Positions 1 through 49,099 of a stretch of 49,099 bases of DNA are shown here, in pieces. A program made the translations under genes and the position numbers. Origin of the DNA: Clostridiales bacterium (lineage in GTDB: Bacteria; Bacillota; Clostridia; Christensenellales; Borkfalkiaceae); NCBI GenBank assembly GCA_015055545.1, contig SVHY01000013.1:1-49099 (forward strand), written 5' to 3'. Each line of letters starts with the position of its first letter. Positions within the stretch are counted from its first letter, which is position 1. The notes beneath the pieces are model-generated. The model saw only the letters and a program-made list of their open reading frames with translations, was not told the origin of the DNA and did not search any database.

Positions 1-313
1 CAAAACGTCGTGAGACAGTTTGGTCCCTATCCATCGTGGGCGTAGGATACTTGAGAAGGCTTGTCCTTAGTACGAGAGGACCGGGATGAACGCACCAACT
101 GTGCATCTGTTGTCGCGCCAGCGGCATAGCAGAGTAGCGGAGTGCGGTTGAGATAAACGCTGAAAGCATCTAAGCGTGAAACTCGCTTCAAGATAAGGTA
201 TCCCACAGCGTAGGCTGGTAAGACCCCTTAAAGACAATAAGGTTGATAGGTCGGAGGTGTAAGTGCAGTAATGTACGTAGCTGACCGATACTAATAGGTC
301 GAGGGCTTGATCT
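1..313 (+). rRNA. 23S ribosomal RNA, 3' end (partial)
   Basis: The start lies outside the window. The stretch contains the sarcin-ricin loop (AGTACGAGAGGACC near 73) and the highly conserved 3' domain ending in ACTAATAGGTCGAGGGCTT. The exact 3' end is placed by analogy with other 23S genes, uncertain by a few bases. Transcription runs towards the 5S gene. Confidence 0.97.
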
Positions 314-635
314 CAATAAAATGAGATAAAGCTTGAGTATACGAACTCTTTTCGATTAAAAGAATTCTATAATTTTTACGAGCTCAAAAAATAAAACAAG
401 CGAAATATGAAAAATGTCTTTTGTACGATTGCTATGTAGTTGTTAATCTTCTAATCTAAACGGTTATAAACGTCGCATCTCGGCGTTGCGCCCCGAATTT
501 TTTGGGTCACGTACGAACAAGTACGCTCCCCTGCAAAATACGGAACGCGCCTTGACCTGCTCGTTTCTAAACGTTTAGAAAAAGAGAGAGATAAAAACGT
601 ATATATACACGAGGAAAATCGTGTGGATATAACCA
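314..635 (+). other. 23S-5S internal transcribed spacer, no tRNA
   Basis: About 320 bases, long for a 23S-5S spacer. No tRNA is seen. It holds several inverted repeats: ATCTCA/TGAGAT right after the 23S end, CGTAC/GTACG near 510-525, and a perfect 18-base palindrome TTTCTAAACGTTTAGAAA at 564-581. The middle is GC-richer than the AT-rich flanks. These probably fold in the pre-rRNA and may be processing signals; that is inference. Confidence 0.7.
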
Positions 636-750
636 TAGCGGTGATGATGGCAAAGAGGATCCACCTGTACCCATTCCGAACACAGAAGTTAAGCTCTTTT
701 ACGCCGAAAGTACTTGCAGAGAACTGCCGGGAGGATAGGTAATTGCCGCT
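636..750 (+). rRNA. rrf: 5S ribosomal RNA
   Basis: Contains the conserved 5S core CCCATTCCGAACACAGAAG and AAGTACTTG, with terminal stem AGCGGT (637-642) pairing with the 3' end GCCGCT (745-750). Ends are good to a few bases. It is the last gene of the rRNA operon and is followed by a strong terminator. Confidence 0.93.
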
Positions 751-760
751 TTCCAAAAAA

Positions 761-793
761 GACTTTGTTCTATTTGAGAACAAAGTCTTTTTT
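761..793 (+). terminator. rRNA operon terminator
   Basis: Perfect 11-bp stem GACTTTGTTCT / AGAACAAAGTC with loop ATTTG, preceded by an A run and followed by a T run. A classic intrinsic terminator directly after the 5S gene. Confidence 0.93.
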
Positions 794-812
794 GCTTATT
801 GCGTTAAAAATT

Positions 813-963
813 CGCTCTGACGAGCGATTGACCGCTTGCGCGGTAAAAACGCAAAACTGCGTTTTGCTTAATTGGGGCTTGCTTTGCCCTTACGGGCAAC
901 TGCTGCCACAGGGGCTTTAAGGCTCTGCCTTAAAAATCCGCAAGGAACTATGTTCCTTGACCT
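813..963 (+). repeat. Modular hairpin element, family A, copy 1
   Basis: Fills the gap between the rRNA terminator and the next gene. Three hairpins in order: CGCTC-tgac-GAGCG (813-826), CCGC-ttgc-GCGG (832-843), GCAAAAC-tgc-GTTTTGC (851-867), then ATTGGGGCTTG. More small hairpins follow, ending with AAGGAAC-tat-GTTCCTT. The same architecture, with different but still paired stems, recurs near 10600, 10671, 21991, 22062, 25554, 25630 and 46349. Confidence 0.8.
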
Positions 964-966
964 TAA

Positions 967-1668
967 TTATTTATTGATATGCCCGTGGCAATATTCATAA
1001 TACCAACAACGGTAGGGGGTCGTACATTGTTCGCCGACGGAAATGCACGGACAGGGCGCGTCTTTGCGCTTTAGCTTGCCCGCCGTGAATATGTTTTGCG
1101 ATACCTGCCATTCCGCTCTTTTTGCCACCGCGGTTACGTCTACGATTTTATAACGTATACCATCCTTTTCTATAAACGTTGCTTTTTCGTCTGTCTTTTC
1201 GTCCGTTTCTCCGTTCAATATCAAGTGGCTGGAAAGGATATTCACGCCGCATTTTCTCAAAATTAGGCGTTGAAAACCCAAGTCTAACACGAACTCTTTT
1301 CTAACCGTAGGGGCGTTTTTTACTTCGTATAAACTGTACCCGTCGTCTTCCTTTTTTAGAATATCGGCGGCGCAATAATTGCCGTACCACGAAAACGCGC
1401 CTTCGCAAACTACGTTTTCGCCGCTTGCAAGTAGTTCTTGCGTGCGTTTTATCATAGCCGCGTAGTCGAGTCTGCCGTCCTCTTTATATGCCGTCGTTTC
1501 CACGAACGCGCCGAAAATGCCCATGGCTTTATCCCCGAATTCGTTGCCCGCGTCTAACCGCGCTTGCACCTCGGGGGGAATTATTTTATATTCGGGCGCG
1601 TGCGCGTCCAACCATAGCATTTTTTCGCATTGCGTATAGCGAACGAAGTCTGTTTTTGAAACGGGCAT
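967..1668 (-). CDS. Stand-alone Cas4-like PD-(D/E)XK nuclease domain protein (DUF2779 N-terminal-half-like)
   Basis: 233 aa. Seen: N-terminal SKTDFVRYTQCEKMLWL with a single Cys, an acidic region CEGAF...CAADIL followed by EVK (the D...(E)xK core of PD-(D/E)XK nucleases), and a C-terminal Cys cluster (CPC, GEQC, YRCWYYEYC). One N-terminal plus three C-terminal cysteines is the Cas4/AddB-type iron-sulfur pattern. This arrangement resembles the first half of DUF2779 proteins, which normally continue with a large C-terminal domain; here the protein stops right after the Cys cluster. The start has an AAGGA ribosome-binding site and a consensus promoter. No cas, addAB or other DNA-repair neighbour is present, so the role is unknown; likely a single-strand DNA exonuclease-type fold. 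Confidence 0.7.
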   Translation of the reverse strand: MPVSKTDFVRYTQCEKMLWLDAHAPEYKIIPPEVQARLDAGNEFGDKAMGIFGAFVETTAYKEDGRLDYAAMIKRTQELLASGENVVCEGAFSWYGNYCAADILKKEDDGYSLYEVKNAPTVRKEFVLDLGFQRLILRKCGVNILSSHLILNGETDEKTDEKATFIEKDGIRYKIVDVTAVAKRAEWQVSQNIFTAGKLKRKDAPCPCISVGEQCTTPYRCWYYEYCHGHINK

Positions 1669-1694
1669 AATCCTTTTTCCTTTTCCGTATTATC

Positions 1695-1723
1695 ATTATA
1701 CGGATTTTTTTAGCGTCTGTCAA
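1695..1723 (-). promoter_or_regulatory. SigA promoter of the Cas4-like gene
   Basis: On the minus strand, TTGACA (1718-1723) and TATAAT (1695-1700), both perfect consensus, separated by 17 bases. It starts about 27 bases before the ATG at 1668. Confidence 0.85.
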
Positions 1724-1812
1724 CCGATTTTTTGGGAAAAGCGTTCTAAAACGGCTTGTCCGCGCATACAATAGAACAAACCCCAAAAAGCAAAAGCAAG
1801 GAGAGAGAGTTT

Positions 1813-2754
1813 ATGAACGAAGAAATCGAATACGCCGAAATGTTGGAAATCCCCGTATCTACCGTGAACGTAGTACGAAAAAAACGCTCAAAAAAGCGTA
1901 AAAGCAAGCCCGTAGCAGAAGAAAGCGTTGCACCTGCCGTCGATTTGAAAGAATCGGTTATTGAAAAGGTGAACGATAAACTGGAAACGGACGAGAAGAT
2001 TACCGCCGACGCAAAGCTGTTTGCCGAGAGCGCAAATAGCGAAGGAACGCTTGATTTGGGAGATATTCCCGACCGCATTGACACCGTGCGTTTGTATTCG
2101 GACGGCGAATACGAACGGATTCGCGGCGAGCTTTTACAGCCCGAAGAATACCACTTGGACGATGAAGAACACGAAAAGGACGGGGGCATGTATGCGTTGA
2201 ACGAAGAAACGCGCGCGCAAAAGCGGGTACGTATCTGTCTTGGCGCGGAGTTTGCCGTAGCCTGTGCGTTGTGCGGCGCTATCTTTTTGACCAACGTGTT
2301 TATGCCAAACAGCGCTATCAACACCTTTTTCCGCGCGCTGGGTACGAGTGAAACGACGGCAAGTGCGGACGAACGCGGATATGAAGATTTTACGCTGACG
2401 AGCGCGGTGAGCAGTTTGTCGGACGCGGAATTGAGTTTGTCGGAAACGGGTGTATTGACGATCAAAGGCGAAACGCTCGTTTATCCCGTATGCGACGGAA
2501 AAGTGAAAGAAATCAAGCAAGCGGAGGACGGGAGTTATACGCTGACGGTGGCGTATTCCGAGCGGTTTTCGAGCGAAATTAGCGGTTTGGATACGGTGTA
2601 TTACGCGGTAGACGAAAACGTGTTTGCGAACGTACCCGTCGGTTTTTCAGACGGCGAAGCGGACGTGCAGATGACTATGTTTTCGGAAGGCGAGGCGTTG
2701 GAATGTTTAGCGTTGACCGAAGAAAATTGCCTTGCTTGGCTGGCGCAGGAGTAG
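1813..2754 (+). CDS. spoIVFA: SpoIVFA-like membrane protein (sporulation, partner of SpoIVFB)
   Basis: 313 aa from the ATG at 1813, chosen because AAGGAGAGAGA lies just upstream; an earlier in-frame start at 1756 lacks a site. Seen: a charged N-terminal half with a KKRSKKRK patch, one membrane segment at about residues 141-163, and a C-terminal domain from about 221 with the beta-rich M23/LytM look (VYPVCDGKVKEI) but no HxxxD or HxH metal ligands. SpoIVFA proteins are single-pass with a LytM-like domain and hold the SpoIVFB protease inactive in the forespore outer membrane. The next gene, 3 bases on, is that protease, which carries most of the identification. A CATACAAT box at 1765-1772 resembles a SigE -10 element, with no convincing -35. 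Confidence 0.72.
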   Translation: MNEEIEYAEMLEIPVSTVNVVRKKRSKKRKSKPVAEESVAPAVDLKESVIEKVNDKLETDEKITADAKLFAESANSEGTLDLGDIPDRIDTVRLYSDGEYERIRGELLQPEEYHLDDEEHEKDGGMYALNEETRAQKRVRICLGAEFAVACALCGAIFLTNVFMPNSAINTFFRALGTSETTASADERGYEDFTLTSAVSSLSDAELSLSETGVLTIKGETLVYPVCDGKVKEIKQAEDGSYTLTVAYSERFSSEISGLDTVYYAVDENVFANVPVGFSDGEADVQMTMFSEGEALECLALTEENCLAWLAQE

Positions 2755-2757
2755 AAC

Positions 2758-3723
2758 TTGCGCGCGCAGGGAATGAAAGGGCGTGGACGGCGGTGTAAGA
2801 ACCGCCGTTTTCGGCTTTTTCCGTTGAAACTTTCGTTGCACCCATTATTTTGGCTGGTGGGGGCGTGGTATTGTTTGACGGGGCGGTTATTTCTGTTTCT
2901 CATGAGCTGTTTCGTAGCGTTGCAACACGAGTGCGCGCACGCGTTCGCCGCGGCGAAACTTGGGTATAAATTGAACCGTATCGTGTTGATGCCGTTCGGG
3001 GCGGTTATCGACGGGGATTTGCGCGGAATTTCGTTAAAGGACGAAATTACCGTCGCGGTTTGGGGACCGCTTTGCAACCTGCTGACGGCGCTTTTTTTCG
3101 TTGCGCTTTGGTGGCTTATACCCGATTGGTACGCCTTTACCGATACGGCGTGTTATGCCTCTTTGGCTATTGCGCTCGTCAATTTATTGCCTGCCTATCC
3201 CTTGGACGGCGGGCGGATTTTCCGTTGCGCGCTTACCCGTGCTTTAGCCAGAACCAAGCCGCAAGCGGAGGCGCAGAGAATTGCCGAACGGGTAGCAAAG
3301 TGGATAACGTTTGCGTTCGTCGCAGCCCTGGTGGGGGGCTTTGCTTACGGTTGCACGCGTGGGCAGGTGCAAATTTCCTTGTGCACGTTTGCGGTGTTCT
3401 TGTTTACGTCAGGACTCGGGAATCACGGCGAGGACGCTATTTACGCGCGTATGGATTTTTCGACGCGCGACGGATTTTTGCGTGGACTGGAAATTAAGCG
3501 CGTTGCCGTGTCGGAAAAATGCGCCATTAAGGACGTGTTTCGGCATTTGACGCGCGGCGCGTATTTGGTTTTGGAAGTGTACGACGAACGGGAGAATTAT
3601 TTGTTCGATTTGTCGCAAAACGAATTCTCCGAAGCGTTTTTAACGGCGCAAAGCCCGTATACGAGTATCGGAAACTTGCCGATTGCGTATAAAAAAGCGA
3701 AAAAAGTGTCAAAAAACGGTTAA
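2758..3723 (+). CDS. spoIVFB: SpoIVFB-like site-2 intramembrane metalloprotease (M50)
   Basis: 321 aa. Starts with TTG at 2758, supported by AGGAG six bases before it inside the end of the upstream gene; an ATG at 2773 is possible but too close to its purines. Seen: zinc motif HECAH at residues 57-61, the second metal motif NLLPAYPLDGG with Asp150, and several hydrophobic segments. These define S2P proteases. In sporulating Bacillota SpoIVFB cuts pro-SigK in the mother cell. The C-terminal part after the membrane region resembles the cytosolic CBS-like region of the family but is poorly conserved. Tightly coupled to the SpoIVFA-like gene. Confidence 0.85.
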   Translation: MRAQGMKGRGRRCKNRRFRLFPLKLSLHPLFWLVGAWYCLTGRLFLFLMSCFVALQHECAHAFAAAKLGYKLNRIVLMPFGAVIDGDLRGISLKDEITVAVWGPLCNLLTALFFVALWWLIPDWYAFTDTACYASLAIALVNLLPAYPLDGGRIFRCALTRALARTKPQAEAQRIAERVAKWITFAFVAALVGGFAYGCTRGQVQISLCTFAVFLFTSGLGNHGEDAIYARMDFSTRDGFLRGLEIKRVAVSEKCAIKDVFRHLTRGAYLVLEVYDERENYLFDLSQNEFSEAFLTAQSPYTSIGNLPIAYKKAKKVSKNG

Positions 3724-3748
3724 AAATCCCTTTTTTCTGTAAAAGTGA

Positions 3749-3777
3749 TTGCCAAAATTTCAGAGCTGTGATATACT
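3749..3777 (+). promoter_or_regulatory. SigA promoter of ribonuclease G gene
   Basis: TTGCCA (3749-3754), 17 bases, TATACT (3772-3777). It lies after the spoIVFB stop and shows that translation of rng cannot begin as far upstream as 3749. Confidence 0.8.
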
Positions 3778-3856
3778 ATTAAACGTACGAACCGCATACG
3801 GCGCAGGGGTTTGTAGTGGCGCGGCGGCGATGAACACAAAAAATGGAAAGCGCAGT

Positions 3857-5362
3857 ATGAAGAAGGAATGGTTTTTTGACCGTTATTGCGGTCAACAATT
3901 TGCCGCGCTCGTCGAAGACGGTAGGCTCGTAGAGTTTTCGGCGGAAAGCGAACCGAGAAAGGAGATCGTCGGCAATATATATAAAGGCAGAGTAACGAAC
4001 GTGCTTGCGGGCATGAACGCGGCTTTTATTTCGTGTGGTTTTTCTAAAAATTGCTACCTTTCCATGGAAGAAACGTACACCGATTATACCAAGTACGACG
4101 GTTCTCCCGTTGCCGCCGATGCGAAAGCGTGGGATTTGAAAGTGGGCGACGAGATCATCGTGCAGGTAACCAAGCCCGCGCGCGGAAACAAGGGCGCAAA
4201 GGTGACGACGCACCTGTCGTTTGTGGGTAAGTGCGTTATTTATTTGCCGTGCACGGATTTCTTGGGAATTTCGCGGAAGATTACGGACGTAAAACAACGG
4301 GAAAAGTTGTTGAAAATTGCCGAAAAAATGCGCGAAACGCCCGCGGAAGGGTTTATTATCCGCACCCAAGCCCCGCTCTCTACGCAAAGACAGTTGAAGA
4401 CGGAAGCAGGGTATTTACGTAAGCTCTATCGTGAAATGCTGGAAACGGCGCAAAACGCGCCCGTTGGCACGTTGTTGTACGAAGACGACGAATTGCCCGT
4501 ACGTATGATGCGCGATAGCTACGGCGATGAGATTGAAGCTATTCACGTGGGCGATGAAGAACTGTATCAGCGGTTGCGGCGGCTTATCCGCTTGCGCGGG
4601 GATATTTCAAACCGCAAGCTGATCAAATACACGGGCGATCGCGTTATGATGGACGAGCAGGGGATTATGCAGCTCGTATACGATACGACGCAACCCGTCG
4701 TACCCCTTGCGGGCGGCGGTTCGATCGTAATCGATCCCACCGAAGCGATGACGGTAGTGGACGTGAACACGGGCAAGTATATCGGCGACAAAAGCCGTGA
4801 AGAAACGGTGTTTGCCGTTAATTTGGAAGCGGCGAGAGAAATTGCGCGACAGGTGCGTTTGCGCAACATCGGCGGTATCGTCGTCGTCGATTTTATCGAT
4901 ATGGCGAGCGAAGAACACCGAAAGGCGGTTACGGACGAGTTGCGCTCGCATTTGGAAAAGGACAAGGCAAAATGTAACGTTTTGCCCATGAGCGAGTTGT
5001 GCTTGACGCAGTTTACCCGTAAGCGTTTGGGTAGTGATATACCGTCCATGCTTTCCAAGCCCTGTCCACTTTGCCACGGCATTGGGCACGTGCACGAGGA
5101 CATATTCGTGATTACCCGTATCCGCGCGGCGATTTTGGACTGTTTTGCCGAGGGGCATACGGCGGCGATTATTGATTTGAACGTGGATATTATGCAAAAA
5201 ATCTTGCGTGAAGGGCTGTTCCGTATCGAAGCGGGCGCGCGCTGGAAAGACAAACGCGTGTATTTTATTCCGCATAAAACGTATAAGGAAGAAACGTTTT
5301 CCGTTCGCGGCGAAAAGGGCGAAATTTTACGCTTACCCGATAACGCGCAAATTTTATATTAA
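3857..5362 (+). CDS. rng: Ribonuclease G/E family endoribonuclease
   Basis: 501 aa from ATG 3857. This start gives the family N-terminus (MKKEWFF...ALVEDGRLVEF) and sits downstream of the promoter at 3749-3777; ATG 3830 is a less likely alternative. Seen: S1-like RNA-binding region (about residues 35-125), metal-binding catalytic aspartates in VVDVNTG (Asp302) and DFIDM (Asp345), and the zinc-link CPLC at 403-406, matching the E. coli RNase E positions almost exactly. It lacks the RNase E C-terminal scaffold, so it is of RNase G size. Role: processing of rRNA and mRNA. In many Clostridia it precedes rplU-rpmA; here a terminator follows at once. Confidence 0.95.
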   Translation: MKKEWFFDRYCGQQFAALVEDGRLVEFSAESEPRKEIVGNIYKGRVTNVLAGMNAAFISCGFSKNCYLSMEETYTDYTKYDGSPVAADAKAWDLKVGDEIIVQVTKPARGNKGAKVTTHLSFVGKCVIYLPCTDFLGISRKITDVKQREKLLKIAEKMRETPAEGFIIRTQAPLSTQRQLKTEAGYLRKLYREMLETAQNAPVGTLLYEDDELPVRMMRDSYGDEIEAIHVGDEELYQRLRRLIRLRGDISNRKLIKYTGDRVMMDEQGIMQLVYDTTQPVVPLAGGGSIVIDPTEAMTVVDVNTGKYIGDKSREETVFAVNLEAAREIARQVRLRNIGGIVVVDFIDMASEEHRKAVTDELRSHLEKDKAKCNVLPMSELCLTQFTRKRLGSDIPSMLSKPCPLCHGIGHVHEDIFVITRIRAAILDCFAEGHTAAIIDLNVDIMQKILREGLFRIEAGARWKDKRVYFIPHKTYKEETFSVRGEKGEILRLPDNAQILY

Positions 5363-5364
5363 CG

Positions 5365-5394
5365 AAAAAAGACGGCTTGCGAGCCGTCTTTTTT
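5365..5394. terminator. Bidirectional terminator between rng and AraC gene
   Basis: AAAAAA, stem GACGGCT / AGCCGTC with loop TGCG, then TTTTTT. The A and T runs on the two sides let it serve both convergent genes. It overlaps the stop codon of the minus-strand gene. Confidence 0.92.
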
Positions 5395-6262
5395 AACGCT
5401 TTGTATTTCGGTGTCGGTATTCCGTTGGGGAACAGCCGACGAATTTTTTAAAGGCTTTTGTGAAATGATAGGGGTCGGGAAAACCGCACAAAAGGGCGAT
5501 TTGATTGACGTATAAATTTTGCGTGCGTAAAATTTCCATAGCCGTTTGTAAACGGTAGCTCAGGATAAAAGCATATACGCTCTTGCCCGTGTGCGCTTTG
5601 AAAAGTCTGTTTAGATAGGACGGGTTGAAATGAAATTCGGTGGCAAGCGTTTGATAGGATATCTCTTTTGCGTAATTTTTGCCGATGTATTCGATGATTT
5701 TTTTCACCGTAGCGGCACTCTTTTCGTCCGTTACGGCGTCGGTTGCGGTGGCCCTACGAACGGCGGCGACAAGCAACGATTTCAACGCGCCCGAATTGAG
5801 AACGGGTGCGTACGCGTTGTCCATTAGATATTCCGTCGTAATGCGTTTGATTTCGTTTTCAAAGGCGGGTACGTCGGGCAAAATCAAAGGCTCGTTTAAA
5901 AACGGGCAATCGTCAAAATGCGGGCGTTCGAGAATATCCGCGTCCGTGAACGAGTTTGCGCTGATAGGGTGAAAGGTTTGACGGATATGCGAACAGTTTT
6001 GCGTATAATCAAAGTTGATGGCGAAATAGCGAACGAAATCCACTTCCCAAGTGTACGCCGTACCCGCGCTGAATATAATCACCGTCCCTGCTTTTAAATC
6101 GTAGGCTTTATGGTCGAAACGCATTTTTCCGTTGCCGTCTACGATATAAAAAAGTCGCGCGTCCACCGTCTTAATGCGGTTGAACGTATCCGTTTTATTC
6201 TGTTTTGTCAGTCGCGCGGAAAGCGCTTGCCGTACGAACGGGTTAATTTCTTTAAAAAGCAT
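5393..6262 (-). CDS. AraC-family transcriptional regulator
   Basis: 290 aa from the ATG at 6262 (AAGGAA ahead of it); an upstream ATG at 6320-6322 would overlap the -35 box. Seen: N-terminal cupin-like sensor part with GTVIIFSAGTAY, and a C-terminal pair of helix-turn-helix motifs, including ISYQTLATEFHFNPSYLNRLF and NQIALLCGFPDPYHFTKAFKK followed by the usual CSPTEYR. Such proteins usually sense a sugar or related ligand. It is divergent from the oxidoreductase gene at 6427, so it probably controls that operon. Ligand unknown. Confidence 0.92.
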   Translation of the reverse strand: MLFKEINPFVRQALSARLTKQNKTDTFNRIKTVDARLFYIVDGNGKMRFDHKAYDLKAGTVIIFSAGTAYTWEVDFVRYFAINFDYTQNCSHIRQTFHPISANSFTDADILERPHFDDCPFLNEPLILPDVPAFENEIKRITTEYLMDNAYAPVLNSGALKSLLVAAVRRATATDAVTDEKSAATVKKIIEYIGKNYAKEISYQTLATEFHFNPSYLNRLFKAHTGKSVYAFILSYRLQTAMEILRTQNLYVNQIALLCGFPDPYHFTKAFKKFVGCSPTEYRHRNTKR

Positions 6263-6283
6263 ATTTAAAAATTCCTTATACGT

Positions 6284-6313
6284 ATCATAGCATAAACTTA
6301 GCGGCGTTGTAAA
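6284..6313 (-). promoter_or_regulatory. Promoter of AraC gene
   Basis: Minus strand TTTACA (6308-6313), 18 bases, TATGAT (6284-6289), about 20 bases before the chosen ATG. Confidence 0.6.
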
Positions 6314-6365
6314 GCAAATCAAAGTAAAAAGTACGGAAAAGACAAACTTTTGTCGAGTTTTACCA

Positions 6366-6394
6366 TTGATATTTAGGCTTGATTGCGTTATAAT
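6366..6394 (+). promoter_or_regulatory. Promoter of oxidoreductase operon
   Basis: TTGATA (6366-6371), 17 bases, TATAAT (6389-6394). The AraC promoter lies back to back about 50 bases away, so one regulator bound between them could affect both. Confidence 0.7.
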
Positions 6395-6426
6395 AGGTGC
6401 AATAAAAACGGAAAGGAGAAAAAATT

Positions 6427-7635
6427 ATGCAGAAAAAATTAACGGTAGCGGTGATTGGTTGCGGAGCGTTTGCGCATCGGTTCGTTCGGTTGTTTAAGTG
6501 TCATCCGAACGTGGAAAAGGTGTACGTATGCGATTTGATAAGAGAAAAGGCGGAAAAATTTTCCAAGGAATTTGAGGTGGACATTATTGACAGCTTTGAA
6601 AGTGCGCTTGCGGACAAGTCGATAAACTGTATCGCGAACTTCACGCAGCGGCATTTGCATGGCGATATTGTTATTCGTGCGTTGAAGGCGAGCAAAAACG
6701 TGTATTCCGCCGTGCCTATGGCGTCGACGGTGGAAGAATGTCAGGAAATCGTGCGCTTGGTAGAGGAAACGAAATTGACGTACGTTATCGGGGAAACCTG
6801 TTATTATTATCCGTGCGCTATGTTCTGCCGTGAGATGAACGAGCAGGGTAAGTTTGGGGATTTTGCGTACGGTGCGGCGCAATATTATCACCATATCAAC
6901 GATATTTCCTACGGGAAACGCGAGGGCGAACGGGGTATGCCGCCGCTCTTCTATCCCACCCATTCGACGGCGATGATTTTGTCTGCGGCAAATTCGTACG
7001 CGACGAAAGTAGCGTGCTTTGGCTATAAGGACAAAACGGGCGATAAGGCGTTTACGAAAGAGGGCAATCCTTGGGAAAACGAACATATCAATCAATACGT
7101 GATGATGGAACTTGCCAACGGTGGTACGGCGCGCGTGACGGAAGCGCGTGGGTTTGGTTACGGCAGACCGAGCTCGTACATATCGGGCATGTATGGAACG
7201 AAAGGCAGTTACGAGTTCAGCAACGCACAGCATTTGTTTAGCGAAAAGGACTTGGAAAGCGAAAAAGAACGCATTACGCTTACCGACGTGAGCGATTACG
7301 TCAACCCCCAAGAAATGGTGGAAAACAAAAACGCGCCTGATTTTAAAGAACAGGTGGCGAACGGGAAATGGCAGTGGAGTTCGTTTTCGCAGGTGCAAGC
7401 AAAGGAAGTAGCGCGCTTGCCCAAGGAATTCGAGGGCTTGGAAAACGGGCATATGGCGTCGCATCAGTTCTTGATAGACGATTTCTGCAAGGCGGCGGTT
7501 TCGGGTGAAATGCCTGCGCTCAATGCTTGGTTTGCGGCACGGTGTAATATCCCCGGGCTGGTTGCTATCGAATCGGCGAAACAGGGCGGTATACCGTTGC
7601 CCGTACCCGATATGGGCGACGCACCCAAAGCGTGA
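6427..7635 (+). CDS. Gfo/Idh/MocA-family oxidoreductase
   Basis: 402 aa, AAAGGAG site before the ATG. Seen: N-terminal Rossmann fold VAVIGCGAFAHRF (about 7-19), then the central sheet and a C-terminal part with the YPTHSTAMIL region where the family has its catalytic histidine. The usual EKP motif, whose lysine is catalytic in many members, is replaced by AVP (in YSAVPMAST). The family acts on sugars and polyols with NAD(P). It overlaps or abuts the transporter gene and precedes an amidohydrolase, suggesting catabolism of an imported small molecule; the substrate cannot be read from the sequence. Confidence 0.88.
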   Translation: MQKKLTVAVIGCGAFAHRFVRLFKCHPNVEKVYVCDLIREKAEKFSKEFEVDIIDSFESALADKSINCIANFTQRHLHGDIVIRALKASKNVYSAVPMASTVEECQEIVRLVEETKLTYVIGETCYYYPCAMFCREMNEQGKFGDFAYGAAQYYHHINDISYGKREGERGMPPLFYPTHSTAMILSAANSYATKVACFGYKDKTGDKAFTKEGNPWENEHINQYVMMELANGGTARVTEARGFGYGRPSSYISGMYGTKGSYEFSNAQHLFSEKDLESEKERITLTDVSDYVNPQEMVENKNAPDFKEQVANGKWQWSSFSQVQAKEVARLPKEFEGLENGHMASHQFLIDDFCKAAVSGEMPALNAWFAARCNIPGLVAIESAKQGGIPLPVPDMGDAPKA

Positions 7636-8537
7636 GCGGTATGATAGGGTATTTATATCTGTCGGGCGCGCTGTTTGCGGGCGTGGCGAAAGGGTTTTGC
7701 GGCAAGAAGATTAGCGGGGCAATGCAGACCTTTAAAGATTGCGTGTTTATCAACCTTGCGCGTATGCTCTTTTGCGCGGCAATCGGGTTCTTGTTCGTAT
7801 TGATAGAATGGAATTTCTCGGCTTTGCGATTAGACGGGCAAACGTTGGGCGTATATCTTCTATCGGCTGTGGGTATGACCGCGTTTTGCGTGTGCTGGAT
7901 GTATGCGTATAAACAGGATGCGTACGTGTTTTTGAATATTTTCACGATGCTCGGTTCGGTGATTACTTGTCTATTGAGTTTTTTGGTATACGAGGAAAGC
8001 ATTGGTTGGAACGAATGGCTGGGCATGGCGATTTTACTTTGCGCCGTCGTTATTATGTCTAAATATAACAAAGACGTTAAGGGTAAAATTTCCGTTTTAG
8101 GCGTGGCGATTTTAATAATCGGGTGCGTAGGCTCGGCGGTAACCGACTTTTCACAGAAAGCGTATATGAAAAGCGTGGGCGAAAGTGCGGCGGCGTTTAA
8201 TTTCTATACGTACGCTATCGGGTTTTTGATGTTGCTCGTATTGCAATTAGCCGTACGGGTAAAGGACGCGAAAACACCGCTTTCTCTGGAAGTAAAGGAC
8301 AAACGTCATTTGCTGGCGTACTTCTTAATGTCGCTGTTCCTGTTTTTGAACACGGCTTTGAAAACGTTGGCGGCGGGATTTCTCTCTTCCGCGCAAATTT
8401 ACCCCGTTTTACAGGGCGCGAACTTGATTTTGTCCGGATTGATGGCGCATTTCCTGTTCAAAGAACGCGCAAGCGCGAAAAGTATAACGGGTATGGCGTT
8501 GGCGTTTGCCGGATTGTTGATTATGAATTGTATATAA
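7632..8537 (+). CDS. DMT/EamA-type membrane transporter
   Basis: 301 aa from GTG 7632, which overlaps the upstream stop codon as GTGA; ATG 7641 is equally possible and neither has a strong ribosome-binding site. Seen: about ten hydrophobic segments in two halves, the layout of drug/metabolite transporters, with a short loop around residue 143 dividing the repeats. Probably moves a metabolite handled by the oxidoreductase and by the amidohydrolase encoded just after it. Substrate and direction unknown. Confidence 0.82.
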   Translation: MSGMIGYLYLSGALFAGVAKGFCGKKISGAMQTFKDCVFINLARMLFCAAIGFLFVLIEWNFSALRLDGQTLGVYLLSAVGMTAFCVCWMYAYKQDAYVFLNIFTMLGSVITCLLSFLVYEESIGWNEWLGMAILLCAVVIMSKYNKDVKGKISVLGVAILIIGCVGSAVTDFSQKAYMKSVGESAAAFNFYTYAIGFLMLLVLQLAVRVKDAKTPLSLEVKDKRHLLAYFLMSLFLFLNTALKTLAAGFLSSAQIYPVLQGANLILSGLMAHFLFKERASAKSITGMALAFAGLLIMNCI

Positions 8538-8555
8538 GTTGTGTCCATAATCTTG

Positions 8556-8583
8556 GCGCGCGGAAATAATTCCGCGCGCTTTT
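8556..8583 (+). terminator. Hairpin between transporter and amidohydrolase genes
   Basis: Perfect 10-bp stem GCGCGCGGAA / TTCCGCGCGC, loop ATAA, followed by only four T residues. Either a weak terminator or an attenuator/processing hairpin that lowers expression of the last gene. Confidence 0.6.
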
Positions 8584-8598
8584 GCATATAGTAAGGAT

Positions 8599-9786
8599 AT
8601 GGAAAAACAGGATTTTTTTGACCGCGCTAAAGAGTTGCAGCCCGATTTGGTTGCGCAACGTCGGTTTTTACACGAACACGCGGAAACGGGTTTCGATTTG
8701 ACCAAAACGCAGGTGTATATCATCTCTAAACTCACCGAAATGGGGTATACGCCCAAGCCCTGCGGCAAAGCGGGCGTGTTGGTAAGCGTTGGTCGGGGCA
8801 AGGGCAAGGCGTTTTTATTGCGCGCAGATACCGACGGATTGCCTATCCGTGAAAAAACGGGGCTGCCGTATGCCTGTAAAACGGGGAATATGCACGCTTG
8901 CGGGCACGATATGCACACCGCTATGCTCTTGGGCGCGGCAAAGCTCTTGAAAGAACGGGAAAAAGATTTGAAAACGCCCGTGAAACTTTTATTCCAACCC
9001 GCCGAAGAACTGCTCGAAGGCGCAAAGGATTGTATGGAAAGCGGTGTGCTTGAAAATCCGACGGTGGGCGGGGCGATGATGTTGCACGTGATGACGGCAA
9101 CCGATTTTCCAAGCGGTAGTTTAATCGTTTCGTCGGCGGGTGTGAGCGCGGCTGCCGCCGATTATTTTCGTATACGCTTTCGCGGAAAAGCTTGCCACGG
9201 CGCGACGCCGCATTTGGGAATAGACGCGTTGACGGCGGCGGCGCAAACGGCGATAGCCTTGCAGGAAATTTCCGCACGGGAGCTTTCGATTGACAATCCC
9301 GCCGTGCTCACGATCGGACAGCTTAACGCGGGGAACGCGCCCAACGTAATAGCCGAGCGCGCGGAGCTGTTGGGAACTTTGCGCGCCTATGATGAAAATG
9401 CGCGTGGGTATGTAAAAAAACGGTTGCGCGAAATTGCGAAAAACGTGGCGACGGCGTTTCGGGTAAAAGCGGAAACGGAATTTACGAGCGGTACGCCTAC
9501 GCTCGTCAACGACGGAGAATTGTCGAAATTCGTCGAAGAACAGGCAAGGTCGGTTTTTGGTGAAAAATGCGTTTTCAACACCCAAGAATTAGGCGGCCGC
9601 GCGGGCGGGAGCGAAGATTTTGCGTATTTTAGCCATCAAGTACCGTCGGTGATGGTGGCGCTTTGCGCGGGAGCGAAATCGGACGGGTACGAATACCCGT
9701 TGCACCATGAAAAAACGCGGTTTGACGAAAGCGTATTGCCGATCGGCGCGGCGCTTTTGGCGAGTGTGGCGTTTGCTATGCCCTAA
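8599..9786 (+). CDS. M20-family amidohydrolase (N-acyl amino acid / hippurate hydrolase type)
   Basis: 395 aa. Seen: HACGHDMH at about residues 98-105 with the metal-binding Cys and His, PAEE at about 134-137 (catalytic Glu and metal ligand), and the late HHEK histidine near 374. The Cys-containing motif is typical of the IAA-amino acid/hippurate hydrolase branch of M20 rather than of DapE or PepT. Reaction expected: removal of an acyl group from an amino acid or related amide in the cytoplasm. TAAGGA precedes the ATG. Last gene of the AraC-linked cluster, after a GC-rich hairpin. Confidence 0.9.
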   Translation: MEKQDFFDRAKELQPDLVAQRRFLHEHAETGFDLTKTQVYIISKLTEMGYTPKPCGKAGVLVSVGRGKGKAFLLRADTDGLPIREKTGLPYACKTGNMHACGHDMHTAMLLGAAKLLKEREKDLKTPVKLLFQPAEELLEGAKDCMESGVLENPTVGGAMMLHVMTATDFPSGSLIVSSAGVSAAAADYFRIRFRGKACHGATPHLGIDALTAAAQTAIALQEISARELSIDNPAVLTIGQLNAGNAPNVIAERAELLGTLRAYDENARGYVKKRLREIAKNVATAFRVKAETEFTSGTPTLVNDGELSKFVEEQARSVFGEKCVFNTQELGGRAGGSEDFAYFSHQVPSVMVALCAGAKSDGYEYPLHHEKTRFDESVLPIGAALLASVAFAMP

Positions 9787-9826
9787 CGTGCATACGACAA
9801 AATCCGAGTATCGAAAAAGGTAAAAA

Positions 9827-9989
9827 CCGCCCGTGTGGGCGGTGGGGCATATGCGGGCAGCCGCAAACGACGAAAGGCGACGAATAAAAAGAAAAAATCC
9901 ACCGTGAAGTCAAAATTCGACAGGGTGGATTTTTTGTAATCGATAGGGGAAATTATGCATAAAACCGCAAATGCGGGCAGGTGCATAAT
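9827..9989. other. Intergenic region with three hairpins
   Basis: 220 bases without a gene lie between the amidohydrolase and the next minus-strand gene. Seen: ACCGCCC-gtgt-GGGCGGT at 9827-9844; the terminator at 9892-9935; and ATTATGCA...TGCATAAT at 9952-9989 enclosing a CCGCA/TGCGG mini-stem. The last resembles the TGCATAAT repeats near 15540 and 21925. No coding capacity was recognised. Confidence 0.6.
9892..9935. terminator. Terminator of amidohydrolase gene / convergent small gene
   Basis: AAAAAATCCACC at 9892-9903 pairs with GGTGGATTTTT at 9924-9935 around a 20-base loop; A and T runs on both sides make it bidirectional. Confidence 0.75.
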
Positions 9990-10007
9990 TTTAAAAAGAT
10001 TAAAACT

Positions 10008-10247
10008 TTAATGTTTTTGCAAGCGTTTCAAACGGCGGTAAAGAAAGACTTCCGTTAAATCTTTGTGTGCATATGCACGCGCTAATTGCTCAAAGTAATA
10101 TATTAAATCATTGTCCGTAATATTTTCTTCTTTGCACCAAGTTTCTACCCACGCGTCAAGTTTTATAAGCGTTATTTCTTTATGTTTTACATATTCGAGC
10201 TTTTGATACGCTACTCTAAATTTCGTTATCCATGCAAAATATTTCAT
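10008..10247 (-). CDS. Small hypothetical protein
   Basis: 79 aa, charged and mostly helical looking, with two Trp early (ITKFR..., DAWVETWCKEE) and a basic C-terminal tail RRLKRLQKH. No family recognised. Support for a real gene: AAGGAG nine bases before the ATG and a promoter (TTGTAC-18-TATACT) that shares a palindrome with the divergent regulator gene. Given that layout it may be controlled by, or act with, the small HTH protein next door. Confidence 0.6.
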   Translation of the reverse strand: MKYFAWITKFRVAYQKLEYVKHKEITLIKLDAWVETWCKEENITDNDLIYYFEQLARAYAHKDLTEVFLYRRLKRLQKH

Positions 10248-10278
10248 TCTTTAATGCTCCTTGGGTTTATTGATAAAA

Positions 10279-10332
10279 AGTATATCATGTTTTAAGATAG
10301 TTGTACAAATTTATTTTAAAATGTTATATAAT
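10279..10332. promoter_or_regulatory. Divergent promoters sharing palindrome TTGTACAA
   Basis: The palindrome TTGTACAA at 10301-10308 supplies the -35 box for both directions. Minus: TTGTAC, 18 bases, TATACT (10279-10284). Plus: TTGTAC, 18 bases, TATATA (10325-10330), or TATAAT at 10327-10332 with a longer spacer. A repressor on this one site would block both promoters; the HTH protein at 10352 is the natural candidate. Confidence 0.6.
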
Positions 10333-10351
10333 ATACGCAAGGAAGATAAAG

Positions 10352-10549
10352 ATGAAGATAGGGAAACGCTTACGGGAAGAAATGAAATTACAGGGTATAA
10401 CGCAAAGGGGGCTTGCGATGAGGTTGTGGATATCACAACCGACGGTTTCACAGTGGGTGACGGGGGTAAACGAACCGAGCTGTGAAATGATTGTGAAGAT
10501 TTGCAAAGTATTGGACATTACGCCAAACGAGTTGTTTGATTGGGAATAA
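10352..10549 (+). CDS. Small XRE-family (Cro/C1-type) HTH regulator
   Basis: 65 aa from ATG 10352, chosen for its AAGGA site and because the protein then begins exactly at the HTH domain (MKIGKRLREEMKLQGI). Seen: the five-helix Cro/C1 fold, with TQRGLAMRLWISQPTVSQWV as the HTH and the usual EPSCEMIVKICKVLDITPNELF end. There is no effector domain. Expected to dimerise on an operator, probably the TTGTACAA palindrome upstream. Confidence 0.88.
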   Translation: MKIGKRLREEMKLQGITQRGLAMRLWISQPTVSQWVTGVNEPSCEMIVKICKVLDITPNELFDWE

Positions 10550-10551
10550 GA

Positions 10552-10581
10552 AAAACGGCAGGGAATAATCCTTGCCGTTTT
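10552..10581 (+). terminator. Terminator of small HTH gene
   Basis: AAAACGGCA (10552-10560) pairs with TGCCGTTTT (10573-10581), starting three bases after the stop codon. Confidence 0.75.
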
Positions 10582-10599
10582 GTGTTTGGGGGATAGTTT

Positions 10600-10797
10600 C
10601 GCTCTGACGAGCGATTGACCGCTACGCGGTAGGGGCGCAACCTACGGTTGCTTTACTTGGGGGTAAAGTTTTGCCCTGTCGGGCAATTGACCGCCAAAGG
10701 CGGTGAAAAGCGCAAAGCAAAGCTTTGCTTAACTGGGGCTTGTTATGCGGGGTTTCACCCCTGCACCCCACAAGGGACTGTGTCCCTTGACCCTTTT
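10600..10797 (+). repeat. Modular hairpin element, family A, copies 2 and 3
   Basis: Two elements in tandem. Copy 2: CGCTC-tgac-GAGCG, CCGC-tac-GCGG, GCAACC-tac-GGTTGC, then TTACTTGGGG. Copy 3: TTGCCC-tgtc-GGGCAA, CCGCC-aaa-GGCGG, GCAAAGC-aaa-GCTTTGC, then AACTGGGGCTTG. Copy 3 continues with a GCGGGG...CCCCTGC hairpin and AAGGGAC-tgt-GTCCCTT (about 10772-10788). The last part is nearly the same as the sequence at 46408-46467. It ends at the stop codon of the convergent trpB gene. Confidence 0.85.
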
Positions 10798-12165
10798 TTA
10801 AAATTTTGGCAGCTTTGCGAGTGCTTTTTCGATTTCTGCATCCGTCGGGATATAATCGGTCATTTTGCCGTCGTGGAATTTTTCGTACGACATCATATCA
10901 AAATAACCCGTGCCCGTTAAACCGAATACAATCGTCTTTTCTTCGCCCGTTTCTTTGCATTTGAGCGCCTCGTCTATCGCAACCTTGATCGCGTGCGAGC
11001 TTTCGGGTGCGGGCAATATACCCTCAATCCGCGCAAAGTATTCCGCCGCCTCAAACACCGACGTTTGCGTAACCGAACGCGCTTCCATTAATCCCTCGTC
11101 GTAGAGCTGGGAAAGCGTGCTCGTCATGCCGTGGTATCTAAGTCCGCCAGCGTGGCTTGCCGCGGGGATAAAGCCCGAGCCGAGCGTGTACATCTTTTGC
11201 AAGGGACAGACCATGCCCGTGTCGCAATAGTCGTACGCGTATTTCCCGCGCGTGAGCGTGGGACAGGACGCGGGTTCGACCGCGATAAACTTGCAGTCCG
11301 ATTTACCCTGTAATTTTTCCGCCATAAAAGGGGCTATCAAGCCGCCAAGGTTAGAACCGCCGCCCGCGCAACCGATGACGATATCCGCTTTTTCGCCGTA
11401 TTTATCAAGCGCCGTTTTCGTTTCTAAACCGATGACCGATTGGTGTAACAGGACTTGATTGAGAACGCTGCCTAATACGTAGCGATAGCCTTCCAAGCCC
11501 GTCGCCGCTTCTACCGCTTCGGAAATGGCACAGCCTAAACTTCCGTTCGTGCCCGGGAATTCTTCCAAAATCTTTCTGCCGACCGCCGTCGTCGTGGACG
11601 GAGAGGGGGTAACGGATGCGCCGTAGGTGCGCATGACTTCACGCCGAAACGGTTTTTGTTCGTACGAGCATTTTACCATATACACTTTGCAGTCCAAGCC
11701 AAAGTACGAACACGCCATAGACAAAGCCGTGCCCCATTGACCTGCGCCCGTTTCCGTCGTAACGCCTTTCAAGCCCTGTTCTTTCGCATAATACGCTTGC
11801 GCAATCGCTGAGTTGAGCTTGTGGCTTCCGCTCGTGTTATTGCCTTCAAACTTATAATAAATCTTCGCGGGCGTGCCCAGCTTTTTCTCCAAGCAATACG
11901 CGCGGATTAAGGGTGCGGGACGGTACATTTTATAAAAATCGCGTATCTCCGTCGGGATATCGATATATTCCGTCGTGTCGTCTAATTCCTGTTTTACAAG
12001 CTCTTCACAAAACACCTGCGAGAGTTCGTCTTTCGTCATAGGCGCTTTGGTTTCGGGGTTTAAAAGGGGCGCGGGCTTGTTTTTCATAAACGCGCGCAAA
12101 TTGATCCATGCCTTGGGCAGTTCGTTTTCGCTTAAATAAATTTTGTAAGGGATTTCTTGTTTCAT
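10798..12165 (-). CDS. trpB: Tryptophan synthase beta-like protein, TrpB2 type
   Basis: 455 aa, AAGGAG before the ATG. A PLP enzyme with the Schiff-base lysine in GSHKLNSA (Lys116), the ETGAGQWG motif and the phosphate-binding GCAGGGSN loop. The N-terminal extension and length match TrpB2, the form that lacks the TrpA-contacting features of TrpB1 and often stands alone; it can join serine and indole. No other trp gene is nearby. The upstream Trp T-box shows it is induced when charged tRNA-Trp is scarce, so it serves tryptophan supply, perhaps by salvaging indole in the gut. Confidence 0.95.
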   Translation of the reverse strand: MKQEIPYKIYLSENELPKAWINLRAFMKNKPAPLLNPETKAPMTKDELSQVFCEELVKQELDDTTEYIDIPTEIRDFYKMYRPAPLIRAYCLEKKLGTPAKIYYKFEGNNTSGSHKLNSAIAQAYYAKEQGLKGVTTETGAGQWGTALSMACSYFGLDCKVYMVKCSYEQKPFRREVMRTYGASVTPSPSTTTAVGRKILEEFPGTNGSLGCAISEAVEAATGLEGYRYVLGSVLNQVLLHQSVIGLETKTALDKYGEKADIVIGCAGGGSNLGGLIAPFMAEKLQGKSDCKFIAVEPASCPTLTRGKYAYDYCDTGMVCPLQKMYTLGSGFIPAASHAGGLRYHGMTSTLSQLYDEGLMEARSVTQTSVFEAAEYFARIEGILPAPESSHAIKVAIDEALKCKETGEEKTIVFGLTGTGYFDMMSYEKFHDGKMTDYIPTDAEIEKALAKLPKF

Positions 12166-12186
12166 AATAATTTCTCCTTGTTCGTA

Positions 12187-12460
12187 ATAAAAAACCCGAA
12201 AAACGGAATTGTTCCGCTTTTCGGGACGATATTTTCAATACCGCGGTGCCACCCGTGTTGACTTTTTAAAAAGCCCGCTTTTTATGCGTACTATCATACG
12301 CTCCGTGCGATTACGGGCACGCCCCGTCGATTGCTACTTGCGTGTTTCACGCGTTCGTTCGCCCTCATAAGTCCATTCCCCAAAGCGTTCCGCATTGCAA
12401 TTCCACCGCCTGCAACTCTCTTTGCCGTTCTACAAAGGGTACTATTCTTAATCATAGGTT
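12187..12460 (-). promoter_or_regulatory. T-box leader with Trp (UGG) specifier
   Basis: Read on the minus strand. The T-box core TGGCACCGCGG is at 12251-12241. The specifier region reads GGGGAATGGACTTATG, giving codon UGG at 12375-12373 in the usual GAA-NNN-A context. The intrinsic terminator is CCCGAAAAACGGAA / TTCCGCTTTTCGGG at 12225-12195 followed by a T run. T-boxes bind uncharged tRNA, which favours the antiterminator and switches the gene on. The 5' limit of the leader is approximate. Confidence 0.93.
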
Positions 12461-12480
12461 TGTTTTTATATTGTGCTTAT

Positions 12481-12509
12481 AGCATAGCACTTTTTTTGCG
12501 CGCCGTCAA
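12481..12509 (-). promoter_or_regulatory. Promoter of T-box/trpB transcript
   Basis: Minus strand TTGACG (12504-12509), 17 bases, TATGCT (12481-12486), just past the end of the upstream phosphodiesterase gene. Confidence 0.75.
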
Positions 12510-12513
12510 GCGT

Positions 12514-13062
12514 TTAGACGGTATACGGCTGAAATTCTTCTCCCGTTTGCAAGTTTTTCCAAGTCAATTCACCCTTTTCGTACACGATATACGAATGGGG
12601 CGTGCAGTCCTTGGGCAAAGCCGTCGAACCGCAGTTCGCGTAAATCGCGCCGTTTTTCATTTCCGTGCGTTCGGGCGTGTGGAAATGTCCGTTGAACAGG
12701 ATATCTCCCGCTTTTAACAGGGGCTGTATATCCTTATTATACACGTGCCCGTGCGTTAAGAACAGCGTTTTGCCGTTGTCGTCTATCAGCGCGTAATCGG
12801 CGAGCATGGGAAACTCCAAAACCATTTGGTCTACTTCGCTGTCGCAGTTCCCGCGAATCGCCGTGATTTTGTTTTTGATAGCGTTGAGCATAGCAAACAC
12901 CTTTTTGGGTGCGTAATCATCGGGAAAATCGTTGCGCGGGCCGTGGTATAACAAATCGCCCAAAAGCAACAATCTGTCCGCGTTTTCGTTTTCAAACGCC
13001 TGTAAAAGCTTTTCACACCAAAAAGCCGAACCGTGAATATCCGATGCAATAATATATTTCAT
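12514..13062 (-). CDS. YfcE-family metallophosphoesterase
   Basis: 182 aa. All calcineurin-like metal motifs are visible: ASDIHG (about 6-11), GDLLYHG, GNCD, THGH and GHFHT, with family-typical length and no extra domain. YfcE/MJ0936 proteins are manganese-dependent phosphodiesterases of uncertain natural substrate. Third gene of a minus-strand operon, 11 bases after the SGNH hydrolase gene, with AAGGAA upstream of its ATG. Confidence 0.92.
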   Translation of the reverse strand: MKYIIASDIHGSAFWCEKLLQAFENENADRLLLLGDLLYHGPRNDFPDDYAPKKVFAMLNAIKNKITAIRGNCDSEVDQMVLEFPMLADYALIDDNGKTLFLTHGHVYNKDIQPLLKAGDILFNGHFHTPERTEMKNGAIYANCGSTALPKDCTPHSYIVYEKGELTWKNLQTGEEFQPYTV

Positions 13063-13073
13063 GTGCGAGTTCC

Positions 13074-14042
13074 TTATAATTTAATCTGTTTTAACACGTT
13101 TTCCGCGTAATACGCAAAGCCGCCGTCGGTGGGGTGCAGTCCGTCGCTGAAAAGCTCGTGCGGCACGACGTCGTATATATCGATAATTTTCGTGTTTTCA
13201 TAACCGCTTGCGATGCGGGCGATTTCCGCTCTCGCGTCTTGGAGCGTACCGATGGGCTTTTGCTCTTCGCCGTTAAAGCGCCATATGGGAAGTATTACGA
13301 ACACGGGCACGTTTTTATGTAAAGGCATAAGCCGTTCAAAGAACTCTGAACAGTTTTGTAAAAACGCTTGCGCGGTTTGCCGCTTACACCAGTCGTTCGA
13401 GCCGTACGCAACGATGACCGCGTCGGCGTTATAATCCGTGCTCGTGTCCACCATACGCATATCGAACATAGCGCCGCCGATAGCGAAATTGAAAATTTCC
13501 GCGTCCAACGCGTACGCTACGCGGTTGGCGTACGAAAGGGCGGGGGATTTGGAATCGTAGCCCTGCGTAATCGAATCGCCGTGGAATACCAAACGACGTT
13601 TGGGATTTACCCGTTCAAAAAACGCGCCGTCGGAAAGCTCTACGCTCGTAATCCGAGCACGGAACAAATTTGGTAAAAACAGCGTGATACGGTTTTTGCC
13701 GTCGGGCAGTTCTACGCGATACGCGCCTGCGCACGCCGTTGCCTGTTCTTCGCCGATAAGCGCGGTTTGCTTACCGTTGATAAACAGCGAGAAATAATAC
13801 CATTTTCGGGACGACGCCTCCGTCGCTTTATCGTAGGCAAAGGCGAAAAATTTGCTGTCCGTATAGAAATCCAAGCGGATTCCTGCGGTGGCGTACGCCC
13901 TTTTGCCGAAATCTGCGTTGAAGTCTGTGATGCGCTGTGCTTGCGCCGTTTTCATACGGTATAATTCGATCCCGTCTTTATCCGAAAGAGTGTCCGCTAC
14001 GCCGAGCGCAAGGGAATGAATTTGTTCGTTGGTAAGTTTCAT
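13074..14042 (-). CDS. SGNH/GDSL hydrolase with N-terminal beta domain
   Basis: 322 aa. N-terminal half (to about residue 145) looks like a jelly-roll carbohydrate-binding-type domain, as in CE2/CE3-like esterases. The C-terminal SGNH fold has FHGDSITQGYDS (catalytic Ser), a Gly in the NFAIGGAMF block, YGSNDW (Asn) and SDGLHPTDGG (Asp and His), so all four blocks are intact. No signal peptide: a cytoplasmic esterase, probably deacetylating a sugar or similar. It follows the MDR-like gene by 13 bases. Only a weak GGA serves as ribosome-binding site. Confidence 0.88.
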   Translation of the reverse strand: MKLTNEQIHSLALGVADTLSDKDGIELYRMKTAQAQRITDFNADFGKRAYATAGIRLDFYTDSKFFAFAYDKATEASSRKWYYFSLFINGKQTALIGEEQATACAGAYRVELPDGKNRITLFLPNLFRARITSVELSDGAFFERVNPKRRLVFHGDSITQGYDSKSPALSYANRVAYALDAEIFNFAIGGAMFDMRMVDTSTDYNADAVIVAYGSNDWCKRQTAQAFLQNCSEFFERLMPLHKNVPVFVILPIWRFNGEEQKPIGTLQDARAEIARIASGYENTKIIDIYDVVPHELFSDGLHPTDGGFAYYAENVLKQIKL

Positions 14043-14055
14043 AGCTAAAAATCCG

Positions 14056-15054
14056 TTAAAAAATAAATTTCAAAATGTCCATCTCTTCGGGCATGTTCGC
14101 GCCGCTGCCGAGAATGTTCGCGTATTTTTCCATAAGCGAGGGAAGTTCTTCTTCCTTAAAGCTACAATAAGGGAATTCCGAATAATTCACCGCTTTGTTC
14201 GCAAGCAGGTTAATAGCCGTGGAAACGAATTCGCGGCTTTCGGTAATGCCTTTTATGGTAACGTTGTTTTTGAGCGCGTATTCCAAGTTCACGTGCAGGC
14301 TCTTGCAGGTGGGCGCGCAGAAGGATACGTACGCATCGCGTTTTACGAGCGGGAATAACACGGACGGTTCGCTACGGTTGGCATACGCCATATACACCGC
14401 GCCGTCGGCGAATTTGCCGCCCGTTACTTTTAAGACGTTTTGTTTCAGCGTTTCGTCGTTGGGGAAAGTGTAATAAATACCGCATTTTTTCGCGCGCGCA
14501 AGGCGTTCGGTGTTGTTGTCCGCCAAAATAGGTACGGCGCGATGGTAAATCAGGATTTGGCAAAGGACGTTGGAATACAGCCCGCCGCCAAGCACTAAAA
14601 TATGCTGACCGACGGAAACGTGCATTTCGTCGATAATGCGTTCTGCCAAGGCTACGGCGTCGATTAAAAACGCCGCTTCGTCCGATACGGACGCGGGAAG
14701 CGAGTATACGTCGTCGGAGCCGGCTACGACGAAATCACGGTAGAACCCGTCCGTCGTTTCACCCGCTACTTTTAGTCCGTCGGGTGCAAGCTCGTCTTCG
14801 GTTACGCCGGCAAGATAGACGCGTTCGCCCTTTTTTACGAACGAGTCTTCGCCCGCCTCCGTTACTTGACCGATAGCGAATCTGCCGGGGATAAAAGGGG
14901 CTTTGACTTTGATAGCACCGCTATATACGGAAACGTCCGATTCCGTAAGCAGGGCTTTCGTTACCTTAACTTTGACTTTGTCCGACGAGATTTTTAAATC
15001 GGGCGCAAGCACGTGCTGTAAGTTATGCGGATATGCAAGTTGCCATACTTTCAT
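14056..15054 (-). CDS. Medium-chain dehydrogenase/reductase-like protein lacking zinc ligands
   Basis: 332 aa from ATG 15054, which has AAGGA eight bases ahead; a longer frame begins at 15108 but covers the promoter region. Seen: GroES-like N-terminal part with IPGRFAIGQV, and a Rossmann domain with LVLGGGLYSNVLCQIL. Where zinc alcohol dehydrogenases have CGTD and GHE, this protein has LTESD and GRF, so the catalytic zinc cannot be held in the usual way. First gene of a three-gene operon with SGNH hydrolase and YfcE. Function unknown; perhaps a sugar-alcohol type reductase that has lost or changed activity. Confidence 0.8.
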   Translation of the reverse strand: MKVWQLAYPHNLQHVLAPDLKISSDKVKVKVTKALLTESDVSVYSGAIKVKAPFIPGRFAIGQVTEAGEDSFVKKGERVYLAGVTEDELAPDGLKVAGETTDGFYRDFVVAGSDDVYSLPASVSDEAAFLIDAVALAERIIDEMHVSVGQHILVLGGGLYSNVLCQILIYHRAVPILADNNTERLARAKKCGIYYTFPNDETLKQNVLKVTGGKFADGAVYMAYANRSEPSVLFPLVKRDAYVSFCAPTCKSLHVNLEYALKNNVTIKGITESREFVSTAINLLANKAVNYSEFPYCSFKEEELPSLMEKYANILGSGANMPEEMDILKFIF

Positions 15055-15123
15055 AAACCATGTCCTTGTGGTTTGGGCGTGGGATTTGGCGCAAAATTTC
15101 GCGCGCATTGCCTAAACATTATC

Positions 15124-15152
15124 AGTATACCGCATTTTCCGTAAATTTGCAA
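15124..15152 (-). promoter_or_regulatory. Promoter of MDR-SGNH-YfcE operon
   Basis: Minus strand TTGCAA (15147-15152), 17 bases, TATACT (15124-15129). Confidence 0.75.
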
Positions 15153-15182
15153 GTATTTTTTTGCAAATCCAACTAAAAACAG

Positions 15183-15211
15183 TTGACGGGTTTAAAAAAA
15201 AGCGTTATAAT
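15183..15211 (+). promoter_or_regulatory. Promoter of rpmE
   Basis: TTGACG (15183-15188), 17 bases, TATAAT (15206-15211). Confidence 0.85.
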
Positions 15212-15251
15212 TGAAAAGCATTAAAGAATATCAACAGCGAGGTGAATGAAT

Positions 15252-15455
15252 ATGAAAGCGGATATCCATCCTAACTATCATGAAGTAACGGTTACTTGCG
15301 CTTGCGGTGCTACGTTTAAGACGGGTACGACGAAAGATTGCGAAGTATTGAAAGTGGACATTTGCAGCAACTGCCACCCCTTCTTCACGGGTAAGCAGAA
15401 GTTGGTTGATACCGGTGGACGTATCGACAAGTTCAAGAAGAGATACGGTATGTAA
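15252..15455 (+). CDS. rpmE: 50S ribosomal protein L31 (zinc type)
   Basis: 67 aa from ATG 15252, seven bases after AGGTG; the ATG at 15246 is too close to that site. Seen: [18 protein letters not shown] with CxC, and ICSNCHPFF with CxxC, the four cysteines of the zinc-binding L31 form, plus the ending [10 protein letters not shown]. Its neighbours (DUF1385, prmC, prfA) match the usual Bacillota gene order, though a terminator separates them. Confidence 0.97.
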
Positions 15456-15462
15456 TGGCGGT

Positions 15463-15494
15463 GGGGTTTTAGGTTTTTCTAAAACCCCTTCTTT
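15463..15494 (+). terminator. rpmE terminator
   Basis: Perfect stem GGGGTTTTAG / CTAAAACCCC, loop GTTTTT, followed by TTCTTT. Confidence 0.88.
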
Positions 15495-15533
15495 CATTAA
15501 AAACGAATGATAACCGTCGCAATGCAGAGAAAG

Positions 15534-15575
15534 TTAAATGCATAATTCTTAATGCATAATGCATAATTGCGGCTG
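15534..15575. repeat. TGCATAAT short repeats
   Basis: Three closely spaced ATGCATAAT words (AAATGCATAATTC, TAATGCATAATGCATAATTG). The same words occur at 21923-21942, and a paired version at 9952-9989. ATGCAT is palindromic, so the repeats can form small stems. Function unknown. Confidence 0.6.
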
Positions 15576-15592
15576 GTGTTGATATAAAGAGT

Positions 15593-17422
15593 ATGAGTAA
15601 ACAATCGAAACAACAAAAGCCCGTGTCTATCGGCGGGCAAGCGGTGATGGAAGGAATCATGATGCGCGGGCGCTCGGCTATGGCGACCGCCGTTCGCGAT
15701 CCCGAAGGCGTTATCCAAGTGGAGTCCGAACGCCTCACACCGCCCGAAAAACAGAATAAATTCTTCCGTTTGCCGTTCGTGCGCGGCGTCGTTAATTTCG
15801 TGCACTCGCTCATCGACGGCAACCGTATTTTAATGCGTAGCGCGGACGTCGCTATGCCTGACGAGGAAGAACAGACCAAAGCGGAAAAATGGTTGGAAGA
15901 AAAACATAAAATCAGCATGAACGGCATTATCAACACCGTGTCCGTCGTTTTGGGCGTGGTGCTTGCCGTGCTTATTTTTATCGCATTGCCGCAATGGATT
16001 ACGGGCTTTTTGCCCTTTGAAAAGACGGCGGGTGGCTTGGAAGGGCTTTGGTTTAACCTAATCGAAGGCGGCGTACGCTTGCTCATTTTTATTGCGTATA
16101 TCCTTTTGATTTCACTAATCCCGTCGCTCAAACGTGTGTTCATGTGCCACGGTGCGGAACATAAAACCATATCCTGCTATGAACAGGGCAAGGACTTGAC
16201 GGTGGAGAACGTGCGCGGTTGTACGCGCGTACACGATCGGTGCGGAACTACGTTTTTGTTCTTGGTTATTATCGTGAGTATTCTCGTGTTCTCGCTGGCG
16301 AACGTCGTCGTGGGGCAGTGGCTGTATACGGGTACGCGTCTTGATAATTTGCTGCGGATCGTGTTTAAGCTGTTGTTATTGCCCGTGGTGGCAGGCGTTT
16401 CGTACGAGATTTTGCGCTTGCTCTCCAAGACCAAAAATAAGTTTTTCTTAATCTTCAAAGCACCGGGGCTCTTATTGCAGCGTTTGACTACGCGCGAACC
16501 CGAGGACGGCATGATCGAGTGCGCGATTACGGCGTTTGAAACGGTGCTGAAAATGGACGCCGACCCTACTATTCCCGAACGCGTTTTCGCAACGTCGGGT
16601 AAGATGAGCGCGCTTTTGAAAAACACGAAAAAACGGTTTGCGGCGAGCGGTGTGGACGAAGAAGACGCCGAATGGATTTTCGCGCTGACGCTGGATATGC
16701 CCAAGAGCGCGGTGGCTACGGAAGAGCGTATTTTGAAAGTGGCGCAGGTGAAAGAGATTTTGCGGATCGCCGACGAACGCTTGACGGGTAGACCGCTTTG
16801 GTATATCGTAGGCGACGCGGATTTTTGCGGTTATAAAATTAAAGTAGACGAACGGGTGCTCATTCCCCGCCCTGAAACGGAAGAACTGGCGGTTATGGCG
16901 GCGAATGCTTTGGAAGACGGGCAGAGCGTTTTAGACCTTTGCACGGGCAGCGGCGCGATTGCGGTTGCCGTATACAAGGAAACGCAAAGACGGGGCTGTA
17001 ATATCAAAATGACGGCTGTGGATATCAGCGCGGAGGCGTTGGAGCTTGCCAAAGAAAACGCAGAGGCAAACGAGGCGGATATTTTGTTCGTGCAATCGGA
17101 TTTGTTTACGCGGCTGCGCGGTCGGTTTGATTTGATTATATCCAACCCGCCGTATATCCCGTCGGCGGATATAGAAACGTTGCAAACGGAAGTTAAGGAC
17201 TACGAACCGCGTCTTGCGTTAGACGGCGGCGCGGACGGTTTGGATATCTATCGCCGAATCGCAGCGGAGGCGGCGAAATATCTCAACCGCGGCGGTATGC
17301 TCATGATGGAAGTGGGCGAGGGAGAAGCGGAAAAGGTGGTACGGTTGTTTAAAAACAGCGCGTATTCCATGATTGTGAAAGACTTTAACGGCGTAGACAG
17401 ATACGTCAAGATTATGACTTGA
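15593..17422 (+). CDS. prmC: Fusion of DUF1385 membrane protein and PrmC release-factor glutamine methyltransferase
   Basis: 609 aa, one open frame. Residues 1 to about 315 are a DUF1385 protein: GGQAVMEGIMMRG at the start, membrane segments around 112-140, 160-178 and 222-242, and the conserved HGAEHKTISCYE at 186-197. From about 340 on is PrmC: RPETE at 426-430, SAM-binding LDLCTGSGAIA at 447-457 and the glutamine-binding NPPY at 518-521. PrmC methylates the Gln of the GGQ motif in release factors; prfA, its substrate, is the next gene. The two are usually separate neighbours. No internal start with a clear ribosome-binding site was noticed, so PrmC would be membrane-tethered here. Confidence 0.93.
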   Translation: MSKQSKQQKPVSIGGQAVMEGIMMRGRSAMATAVRDPEGVIQVESERLTPPEKQNKFFRLPFVRGVVNFVHSLIDGNRILMRSADVAMPDEEEQTKAEKWLEEKHKISMNGIINTVSVVLGVVLAVLIFIALPQWITGFLPFEKTAGGLEGLWFNLIEGGVRLLIFIAYILLISLIPSLKRVFMCHGAEHKTISCYEQGKDLTVENVRGCTRVHDRCGTTFLFLVIIVSILVFSLANVVVGQWLYTGTRLDNLLRIVFKLLLLPVVAGVSYEILRLLSKTKNKFFLIFKAPGLLLQRLTTREPEDGMIECAITAFETVLKMDADPTIPERVFATSGKMSALLKNTKKRFAASGVDEEDAEWIFALTLDMPKSAVATEERILKVAQVKEILRIADERLTGRPLWYIVGDADFCGYKIKVDERVLIPRPETEELAVMAANALEDGQSVLDLCTGSGAIAVAVYKETQRRGCNIKMTAVDISAEALELAKENAEANEADILFVQSDLFTRLRGRFDLIISNPPYIPSADIETLQTEVKDYEPRLALDGGADGLDIYRRIAAEAAKYLNRGGMLMMEVGEGEAEKVVRLFKNSAYSMIVKDFNGVDRYVKIMT

Positions 17423-17424
17423 TT

Positions 17425-17632
17425 TCAATGAATTGCAAGCAGAGCTTGCGTGAATTGAAATGTTCAATTTCATGAATTGCGCCTGCGGCGCGTGAATTGC
17501 AAAGCAGAGCTTTGCATTGTGGTAAATTTTACAATAATGACGGCGAAGCCGTCAATTCACGAACGCGTAGCGTTCATTTCACGGCGTTAGCCAATTCATG
17601 AAAAGCAAAGCTTTTCAATTCATTTTTTAAAA
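17425..17632 (+). repeat. Family B mini-hairpin array upstream of prfA
   Basis: About 200 bases made almost entirely of mini-hairpins with short, mostly 3-base, loops separated by TGAATT/AATTCA words: GCAAGC-aga-GCTTGC, GCGCC-tgc-GGCGC, GCAAAGC-aga-GCTTTGC, GACGGC-gaa-GCCGTC, GAACGC-gta-GCGTTC, GAAAAGC-aaa-GCTTTTC and others. No coding potential. A related array, with the same hairpin order in part, is at 25703-25790. It ends five bases before the prfA start codon. Confidence 0.85.
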
Positions 17633-17636
17633 TCGT

Positions 17637-18707
17637 ATGTTAAAGAAATTAGAAACCATTAAAAATCGATACGCGGTTTTATCCGAGCGGCTCGCTGACG
17701 TAGAAACGCTTTCGGATACGGCGACTTGGCAAAAATATTCCAAGGAACAAGCCGAGCTTATGGAAACCGTGGAAAAATACGACGAGTATCTCGCTACCGA
17801 GCAGGATATGAACGATTCGTTCGCGCTTGCGGAAACGGAAACGGACGGCGAAATGAAAAAAATGCTGCTTGCCGAGGGGTACGCGTGTAAGGAAAAGCTT
17901 GCCCAGCTTTTTGTCGAGCTTAAAATTTTGCTCTTGCCCAAGGACAAGAACGACGAGCGAAGTTGTATCTTGGAAGTACGCGCGGGCACGGGCGGCGAAG
18001 AGGCGGCACTGTTTGCGGGCGAACTTTGCAGAATGTATCAAAACTATTGCGCGGCGCACCGTTTGCGCGTGGAAGAAATCGAAATCAATGCTACCGAACT
18101 TGGCGGGGTAAAGGAAGCGATTTATTCCGTTACGGGCACGGGCGCGTATAAATTATTGAAATACGAAAGTGGCGTGCACCGCGTGCAACGCGTACCGGCT
18201 ACGGAAACGCAGGGACGTATTCACACGTCCGCGGCGACGGTTGCCGTTCTTCCCGAAGCGGAAGAAGTAGAAGTGGAAATTTCCGATAAGGATATCCGTA
18301 TCGACATTTTCCATTCGGGTGGCGCGGGCGGTCAAAACGTCAACAAGGTTGCTTCTGCCGTACGGATTACGCATTTTCCGACGGGTATCGTCGTAACCTG
18401 CCAAGACGAGCGTTCGCAGCTGAAAAACAAAGAACGCGCGTTTAAGGTTTTACGTTCCCGCTTGTACGATTTTTATAACGGTCAGAGCGCAAAAGCGCGG
18501 GAAGAAAACCGCCGTAGCATGGTTGGTACGGGGGATAGGAGCGAACGGATTCGGACATACAATTTTCCGCAAAGCCGTGTAACCGATCATCGGATAGGGC
18601 TTAGTCAATATAACTTAGACGCGTTTATGACAGGCGATATCGACAGTATGGTTGAGGCACTTGCCGTTGCGGATAGAGAGGCTTTAATCGCATCACAGGA
18701 GAGTTGA
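17637..18707 (+). CDS. prfA: Peptide chain release factor 1
   Basis: 356 aa. Seen: the catalytic GGQ at 231-233 inside SGGAGGQNVNK, and the PAT tripeptide at 187-189 that reads UAA/UAG and distinguishes RF1 from RF2. Full family length. It follows its modifying enzyme PrmC. Odd point: the bases just before the ATG (ATTTTTTAAAATCGT) contain no Shine-Dalgarno sequence, and the upstream 200 bases are a hairpin array, so translation initiation or transcript supply may be unusual. Confidence 0.97.
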   Translation: MLKKLETIKNRYAVLSERLADVETLSDTATWQKYSKEQAELMETVEKYDEYLATEQDMNDSFALAETETDGEMKKMLLAEGYACKEKLAQLFVELKILLLPKDKNDERSCILEVRAGTGGEEAALFAGELCRMYQNYCAAHRLRVEEIEINATELGGVKEAIYSVTGTGAYKLLKYESGVHRVQRVPATETQGRIHTSAATVAVLPEAEEVEVEISDKDIRIDIFHSGGAGGQNVNKVASAVRITHFPTGIVVTCQDERSQLKNKERAFKVLRSRLYDFYNGQSAKAREENRRSMVGTGDRSERIRTYNFPQSRVTDHRIGLSQYNLDAFMTGDIDSMVEALAVADREALIASQES

Positions 18708-18708
18708 T

Positions 18709-19584
18709 ATGAACGGAAAGGTAAAACAGGTTTGTTTAGACGTCTTGGTGGCGGTGGCGGCGGGGCTTATCGTCGGTTTGGCGTATTATTTCTTCCAAAA
18801 CAGCAACGGGTTCGCGCCCGGCGGCGTGGGCGGTTTGGCGACGATTACGTACTATCTTACCGATTACAAAGTGCCTTGGGCGGTGCTCATGCTCGCGTTT
18901 AATATCCCCATTTTCGTGCTCGTGAGTATTTTCGTCAACAAAAAGCTCGGTTTGTTTTTGATTTTGTATATGACCGTGCAATCGTTGTCCACCGAACTGT
19001 TCCCGCTGCTCGGCTGGAAACCGTATAGCTTACAAACGAGCAAGGAAGATTTTGAAATCGTGTTTGCGTGTATCGCAACGGGCGTAATTTCGGGGTTCGG
19101 GTTCTCGCTCATGCTCAGACGTTTCGGCGCAAGCGGCGGTACGTACGCCATATCCGCGCTCATTAAAAAAGCCCGTCCGGCAAGCAACGTCGCGTACGTG
19201 TCGTTTTTGCTCGATTCCAGCGTAGTGGGCGTAGCGTTTTTCGTATACGGTATGAAAATAACGCCCGTGATTTGTACGCTTTTGAACCTGTTTATCGCGA
19301 ACGTCGTTGTGGATAACGCGCTGACGGGTATTAAAAACGGGTATAAGTTTGAAATCATCACGGACAAACCCGAAGAACTTGCAACGGAGCTTATGGAAAA
19401 GCTTGGGCACGGCGTAACGGAAATTCGGGCGCAGGGCATGTACTCGCACACGGAGAAGTTTATGCTCGTTTGCATTATCCGCAAGAAACAGCTTGGCGCG
19501 ATGTTCAAAATCATCAAAAATTACCCGGGTACGTTCGCGGATTTTTCCAAAGTCAACGAAGTGTTCGGACGGTTTAAAAAATAG
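18709..19584 (+). CDS. YitT-family membrane protein
   Basis: 291 aa. Seen: FAPGGVGGLATI and FGASGGTYAIS glycine motifs in a five-to-six segment membrane domain, then a soluble C-terminal DUF2179-type domain (about residues 215-288, ITDKPEELATELM...GVTEI). Common in Bacillota; transport function suspected but unproven. AGGAG lies inside the end of prfA and the start follows its stop by one base, so the two are translationally coupled. Confidence 0.92.
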   Translation: MNGKVKQVCLDVLVAVAAGLIVGLAYYFFQNSNGFAPGGVGGLATITYYLTDYKVPWAVLMLAFNIPIFVLVSIFVNKKLGLFLILYMTVQSLSTELFPLLGWKPYSLQTSKEDFEIVFACIATGVISGFGFSLMLRRFGASGGTYAISALIKKARPASNVAYVSFLLDSSVVGVAFFVYGMKITPVICTLLNLFIANVVVDNALTGIKNGYKFEIITDKPEELATELMEKLGHGVTEIRAQGMYSHTEKFMLVCIIRKKQLGAMFKIIKNYPGTFADFSKVNEVFGRFKK

Positions 19585-19604
19585 CCTGTTTCAGGCTATT
19601 TTTT
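19576..19604 (+). terminator. Terminator after YitT gene
   Basis: ATAGCCTG (19581-19588) / CAGGCTAT (19592-19599) with flanking A and T runs, overlapping the stop codon. Confidence 0.88.
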
Positions 19605-19658
19605 GTGGGGCGTTCCCCACCGCTATGGTGTATAGATATGTATTCTTATAAAACAACT

Positions 19659-19689
19659 GCGCCCCGAAAGCGACTTGCTTTTGGGGCGC
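19659..19689. terminator. GC-rich hairpin downstream of XRE gene
   Basis: GCGCCCC-AAAGC pairs with GCTTTTGGGGCGC around a short loop. It lies just past the stop of the minus-strand regulator; the T-rich stretch after it on that strand is modest. Confidence 0.55.
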
Positions 19690-19696
19690 GTTCTAA

Positions 19697-19906
19697 TTAT
19701 TTACCTTTAAATTCTTCGCCTGTGATTAAATAATCAATGGAAACGTTGAAATATTTGGAAAGAGTGATAAGCATATCCACGTCGGGGCTACGCTTTCCGT
19801 TTTCGTAATGGGAAAGCGCTTCTCGACTTATGGATAAATCCATGGCGACTTTTAGCTGATTGTATTTTTTTTGCTTGCGGATATTTTTTAATCCGATTAA
19901 TTTCAT
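19697..19906 (-). CDS. XRE-family HTH regulator
   Basis: 69 aa from ATG 19906, preceded by AAGGGTGG; a longer frame begins at 19942 but runs through the operator. Seen: Cro/C1 HTH LKVAMDLSISREALSHYENG and the common end DVDMLITLSKYFNVSIDYLITG. Only a DNA-binding domain. It is divergent from the lipoprotein gene and the gap contains two palindromes, so it probably represses that gene and itself. Confidence 0.9.
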   Translation of the reverse strand: MKLIGLKNIRKQKKYNQLKVAMDLSISREALSHYENGKRSPDVDMLITLSKYFNVSIDYLITGEEFKGK

Positions 19907-19924
19907 AAAACCACCCTTATTTCC

Positions 19925-19980
19925 TTGACAATATTGTAACATATTGTTACAATATAAAATGTTACGAGTTGTAACATTTT
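19925..19980. promoter_or_regulatory. Promoter with two palindromic operators
   Basis: Plus promoter: TTGACA (19925-19930), 17 bases, TACAAT (19948-19953). Operator 1: TTGTAACA-N3-TGTTACAA at 19934-19952, lying between and over the -10 box. Operator 2: AAAATGTTAC-N5-GTAACATTTT at 19956-19980. Both share the half-site TGTTAC/GTAACA. A bound regulator would block polymerase; the divergent XRE protein is the obvious candidate. Confidence 0.82.
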
Positions 19981-20002
19981 AATCTTTTTTTTGGAGGTTT
20001 TT

Positions 20003-21214
20003 ATGAAAAAAGCGAAAAAATTTTTAGTAGGCTTGCTTGCAATTTTAAGCGTTAGCGCGTTTGCGTGGGGGGTGACGGGTTGCGATGATGATGAACAAAG
20101 TGCGCCGTCAACACCGCAAACGCAAGAATGTGTACATACTTTTAGCGATTGGGAGTACTATACGGCAAATGATTATTGTGAAGAAAAATTATATTTTCGT
20201 ATTTGTGAAAAATGCAATGAAGTAGAGAGTAAAAAAGGTACTGCGGACGACCATGTTTTTGAAACATATTGTTGTGATTATAAAACGCATTGGAAACAAT
20301 GCAACAACTGTCAGCGTATTGTAGAAACAGGTGAACACATAATAAATGCCGAGCATTATTGTACTGTATGCGGTGAATTGGTAGGAACAGATGGGTTAAT
20401 TTTTGACGTTTCTAACGGTGTATCGGCGACGGTTTTTGGATATACAGGAGCTGATGCTAATGTTGTTATTCCAGCGTGGTATAATGGATTACTGGTAACG
20501 ACAATCGATGAAGATGTGTTCTATGATTGCGACGGATTGACAAACGTAACGATACCCGACAGTGTAACGATGATTGGAAGTAGTGCGTTCTATGATTGCG
20601 ACGGATTGACAAACGTAACGATACCCGACAGTGTAACGATGATTGGAAGTAGTGCGTTCTATGGTTGCGATAGTTTGACAAGCGTATATTATGCGGGCGA
20701 TATTGCAAGTTGGTGCGCGATAGATTTTGCCGAGGGAGGAGCAAATCCTTTATTATCTAGAGCGGATTTCTATATTAGTAATGAAAAAGTTGTCGATTTG
20801 GTTATTCCTGACGGGGTAAAAATAATAAGAAATCGTGCATTTTGCGGTGCAAATTTTAAAACGATTATAATCTCTGATTCTGTAAAGGACATTGAAAGAA
20901 GTGCGTTCGCTAATTGCGACAGTTTGACAAGCGTAACGATACCCGATTTAGTAACGACGATTGGGGAGTGGGCGTTCTATTCTTGCGATAATTTGACAAA
21001 CGTGACGATAGGTAATTCGGTGACTACGATTGAAAGTAATGCGTTCTATGATTGCGAGAATTTAACAAGCGTAGTATTTGCTGATACTTCCACTTGGTAT
21101 TATACCGATAATTACGAAGATTGGCAAAACAAGGTAAACGGTACGCAAGTGGACGTAAGCGACCCTGCAAGGGCGGCGGATTTGTTGAGATATTCGTATT
21201 GGTATAAATTATAA
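20003..21214 (+). CDS. BspA-like leucine-rich-repeat lipoprotein
   Basis: 403 aa from ATG 20003 with GGAGGT upstream. Seen: a signal peptide ending in lipobox VTGC (Cys near residue 27); a Cys-rich stretch (about 40-130) with CEKC, CNNC and CTVC pairs that look like zinc-ribbon knuckles; then BspA/LRR_5 repeats of about 23 residues of the form FYDCDGLTNVTIPDSV. Two neighbouring repeats are identical in DNA. BspA-like proteins sit on the cell surface and often mediate adhesion. It is transcribed from the operator-bearing promoter and followed 18 bases later by an unknown gene. Confidence 0.9.
   Translation: MKKAKKFLVGLLAILSVSAFAWGVTGCDDDEQSAPSTPQTQECVHTFSDWEYYTANDYCEEKLYFRICEKCNEVESKKGTADDHVFETYCCDYKTHWKQCNNCQRIVETGEHIINAEHYCTVCGELVGTDGLIFDVSNGVSATVFGYTGADANVVIPAWYNGLLVTTIDEDVFYDCDGLTNVTIPDSVTMIGSSAFYDCDGLTNVTIPDSVTMIGSSAFYGCDSLTSVYYAGDIASWCAIDFAEGGANPLLSRADFYISNEKVVDLVIPDGVKIIRNRAFCGANFKTIIISDSVKDIERSAFANCDSLTSVTIPDLVTTIGEWAFYSCDNLTNVTIGNSVTTIESNAFYDCENLTSVVFADTSTWYYTDNYEDWQNKVNGTQVDVSDPARAADLLRYSYWYKL
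20519..20656 (+). repeat. Exact 69-bp tandem duplication inside the LRR gene
   Basis: 20519-20587 and 20588-20656 are identical over 69 bases (23 codons, one LRR unit). The next unit, from 20657, diverges within a few bases. The identity at synonymous sites shows the copy is recent. Confidence 0.93.
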
Positions 21215-21232
21215 GAAAAGGAGAGAACGATT

Positions 21233-21874
21233 ATGTATTATACGAAATTGACGGAAGTGTTTGCAAAAAATATTATGCTAAGGGCAGGGCGCAGGCAATT
21301 ATCGGTTAGAAATAAAGACGATATTTTGCACGCGGTAGACGGTGCGTATTTGTCTATGCAACCGAGAACGTATAAGAAAGTTAAGGTGCAAAATACGGCA
21401 ACGAAGAAATTAAACCGAACGGGGGTGTTGGATAATCTTGCACAAAGGTTTGAAGATTATTTCAACGCGCCTGCATTAAAGACGCAGGCAGATTTTGACG
21501 ATTGGCATAAAAAGACGTGCGACGATTTTTTGGTGGATATAAACAATGCGCTTGATTTGGCTGGATATCAAAACGTTTGCTATGGCAAGGCGCAAAAAAT
21601 CGTAAACGTGACCTTTAAAAACCTTTATCTGTTTGACGACGTTGGTGCGAATTTGGAATATTTTAAATTTTGTCATTTTATTTTAGACAGCGCAAATATG
21701 CATTGGTATAATTCGGTGTCGAAAAAGAAAGTGACCACGCCTTGGAGCAAATTAAGTGATAAGTCCTACATGGATATACAAAAGGATATTCGGCAGTATT
21801 TGCCTACGCAAACGAAATATCCTGCAAATCCGTTCGAGGCGGAATTTTACGTTTGGTCGGATTATCGCTTTTAA
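21233..21874 (+). CDS. Hypothetical protein co-transcribed with LRR lipoprotein
   Basis: 213 aa, AAAGGAGAG before the ATG. No family recognised. No signal peptide or membrane segment. It is basic in the N-terminal third (NKDDILHAVDG, RTYKKVKVQN) and has a conserved-looking middle YFKFCHFILDSANMHWYN. The stretch after that is polar, ending EAEFYVWSDYRF. Its place 18 bases behind the XRE-controlled lipoprotein gene suggests shared regulation; why a cytoplasmic protein would be paired with a surface adhesin-like protein is unclear. Confidence 0.65.
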   Translation: MYYTKLTEVFAKNIMLRAGRRQLSVRNKDDILHAVDGAYLSMQPRTYKKVKVQNTATKKLNRTGVLDNLAQRFEDYFNAPALKTQADFDDWHKKTCDDFLVDINNALDLAGYQNVCYGKAQKIVNVTFKNLYLFDDVGANLEYFKFCHFILDSANMHWYNSVSKKKVTTPWSKLSDKSYMDIQKDIRQYLPTQTKYPANPFEAEFYVWSDYRF

Positions 21875-21922
21875 GTAGGTGTATTGAATACGTATAAAAA
21901 GGGCGGGCGACCGCTCTTTTTT

Positions 21923-22178
21923 AATGCATAATGCATAATTGTGGAAATATTTCAATTTCTATTATCTATTCAATTTTATCTATTATCTACGCGCCATAGC
22001 GCGTGTACCGCTTGCGCGGTGGGGCGCAAAACTGCGTTTTGCTTACTTTGGGCTAAAAATTCGCCTAACGGCGATTGACCGCCAAGGGCGGTAAGAACGC
22101 AACCTACGGTTGCTTTATTTGGGGGTTAATTTGCGGGGCTTTGCCCCACGCCCCACCAGAAACTAAGTTTCTGGACTT
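21923..22178 (+). repeat. Family A copies 4 and 5, with TGCATAAT and TCTATT repeats
   Basis: The whole 21875-22251 gap is non-coding. 21923-21942 has TAATGCATAATGCATAATTG; 21955-21990 has AT-rich TATTATCTATT words. Copy 4: GCGC-cata-GCGC, CCGC-ttgc-GCGG, GCAAAAC-tgc-GTTTTGC (21991-22042). Copy 5: CGCC-taac-GGCG, CCGCC-aag-GGCGG, GCAACC-tac-GGTTGC (22062-22113). The tail has GCGGGGC...GCCCC and CAGAAAC-taa-GTTTCTG. Ends just before the prmA promoter. Confidence 0.85.
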
Positions 22179-22199
22179 CTAGTTGGTGGGCGATTTTTC

Positions 22200-22228
22200 T
22201 TGCCAAAACGCGTTTTGCGTGGTATAAT
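22200..22228 (+). promoter_or_regulatory. Promoter of prmA operon
   Basis: TTGCCA (22200-22205), 17 bases, TATAAT (22223-22228). Confidence 0.85.
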
Positions 22229-22251
22229 ATAGGCATACAAGGAGTTTTTTT

Positions 22252-23214
22252 ATGAAATATATCGAATTGACCGTGCATACCACCACCGAGGCGAGTGAAA
22301 TTATTGCGGATATTATGTGGAATTACACCGATTTTGGCGTAACCATTTGCGATAGAAACGATATTATCGCCTTGCAAACGAGCAAGGAAACTACCTACTG
22401 GGATTATATGGACGACGAACTTACCGAAAATAAACCCTCGGACGTGCTCGTGAAATGCTACGTTGCCGCGGACGTTGCCGACGGCGTTATCACGTCTATT
22501 CTTGTCGATATCCAAAACGCGCGCGAATTGTCTTGCGGCGCGTTGCCGTTCGGGACGTTGGAAGACACCAAACGCGAAGTGGACGGCGACGACTGGATTG
22601 ATGTTTGGAAAAAGCATTTCCGACCTATCCACCTTGGCAAAATCGTGGTCGTGCCCGAATGGATTGATTATACCCCGACCGCAGACGAGCGCGTTGTTTT
22701 ACTCGATTCCAACATGGCGTTCGGCACGGGCGAACACGAAACGACGTCTATGTGTGTGAAATGGTTGCAAAATTATATCACGCCCCAAACCGTGTGTATC
22801 GACGTGGGTTGCGGGAGCGGGATTTTGGGTATTTCCGCATTAAAGCTTGGCGCGGCAAAGGCGTACCTTACCGACATCGACGAAATTGCGGTGGAAAGCT
22901 CGCTCCATAATTGTAAGCTCAACGGGGTAGCGGAAAACGCCGTCGTGGCACATTCTAACCTGTTGGACGATACAAATATCCAAGCCGATTTGATGGTGGC
23001 GAATATTACGGGCGAAGTGCTTAAACTGCTTGCGCCGTCTATCCCCAAAAACTTGAAAGAAAACGGCGTTTTGATTTTGAGCGGTATTATCGAAAGCCGT
23101 TTGGAAATGGTGAAAACGGCGTACGCGCAAGTGGGTATGGAAGTCGTCCACGAGCGGCGCAAAGGGGAATGGTTTTCGTTAGTGTTAAGCCGCAAAGGAG
23201 CGTACCATGGCTGA
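22252..23214 (+). CDS. prmA: Ribosomal protein L11 methyltransferase
   Basis: 320 aa, AAGGAG upstream. Seen: N-terminal alpha/beta substrate domain, then DSNMAFGTGEHETT (family signature), SAM-binding IDVGCGSGILGIS and the VANITGE motif (NIT at the catalytic site). PrmA trimethylates lysines of L11 in the cytoplasm. Overlaps rsmE by 8 bases, starting the common Bacillota block prmA-rsmE-mtaB-hinT. Confidence 0.96.
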   Translation: MKYIELTVHTTTEASEIIADIMWNYTDFGVTICDRNDIIALQTSKETTYWDYMDDELTENKPSDVLVKCYVAADVADGVITSILVDIQNARELSCGALPFGTLEDTKREVDGDDWIDVWKKHFRPIHLGKIVVVPEWIDYTPTADERVVLLDSNMAFGTGEHETTSMCVKWLQNYITPQTVCIDVGCGSGILGISALKLGAAKAYLTDIDEIAVESSLHNCKLNGVAENAVVAHSNLLDDTNIQADLMVANITGEVLKLLAPSIPKNLKENGVLILSGIIESRLEMVKTAYAQVGMEVVHERRKGEWFSLVLSRKGAYHG

Positions 23215-23938
23215 GTTGAAACGGTTTTTCGTGGATAGCGTGGGCGGCGTGGGTGAACCCGTCGAGCTTGTCGGCGAAGAGTTTGAACACGCAAAAAACG
23301 TGCTCCGTATTTCCGTGGGCGCGGAAGTGGTGCTCCTTGACAATAGCGGCAAGGAATACACCGCCGTCGTTTCCGCCGTCGAAAAGCGGAAAATGTCGTT
23401 AAACGTGGTACGCGAAGAGGTGGGCGAACGGGAGGCGAAAACGGATATTTGTCTGTTGTTCGGGTATTTGAAAAACGCGGATAAAAACGAGTTTATCGTA
23501 CAAAAAGCGGTGGAGCTTGGCGTGAACGAAATCGGGGTGTTCGTGTCCGAATTTTCGTCGGCGTATATCAACGAAAACAAGCTGGAAAGGCTTAACCGAG
23601 TAGCGAAAGAGGCGGCGAAACAGTGCTTGCGTTCGCGCGTGCCGACGGTTAAATATTACGCGGATTTTTCGTCCGCAATTGCCGCGGCAAACGGGTATCA
23701 AAACAAGATTTTCGCCTGTGAGTTCGCGCAAACGAGCGACGTGCAGTTATCGGAAATCAGCGGTTCGACGGCGCTTGTCGTGGGTAGCGAAGGCGGCTTT
23801 TCGCGCGCGGAAGCGGAGCAAGCAACCGAAAGTGGGTTTGCGCACGTAACGCTCGGAAAACGGATTTTGCGCGCGGAAACGGCGGCGGTGGCGTTGACGG
23901 CGGTCGTGGCGTACGCGCTGGGGGAATGGGAGCGATGA
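23207..23938 (+). CDS. rsmE: 16S rRNA m3U1498 methyltransferase
   Basis: 243 aa, AAAGGAG before ATG 23207. Seen: N-terminal PUA-like domain (KRFFVD...EEFEHAKNVLRI) and a SPOUT methyltransferase domain with its knot residues in LVVGSEGGFSRAE and LGKRILRAETA. Family-typical length. Overlaps prmA upstream and mtaB downstream. Confidence 0.95.
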   Translation: MAELKRFFVDSVGGVGEPVELVGEEFEHAKNVLRISVGAEVVLLDNSGKEYTAVVSAVEKRKMSLNVVREEVGEREAKTDICLLFGYLKNADKNEFIVQKAVELGVNEIGVFVSEFSSAYINENKLERLNRVAKEAAKQCLRSRVPTVKYYADFSSAIAAANGYQNKIFACEFAQTSDVQLSEISGSTALVVGSEGGFSRAEAEQATESGFAHVTLGKRILRAETAAVALTAVVAYALGEWER

Positions 23939-25176
23939 AAGCGGTAGTTATTACGCTCGGTTGTAAGGTCAACGACGTGGAAAGCGGTTCAATCATTCGC
24001 GGTTTGGAAACGCTGGGGTATGGCGTTTCGCGCGAGATAGAGCCAGCGGATTTGTATATAGTCAACACCTGCGCGGTTACAGCCGAGGCGGAGCGGAAAA
24101 GCCGTCAAACGGTGGGTAAGGCGTTGAAAGCGGGGGGCGATCGCGCGCGCGTAATCGTATGCGGTTGCGCGGCGGAAAAAACGCCGCAAGCGTTCTTGGA
24201 TAAGGGCGCGTTTGCCGTGGTGGGCGCGCAGAGTAAACAGCGCGTTTTAGAGCTCGTGAAAACGGGCGGTTCGGGGTTGCAACTGCAAAGCGCGACTGCG
24301 TATGAAGAAATGCCTCTGCCCAAGTGTTTGAGAACGCGGAATTTCGTAAAAATCCAAGACGGGTGCAATCGGTTTTGTTCCTATTGCGTGATTCCTTATC
24401 TCCGCGGTCGTAGCCGTAGCCGTAGCGTGGAGAGCGCGGCGGCGGAAATTTTGCAAAGCACGGCGTACGAAACGGTGGTTACGGGCATTGACGTTTCGGC
24501 GTACGTGGACGAGAACGGCAACGATTTAACCGATTTAATGCTCGCAGTCAAGGACGCGCAAACGCGGATACGGCTGGGTTCGATGGAAGTGAGTTTGATA
24601 ACGCCGCGGTTTTTGGACGCGCTAAAAAGAGTGAAGCGGTTTGCCCCGCAATTCCATTTGTCCTTGCAGAGCGGTTCAAACGCGGTACTCAAAAGCATGA
24701 ACCGCCATTACACGCGCGAAGAGTATTTGGAAAAGTGTCGTATGATTTACGAAGCGTTTCCAAACGCGGCGATTACGACGGATATTATCGTCGGTTTTCC
24801 CACCGAAACGCAAGCCGATTTCGAGCAGTCGTTGGCTATGGTACAGCAAGCGGGTTTTGCGCAAATTCACGCGTTTCCCTATTCCCCGCGCGAGGGTACG
24901 AACGCGTATAAGAAATATAAGGAACTGCCGTACGCATTGAAAAAAGAGCGAGTGGATATCCTGCTCGCCGCGGGCGCGAAACAGAAAGAAACGTATATGC
25001 AAGGCTTTATCGGCAAAACGCTCGAAGTCGTGCCCGAACGGTGCGTAGACGGGTATACGGAAGGGTATTCGGAGAACTATATCCGCGTATATATAGCGGG
25101 CGACGTGGGCGACAAACCCGTAAAAGTGCGCGTAGACGGATTGTATAAAGACGGCGTACAAGCCGTAAAAGAATAA
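23935..25176 (+). CDS. mtaB: tRNA t6A37 methylthiotransferase MtaB
   Basis: 413 aa from ATG 23935, which overlaps the rsmE stop as ATGA; ATG 23926 is an alternative adding three residues. Seen: UPF0004 domain with three cluster cysteines (TLGCKVN, NTCAVT, VCGCAAE), the radical SAM CxxxCxxC in GCNRFCSYCVIPY, SLQSGSNAVLKSMNRHY, and a C-terminal TRAM region. It converts t6A37 to ms2t6A37 in tRNAs. The variant with CKVN is typical of MtaB rather than MiaB or RimO. Confidence 0.95.
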   Translation: MKAVVITLGCKVNDVESGSIIRGLETLGYGVSREIEPADLYIVNTCAVTAEAERKSRQTVGKALKAGGDRARVIVCGCAAEKTPQAFLDKGAFAVVGAQSKQRVLELVKTGGSGLQLQSATAYEEMPLPKCLRTRNFVKIQDGCNRFCSYCVIPYLRGRSRSRSVESAAAEILQSTAYETVVTGIDVSAYVDENGNDLTDLMLAVKDAQTRIRLGSMEVSLITPRFLDALKRVKRFAPQFHLSLQSGSNAVLKSMNRHYTREEYLEKCRMIYEAFPNAAITTDIIVGFPTETQADFEQSLAMVQQAGFAQIHAFPYSPREGTNAYKKYKELPYALKKERVDILLAAGAKQKETYMQGFIGKTLEVVPERCVDGYTEGYSENYIRVYIAGDVGDKPVKVRVDGLYKDGVQAVKE

Positions 25177-25189
25177 AAGGAGAGATATT

Positions 25190-25525
25190 ATGGAAAACTG
25201 TATCTTTTGTAAAATTATAGCTGGCGATATCCCGTCGCCGAGATTGTACGAGGACGACGAAATGATCGTCATTCGCGACATTGAACCCAAAGCAAAATTG
25301 CATTATCTTTGTATCCCCAAAACGCATTTTGCGCTCTTGACGGAAATGGACGAAAAAAAGAGCGAAATCGTCAAGCACTGTTTTGAAAAAATAGCGCAAA
25401 TCAAAGACGATTTGGGCTTACAAGACGGGTATCGTATCATCATCAACCAAGGCGAAAACGGCGGTCAAACCGTACCGCATTTGCATATCCACCTGCTCGG
25501 CGGAGAAAAGTTAAAAGATTTTTAA
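25190..25525 (+). CDS. HIT-family nucleotide hydrolase (HinT-like)
   Basis: 111 aa, AAGGAG upstream. Seen: N-terminal CIFCKIIAGDIPS and the histidine triad HLHIHLLGG at the C-terminus, with the catalytic His in the middle. HinT proteins hydrolyse purine nucleoside phosphoramidates. Last gene of the prmA block, 13 bases after mtaB. Confidence 0.95.
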   Translation: MENCIFCKIIAGDIPSPRLYEDDEMIVIRDIEPKAKLHYLCIPKTHFALLTEMDEKKSEIVKHCFEKIAQIKDDLGLQDGYRIIINQGENGGQTVPHLHIHLLGGEKLKDF

Positions 25526-25551
25526 TGCAGAATGACAAAAGAGGCGTTTAT

Positions 25552-25793
25552 CTACACGCCATAGCGTGTGTACCGCTTTCGCGATGAAGAACGCAAAACA
25601 AAGTTTTGCTTATAAATGGGCTATGTTCTGCTCTAACGAGCGATTGACCGCCTGTGGCGGTGAGAACGCAACCTGCGGTTGCTTGCTTGGGAGAGAGTAA
25701 TGAATTGCAAACAGTGCTTGCATAAATTGAAATTGTAATTTCATGAATTTTCGCTAACGCTTAATGAATTGACAACTTTGTTGTCATTATGGT
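25552..25793 (+). repeat. Family A copies 6 and 7 plus a family B array
   Basis: Non-coding gap 25526-25930. Copy 6: ACACGC-cata-GCGTGT, a decayed CCGC stem, GCAAAAC-aaa-GTTTTGC (25554-25609). Copy 7: GCTC-taac-GAGC, CCGCC-tgt-GGCGG, GCAACC-tgc-GGTTGC (25630-25682). Then family B from about 25703: GCAAACAGTGCTTGC, GAAATTGTAATTTC and GACAAC-ttt-GTTGTC separated by TGAATT words, ending ATTATGGTAATATTT, like the ATTGTGGTAAATTTT at 17515-17530. Confidence 0.85.
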
Positions 25794-25820
25794 AATATTT
25801 GCGCATAGTAGCTCGATAAC

Positions 25821-25844
25821 CCCTTGTGCGGCAAGGTGTTTTTA
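25821..25844 (+). terminator. Short hairpin CCTTG-tgcgg-CAAGG
   Basis: Five-base stem plus flanking C/G pairs followed by TGTTTTT. Weak; probably acts with the stronger terminator just after it. Confidence 0.45.
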
Positions 25845-25845
25845 T

Positions 25846-25888
25846 AAAAAATAAGACGGTGCTTTTCACGGCGCTGTCTTATTTTTTT
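25846..25888. terminator. Terminator between hinT operon and AraC gene
   Basis: ATAAGAC (25851-25857) pairs with GTCTTAT (25876-25882), with A run before and T run after. Bidirectional for the convergent genes. Confidence 0.8.
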
Positions 25889-25930
25889 GTTTAACGTTTG
25901 AGGTGTATATCTGCCGTCGGTGGGCGTAAA

Positions 25931-26752
25931 TTAATTGCGGTAAATAATCGTGGCGTGTTTCCTATACTGCAAAGGCGATTTTCCCATTCGCTGTTTGAAT
26001 ACGTTGCAAAAATAAGCAACGCTACTAAATCCGCACCGATCGCTGATGTCGCTGACGGTCATTTTTCCGTTTAAGAGCATTTCTTGCGCCAACGATAAAC
26101 GGGTACTTAAGATGTATTCCATAACGGAAAGACCTGTCACGGTTTTAAATTTTCGGCAAAAATAATACTTGCTCATAAATACCGCGTCGCTGACTTCTTC
26201 TACGGTTAACGGTTGGGAAATATGTTCGTTTATGTATTCAATTGCATGGAATACGAAATTCGTGGAAGAGGAGGTGGAAAGATTGCTCACGGCGTATTGA
26301 TCGACGTACGCCAAAAGACGCGCACACGCGCTCAATAATATAGCCTCGCGATGGCGATCGTCTGCTTGATAGGCTTGTAATTCGGAAAAGAGAATATCAA
26401 TTTTTTTCTGTTCGCTTGCGGGGATTTGCGCGTACACAAGCTTATCATTTGCAAAAATTTCCTTGAAACGTGCGTTTTGATCGCAAAAAGCGCAAAGTGA
26501 ATGGAAACGCTCTATGGGTATAAATAATTTATTTCTATCGTACTTATCCAAGTTTTCGGGCATGGTGTAGTGCGATTTTTTTGCGCCTATAAAATACAGT
26601 GCCCCTTTTTTCAACGGATAGACGCGTTCGTGTCCGACAACGCTACCGCTACCGTCGTTTACGTATAAGAACATAATGCGGTTTCCAAGCTCGTGCCAAA
26701 TCTTATACATAGCATCTTTTCCGCGCTGTCGATAGATAAAAGTTGTTTTCAT
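25931..26752 (-). CDS. AraC-family regulator of the sialic-acid locus
   Basis: 273 aa from ATG 26752 with AAGGAGA before it; an upstream ATG at 26842 would place translation across the promoter. Seen: N-terminal sensor half with FLYVNDGSGSVVGHE and LKKGALYFIGAKKSH, cupin-like, and a C-terminal double HTH (LTVEEVSDAVFMSKYYFCRKF and TVSDISDRCGFSSVAYFCNVF) ending in the usual SPLQYR. It is divergent from nanA, so it probably activates the nan operon on sensing a sialic-acid derivative; the ligand is inferred only from context. Confidence 0.92.
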   Translation of the reverse strand: MKTTFIYRQRGKDAMYKIWHELGNRIMFLYVNDGSGSVVGHERVYPLKKGALYFIGAKKSHYTMPENLDKYDRNKLFIPIERFHSLCAFCDQNARFKEIFANDKLVYAQIPASEQKKIDILFSELQAYQADDRHREAILLSACARLLAYVDQYAVSNLSTSSSTNFVFHAIEYINEHISQPLTVEEVSDAVFMSKYYFCRKFKTVTGLSVMEYILSTRLSLAQEMLLNGKMTVSDISDRCGFSSVAYFCNVFKQRMGKSPLQYRKHATIIYRN

Positions 26753-26792
26753 AGCCGTCTCCTTGGCACAAGTATAACATATTTTCAATAAA

Positions 26793-26821
26793 AGTATAGC
26801 ATGTTTTTTAAAAAAAGGCAA
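26793..26821 (-). promoter_or_regulatory. Promoter of AraC gene (nan locus)
   Basis: Minus strand TTGCCT (26816-26821), 17 bases, TATACT (26793-26798). Confidence 0.65.
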
Positions 26822-26873
26822 CCACAATAAAACTTTGAGCAAGATTTATATAGAAATTTCGGAAAAATTATAG

Positions 26874-26879
26874 TATAAT
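26874..26879 (+). promoter_or_regulatory. -10 box of nan operon promoter, no good -35
   Basis: TATAAT at 26874-26879, 41 bases before the nanA ATG. No good -35 sequence lies 16-18 bases upstream, which fits a promoter that needs an activator such as the divergent AraC protein. Confidence 0.5.
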
Positions 26880-26919
26880 GTCTATATTGATATCAAAAAA
26901 AGAATGGTAGGTACTTATT

Positions 26920-27789
26920 ATGAAACAATTTGAAGGGATATTTCCCGCACTATTGACACCGTTCGATAAAAACGACCGTGTCAACGAACGCGAACTTGAA
27001 AAATTGGTCAAGTTCAACGTAGAAAAAGGGGCAACAGGCTTTTACGTAGGCGGTAGCACTGCGGAAGCGTTTTTGCTTTCCATGGACGAACGCAAGCTGA
27101 TTATGGACATCGTGAAATCGGCCGCGCCCAACCAAACGTTGATTGCGCACGTTGGTTCGATTAGCGAAAGCCAAGCGATAGAGCTTGGAAAACACGCAAG
27201 CCGTTTGGGCTACGACGCGGTTTCGTCAGTTGCACCTTTTTATTACAAATTCTCGTTTGAAGAAATCAAGAATTATTATTTCCGCGTAGCGGAAGAATCG
27301 GCGTTGCCTATGCTCGTATATCATTTCCCTGCGTTTTCGGGGGTGAATATGGGCGTGGAAGAAATGGGTACGTTTTTATCCGATGAAAAATTCATAGGGA
27401 TAAAATACACTTCTAACGATTTCTTTACCATGGAACGTTGCAAAACAAACTTCCCCAACAAGTTGGTGTATAACGGTTACGACGAAATGTTCCTTGCAGG
27501 GCTTTCTATGGGTGCGGACGGCGGTATTGGCAGTACGTATAATTTCATGACGGATAAATTCGTCCAAATCAAGAAATTATTCAACGAAAACAAAATGGCG
27601 GAAGCGCAAGCACTTCAACAACAAGTGAACGGGATTATTGCCGTGCTTTGCCAAATTGGTGTTATGCAAGCGGAAAAGGAAGTGCTCAATCAGCTTGGAT
27701 TTGATTTTGGAGTTTGTCGCAAACCGTTTAGTGAACCTACGGATGAGCAAAAGAAGTTGATTACTGAAAAAATTATTCCACTCTTATAA
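26920..27789 (+). CDS. nanA: N-acetylneuraminate lyase
   Basis: 289 aa. Class I aldolase of the DHDPS/NAL family. Seen: GGSTAEAFLLS (the NAL form of the GxxGE loop), YHFPAFSGV with the catalytic Tyr134, and the Schiff-base Lys162 in GIKYTS. The YxxPxxSGV and STAEAF signatures favour sialic-acid lyase over dihydrodipicolinate synthase, and the neighbouring sialidase supports it. Reaction: N-acetylneuraminate to N-acetylmannosamine and pyruvate in the cytoplasm. nanE and nanK are not in the window. Confidence 0.9.
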   Translation: MKQFEGIFPALLTPFDKNDRVNERELEKLVKFNVEKGATGFYVGGSTAEAFLLSMDERKLIMDIVKSAAPNQTLIAHVGSISESQAIELGKHASRLGYDAVSSVAPFYYKFSFEEIKNYYFRVAEESALPMLVYHFPAFSGVNMGVEEMGTFLSDEKFIGIKYTSNDFFTMERCKTNFPNKLVYNGYDEMFLAGLSMGADGGIGSTYNFMTDKFVQIKKLFNENKMAEAQALQQQVNGIIAVLCQIGVMQAEKEVLNQLGFDFGVCRKPFSEPTDEQKKLITEKIIPLL

Positions 27790-27804
27790 TATAAGGACAT
27801 TTTT

Positions 27805-28758
27805 ATGATTATTGAAAAGGCAAACACCGAATATAGTACCTGTCGAATTCCCGTGCTCGTTATGACGGAGCAAGGGAGTTTGTTGGCGTGTTACGAGTGT
27901 CGAAAAGATTATTCCGATTGGGCGGAAATTGATTTAAAAATTATCAAAAGCACGGACAGAGGGGAAACTTGGCGTACGTTGCAAGTGATACGAGGCAATG
28001 GAAAAACGCTCAATAATCCCGTATTTATCGTCAAGGGCGACACGGTGCATTTCCTCTATTGTGAAAATTACAAACGCGTGTTTTATTGCAAAAGCACGGA
28101 CGACGGTGAAAGTTTTTCTTCGCCGACGGATATATCCGAAACGTTTGAAAAGAGCGGTTATTCTTATACGGTGGTGGCAGTAGGTCCAAGCCACGGTATC
28201 GTACATAACGGCGACCTGCTTTGCCCCTGTTGGTTCGCAAATAACGAGGCAGATCCACAAGAACATCACCCGTCCTATATCGCAACGGTATATTCTAAAG
28301 ACGACGGAAAAACTTGGGCGGTGGGTAGACGAATCGGGAAAGACGATTTTATCAATCCAAGCGAATGTTCGTTGGCGGTGGATAAGGATAATCGGGTTTG
28401 CATTTCGGTACGGAACGAAAACGGCGATCATTTCCACAGCTTTCGTGGCTTTGCGATAAGCGACGACGGGTATTCGGAATGGAAAAACGTCGGAATACGC
28501 GAGAATATGCGCGATTGGATCTGCCAAGGCAGTATGTTTTCGGATAAAGGAGTGCTTTATCACGTGAACTGCATAGGCGAGGCAAGAACGGAATTAACGT
28601 TAAAAATTTCAAACGACGGGTTTGAGACTTACGAAAGTATACTTGTAGATGAAGTGGGCGGATATTCCGATTTGGTCGTGAATGGAGAAACGGCGTATAT
28701 TTTATACGAACGTAACCCCAGAGAAGACGGATTATATTTCAAGAAAATCAAGCTGTGA
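27805..28758 (+). CDS. Intracellular sialidase-like protein (BNR/GH33 type)
   Basis: 317 aa, AAGGA upstream. Seen: an early arginine in TCRIPVL (the RIP motif of sialidases), three Asp-boxes STDRGETW, STDDGESF and SKDDGKTW, further candidate triad arginines in SVRNE and ERNPR, and GGYSDL near the C-terminus where GH33 enzymes carry the nucleophilic Tyr. No signal peptide, so it should act inside the cell on an imported sialylated glycan. It lies directly behind nanA. A general BNR-repeat glycosidase is the alternative. Confidence 0.8.
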   Translation: MIIEKANTEYSTCRIPVLVMTEQGSLLACYECRKDYSDWAEIDLKIIKSTDRGETWRTLQVIRGNGKTLNNPVFIVKGDTVHFLYCENYKRVFYCKSTDDGESFSSPTDISETFEKSGYSYTVVAVGPSHGIVHNGDLLCPCWFANNEADPQEHHPSYIATVYSKDDGKTWAVGRRIGKDDFINPSECSLAVDKDNRVCISVRNENGDHFHSFRGFAISDDGYSEWKNVGIRENMRDWICQGSMFSDKGVLYHVNCIGEARTELTLKISNDGFETYESILVDEVGGYSDLVVNGETAYILYERNPREDGLYFKKIKL

Positions 28759-28797
28759 TTACACAGCAGAAAAATAAAAAAGAAAAGGAGAAAAAAA

Positions 28798-30549
28798 ATG
28801 AAAAATTTTAAAAGAAAAATGATGAAAGCTATGGCGATTACGCTTACGATAATGACGTGCGGAACGGTGGTTGGTTGCGGACCGCAAGGCGTGGAACTTG
28901 AACCCGACCCTACGATGTCTTATTTATACGTAAGTACGCGCGACGCAGGAACGGGTACGATATGGTTGGAAGAAATGAAAAAGGGCTTTGAAGAAAAGTA
29001 CGCGGAAACTTCTTTTGCCGACGGCAAAAAGGGCGTAACGGTCAACACTGAAGCCATTCGCGCCGCTTCTGGACAAGGTCTTTTGGGCACGCTTGCTAAC
29101 TCCGAGCACAACATTTGTATGGTGGAAAGTTTGCATTACGTCGATTATATGGCGGGCAATCTTTTGTACGATATTACCGACTGGGTGGAAGAAGATTTAA
29201 GCGACGGGTCGGGTTCTATCGCCTCTAAAATCAGTAAAGAACATAAAGAATATTTAACGGGCTTTGACGGCAATTATTATGCCCTGCCTTGGTTTTCTGG
29301 GTTTAACGGCGTAACGTATGACGCGGAAATGTTTGATGAAAAAGGACTTTGGTTTGCGGACGAAAACGGTTATAAACCCAGTACGAAATCCACGTATACC
29401 GACGCGGCGTATACGGGTCGTGGTTTCGTTTCCGCGCAAAACAGCAAAAAATCCTGCGGTCCTGACGGTGTTTATAACACCTTTGACGACGGTTTGCCCT
29501 CGTCCTACGAAGAATTTTTCTATCTTTGTGAGTACATGACGGAAATTAAGCAAGTTACACCGTTTATTTATACGGGCGCAAGTGAACATTATCTTAACTA
29601 TATGTTCCAAGCCTTAACGCTTAACTGGTCGGGCAAGGAAGACGCAACGACGATGTATACCTTCGATAGCGGTAACGATACGGTGAGCATTATCACGGGT
29701 TTTGACGGGGATACGCCTATCCAAGAAGAAATCAAAATCAACAAAGACAACGGGTATTTGACGACGCAGTTGGCTGGTAAATATTACGCCACCAAATTCA
29801 TGGAGGAAATTTTCAAAAACGAAGGGGATTATTTCTATTCGAGAAGTTTCAATACAACCTTTACCAACTTGGAAGCGCAAACCATTTTCATTAACAGTAA
29901 TCTTGATCCCGATTATTCGCCTATCGGTATGATTATCGAAGGTGGTTATTGGTATCAAGAGGCGGAATCCGCTTTAGAGGCATCCGAAAACAAATACGGT
30001 AGCGAAGCGCAAAACCGAAATTTCAGATATATGACCATGCCTTCCCAAGAAACAGGTACGGTAAATGAAGGCGCGGGCAAATCTATCGTTCTTGGCGACG
30101 GTTTAGGTTGCCATTTGTTAGTCAACAACAATATCAAAAACAACCCTGAAAAGCTTGCAATTGCAAAGGCGTTCTTGCAATATTGTTTTGAGCAGGCAAG
30201 CTTGCAAACGGTAACGTCAAAAACGGGGATGCCGATTGCGGTAAATTATGATATGGATACAAATGCTTACGGCGAAATGTGTAATTATGCGCAAAGCCTT
30301 TGGGATGCGTATTCCACTTCCTTGAAGAATAACAGTTATTGTACGACGTGTTCGGGAAGTAAAATATTCCTTGCGAACTATCCCGTATTTGAAATGGGCA
30401 CGGGCGGTTGGTGCAGTTACGACAGCGGTGCGGATAGCTACGAAACGGTAAGAAACGGCGTAAAGGCGAACCTTTCCGCGAAAGAATATTTCCAAGGCAC
30501 GGGCATTTCGAAGTCGTCGTGGGATTCCAACTATAACATTTATGATTAA
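28798..30549 (+). CDS. Carbohydrate ABC transporter substrate-binding lipoprotein
   Basis: 583 aa, AAAAGGAG before the ATG. Seen: signal peptide with lipobox VVGC at about residues 24-27, then a two-lobed periplasmic-binding-protein-like sequence (YYALPWFSGFNGVTYDAEMF, FLQYCFEQASLQTV) typical of family-1 sugar binders but longer than the usual 420-450 aa because of internal insertions. Exported and anchored to the membrane. First component of the importer with the two permeases that follow. Ligand inferred from nanA and sialidase: a sialylated oligosaccharide. No ATPase gene is present; CUT1 systems often share MsmK-type ATPases encoded elsewhere. Confidence 0.88.
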   Translation: MKNFKRKMMKAMAITLTIMTCGTVVGCGPQGVELEPDPTMSYLYVSTRDAGTGTIWLEEMKKGFEEKYAETSFADGKKGVTVNTEAIRAASGQGLLGTLANSEHNICMVESLHYVDYMAGNLLYDITDWVEEDLSDGSGSIASKISKEHKEYLTGFDGNYYALPWFSGFNGVTYDAEMFDEKGLWFADENGYKPSTKSTYTDAAYTGRGFVSAQNSKKSCGPDGVYNTFDDGLPSSYEEFFYLCEYMTEIKQVTPFIYTGASEHYLNYMFQALTLNWSGKEDATTMYTFDSGNDTVSIITGFDGDTPIQEEIKINKDNGYLTTQLAGKYYATKFMEEIFKNEGDYFYSRSFNTTFTNLEAQTIFINSNLDPDYSPIGMIIEGGYWYQEAESALEASENKYGSEAQNRNFRYMTMPSQETGTVNEGAGKSIVLGDGLGCHLLVNNNIKNNPEKLAIAKAFLQYCFEQASLQTVTSKTGMPIAVNYDMDTNAYGEMCNYAQSLWDAYSTSLKNNSYCTTCSGSKIFLANYPVFEMGTGGWCSYDSGADSYETVRNGVKANLSAKEYFQGTGISKSSWDSNYNIYD

Positions 30550-30568
30550 AAAGAAAGGATAATCGAAT

Positions 30569-31495
30569 ATGCGTATGAATGGCTTATCGGCAAAAACGAA
30601 AACGAAAATTGGAAAACTTTCCTTTTATATTTGTTTGATCATTTTGCCGTTGTTACAGTTTTTATTGTTTTATCTTTACGTCAATATCAATTCGTTCATT
30701 TTGGCGTTTCAAAATTACGACGTGTTTACAAACACCGCGTCGTTCGCTGGTTGGGATAACTTCCGTAAAATTTATACGGAGTTGATTGAGCCAGGGAAAT
30801 TTGAAGTCATGCTCAAAAATTCACTCACTGTTTGGTTGTGGTCAACCGTTCTTGGAATTGTTGGTGCGATATTGTTTTCCTATTATATTTATAAACAAGG
30901 ACCGCTGTCTAACCTGTTTAGAACGATTTTGTATATGCCGCACGTCATTTCGACGGTAGTACTCGTCGTTATGTTTAAATATTTCAGCGAATGGGGTATA
31001 CCTGCCATTTACGAAAGTATCACGGGCAGGCTTATAGACGGTTTATATTCCAACCCCGATACGGCTTTTCCGACGGTCGTGTTCTATTCGCTTTGGATGG
31101 GATTCGGTACGCAGGTACTAATGTACGTCAGTACAATGGCGGGTATCGACGTATCTATTTCCGAAGCGGCGAAAATCGACGGCATTACCTATATCAAAGA
31201 GTTTTGGTATATCACTTTACCGCTGGTATTCCCGACGCTTACAACCTTTATTTTAACGGGTATTGCCGGCATATTTACCAACCAAGCCAACCTGTTCAGC
31301 TTTGGCAGTACGGGCGTTTCGGGGGATATGCAAACGATAGGCTACTATATGTATAAAGAACTGCAAATCAACGCAACGAACAAAACGGCTTGGCCTATGC
31401 TTTCGGCGATGGGGTTATTGTTTACGTTCATCGTCGCACCGATAACGTTCTTAGTGCGTTGGGCATTGAAAAAATACGGACCAAGGGTGGATTGA
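30569..31495 (+). CDS. Carbohydrate ABC transporter permease (MalF/UgpA type)
   Basis: 308 aa, AAAGGA upstream. Six hydrophobic segments and the EAA loop ISEAAKIDGITYIKEFWYITLP that docks the ATPase. N-terminal segment position and length fit the MalF-like first permease of CUT1 importers. Two bases separate it from the next permease gene. Confidence 0.92.
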   Translation: MRMNGLSAKTKTKIGKLSFYICLIILPLLQFLLFYLYVNINSFILAFQNYDVFTNTASFAGWDNFRKIYTELIEPGKFEVMLKNSLTVWLWSTVLGIVGAILFSYYIYKQGPLSNLFRTILYMPHVISTVVLVVMFKYFSEWGIPAIYESITGRLIDGLYSNPDTAFPTVVFYSLWMGFGTQVLMYVSTMAGIDVSISEAAKIDGITYIKEFWYITLPLVFPTLTTFILTGIAGIFTNQANLFSFGSTGVSGDMQTIGYYMYKELQINATNKTAWPMLSAMGLLFTFIVAPITFLVRWALKKYGPRVD

Positions 31496-31497
31496 TT

Positions 31498-32379
31498 ATG
31501 AAAACGAAAAGAAAAATTGCTATATCTGAAATCGTACTTCTTGCCGTTTTGGTAATCTACTCTATCAGTATTTTGTATCTGATTTTTTGGGGTCTGTTGA
31601 CTTCGCTCAAAACGCAGGACGATTTCCTTATCGAACAAAATATTTTTGGCTTTCCGGCAGAATTTGCTTGGGATAATTATCAAGCCGTATTCAAGCGTTT
31701 GTACATACAAGTAACACGGGACGGCGTGCGCTTTAAAATCACGCTGATTTGGCAGATAATCTACACGCTGTTATATGCGGGTGTCGGCTGTTTGCTTGCG
31801 GCGCTTGCGCCTTTCTTGGTGGCGTACGCGTGTTCGCGCTTTCATTATAAATTCAACGAAGTGTTGGAAACGCTTGTATTCGTCGTTATGATCGTGCCCG
31901 TAGTGGGGTCTACCACGTCTATGCTGTCGTTATTGCATCAGTTGAATTTATACGATACGTTCTTGGGCGTGTATTGCGAAAAATTCTATTTTACAAGCAT
32001 TTACTTTCTAATATACAGGGGTATTTTGAAGGGCTTGTCCAAATCCTTTTCCGAAGCGGCGACTATCGACGGCGCAAACGAATTCCAAATTATGGTTCGT
32101 ATCAATTTCCCGTTGGTTATCAACGTATTTGCTACGATTGCGCTTATGTATTTCATCACGTTTTGGAACGATTACCAAACCCCGCTTTTGTATATGCCCA
32201 CGCATCCGACGCTTGCGTACGGTATATTCAACTTAACGCAAATGACAACGGGCGATTTGAATATTACACCCCGAAAAATGGCAGGTTGTATGATTTTGGT
32301 TGTGCCTATCACTATATTGTTTGCGATTTTTAAAGATAAGCTCATGACAAATTTATCAGTAGGAGGCGTAAAAGAATGA
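31498..32379 (+). CDS. Carbohydrate ABC transporter permease (MalG/UgpE type)
   Basis: 293 aa from ATG 31498 with AAGGGTGG upstream; an earlier frame opening at 31390 overlaps the first permease. Six membrane segments and an EAA loop FSEAATIDGANEFQIMVRINFP. MalG-like partner of the preceding permease. Its end overlaps the start of the next gene by four bases, so all belong to one transcript. Confidence 0.92.
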   Translation: MKTKRKIAISEIVLLAVLVIYSISILYLIFWGLLTSLKTQDDFLIEQNIFGFPAEFAWDNYQAVFKRLYIQVTRDGVRFKITLIWQIIYTLLYAGVGCLLAALAPFLVAYACSRFHYKFNEVLETLVFVVMIVPVVGSTTSMLSLLHQLNLYDTFLGVYCEKFYFTSIYFLIYRGILKGLSKSFSEAATIDGANEFQIMVRINFPLVINVFATIALMYFITFWNDYQTPLLYMPTHPTLAYGIFNLTQMTTGDLNITPRKMAGCMILVVPITILFAIFKDKLMTNLSVGGVKE

Positions 32380-33695
32380 GAAAAATCTATAAAAAACTTT
32401 CTCTGTTCGCACTCGGCGTTTTATGTTGCGCTACTTGCGTTAGCGGCGGATTGTTTTCCGCACACACGGAAGCGGAAACGACGCTCAGTACAGTGGACAT
32501 AGAAGAAGAATACACAATCGGCGAAACGGTAACCGTGCCAGACGCAACCATTACGGTGGACGGGACGGCGTATGAAGCGACGAAAACACTCGTGTATCCC
32601 AACGGCAACACCGCCGCAGTAGACAGCGCGGTTATGCGGATGAGCGGCGAATATCAAATCGTCTACAAAGCTATGGTTGACGGAAAATTATACGAAGAAA
32701 CGGTTACCTTTTTGGTGCTGACGGACAGATATTCCGTAAGTAGTGAAAATTCTTCCGTGAAGTATGGCACGAATTCGTATTTAGGCGATATGCAAGGTTT
32801 GAATTTGACTTTGGCGCAGGGCGATACGTTTACTTATAACCGCGTTATCAATCTTAACGAAGTAACGCAAGCGGAAGAACTTATCCGTTTTTATTATACG
32901 CCGGCGGTAAAAGGCGAAGGGGAAGTAAATCAAACGTATATCGTATTGACGGATATCTACAACCCCGATAACTTCGTGCGCGTACAATACAATTCGCGTA
33001 TTCACGATATCGGTTATGCGTGGGATAGACTGTTTATCAGTGCGGGTGCAAACGGTCAAGACTTAAAGGGTATGGAATATTCGCCCAAAAACGGTTCGTT
33101 AGAATATGAAGGCAATATATATAAACTGCACGTCAATAACTTTTTCGGTATGGCGTCGCAATCGTCTTGGACGGGGGAATTGACGCACATTCACGAAACG
33201 TTTGCGGAGAATTACAATTATCTTCAATTCGATTATGCCGCGCGGAAATTATACGCACACCCGTATAATTTTTATAAATCCAGAAATATGATTGTTGATT
33301 TAGACGAACCGCTTTTGTATGGCGACAATTTATGGCAAGGGTTTACGACGGGCGAAGTGATTATGTCGATTCATTGCGAAAACTACGCCTCCACCGAAGC
33401 GAATTTCTTCATTTCCGATATTATCGACGGGGAATTGGCGGAAACGCCGTTTAAAGACGAGGTTGCTCCCGATATCGTTTTGGATATGCAGGATTATTCG
33501 GAAACAGACTTGCCGAAGGCGTATATCAACAAACCCTATCGTGTATTTGACGCAACAGCCTATGACAACTTAGAAGGCGTTAAGCAAGTGGAAGTGAATG
33601 TATATTATAACTACCACGGTTCGGGTAGAAGTTTAGTGCAAATCACGGACGGTGTGTTTACGCCTAAACGCACGGGTGAGTATACCATTGTATGA
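32376..33695 (+). CDS. Secreted surface protein, 5' part of a frameshift-split gene
   Basis: 439 aa, AGGAGG upstream and a four-base overlap with the permease gene. Seen: signal peptide (about residues 1-33), an Ig-like N-terminal domain, a large beta-rich domain (about 110-350) that looks like a lectin/laminin-G-type jelly roll (YSVSSENSSVKYG...), then a second Ig-like domain ending abruptly at GEYTIV. In such domains YTA-type residues normally follow, but a TGA stop is met here. The reading frame resumes at once in another frame (next entry). Probably a glycan-binding or transporter-accessory surface protein of the sialic-acid operon. Confidence 0.8.
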   Translation: MRKIYKKLSLFALGVLCCATCVSGGLFSAHTEAETTLSTVDIEEEYTIGETVTVPDATITVDGTAYEATKTLVYPNGNTAAVDSAVMRMSGEYQIVYKAMVDGKLYEETVTFLVLTDRYSVSSENSSVKYGTNSYLGDMQGLNLTLAQGDTFTYNRVINLNEVTQAEELIRFYYTPAVKGEGEVNQTYIVLTDIYNPDNFVRVQYNSRIHDIGYAWDRLFISAGANGQDLKGMEYSPKNGSLEYEGNIYKLHVNNFFGMASQSSWTGELTHIHETFAENYNYLQFDYAARKLYAHPYNFYKSRNMIVDLDEPLLYGDNLWQGFTTGEVIMSIHCENYASTEANFFISDIIDGELAETPFKDEVAPDIVLDMQDYSETDLPKAYINKPYRVFDATAYDNLEGVKQVEVNVYYNYHGSGRSLVQITDGVFTPKRTGEYTIV

Positions 33696-36042
33696 TACGA
33701 TTGACGAAGCGATTGCAGAGCTGAATTGTTCGTTTACGCTTAATCTTTCCGACGCTACGGCAAATATGCTTGCTATGGAAGAAAAGACGTTGACGGCAAC
33801 CTATAAAAACGGCGATACGGATACGGGCTTGGATTTGGCGTTTAAGTGGACGAGCGACGATGAAAGCGTAGTAAAAGTGGAAAACGGCAAACTGTTTGCA
33901 ACGGGTGCAGGCGAAGCGACGGTTAGCGTCAGCGTACTCGGTCAAACGCAAAACTGTACGGTAAGCGTAACGGACGAACGCCAAGTGCAAACGCTTGACG
34001 CAGTCGATTACGATTTGTCCGTTGGCGGCAATTTAGCAATCACGGGCTTAAGCGGTACGGCGCAAACGGCGTACGTAACGGCAGTAAAAGGCGAGGAACG
34101 CGTTGAACTTCCCGCAACCTTAAACGGCGATACCGTTACGGTTGCCGAAACCGACGTAAAAGCACTTTCCACCGGCGTATGGACGTTTACCGTAAACACC
34201 AGTGCAACCACCGCCACGGTAGAAGTAACGGTTGCGACGTACGTTGTTTCCAATTATTCGGAATTTATGACGTTTTATAACGGAATGAATGCTGATGACG
34301 GTGCAAGCTCAGGTAACTATTACGTAGTACTCGACGCTAATATTGACGGCGATGCAGGTAAGGGAACGGCAAACGGAGCGGCAGATGATCATTCTATACT
34401 TACTTCGGGTAGATTTGTTGACTATAATGGCGTATTAGACGGTAGAGGTCATACGATTAACAATTTGTGGGTAAACAGAAGATTGTTTGAAACGCTATCG
34501 GGGACGATTAAGAATATATCCTTCGTTAATTACAAACAAAGAGTTGTAAATACAAGCAATGGTATCGGTGCATTCGTTGCACGCGGAACGGGTACGATCG
34601 AAAACGTTTATTTTAGCGCGACGTTTGATAACGCGGCAGGAAACGCGAAAACTTATTGTCTTATTGAAGACGATAGCTTGACGATTAAAAATATGCTTGT
34701 AAACGTTACTTATACGACGGCTAATCCTGCATACGTATTTTGTGGTACGGAAGGTGGAGCATTCAATGTCGATGTGACAAAGTTTGCGGCAGATGATATT
34801 TACGTGATCGCAAACACCACGGTTGCAGACGGCAAGGTATATTTGTATTTAGAAGGTGAAAAAGTTGATGGGACGTATACATATACGAATGGACCTGAAA
34901 TTACTTGTACGACGGTAGACGCGTTGGTTGATGCGAAAAATGCAAACGGCGATATGTTCAACAGTGCAAACGGTTGGTCTGACGTTTGGGAATTGAAAGC
35001 GGACGGTATTTATTTCGGCGGCGTGAGAGTAGAAACGCGTACGGCGAAGAAACTCGGCGTTGGCGCATACGATTACGATTTGTCTGTTGGTGGTGCATTG
35101 ACGGTGGAAAATCTTCCCACAAACGTAACGCAAGCGTTTATTACGAAAGGCACTCAAACGGTTGATTTAACGAATAAAGTAAGCGGCACGACGCTCACCG
35201 TAGACGAAACGGCGATGCAAGGTTTGGCAACAGGCGTATGGTCGCTCACGGTAATGACGGCAAGTGATGCTTACACCGCGGAAGTAACGGTTGCAACCTA
35301 CGTCATTTCCGACGATGCGACGTTGAAAACCTTTCAAACTAATTTGCCAAACACCAAAACTGATACAACGACGGTGAATTGGTACGTTGTTCTTTCGGAC
35401 AACTTTACTGCATCTACTACATGGGAAGGTCGGCATTTAGTGTTCTGTGGCGTTTTAGACGGTCGCGGACATATTATCGATGGCTTGACGGTAAGTAGAA
35501 GATTTTTAGGGTTCTTGAACGGCGGCACGATTAAAAATATAGGTTTCACGAACTATAAAAACAGTACGCAAGTAAATAGTGCTAATGATATTGCTTGCTA
35601 TTTTGTAAACAATACGACGAGTATGGGAACGATTTCCAACGTATATATGCAAGTGACGGACAGCTTTAACGCGTCGCTCGTAGGTTCTACGAATATCGCG
35701 GTGGATAACGTAGTGTTAGACGTTACGCATACGACGGATTCGAAGCTTACGAATGTTCCGTCGTACACGCAATCGTATACAGTATACAACGGCAGCACTT
35801 CTAAATATACGACGGACGATATTTACGTTATTGCAACGACGACGGTAGACGGCGCGACGGTTTCGTTTAGCAAAGACTATACGACGGACGGCAACGGCGT
35901 ATACGCAAGCGCGGGCGCGTTGGTTGATGCGAAAAATGCAAACGGCGATATGTTCAGCAGTGCAAGCGGCTGGTCTGACGTTTGGGAATTGAAAGCGGAC
36001 GGCGTTTACTTCGGTGGAGAAAAGGTTGAAAGTTTAAGCTAA
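33652..36042 (+). CDS. 3' part of the split surface protein: Big_2 domain and two Ig/beta-helix modules
   Basis: Open for 796 codons with no signal peptide and no ribosome-binding site at its GTG, and it overlaps the end of the previous frame; most likely the rest of the same gene displaced by an indel near 33695. Seen: a Big_2-like domain (about 15-110, TSDDESVVKVENGKLFATG), then two copies of a module of about 330 residues: YDYDLSVGG Ig-like part, VATYV linker, a GLUG-like right-handed beta-helix part with GVLDGRGHTI, IKNI and IENV strands, DDIYVIA, and DAKNANGDMF...GWSDVWELKADG. The module recurs once in the lipoprotein at 36160. No cell-wall anchor is visible at the C-terminus. Confidence 0.75.
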   Translation: MCLRLNARVSIPLYDTIDEAIAELNCSFTLNLSDATANMLAMEEKTLTATYKNGDTDTGLDLAFKWTSDDESVVKVENGKLFATGAGEATVSVSVLGQTQNCTVSVTDERQVQTLDAVDYDLSVGGNLAITGLSGTAQTAYVTAVKGEERVELPATLNGDTVTVAETDVKALSTGVWTFTVNTSATTATVEVTVATYVVSNYSEFMTFYNGMNADDGASSGNYYVVLDANIDGDAGKGTANGAADDHSILTSGRFVDYNGVLDGRGHTINNLWVNRRLFETLSGTIKNISFVNYKQRVVNTSNGIGAFVARGTGTIENVYFSATFDNAAGNAKTYCLIEDDSLTIKNMLVNVTYTTANPAYVFCGTEGGAFNVDVTKFAADDIYVIANTTVADGKVYLYLEGEKVDGTYTYTNGPEITCTTVDALVDAKNANGDMFNSANGWSDVWELKADGIYFGGVRVETRTAKKLGVGAYDYDLSVGGALTVENLPTNVTQAFITKGTQTVDLTNKVSGTTLTVDETAMQGLATGVWSLTVMTASDAYTAEVTVATYVISDDATLKTFQTNLPNTKTDTTTVNWYVVLSDNFTASTTWEGRHLVFCGVLDGRGHIIDGLTVSRRFLGFLNGGTIKNIGFTNYKNSTQVNSANDIACYFVNNTTSMGTISNVYMQVTDSFNASLVGSTNIAVDNVVLDVTHTTDSKLTNVPSYTQSYTVYNGSTSKYTTDDIYVIATTTVDGATVSFSKDYTTDGNGVYASAGALVDAKNANGDMFSSASGWSDVWELKADGVYFGGEKVESLS
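34921..35007 (+). repeat. Near-identical direct repeat, module end, copy 1
   Basis: Encodes ALVDAKNANGDMF and the GWSDVWELKADG region. It matches 35917-36003 at all but a few bases over about 87 bases, 996 bases (332 codons) apart, in the same frame. Recombination between the two would remove exactly one module. Confidence 0.85.
35917..36003 (+). repeat. Near-identical direct repeat, module end, copy 2
   Basis: Second copy of the repeat at 34921-35007. The two modules are much less alike elsewhere, so this end has been copied or corrected recently. Confidence 0.85.
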
Positions 36043-36054
36043 AAAATTAAGAAG

Positions 36055-36134
36055 TCATTCTGGAATGGAGCGTAGCGAAATGATAGAATCTCATAAATAT
36101 ACAGATGGGATTTTATCGCTACGCTCCCGAATGA
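36055..36134. repeat. Imperfect long palindrome (family C) after the surface-protein gene
   Basis: Outer arms TCATTC / GAATGA, inner perfect 12-bp arms GGAGCGTAGCGA (36067-36078) / TCGCTACGCTCC (36116-36127), and a partly paired GAATCTCAT / ATGGGATT in the loop. It resembles the widespread GTCATTCTGAG...AGAATCTC type of palindromic intergenic repeat, from memory. Only one copy in the window; not related to families A or B. Confidence 0.8.
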
Positions 36135-36159
36135 CGACGTATTGGATAAAGGATTTTTT

Positions 36160-37296
36160 ATGAAAAAAATAGGTTTAACGGTGTTGTTGGCAAGTATACT
36201 GGCAACGGGGTTGTTGGTTGCTTGCGAATCGGGTACGGGCAACGCGAACAATAACAATAATAACGTTGGGAACAACGACGATACGCTCACGTTTATTGAA
36301 AAGGCGGATTACGATTTATCCGACGAAGAGGCAGGAGTATTGTTGCTTGGCAGAGTAGAGGGCGACGTGCAAAGTATTATTGCCGTCAAAGGCGATGAGA
36401 GCAAAAATATTACGCGAAACGCGAGTAAAAAGGACGGCGAACTTGCCGTTGATAAAGAGCTTATGCAAGGGTTATCGGCAGGCGTTTGGACGTTTACCGT
36501 AACTACGGATGAAACGACGTACGTTTCGGAAGTTACCGTCGCGACGTATATTTTATCCGATTATTACGAATTTAGAGATTTTCATACGGCAACCAAAAAC
36601 GGTGCAACGGCAACGGCGGATTGGTACGTGTTATTAGACGGAGATATTAACGCGTCGGATAGCGCGACGGGCAGTCGAATGTTAGGCAACGGGAAGTGGT
36701 GTTCTTTCAACGGTGTGTTCGACGGCAGGGGGCATACAATCTCGAATTTGCAAGCCAACCGATATTTGTTCCGTTACGTAAACGGGACGATTCAAAACGT
36801 AGCGTTTACGGATTATACGCAATACGGTACGTTGCATGAAGAGTATGCGTGTTTTGTAGAACAAGGCACGGGTACGATCAAAAACGTTTATTTTCAAGCG
36901 AGCGTTCCTGAAGATTCGTTTGTGGCGTTTACAGGTTTGAAAATTGAAAACGTGGTATTGGATATGACGTATACAGGGGCTACGCCTACGCACGTATTAT
37001 TCGGTGGCGACGAAAGCAATTTAATGATGGCAGACAACGCGCTTTCCCCTGCGTATACTTCGGATAATATTTACGTAATCGCGAAATCGCAAGTGGAAAA
37101 CGGCGAAGTGTATTTCAGTCGGTTATACCGTGAAACAAACGGCTCGTATTTTGCGGTTCATTCCCAAGAAGAAGTATATTTAAGCAGTAAAATGCTTGTC
37201 AATCGCAGAAATCAAGACGGGAAAATGTTTGACGGAAGTAAAGGTTGGTCTAAGTACTGGAACATAGTTGACGGCGACGTGGCGTTTGGGAAATAA
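36160..37296 (+). CDS. Lipoprotein with one Ig/beta-helix module
   Basis: 378 aa from ATG 36160, with AAAGGA upstream. Seen: signal peptide with lipobox LVAC (Cys about residue 22), an Asn-rich linker, and one full copy of the module in the preceding gene: ADYDLSDEEAG, SAGVWTFTV, EVTVATYILSD, GVFDGRGHTISNL, GTGTIKNVYF, DNIYVIAKS, and NQDGKMFDGSKGWSKYWN. The same order of elements shows common ancestry with both modules of the split gene. Membrane-anchored outside the cell; probably works with the sialic-acid importer or a surface glycan. No catalytic residues recognised. Confidence 0.82.
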   Translation: MKKIGLTVLLASILATGLLVACESGTGNANNNNNNVGNNDDTLTFIEKADYDLSDEEAGVLLLGRVEGDVQSIIAVKGDESKNITRNASKKDGELAVDKELMQGLSAGVWTFTVTTDETTYVSEVTVATYILSDYYEFRDFHTATKNGATATADWYVLLDGDINASDSATGSRMLGNGKWCSFNGVFDGRGHTISNLQANRYLFRYVNGTIQNVAFTDYTQYGTLHEEYACFVEQGTGTIKNVYFQASVPEDSFVAFTGLKIENVVLDMTYTGATPTHVLFGGDESNLMMADNALSPAYTSDNIYVIAKSQVENGEVYFSRLYRETNGSYFAVHSQEEVYLSSKMLVNRRNQDGKMFDGSKGWSKYWNIVDGDVAFGK

Positions 37297-37429
37297 CCGT
37301 AAACGTTCTGCGAATAAAAATATTGCGAAAGCCTTAACTGCCGATAAAGCGGTGGTTTGCGCACTCGTAAAACGGTTGCCTTATACTACGTTGAAAGCCG
37401 CAGGTATAAAAATCGAAAAAACGGTCTAT

Positions 37430-37457
37430 AATCCTTCCCGCATGGGAGGGATTTTTT
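37430..37457 (+). terminator. Hairpin that contains the ribosome-binding site of the next gene
   Basis: AATCCTTCCC (37430-37439) pairs with GGGAGGGATT (37444-37453) around loop GCAT, followed by a T run to 37457; the next ATG is 37458. It looks like an intrinsic terminator, yet GGAGGG (37445-37450) is also the natural ribosome-binding site of the gene that starts there. Confidence 0.75.
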
Positions 37458-37892
37458 ATGCGGTTTCGTGGGTTTTTGACAACGGCTATTGCTTGCGCGT
37501 TCTTCCTTTGCGCGTGCGTGGGCTTGCGCGCGTATCATATCTCTACTTTCGCGCATATCCGCGGCGCGCATACCTTTTATCTCGATAATCCGTCCTCGCA
37601 AGCGCTGACCAAAACCAACCTTTCGTTCTCGGATTTGCCGCGCGTGAACGGCGAAAGCGTAGTCTTTGCCCTGCAAAATCAAAACCCTGATACGCTCGTA
37701 AACGAAATCGCCGCGCAATACCGCGCCCAAATCCTATTCACCGAACGGGCGGGGGATACGATTTCCTATTACGGTTATTCGCGTGAGCTGGGGCGCGGGG
37801 TTGTGCTTTGCGGCGTACCTGTGAATTTGCATATCGCGCTTTCCCCTGACCGCGCGGCGGTGGGAACGCCTTTAATTTTCGGCGGGTTTTGA
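37458..37892 (+). CDS. Small exported protein, possibly YwmB-like
   Basis: 144 aa. Seen: an N-terminal hydrophobic signal (about 5-22, FLTTAIACAFFLCACVGL) and a soluble domain ending with DTISYYGYSREL, VPVNLHIAL and VGTPLIFGG. That ending resembles YwmB (DUF1779) proteins, which sit near murA-spoIID-spoIIQ in Bacillota; the next gene here is SpoIIQ-like, which supports the idea. It is shorter than typical YwmB. Identification is tentative. Its ribosome-binding site lies in the strand of a hairpin. Confidence 0.5.
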   Translation: MRFRGFLTTAIACAFFLCACVGLRAYHISTFAHIRGAHTFYLDNPSSQALTKTNLSFSDLPRVNGESVVFALQNQNPDTLVNEIAAQYRAQILFTERAGDTISYYGYSRELGRGVVLCGVPVNLHIALSPDRAAVGTPLIFGGF

Positions 37893-37964
37893 AAATTTTG
37901 CGTATAATTTCCGAAAAATTGGGCAAACATTTACATACCAAAAGTTTTTCGGAGGATTGAAAGC

Positions 37965-38672
37965 ATGAAAGAGCAAAACGAAAAGGAACAAGAAAAAACC
38001 AAAGACAAAGAAAAGACCAAGACCAAAATCAAGAGCAAGAGAAAGCGTGTGAACGGCGAAAAGCGGTTCTATATCCTTACCGCGCTCGGTTGCGCGGCGG
38101 CGTTGACTGCGATTATCACGGTGGCGGTAGCCGTGTCGAGAAACGCCGACGAGGACGTAACGCTGGATAACGGCAACGAACAAACGCAACCTACGCCCGA
38201 CGACGAACAAACGGGTACGCCCGACGATAACGATAACGAACAGGTAATCGTTACGCCCCAAGGCATGGTTGCGCCCTTGGAAACGGTGTCCGTTTTGAAC
38301 GAATACGGGTTCTACCATAACCAAACCGTGAACGCGTACTACCTGCACGAGGGGGTGGATTTTGCCGCGGAAGCGGGTACTGCGGTACTTGCCGTAGAAT
38401 CGGGTACAATCGAAAGCATTTATAAAGGCGACCTGCTTTCGGGTACGGAAATCGTCGTAGACCACGGCGACGGCTTGAAATCGCTCTATCGGTTCGTAAC
38501 CGAAGTGGACGGTTTGACCGTGGGCGACAGCGTGGAAAAGGGCGAACAAATCGCTACCGTAGCCGAAGCCAACGGCAACGAGTATAAAGACGGTGCGCAT
38601 TTGCATTTTGAAGTGTATAAAAACGACGTCGTCGTCGATCCCAACGTCTATCTTACCTTGGAAGAAAAATAA
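37965..38672 (+). CDS. spoIIQ: SpoIIQ-like M23 peptidase-family protein
   Basis: 235 aa, TCGGAGG before the ATG. Seen: a very lysine-rich cytosolic N-terminus, one membrane segment (about 36-57), an acidic Pro/Thr-rich linker (61-92), and an LytM/M23 domain with HEGVD (His128, Asp132) and HLHFEV (His212, His214). The zinc residues are intact, as in clostridial SpoIIQ and unlike the inactive Bacillus form. SpoIIQ spans the forespore membrane and docks with SpoIIIAH. A general cell-wall M23 hydrolase is the alternative. A GTATA...GGGCAAACA pair at 37902-37929 loosely resembles a SigF promoter with a short spacer. Confidence 0.72.
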   Translation: MKEQNEKEQEKTKDKEKTKTKIKSKRKRVNGEKRFYILTALGCAAALTAIITVAVAVSRNADEDVTLDNGNEQTQPTPDDEQTGTPDDNDNEQVIVTPQGMVAPLETVSVLNEYGFYHNQTVNAYYLHEGVDFAAEAGTAVLAVESGTIESIYKGDLLSGTEIVVDHGDGLKSLYRFVTEVDGLTVGDSVEKGEQIATVAEANGNEYKDGAHLHFEVYKNDVVVDPNVYLTLEEK

Positions 38673-38693
38673 ACCTTATCTTCTGTTATTGCT

Positions 38694-38730
38694 CCGTTTA
38701 CGCAAAAACGCGCAAACGGGGCGTTTTTTT
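38694..38730 (+). terminator. Terminator after SpoIIQ-like gene
   Basis: CCGTTT (38694-38699) / AAACGG (38714-38719) with an inner GCG/CGC stem, then a run of T residues. The rest of the gap to 38910 is AT-rich with no gene. Confidence 0.7.
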
Positions 38731-38834
38731 GCCTTTTCAATCAATTTTTTCGTCGCGGTCAATCGACAAAATCGATTAAACGCAAAATTTTATCAATTTT
38801 TTCGATTATTTTTTAAAAAACGGGGTATTTGCGG

Positions 38835-38863
38835 TTGCATTATTTTGAAAAACAATGTAGAAT
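38835..38863 (+). promoter_or_regulatory. Promoter of aminotransferase gene
   Basis: TTGCAT (38835-38840), 17 bases, TAGAAT (38858-38863). Confidence 0.6.
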
Positions 38864-38910
38864 AGTATGGTAATAAATTTGAAGGACTATAAGAAGTAGG
38901 AGCAAAGCAG

Positions 38911-40110
38911 ATGAAGAACAGAATAGCAAACAGAATGACTACCATATCGCCGTCGTTGACGTTGGCGATATCGGCGAAGGCGAAAGCGATGAAAGCGGCG
39001 GGGGAATCCGTCGTATCGTTCGGGGTGGGCGAACCCGATTTCAACACGCCCGATCGCATTATTAACGCGGCGAAAGTTGCGCTTGACGACGGGCAAACGA
39101 AATACACGCCCTCGTCGGGCTTGTTGCCGCTTAGAAAGGCGATTTGCGAAAAGTTTAAAAAAGACAACGGTTTAGACTACGAACCGTCGCAAATTATCGT
39201 TTCTAACGGTGCGAAACATTCCATTTTTAACGCTTGTTTCGCCGTTTTAGAACCGGGCGACGAAGTGATTATTCCCGCGCCCTATTGGCTCACGTATCCC
39301 GAAGTGGTGAAAGTGTGCGGGGCTACGCCCGTGTATATCGACTGCAAAAAGGAGAACAAGTTTAAGTTCACGGCGGAAGATTTGAAAAAGGCGATTACGC
39401 CCAAAACGAAAATGCTTATCTTCAATTCCCCGTCCAACCCCACGGGCGCGGTGTACGACGAAGCAGAAGTGCGCGCGATTGCGAAAGTATGCGAGGACGC
39501 GGAAATTTTCGTGCTTGCCGACGAGATTTACGAAAAACTTTGTTATAACGGCGTAAAGGCGTTCTCGATTGCCAAGTGTAGCGAGAAGATGAAAGATTTG
39601 ACCATTACCATTAACGGCGTTTCCAAAACGTACGCGATGACGGGTTGGCGCGTGGGTTATCTCGCCGCGCCCAAGGACGTTGCAAAGGCTATCGATTCTT
39701 TCCAAAGCCACGCTACGAGCAACGCTTGCTCTATTTCGCAATACGCGACGATAGAGGCTTTGCAATGCAGCGATGAAGAAATTCAAGCGATGGTGGACGT
39801 GTTTGATGCGCGTAGAGCTAAGCTTTTGAAACTCATTTCCGAAATCGACGGCGTGCAAGCGGTTGAACCCGACGGCGCGTTCTACGTAATGTTGGTCGTG
39901 GGCGGCGTTTACGGTAAGAAATGCGGGGATAAGGAAATCACCGATTCCGTGTCCTTTGCCGATGCGCTGTTAGAGGCGGAAAAAGTGGCAACCGTGCCCG
40001 GGGTTTCGTTCGGCGCGCCCGATTGCGTTCGACTTTCCTACGCGCTTTCCGAGTCGGATATCGAAGAAGGCTTGAAACGCATTAAGCGGTTTGTGGAGAA
40101 TTTACAATAA
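38911..40110 (+). CDS. Class I pyridoxal-phosphate aminotransferase (aspartate aminotransferase type)
   Basis: 399 aa, AGGAG upstream. Seen: GVGEPDFNTPD (substrate arm), NSPSNPTGAVYDE, ADEIYEKL, and the PLP lysine in NGVSKTYAMTGWRVGYL. These place it in the Ib aspartate aminotransferase branch, close to AspB/AspC of Bacillota; prephenate or other acceptors are possible. Cytoplasmic amino-acid metabolism. Single-gene unit with its own promoter and terminator. Confidence 0.93.
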   Translation: MKNRIANRMTTISPSLTLAISAKAKAMKAAGESVVSFGVGEPDFNTPDRIINAAKVALDDGQTKYTPSSGLLPLRKAICEKFKKDNGLDYEPSQIIVSNGAKHSIFNACFAVLEPGDEVIIPAPYWLTYPEVVKVCGATPVYIDCKKENKFKFTAEDLKKAITPKTKMLIFNSPSNPTGAVYDEAEVRAIAKVCEDAEIFVLADEIYEKLCYNGVKAFSIAKCSEKMKDLTITINGVSKTYAMTGWRVGYLAAPKDVAKAIDSFQSHATSNACSISQYATIEALQCSDEEIQAMVDVFDARRAKLLKLISEIDGVQAVEPDGAFYVMLVVGGVYGKKCGDKEITDSVSFADALLEAEKVATVPGVSFGAPDCVRLSYALSESDIEEGLKRIKRFVENLQ

Positions 40111-40126
40111 TAAGAAAGTAAAACGG

Positions 40127-40156
40127 GGGCTTGTCGCGTGCGACAAGCCCTTTTTT
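40127..40156 (+). terminator. Terminator left of the restriction cassette
   Basis: Perfect stem GGGCTTGTCGC / GCGACAAGCCC with a two-base tip, followed by six T. Its sequence (AAAACGGGGGCTTGTCG...CGACAAGCCC) closely resembles the terminator at 42970 on the other side of the cassette. Confidence 0.9.
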
Positions 40157-40165
40157 ATGTAAAAA

Positions 40166-40218
40166 ATTTCTCGTTTCTATTAAATCTGCTTGCTATTATT
40201 CGAGAAATGGAATATAAT
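40166..40218 (+). promoter_or_regulatory. Promoter with inverted repeat before the methylase gene
   Basis: TTGCTA (40190-40195), 17 bases, TATAAT (40213-40218). An inverted repeat ATTTCTCG (40166-40173) ... CGAGAAAT (40201-40208) straddles the -35 box, one arm lying between -35 and -10. Placement fits an operator, possibly for the methylase's own N-terminal DNA-binding domain. Confidence 0.65.
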
Positions 40219-40248
40219 ATAACTAATAAAAATTTTTAGGGGCTTTTT

Positions 40249-41319
40249 ATGATTCAATATATGTCTGCAAGAGAAGCGGCGGAAAAATGGAATATTTCGC
40301 AAAGGCGAGTATCTATTCTTTGCTCGGAAAACCGTATACCTAACGTAGCAATGCTTGGCAATATGTGGCTTATCCCCCGCAATGCCGAAAAACCTGTTGA
40401 TGCGAGAATGAAAAGAAATACCGTTCAAGAAAAAGGGAACATGCATCCGTTTGTAAAATGGGCAGGTGGTAAAGGTCAACTAATCGAAGTGTTGAAATCG
40501 AATCTTCCCGACGGAATGGGTACGACTATCAAGAAATATGCCGAGCCGTTTATTGGCGGCGGCGCGCTTTTATTTGCGCTTTTGAACGAATATGCGTTTG
40601 AAGAAATTTATATCAATGATACGAACAAGGAATTAATGAACGCTTTTGCTGTTTTGAAAGATAGTTGTAATGCGTTAATTGGCGAATTGGAAATTATACA
40701 AAGCGAGTTTGAAAAACTTAATATGGAAGAACGTCAAACGTATTATTACGAAAAAAGAAATGTGTTTAATGATCTTGTGTTGAACGAAGATAACAGGGTG
40801 GAAAAAGCGGCGTTGTTTATTTTCCTTAATAAAACATGTTTCAACGGACTTTACAGAGTGAACAAAGCGGGGAAATTTAACGTTCCTGCGGGGAAATATA
40901 AAAATCCTCTTATTTGCGATGAAGAAAATTTGAGAAATATTTCTGAAAATTTGCAAAACGTGATAATTCGTTCATGTGATTATCGTGACGTGGAACCGTT
41001 TGCTGATTGTAATACGTTCGTGTATTTTGATCCACCGTACCGCCCTTTAAATGCGACGTCGGGTTTTACTTCTTATACGGAAGATCAATTTAACGACAAC
41101 GATCAAAAGGAACTTGCGAATTTTTATAAACAGTTGTCAGGCAAAGGTGTAAAATTAATGCTTAGCAATTCCGATCCGCATAACGTAAATTACGACGATA
41201 ATTTTTTTGACGATTTGTATGCAGGATTTGATATTCAAAGAATAACCGCGGTTAGAATGATTAACAGTAAAGCGGAAAATCGTGGGAACGTGACGGAATT
41301 ATTAATTAAGAATTATTAA
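40249..41319 (+). CDS. Dam-like DNA adenine methylase with N-terminal HTH domain (DpnM type)
   Basis: 356 aa. Residues 1 to about 52 form a MerR/excisionase-like winged-helix (SAREAAEKWNISQRRVSILC, then NMWLIPRNAEKPVDAR). From 66 on is a D12-class methylase: PFVKWAGGKGQL, EPFIGGGAL, and DPPY at 261-264. D12 enzymes methylate adenine, typically in GATC. DpnII-type endonuclease follows 14 bases on, so it is the protecting methylase. The extra HTH is not part of the usual 280-aa DpnM and suggests autoregulation. The cassette is more AT-rich than its neighbours, suggesting transfer. Confidence 0.92.
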   Translation: MIQYMSAREAAEKWNISQRRVSILCSENRIPNVAMLGNMWLIPRNAEKPVDARMKRNTVQEKGNMHPFVKWAGGKGQLIEVLKSNLPDGMGTTIKKYAEPFIGGGALLFALLNEYAFEEIYINDTNKELMNAFAVLKDSCNALIGELEIIQSEFEKLNMEERQTYYYEKRNVFNDLVLNEDNRVEKAALFIFLNKTCFNGLYRVNKAGKFNVPAGKYKNPLICDEENLRNISENLQNVIIRSCDYRDVEPFADCNTFVYFDPPYRPLNATSGFTSYTEDQFNDNDQKELANFYKQLSGKGVKLMLSNSDPHNVNYDDNFFDDLYAGFDIQRITAVRMINSKAENRGNVTELLIKNY

Positions 41320-41333
41320 AAAGGAAAAAGAGA

Positions 41334-42191
41334 ATGAGAGATTTTAATGCTTGGCTTGAACGATTTAAAAGTAGTATTTCAGATTACGGTTATTACGTTG
41401 ATTTTCAAAAAGTTTATGGTAAAGTAGATTCCATTAAAATAGAACTGAATATTTTAAATTCGCTTATCGGTTCAACGGATATAGAAAACGATTTTGATAA
41501 GCTTTTTGAAAAATATCCTGAAATTTTAAAATGTATTCCACTGCTTTTGGCTGTACGGGAAAATGAGATTCACGCCATGGACAGCGACGGTGCGTTTGTT
41601 TATAATTTCAGTAAACCGAATTATTCGGTGGAACAGTATAAAATGTTTATGCGCAAAACAGGTTTGTTCGATTTGATAAGTCGGCATATTATTAATAATT
41701 TGGTGGATTATGCTACGGGCGTTGAAGTTGGATTGGATAGCAACGGTAGAAAAAACCGTGGCGGACATCTTATGGAAGATTTGGTCGAATCGTACATAAA
41801 GAAAGCGGGGCTTAAAAAGGACGATACCTATTTTAAAGAGATGTACCTTGCTGATATAGAAAAGAAATGGGGGTTGGATCTTTCTGCTCTATCTAACAAC
41901 GGCGAAGCGAAGAAAAGATTTGACTTTGTCATTAAAGCGAATGATACGGTTTATGCTATTGAAACAAATTTCTATACGGCATCGGGCTCGAAACTTAATG
42001 AAACCGCGCGTAGCTATAAAATGCTTGCGCATGAGTCCAAAACGATAGACGGTTTTGCTTTTGTTTGGTTTACGGACGGAATTGGTTGGAAAGCGGCAAG
42101 AAATAATTTAAAAGAAACGTTTGACGTGTTGGACAATATTTATAATATTACTGATTTGGAAAACGGTATTATTGAAGAATTAATTAAATAA
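41334..42191 (+). CDS. DpnII-like type II restriction endonuclease
   Basis: 285 aa. Resembles DpnII/MboI endonucleases: an N-terminal helical part (NSLIGS...FEKYPEILKCIPLLLAVRENEI), VDYATGVEVGLDSNGRKNRGGHLMED, and the catalytic stretch KKRFDFVIKANDTVYAIETNFY with the D...ExN form of the PD-(D/E)XK core, followed by GSKLNETARSYK. DpnII cuts unmethylated GATC; the same site is expected here. Family-typical length, intact frame. Middle gene of the methylase-endonuclease-methylase cassette. Confidence 0.9.
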   Translation: MRDFNAWLERFKSSISDYGYYVDFQKVYGKVDSIKIELNILNSLIGSTDIENDFDKLFEKYPEILKCIPLLLAVRENEIHAMDSDGAFVYNFSKPNYSVEQYKMFMRKTGLFDLISRHIINNLVDYATGVEVGLDSNGRKNRGGHLMEDLVESYIKKAGLKKDDTYFKEMYLADIEKKWGLDLSALSNNGEAKKRFDFVIKANDTVYAIETNFYTASGSKLNETARSYKMLAHESKTIDGFAFVWFTDGIGWKAARNNLKETFDVLDNIYNITDLENGIIEELIK

Positions 42192-42216
42192 GCATATGGC
42201 AAATAAGGAAAAAACA

Positions 42217-42948
42217 ATGAAATGGGAACCCGAGCATTTCGAGTTGGAAACTAATACCGTTTGGGCTTTTCCCAACCGCGGAAAATGGGCAACGCACGAC
42301 GCAAAATGGCGGGGGAATTGGTCGCCTTATATTCCACGCAACGTTATATTACGCTATTCAAAAGAAAAGGATTTAGTGCTTGATCAATTCGCGGGTGGTG
42401 GAACTACGCTCGTGGAAGCCAAATTGTTAAATCGTAATATCATTGGCGTAGACGTAAATCCCGTTGCGTTAGAGCGGTGTAAAGAAAAATGTGATTTTGA
42501 GCGTGAAAACGCGGGTGAAGTTGATATTCGGCTTGGGGATGCACGCAATCTTGATTTTTTGCAAGACGAGTCGGTGGATTTGATTTGTACGCATCCACCG
42601 TATGCAAATATCATTCAATACAGTGAAGATATTAAAGACGACCTTTCACACCTTGATATGAAGGATTTTTTAAAAGAAATGTATAAGGTTGCCGAAGAAA
42701 GTTATAGAGTATTGAAAAAGGGTAAATTTTGCGCTATTTTAATGGGTGATACGCGCAAAAAAGGTATGGTGCAGCCGCTTGCTTTTGAAACTATGCGCGT
42801 GTTTGAACTTGCAGGGTTTAAAACAAAAGAAATTATTATTAAAGAACAACATAATTGTAAGGCAACGGGGTTTTGGAAAACGAACAGTATTAAACATAAT
42901 TTTCTGTTGCTTGCGCATGAGTATTTGTTCGTGTTTAAAAAGGATTGA
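42217..42948 (+). CDS. Second DNA methyltransferase of the cassette (N6/N4 type, HPPY motif)
   Basis: 243 aa from ATG 42217, which has AAGGA seven bases ahead; ATG 42196 would add seven residues but lacks such a site. Seen: SAM motif LDQFAGGGTTLVEAKLLNRNIIGVD, then the catalytic THPPYANIIQYS, where N6-adenine or N4-cytosine methylases have D/N/SPPY, with His in place of the usual residue. In DpnII systems a second methylase, DpnA, handles single-stranded GATC; this one stands in that position but its motif order (SAM motif first) differs from DpnA. Target site not readable from sequence. Confidence 0.82.
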   Translation: MKWEPEHFELETNTVWAFPNRGKWATHDAKWRGNWSPYIPRNVILRYSKEKDLVLDQFAGGGTTLVEAKLLNRNIIGVDVNPVALERCKEKCDFERENAGEVDIRLGDARNLDFLQDESVDLICTHPPYANIIQYSEDIKDDLSHLDMKDFLKEMYKVAEESYRVLKKGKFCAILMGDTRKKGMVQPLAFETMRVFELAGFKTKEIIIKEQHNCKATGFWKTNSIKHNFLLLAHEYLFVFKKD

Positions 42949-42969
42949 AATTTTTTGAGAAAGCAAAAC

Positions 42970-43005
42970 GGGGACTTGTTAAGTAGCGACAAGCCCCTTT
43001 TTTTT
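42970..43005 (+). terminator. Terminator right of the restriction cassette
   Basis: GGGGaCTTGT pairs with ACAAGCCCC, then a long T run. The flanks (AAAACGGGG, CGACAAGCCCC) match the terminator at 40121-40156, making the cassette look bracketed by two related terminators. Confidence 0.85.
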
Positions 43006-43088
43006 ATTCGCAGTTTTGACAAAAAAGCACTTTTTTGCAGAAAAATAAAAATTTTTTTCAATTTTACAAAAAATTTTCGCCCAAACCC

Positions 43089-43117
43089 TTGAAATTATAT
43101 TAAAAATTTGGTAGAAT
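43089..43117 (+). promoter_or_regulatory. Promoter of small P-loop gene
   Basis: TTGAAA (43089-43094), 17 bases, TAGAAT (43112-43117). The 5' leader then has AACCCGA / TCGGGTT able to form a stem (about 43125-43156). Confidence 0.7.
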
Positions 43118-43183
43118 AGAATAAACCCGAGTACGAGAAACCCAAAATTCGGGTTGTAGGATTAAAATCTGGGAGGATTTATT

Positions 43184-43591
43184 ATGATTAAAGTAATTTA
43201 CGGCGCAAAAGGTACTGGCAAGACGAAGATGATGATCGACGCGGCAAACGCGGCGGTGAAAGATGCAAAAGGGCATTTGATTTTCTTGACGGACAGCAAG
43301 CGCGGTATGTACGATTTGGAACGCGAAGTGCGGTTCATTGATACGAGCGAATACGATATCGCGGGCGAAGCGGCGCTCTGCGGGTTTATCAAGGGCGTTA
43401 TCGCAGGTAACCACGATAACGAGTACGTATTTATCGACGGCGTTGTCCGTATTGCGGGCAAGCCCGTTGCAGAACTTGCGGCTTTCTTCTATATGCTTGA
43501 AAAAGTTGGCAAGAGCAGCGACGTTACGATTACCGTTTCTATTTCCGCAACGAAGGAAGAACTTCCCGATTTCGTGACGAAGTATCTTTAA
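43184..43591 (+). CDS. Small P-loop NTP-binding protein of unknown function
   Basis: 135 aa, GGGAGG before the ATG. Seen: Walker A GAKGTGKTK at residues 7-15 and a candidate Walker B in EYVFIDG near 82-88. No other recognised domain. Too small for most AAA+ or ABC ATPases; the layout resembles a thymidine-kinase-like or single-domain P-loop fold. Single-gene unit with its own promoter and terminator. Function cannot be read from the neighbours. Confidence 0.75.
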   Translation: MIKVIYGAKGTGKTKMMIDAANAAVKDAKGHLIFLTDSKRGMYDLEREVRFIDTSEYDIAGEAALCGFIKGVIAGNHDNEYVFIDGVVRIAGKPVAELAAFFYMLEKVGKSSDVTITVSISATKEELPDFVTKYL

Positions 43592-43605
43592 AGAGTAGGC
43601 ATGAG

Positions 43606-43637
43606 CAGCCGAACGGAATGACCGCTCGGCTGTTTCT
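43606..43637 (+). terminator. Terminator of P-loop gene
   Basis: CAGCCGA (43606-43612) / TCGGCTG (43626-43632) with an inner CGG/CCG pair, followed by TTTCTT. Confidence 0.75.
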
Positions 43638-43652
43638 TATCAATAACGAAAA

Positions 43653-43694
43653 ACGCAAAAACCGTACAGCCGACGGGCTGTGGTTTTTGCGCGT
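43653..43694 (+). promoter_or_regulatory. Strong leader hairpin upstream of thrC
   Basis: CGCAAAAACC...ACAGCC pairs with GGCTGT...GGTTTTTGCG around loop GACG. No T run follows, so it is more likely an mRNA-leader or processing structure than a terminator. It ends just before the tandem repeat that leads into thrC. Confidence 0.55.
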
Positions 43695-43696
43695 TT

Positions 43697-43750
43697 AAAA
43701 AGGTAAGTCAAAAAGGTAAGTTAAAAAGGTAGAGTTAAAAGGTAGGTTAA
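43697..43750 (+). repeat. Tandem AAAAAGGTAAGTT repeat carrying ribosome-binding-site-like AAGGT
   Basis: Four near-copies of a 12-14 base unit in a row (AAAAAGGTAAGTC, AAAAAGGTAAGTT, AAAAAGGTAGAGTT, AAAAGGTAGGTT), the last ending about five bases before the thrC ATG at 43756. Each contains AAGGT, a weak Shine-Dalgarno sequence. Confidence 0.85.
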
Positions 43751-43755
43751 AAATC

Positions 43756-45291
43756 ATGAAATTTATCAGTACGCGTGGGGGAGAAAAAGTAACGGGCGCA
43801 CAGGCGATTGTGCAAGGCTTAGCGAAAAACGGTGGTTTGTTCGTGCCCGAAAAATTCCCGAAGATTACGAGCGAAGAAATGGACGCGATGGCGGAGATGA
43901 CCTATCCGCAACGCGCCGCGTTCGTTTTGGGGAAATATCTCGCCGACGATTTGGGCGCGGATTATTTGTTGGAAAGCTGCGAAAAGGCGTATTCCACCTT
44001 TACGGGCAACGACCCCGCTCCGCTTGTGAAAATCGACAAGGGGCTGTATATTTTGGAGCTGTTCCACGGTCCGACGTGCGCGTTTAAGGATATGGCGCTT
44101 ACCGTTTTGCCCTATCTTTTGAAAAAGAGCTGTGAAGTAACGGGTATCGACGACGAAATTTTGATTTTGGCGGCGACGAGCGGCGATACGGGTAAAGCGG
44201 CGTTGGAAGGTTTCCGCGACGTAAAGGGCACGAAAGTAGCCGTGTTCTATCCCGATGAAGGCGTTGCGAAAATGCAGCGTTTGCAAATGTGTATCCAAGA
44301 CGGCAACAACGTGTTCGTAGCGGCGGTAAAGGGCAATTTCGACGATTGCCAACGCGCCGTGAAGAACCTGTTTGCCTCCGAAGAGTTTAACGTGAAACTT
44401 GCAGAGAAGAAAACGCGGCTTTCGAGCGCGAACTCTATTAATTTCGGTCGGCTTGCGCCGCAAATCGCGTATTATTTCTCGGCGTATTTGGATATGACGA
44501 CGTCGGGCAAAATTGAAATGGGCGACGAAGTAGATTTCGTAGTGCCTACGGGTAATTTCGGGGATATTTTGGCGGGCTGGTATGCAAAACAAATGGGCTT
44601 GCCCGTAAGAAAGCTCGTTTGCGCGTCGAATAGAAACAAGGTGCTTGCCGATTTCTTTGAAAAGGGCGTGTACGACGTAAAACGTAATTTCTTCCGTACT
44701 ATGTCCCCGTCGATGGATATTCTCGTTTCGTCGAATTTGGAACGGTTGCTCTTTGAAATCAGCGGCAGAAACGGAAAATTGACGGCGCAGCGTATGAAAC
44801 AGCTTGCCGAGAATAAGGAATATTCCATAACCGAAGAAGAAAAAGCGGTTTTGGACAAGGAATTTTTCGGTGGGTTCGCAAGCGAAGACGATACGATTGA
44901 GGCTATGTACGAAACGTTTGAAGAGTACGGCTATGCAATGGATACGCATACGGGCGTAGCGCTTGCCGTGCACGCGCAGTATAGAAAATCCTTGGAAAAG
45001 GAAGGGGAAAAGGAGGACGAAGTTCCCTCCGTCGTGCTCTCGACGGCGAACCCGTATAAATTCCCGCAAGACGTTTTGTACGCGCTTTCGGGCAACGACG
45101 TGAAAGACAGCTTTAAAGGTATTAAGCGTTTGAATTTGCTTACGGCAATGAAACCGCCCAAGAGCCTTTTGGATTTGCGTTATCGCCCGTTGCGGTTTAA
45201 GACGGTGGTGGATAACGATTTGTCGAAAATGGCGGCGGAAATTTTGAAGTTCGCCGACGGGCATATCGTACCCGTACCCGACGCGGATTAA
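43756..45291 (+). CDS. thrC: Threonine synthase
   Basis: 511 aa. Long-form threonine synthase: N-terminal STRGGEKVTGAQAIVQGLAKNGGLFVP, PLP Schiff-base lysine Lys111 in HGPTCAFKDMAL, the phosphate-binding AATSGDTGKAAL loop, and VPTGNFGDILAGW. Converts O-phosphohomoserine to threonine. Family-typical length. The ATG follows a tandem repeat of AAGGT units rather than a single clean ribosome-binding site. No other threonine gene is adjacent. Confidence 0.96.
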   Translation: MKFISTRGGEKVTGAQAIVQGLAKNGGLFVPEKFPKITSEEMDAMAEMTYPQRAAFVLGKYLADDLGADYLLESCEKAYSTFTGNDPAPLVKIDKGLYILELFHGPTCAFKDMALTVLPYLLKKSCEVTGIDDEILILAATSGDTGKAALEGFRDVKGTKVAVFYPDEGVAKMQRLQMCIQDGNNVFVAAVKGNFDDCQRAVKNLFASEEFNVKLAEKKTRLSSANSINFGRLAPQIAYYFSAYLDMTTSGKIEMGDEVDFVVPTGNFGDILAGWYAKQMGLPVRKLVCASNRNKVLADFFEKGVYDVKRNFFRTMSPSMDILVSSNLERLLFEISGRNGKLTAQRMKQLAENKEYSITEEEKAVLDKEFFGGFASEDDTIEAMYETFEEYGYAMDTHTGVALAVHAQYRKSLEKEGEKEDEVPSVVLSTANPYKFPQDVLYALSGNDVKDSFKGIKRLNLLTAMKPPKSLLDLRYRPLRFKTVVDNDLSKMAAEILKFADGHIVPVPDAD

Positions 45292-45301
45292 CGATTGCAT
45301 A

Positions 45302-45328
45302 TTCCCCTGCGGGCGTAGGGGAATTTTG
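45302..45328 (+). terminator. Hairpin after thrC
   Basis: ATTCCCCT pairs with AGGGGAAT around GCGGGCGT, followed by TTTG. Probable terminator with a short T run. Confidence 0.6.
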
Positions 45329-45378
45329 TATATTCCGTGAAACGTTAGGGAATTTGTTGTGAAACACGGGTTTTGCGG

Positions 45379-45407
45379 TTGCCTTTTTGCAAATATTATG
45401 TTATAAT
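45379..45407 (+). promoter_or_regulatory. Promoter of DUF5685 gene
   Basis: TTGCCT (45379-45384), 17 bases, TATAAT (45402-45407). Confidence 0.7.
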
Positions 45408-45422
45408 CGGTGGGAGTAGGAT

Positions 45423-46319
45423 ATGTTTGGATACGTGCGCGCGGAATTACCGTATTTATATATCAAAGACGACGCTTTGTATAAAGCTTTGTATTGCGGC
45501 GTATGCAAGGGTATCGCCAAAACGTGTGGGAACGCGGCGCGGGTAGCGCTTTCCTACGACGTAGCCTTTTTATCCGCAGCAATTCATAATATCGCTGGCG
45601 TGGATATTACGGTGGAAAAACAGCATTGTTTAACGCATTGTATCCGTTCGCGGCAAATGGCGGAAGTGGACGAAATTTCCATGCAGCTGGGCGCGCTCAA
45701 CACCTTGCTTGCCTATTATAAGTGCATGGACGACGTGGAAGATAACGAGGGTGGTAGGGCAAAGCGTGCGTTTTTGAAAAGCGGTTTCCGTAAAGCGAAA
45801 AAGAAATATCCCGAACTCGAACGCATCGTTCGCGAGAATTTATCCAAGCAATCGTCGCTGGAAAAACAAAAGGTAGCAAGCGTGGATAGAGCAGCCGACG
45901 CGACGGCGAATATGCTTGCGGAAGTTTGCGATGGTATTTTGGGCGAGAAGACGACGCCCGCCGCGCATAACCTGTTTTATGCGGTGGGGAAGTGGATATA
46001 TTTAATCGACGCGCTCGACGATTACGATAAGGATTTGAAGAAGGGGAATTATAATCCCTTTGCGCTCTCGTATAACGCGGCTTGTAAAAAGGAATTGCTT
46101 TCGGGTAAAAGCGCGGAAGAAATCGCGTTCACGTTCAACGCAATCTTCTACGATATCCGCGAAAATTTATCGCAAATCAAGTTCCATTTCAACCGTGATT
46201 TGACGGATAATATCCTTCTTCGTGGTTTGCCGTCGGTAACCAAGCTCGTTATGCAAGATAAACGCTTGGACGGAAAATGCAAGAAGTGTAAAAAAGAGAA
46301 AAAGACAAATACTAAATAA
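45423..46319 (+). CDS. DUF5685-family protein
   Basis: 298 aa, with GGAG/AGGA purines just before the ATG. Seen: N-terminal MFGYVRAELPYL, YCGVCKGIAKTCG, mostly helical, with Asp-rich spots MDDVEDN (about 101-107) and DALDDYDKD (about 198-206), and a Lys/Cys-rich tail KCKKCKKEKK. The Asp-rich helices resemble metal sites of isoprenoid-synthase folds, but that link is speculative. In Clostridia these genes tend to sit with a J-domain-like gene, as here. Function unknown. Confidence 0.82.
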   Translation: MFGYVRAELPYLYIKDDALYKALYCGVCKGIAKTCGNAARVALSYDVAFLSAAIHNIAGVDITVEKQHCLTHCIRSRQMAEVDEISMQLGALNTLLAYYKCMDDVEDNEGGRAKRAFLKSGFRKAKKKYPELERIVRENLSKQSSLEKQKVASVDRAADATANMLAEVCDGILGEKTTPAAHNLFYAVGKWIYLIDALDDYDKDLKKGNYNPFALSYNAACKKELLSGKSAEEIAFTFNAIFYDIRENLSQIKFHFNRDLTDNILLRGLPSVTKLVMQDKRLDGKCKKCKKEKKTNTK

Positions 46320-46470
46320 ATGAAATGCAAACTGTGTTTGCGTGTCTATACGCAATAGCGTAATAACCGCTTTGCGGTGAAGCGCAACCTACGGTTGCTT
46401 TACTTGGGGCTTATTATGCGGGGTTTCACCCCTGCACCCCACAAGGGACTTTGTCCCTTGACCCTTTCTG
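46320..46470 (+). repeat. Modular hairpin element, family A, copy 8
   Basis: Begins with a family-B-like TGAAATGCAAACTGTGTTTGC, then TACGC-aata-GCGTA, CCGC-ttt-GCGG, GCAACC-tac-GGTTGC, TTACTTGGGGCTTATTATG, a GCGGGG...CCCCTGC hairpin and AAGGGAC-ttt-GTCCCTT. The last 60 bases are nearly identical to 10735-10797. It lies between two genes transcribed the same way. Confidence 0.85.
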
Positions 46471-46501
46471 ATATTATTCCAATAAAAAGGAGAACGGACC
46501 C

Positions 46502-47110
46502 ATGAACGAATATTACGAACTTCTCGGTGTCAACGAAAACGCGACGGACGAGGAAATTACCGCGCAGTACGAGAAGTTGAAAGAAAAATATAAGGAAGAA
46601 CGCTGGCAGGACGGCGAGGCGGGAAACGAAGCGGCGCGTATGCTCAATAAAATCGACGTGGCGTATCGCGAAATCCTTTCCGCGCGTAAGGAACAAAGCC
46701 AAAACACCGACGGCAAGGACGTGTACGAGGAAATCGCGGATTTGCTCAAAGCGGGGGATATGTCCAAGGCGCAAGCGCGTTTGGACGATTGTAACGAACG
46801 CTCTGCCGAATGGCATTATTTGCAAGCGGTCGTGTTCTATAAAAAGAACTGGACGAGCGAGAGCAAGAAACAGCTTGAAATCGCTATGGAAATGGACCCT
46901 GATAATATCAAATACCGCAACGCTTACGGGAAATTGAACGCGAAAAACGATTATCAAAGACAATCGGCGTACGATACGCAAAACCCGTACGCGCGGCAAG
47001 CACCCGTGGACGAACCGCAAATGGGCGGCGGATTTTGTGACGCTTGCGCACAGTGCTGTTTTATCAACCTTTGCGCAAACTGTTTGCTCAATATGTGCTG
47101 TTGTCATTAA
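46502..47110 (+). CDS. J-domain-like protein without HPD, Cys-rich C-terminus
   Basis: 202 aa, AAAGGAG upstream. Residues 1 to about 60 look like a DnaJ domain (EYYELLGVNENATDEEITAQY, then KIDVAYREIL), but the HPD that stimulates DnaK is absent: the loop reads KEERWQDGEAG. The middle (about 75-140) is helical and TPR-like (AEWHYLQAVVFYKKNW, LEIAMEMDPDNIKYRNAYG). The last 30 residues hold eight cysteines (FCDACAQCCFINLC, NCLLNMCCCH) that could bind metal or be membrane-facing. Likely a scaffold rather than a working DnaK co-chaperone; partner perhaps the DUF5685 protein. Confidence 0.8.
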   Translation: MNEYYELLGVNENATDEEITAQYEKLKEKYKEERWQDGEAGNEAARMLNKIDVAYREILSARKEQSQNTDGKDVYEEIADLLKAGDMSKAQARLDDCNERSAEWHYLQAVVFYKKNWTSESKKQLEIAMEMDPDNIKYRNAYGKLNAKNDYQRQSAYDTQNPYARQAPVDEPQMGGGFCDACAQCCFINLCANCLLNMCCCH

Positions 47111-47120
47111 ACGGTGAGAA

Positions 47121-47648
47121 ATGAAACGCTTGAACTCGCACCAAATCGCGCTTGCTGCGCTTGCTTGCGCGCTTACCACAATCTTTTTAACGATTGGCGT
47201 ATATTCTGAATTTTTACTGTTCACCGGCTATTTGCTGGGCAGTATCGCGTTGATGTTGCCGCTTGCGAAAAAAAGCTGGTGGGGTTACGGTTTGGCGTAT
47301 TTGGCAAGCTGCATTTTGGCGTTTTTATTCAACGCGGGGCGGTTTTGGGATTTGCTGCCGTTTATTATGTTTTTCGGCTTGCATCCGCTCGTCAATGAAT
47401 TGCAACTACGGATAAAAATCAACCGTTGGATAGCGTGCGCGGTAAAAGCGTTATGGTTTGACGTAACGATGTACTTAATCTGGCGGTTTGTGTTCGGTAT
47501 GACGACGAGCGTTGCCTTTTTAAACAGTCAAAATATATTTTGGTTTATATTAGGGGTAGGTACGGTATTTTTTATCGTCTACGATTATCTCATGTATAAA
47601 TGGCGTGCCGTGCTCAACGGCTTAGTGCATAGAATTAGTAAAAAGTAG
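47121..47648 (+). CDS. Small integral membrane protein
   Basis: 175 aa, starting 10 bases after the J-like gene. Five or six hydrophobic segments (about 10-30, 32-48, 52-72, 73-90, 100-125, 135-160). No family recognised with confidence; the layout resembles small S-component-like or DUF-type membrane proteins. The proximity of the J-like gene suggests they are co-expressed. Confidence 0.7.
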   Translation: MKRLNSHQIALAALACALTTIFLTIGVYSEFLLFTGYLLGSIALMLPLAKKSWWGYGLAYLASCILAFLFNAGRFWDLLPFIMFFGLHPLVNELQLRIKINRWIACAVKALWFDVTMYLIWRFVFGMTTSVAFLNSQNIFWFILGVGTVFFIVYDYLMYKWRAVLNGLVHRISKK

Positions 47649-47656
47649 GTTGTTTT

Positions 47657-49099
47657 ATGGCGGAAAAGAACGATATTATTTGCGCGGTCGTGGACGCCAT
47701 GGGTTCAAGCGGCGAAGGGATTATTCGCCACGACGGGATTACCTATTTCGTGCCCGCGTGTCTACCGCAAGAAAAAGTTCGCTTTAAAGTACTGAAAGTA
47801 AAAGGGAATATCGGCTATGGCAAAATCGTAGAAGTTTTGACGCCCGCCGAGGAACGCGCACGGGCAAAATGTCCCGTGTTTTTGCGTTGCGGGGGTTGCT
47901 CGCTCCAACACTTAGATTACGCTTATCAGCTTTTACATAAGGCAAGCGTCGTGCAGGAAACGCTGCGGAAAATCGGCGGTATTTCCGTCCAAGTCCCCGT
48001 AACGGTCAAAAGCGATTATCCGTACGGGTATAGAAATAAGCTGCAAATGCCGATCGGCGTGGACGCGCAGGGCAACACCGTCGTTGGATTCTATGCCGAG
48101 CGTAGCCACCGTATCGTACCCGTGTCGGCGTGCGCCATTCATCCCGAATGGGCGGAACAACTGATTGCTATTATTAAACGCTATGCTAACGAGTGCGCCG
48201 TGAAAGGCTACGACGAAGAAAAACGTACGGGCGCGCTTAGGCATATCGTCGCGCGAGAAATCGGCGGTAATTTCATTTTCACCTTGGTTTCCGCAAAACG
48301 CCAACTGCCCAACGTGGAGTACTTAAAGGATTTACTTGCCGAAAAATTTCATTCCTTTTCCCTGTATCTTAATTTTAACGATACGGATACCAACGTTATT
48401 TTGGGAAAAGAGTTTCAACTCATACACGGTAGGGGTGTATTTGAAGTGGAAGAGTTCGGAATCCGCTACGAGGCGGGACCCGTTACCTTTTTACAGGTCA
48501 ACGAGAACGTGCGCGTGAAATTGTATAAGGACGCGTTAAAAACGGTTACGGGCGAGGGCGACGAAGTAGTTATCGACGCGTATTCGGGCGGCGGGCTGTT
48601 GACGGCGATGATAGCCAAAAAAGCCAAGCGCGTGTACGGGATAGAACTGGAAGAAGAGGCGTCGCGGTGCGCAGACGCGCTCAAACGCAAAAACGGTTTA
48701 AAGAACATGACGAATATTTGCGGAGCGGTGGAAGATAAGATCGGCGCGGTGTTGGATAAGGAGAAAGACGAAAAACTGCGTTTAATTTTAGATCCGCCGC
48801 GAGCGGGCATAGCGCGTAGCGTTGTAAAAGCGTTGCTTGCAAGCGGTATTGAAAAGCTGACGTTGATTAGTTGTAATCCTGCAACGCTTGCGCGGGATTT
48901 GGGGATATTGACGGGACGGCTAATAGAAAGCGAAACGGGGGAACTTTTGAAAAACCCTGCCTACAAAAACGTAGCGGACGGGGAAACGTTGGCAGGTTAT
49001 TACGCAATCGAGCGCATACAACCTTACGACATGTTCCCACAAACAAAACACGTCGAGACACTCGTAGTTTTACGCACGAAATCGTCGAACGACCGTTCG
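47657..49099 (+). CDS. RNA 5-methyluridine methyltransferase (RlmD/RumA type), 3' end outside window
   Basis: The frame from ATG 47657 is open to the last base: 481 codons, no stop, so the C-terminus is probably close. Seen: an N-terminal region where TrmA-family proteins carry a TRAM domain, 4Fe-4S cysteines Cys72, Cys78 and Cys81 (CPVFLRCGGCSLQH) and Cys159, SAM motif DAYSGGGLLT (about 308-316), DPPRAG (379-384), and the nucleophilic Cys406 in ISCNPATLARD. It makes m5U in 23S rRNA or tRNA; Bacillota often carry several paralogues, so the exact target is open. AGGT eleven bases upstream is a weak ribosome-binding site. Confidence 0.9.
   Translation, partial: MAEKNDIICAVVDAMGSSGEGIIRHDGITYFVPACLPQEKVRFKVLKVKGNIGYGKIVEVLTPAEERARAKCPVFLRCGGCSLQHLDYAYQLLHKASVVQETLRKIGGISVQVPVTVKSDYPYGYRNKLQMPIGVDAQGNTVVGFYAERSHRIVPVSACAIHPEWAEQLIAIIKRYANECAVKGYDEEKRTGALRHIVAREIGGNFIFTLVSAKRQLPNVEYLKDLLAEKFHSFSLYLNFNDTDTNVILGKEFQLIHGRGVFEVEEFGIRYEAGPVTFLQVNENVRVKLYKDALKTVTGEGDEVVIDAYSGGGLLTAMIAKKAKRVYGIELEEEASRCADALKRKNGLKNMTNICGAVEDKIGAVLDKEKDEKLRLILDPPRAGIARSVVKALLASGIEKLTLISCNPATLARDLGILTGRLIESETGELLKNPAYKNVADGETLAGYYAIERIQPYDMFPQTKHVETLVVLRTKSSNDRS

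Follow-up and report, generated by a model that had tools for sequence, protein, structure and literature searches.

The family of small hairpin repeats described here comes from a genus of gut Clostridia that have not been cultured. It is an insertion between genes, as shown by orthologous junctions that are filled in one genome and empty in others. We consider it probable that the family represents a modular, non-autonomous insertion element that is BOX-like in its grammar and kept able to fold. What we see would then be copies of a small non-coding modular element inserted between genes in either orientation. The stems of the repeat vary yet remain paired, its copies lie within one bacterial genus, and filled and empty sites can be compared. 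The family makes it testable whether covariation in bacterial repeats stems from a function as RNA or from the requirements of moving as a single strand. A further lesson is that mobile DNA can turn up in covariation screens that look for new RNAs in gut metagenomes.

The genome examined is that of Clostridiales bacterium GCA_015055545.1 (1.95 Mb, 59 contigs, 83% complete). By the window we mean the whole stretch of DNA that was analysed, 49,099 bp in length (contig SVHY01000013.1, positions 1-49,099, forward strand). Two covariance models were used. R1 was built from seven copies of type A (see below), two of these taken from the window, and was restricted to this type because MAFFT misplaced stems in a model of mixed H1 types. 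R2 is broader and was built from eight equal-length units, with A6 left out. Unit counts per genome are lower bounds in the R1 and R2 searches alike. Genes were called with a heuristic, crude caller, which near 10600 missed an 82-aa HTH-like open frame (10301-10549), and gene context was tallied per element, not per unit.

Architecture of the elements

A sequence-only reading of the window had listed eight units of three hairpins. All eight are in the sequence where it placed them, and R1 recovers each of them (E 4.3e-7 or better). The units group into five elements that share one orientation inside the window. A unit comprises about 71 nt in the order H1-H2-H3-TTGGGGCT, the last part being a TTGGGG-type linker; one to five units stand in a row and are then usually followed by two further hairpins, H4 and H5. 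H1 occurs as type A (TCTA-TACGC-CATA-GCGTA and variants) or type B (TTCGCTC-TAAC-GAGCGATTG and variants). H2 is ACCGC(C)/(G)GCGGT and H3 is GCAA..TTGC with a changing inner part. Examples of H4 are GCGGGG-TTTC-ACCCCTGC or AAAGGC-TCT-GCCTTT, and H5 takes the forms AAGGGAC-nnn-GTCCCTT-GA-CCC or CAGAAAC-nnn-GTTTCTG-GA-CTTC. The elements of the window are the following.

812..964, plus strand: element A, one unit (H1 type B, H2, H3), H4-type hairpins and H5 (AAGGAAC..GTTCCTTGACCTT)
10597..10793, plus strand: element B, two units with H4 and H5, nearly all of the span 10600..10797 noted earlier
10597..10665, plus strand: element B, unit 1, H1 type B
10669..10742, plus strand: element B, unit 2, H1 type B (TTGCCC/GGGCAA)
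10772..10793, plus strand: element B, H5 with its co-varying tail (AAGGGAC-TGT-GTCCCTT-GA-CCC)
21986..22179, plus strand: element C, type A unit, type B unit, H4 and H5 (CAGAAAC..GTTTCTG-GA-CTTC)
25551..25697, plus strand: element D, two units, type A then type B
46345..46464, plus strand: element E, one unit (type A H1), H4 and H5, between a DUF5685 gene and a DnaJ-domain gene

H4 and H5, which the earlier reading had left out, are present in four of the five window elements. The span 10600..10797 had been read as units, and two units are indeed there, but they belong to one element (10597-10793) with two further hairpins. Stem 1 at 21991, given before as GCGC/GCGC, is in reality longer and reads ACGCGC/GCGCGT around a CATA loop. 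In elements C and D a type A unit comes first and a type B unit second, and both units of element B are of type B. Element A comes after the 5S rRNA (637-751); at about 788-811 a leftover of a preceding unit can be seen by eye. No H4 or H5 was seen in element D, which continues into hairpin material of a second family.

Most elements hold a single unit. The 37 elements of the own genome divide into 33 single and 4 double ones, and the 97 elements of relatives into 82 single, 8 double, 6 triple and 1 quadruple. The longest tandem is a five-unit array in genome G023 (L373) with units at about 71 bp. The region of element B (10597-10795, two units) has a z of -4.83 when folded as RNA, and that of element E (46343-46466, one unit) a z of -7.05 when folded as single-stranded DNA. 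Rfam returned three matches at gathering score in the window, none of them over the elements, and two weak matches in eight loci searched at E <= 1, both off the elements. A T-box leader (RF00230, 102.7 bits) lies at 12219-12464 on the minus strand, upstream of a minus-strand gene for a PLP-dependent enzyme (10798-12165).

Several other repeats and variants were noted. Copies at L075:3003-3145, L092:2966-3089 and L077 near 2260 show by eye about 50-70 extra nt between H2 and H3; they share a TTTTTCTAACG..GTGTC..TTTTA-like piece, perhaps another optional module. Near a contig end, at L071:6065-6326, two units that are almost identical and share their 5' flank stand 195 bp apart, which looks as if the whole element had been duplicated in tandem. 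Four overlapping copies of a 123-nt repeat, spaced 69, 318 and 69 nt from start to start, occupy window positions 20494-21072, all inside the open frame 19991-21214. Diverged internal repeats (D3, D4, D11 and parts of D5 and D9) occur at 33652-37296 in the plus-strand frames 33652-36042 and 36142-37296.

Distribution, orthologous junctions and gene context

A covariance-model search for further copies, the check proposed with the earlier reading, found many of them genome-wide and in relatives. A loose exact pattern matches 40 times in the 1.95-Mb genome and not at all in a reversed control, some of the matches (e.g. L011 and L036) resembling chance by eye. Both R1 (E <= 1e-4) and R2 (E <= 1e-5) give 42 matches, so that the own genome holds about 40-42 units. 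These lie in both orientations; the single orientation described earlier is thus true within the window and fails genome-wide. Of 37 genomes of the genus, the own one among them, 18 have R1 matches; none of 24 genomes from other families of the order has any. With R2, 25 of 57 genomes of the genus are positive, with 1 to 44 units each and at least 346 summed. One genome (G025) has one weak match with R1 and none with R2; the high-copy species are G029, G000, G073, G023 and G024. In a scan of named species at least 110 stretches fit the pattern, and among the 80 loci listed most belong to unrelated phyla; the latter are in our view probably chance matches. Scanning 22 Clostridia-type loci with R1 (E <= 1e-4) gave 13 matches, all from the four gut MAGs RGIG4039, RGIG8495, RGIG5268 and E10 bin181, and 9 loci that do not match. 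As to carriage by phages, eight IMG/VR contigs fit the loose pattern, and R2 matches none of the eight at E <= 0.001. Searches confined to open PubMed Central text brought up no description of the element.

Three junctions that hold an element were compared at 30 loci each (own included), drawn from 55, 57 and 55 matching genomes. Between the DUF5685 and DnaJ genes the gap is 182 bp here, where it holds element E, and 21-86 bp in 29 of 29 other loci; absence of the element from these relatives (30 loci of 55 matching genomes) is read from the gap lengths. The trmFO-hslV gap is likewise 182 bp here and at most 39 bp in 27 of 29 others, the remaining two having 89 bp and 244 bp. R2 detects no unit in the 29 loci of relatives (30 of 57 matching genomes), and the locus with the 244-bp gap holds a different hairpin array. 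At the junction of relA/spoT with an MBL-fold hydrolase gene there is one sense unit here, one antisense unit in G012 and five antisense units in G023, with no R2 match in the remaining 27 loci (30 of 55 matching genomes), two of which (L361, L376) show H5-like pieces by eye. This junction carries separate, independent insertions in opposite orientations. The earlier proposal of a mobile or non-autonomous repeat finds support in the filled and empty orthologous junctions, the independent insertions and the patchy copy number.

The ends of the insertion are less sharply defined. At trmFO the inserted stretch seems to supply the stop codon, inside a short hairpin-like piece 5' of H1, and therefore the 5' end of the element is uncertain by about 45 bp. 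With this uncertainty, neither a target duplication nor a terminal inverted repeat is seen at the ends by eye. Identity to the nearest relative is 69% in one protein, so that no recent insertion could be dated.

The second family of hairpin arrays lies at window positions 17427-17640 and also at L088, L081:4401-4462, L080:13308-13365 and L076:9266-9324. Its stems differ (GCAAAGC/GCTTTGC, GACGGC/GCCGTC, GAACGC/GCGTTC etc.) and its linkers are near-constant: TGAATT precedes and AATTCA follows a central ATTGTGGTAAATTTTACAATAATG-like stretch. In G022 such an array occupies the trmFO-hslV junction.

With few exceptions the copies follow the end of at least one gene, and both orientations occur. The earlier statement that they always lie 3' of a plus-strand gene is correct for four of the five window elements; the first follows the 5S rRNA, and contexts in the genome are mixed. 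Among the 37 own elements 14 are sense and 11 antisense to co-directional genes, 8 are convergent, 1 is divergent and 3 lie at an edge. The 97 elements of relatives comprise 19 sense, 42 antisense, 17 convergent, 3 divergent and 16 edge cases. Of the classified elements, 1 of 34 in the own genome and 3 of 81 in relatives thus lie at divergent junctions, compared with a background (window and C19) of 24 of 165 adjacent gene pairs, or 13 of 67 among gaps of at least 100 bp. Divergent, that is promoter, junctions are avoided, and the orientation towards genes is mixed. The lean of the co-directional elements of relatives towards antisense (42 vs 19) is not expected of an orientation-blind element.

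Avoidance of divergent junctions would also fit sites for a host protein or for DNA topology, as hypothesised for REPs, that were spread by recombination and then selected. Many dispersed copies would suit such sites, and either orientation would serve. However, the copy number runs from none found (32 of 57 genomes) up to 44, unlike that of an essential site, and we hold this explanation to be decidedly unlikely. Since the sequence of H1 changes freely, it is unlikely that H1 is read by its double-strand sequence; a reader that recognises structure, or the fixed parts of H3, is possible.

Pairing of the stems

The earlier observation that both arms of a stem change together holds; the effect exceeds that in shuffles and is clearest in H1. 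In 120 units of relatives, standard pairs fill 98.7% of 1942 cells, compared with 77.6% in shuffles. The covariation score is 0.453 (0.102 shuffled; slid controls at most 0.058), and two-sided changes occur at 13 of 17 pairs. The 41 own units (40 distinct) are paired in 99.1% of 650 cells with a score of 0.287, compared with 0.076 shuffled; here two-sided changes are limited to 6 of 17 pairs, five of which belong to H1, and 19 of 500 shuffles reach 6. These pairing figures are inflated because the units were found by, and aligned to (A8, A9), a model that holds the structure. Shared ancestry had been named beforehand as the expectation to surpass; the covariation beats the shuffles, which ignore kinship among the units and leave shared ancestry in. 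The arms change freely in H1 and in part in H2 and inner H3 with complementarity retained, and the outer GCAA/TTGC of H3 is nearly fixed.

Closely similar units differ mainly outside the stems. In unit pairs at least 88% alike, paired positions differ by 1.8% (own) and 1.9% (relatives) and unpaired positions by 16% and 17%; at 80% the values are 4.9% and 3.1% for paired and 26% and 28% for unpaired positions. The five units of the G023 array have by eye identical stems, with differences confined to loops and linkers. We suggest that copying or movement of the element requires it to fold as a single strand, and that this requirement preserves the pairing. Each active lineage would carry perfect hairpins and seed many young copies, and young copies alone would also appear well paired.

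It has to be considered whether the units are instead a conserved structured RNA, transcribed at gene ends, whose hairpins stabilise, process or terminate the transcript. The covariation in own and relatives' units, the low folding energy as RNA (z -4.83) and the location of copies behind genes are consistent with this. Distinct stems one pair apart show 25 double transitions, 34 double transversions, 24 single G-T, 10 A-C and 7 other changes. The excess of G-T over A-C among these single-step variants (24 vs 10) also agrees with an RNA; it is weak and suggests that the written strand folds, as DNA or as RNA. However, interior stem cells, with the outermost pairs excluded, hold 2100 Watson-Crick, 19 G-T, 10 A-C and 14 other combinations (n=2143). 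G-T thus makes up 0.9%, or 1.7% when outermost pairs are counted (44 of 2592 for all 17 pairs, 21 of the 44 at the outermost H1 pair of relatives). Because G-T is this rare, the evidence for a conserved RNA is weak. The mixed orientation (14 sense and 11 antisense own elements, 19 and 42 in relatives), the share of transversions among double changes between single-step neighbours (34 of 59) and the lack of the element at orthologous junctions in relatives speak against it as well, and a structured RNA is in our view rather unlikely. Mixed orientation and rare G-T also leave an mRNA 3'-end stabiliser, as the reason for the element to exist, without support; the hairpins could still act so in either orientation.

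Pairing might alternatively be upheld by mutation and not by selection. In quasi-palindrome correction, one arm of a hairpin is rewritten from the other by template switching. Such a process would account for stems that are nearly mismatch-free and for the common C-G to G-C flips without a wobble intermediate, as at H1 pair 6/32, which in relatives is GC in 78 units and CG in 37 with no one-sided change. It leaves unexplained the fixed order of modules, the conserved outer GCAA/TTGC of H3, the register between tail and arm described below and the multiplication to new sites. We find this explanation very unlikely, and a modular insertion element kept able to fold stays the reading that we prefer.

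Known repeat systems and the tail of H5

The BOX elements of Streptococcus pneumoniae are portrayed, in the part of the source cited here, as modular with a repeatable middle module, intergenic and predicted to fold; they are thought to have spread through the chromosome, are clustered with other repeats and have terminal inverted repeats similar to ISSpn2 (PMC3049150). Our family, compared with BOX by this description only, has the same kind of modular order with a repeatable middle module, and is likewise intergenic and predicted to fold, has probably spread through the genome and is located near other repeats. Unlike BOX, it has no terminal inverted repeats by eye (the 5' end being uncertain by about 45 bp), its H1 and partly its H2 and inner H3 vary with pairing kept, and its end hairpin has a co-varying tail. 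REP/BIME sequences with their RAYT (TnpA-REP) are, in the cited sections, palindromic, extragenic, multi-copy and possibly moved as single-stranded DNA (PMC3733652, PMC8266576). As far as these sections describe them, the likeness extends to palindromic structure, extragenic location, multiple copies and possibly movement as single-stranded DNA. In contrast, the printed copies show by eye no constant GTAG or CGTC tag beside H1-H5, several different hairpins stand in a fixed order per element, and no Y1 transposase is linked. With MITEs the family shares short, non-coding, multi-copy and highly base-paired inserts. The terminal inverted repeats and target duplications given as MITE features in the cited part of one source (PMC3049150) were not seen by eye at the insertion points, which are placed approximately. 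The family works like BOX or REP-type repeats, but we refrain from assigning it to either group.

Searches for a mobilising gene gave no partner. The IS200-type transposase domain PF01797 was not found in the own genome (83% complete), and it is not linked to carriage, being present in 10 of the 25 carriers and in 11 of the 32 non-carriers. No PF07282 was found in any of 23 genomes of the genus, with 6 of 14 controls positive and the own genome 83% complete; PF04986 gave no match, but its control was silent as well, so that this search carries no weight. For an IS200/IS605-derived element a TnpA or TnpB partner in the genome would be expected; neither PF01797 (own genome) nor PF07282 (23 genomes) was found. 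The folded strand might be DNA that is handled by an enzyme supplied in trans.

A clue to such an enzyme may lie in the H5 tail. From 130 units with TT after H3, 82 distinct H5 copies were obtained, the first tail base being C by design of the search. In these 82 copies the three tail bases, set in parallel against arm bases 3-5, are complementary to them at 95% of positions. For the 19 distinct arm-tail combinations the parallel match is 0.877, compared with 0.667 when permuted, and none of 5000 permutations is as good. The parallel register one base further along is weaker (75 of 5000 as good) and that one base back gives nothing (1315 of 5000). The pyrimidine tail of H5 co-varies with its purine arm in parallel register. 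An ordinary antiparallel stem finds no support (613 of 5000 permutations as good). By eye, H4 tails also seem to follow their arms. In the predicted fold the H4 tail could pair with the TTGGGG linker; 55 of 64 pair, compared with 53 in shuffles (38 of 200 as good), and covariation lends this pairing no support.

Going by the sequence, we read the arm-tail rule as a putative recognition signal. The purine arm of H5 with its matching pyrimidine tail may serve as a terminal signal for recognition or cleavage. Two ideas for its basis are a short R-Y-Y triplex and a guide and cleavage pairing like that described for IS200/IS605 in the cited part of PMC8266576. A bolder version of the mobile reading, to which we give only a small chance, is that the element might move as folded single-stranded DNA by means of an enzyme class new to such repeats. 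Its right end would then be read by a third-strand code, in which three tail bases are the parallel complement of three bases within the neighbouring hairpin arm, resembling the guide and cleavage pairing of IS200/IS605 but built into the stem. Should the parallel rule be confirmed, it would offer a concrete lead to the enzyme.

Among 390 other genomes of the class sample, two also contain the exact H5 motif and tail, namely G236 (4 copies) and G240 (2 copies), which belong to other families. Each of the four G236 copies (L307, L310, L312, L314) has GCAATTTTTTGAAAAAAATTGA within two bases after H5 and tail. In the two G240 copies (L306, L309) the H5 motif comes after a second hairpin of the same design.
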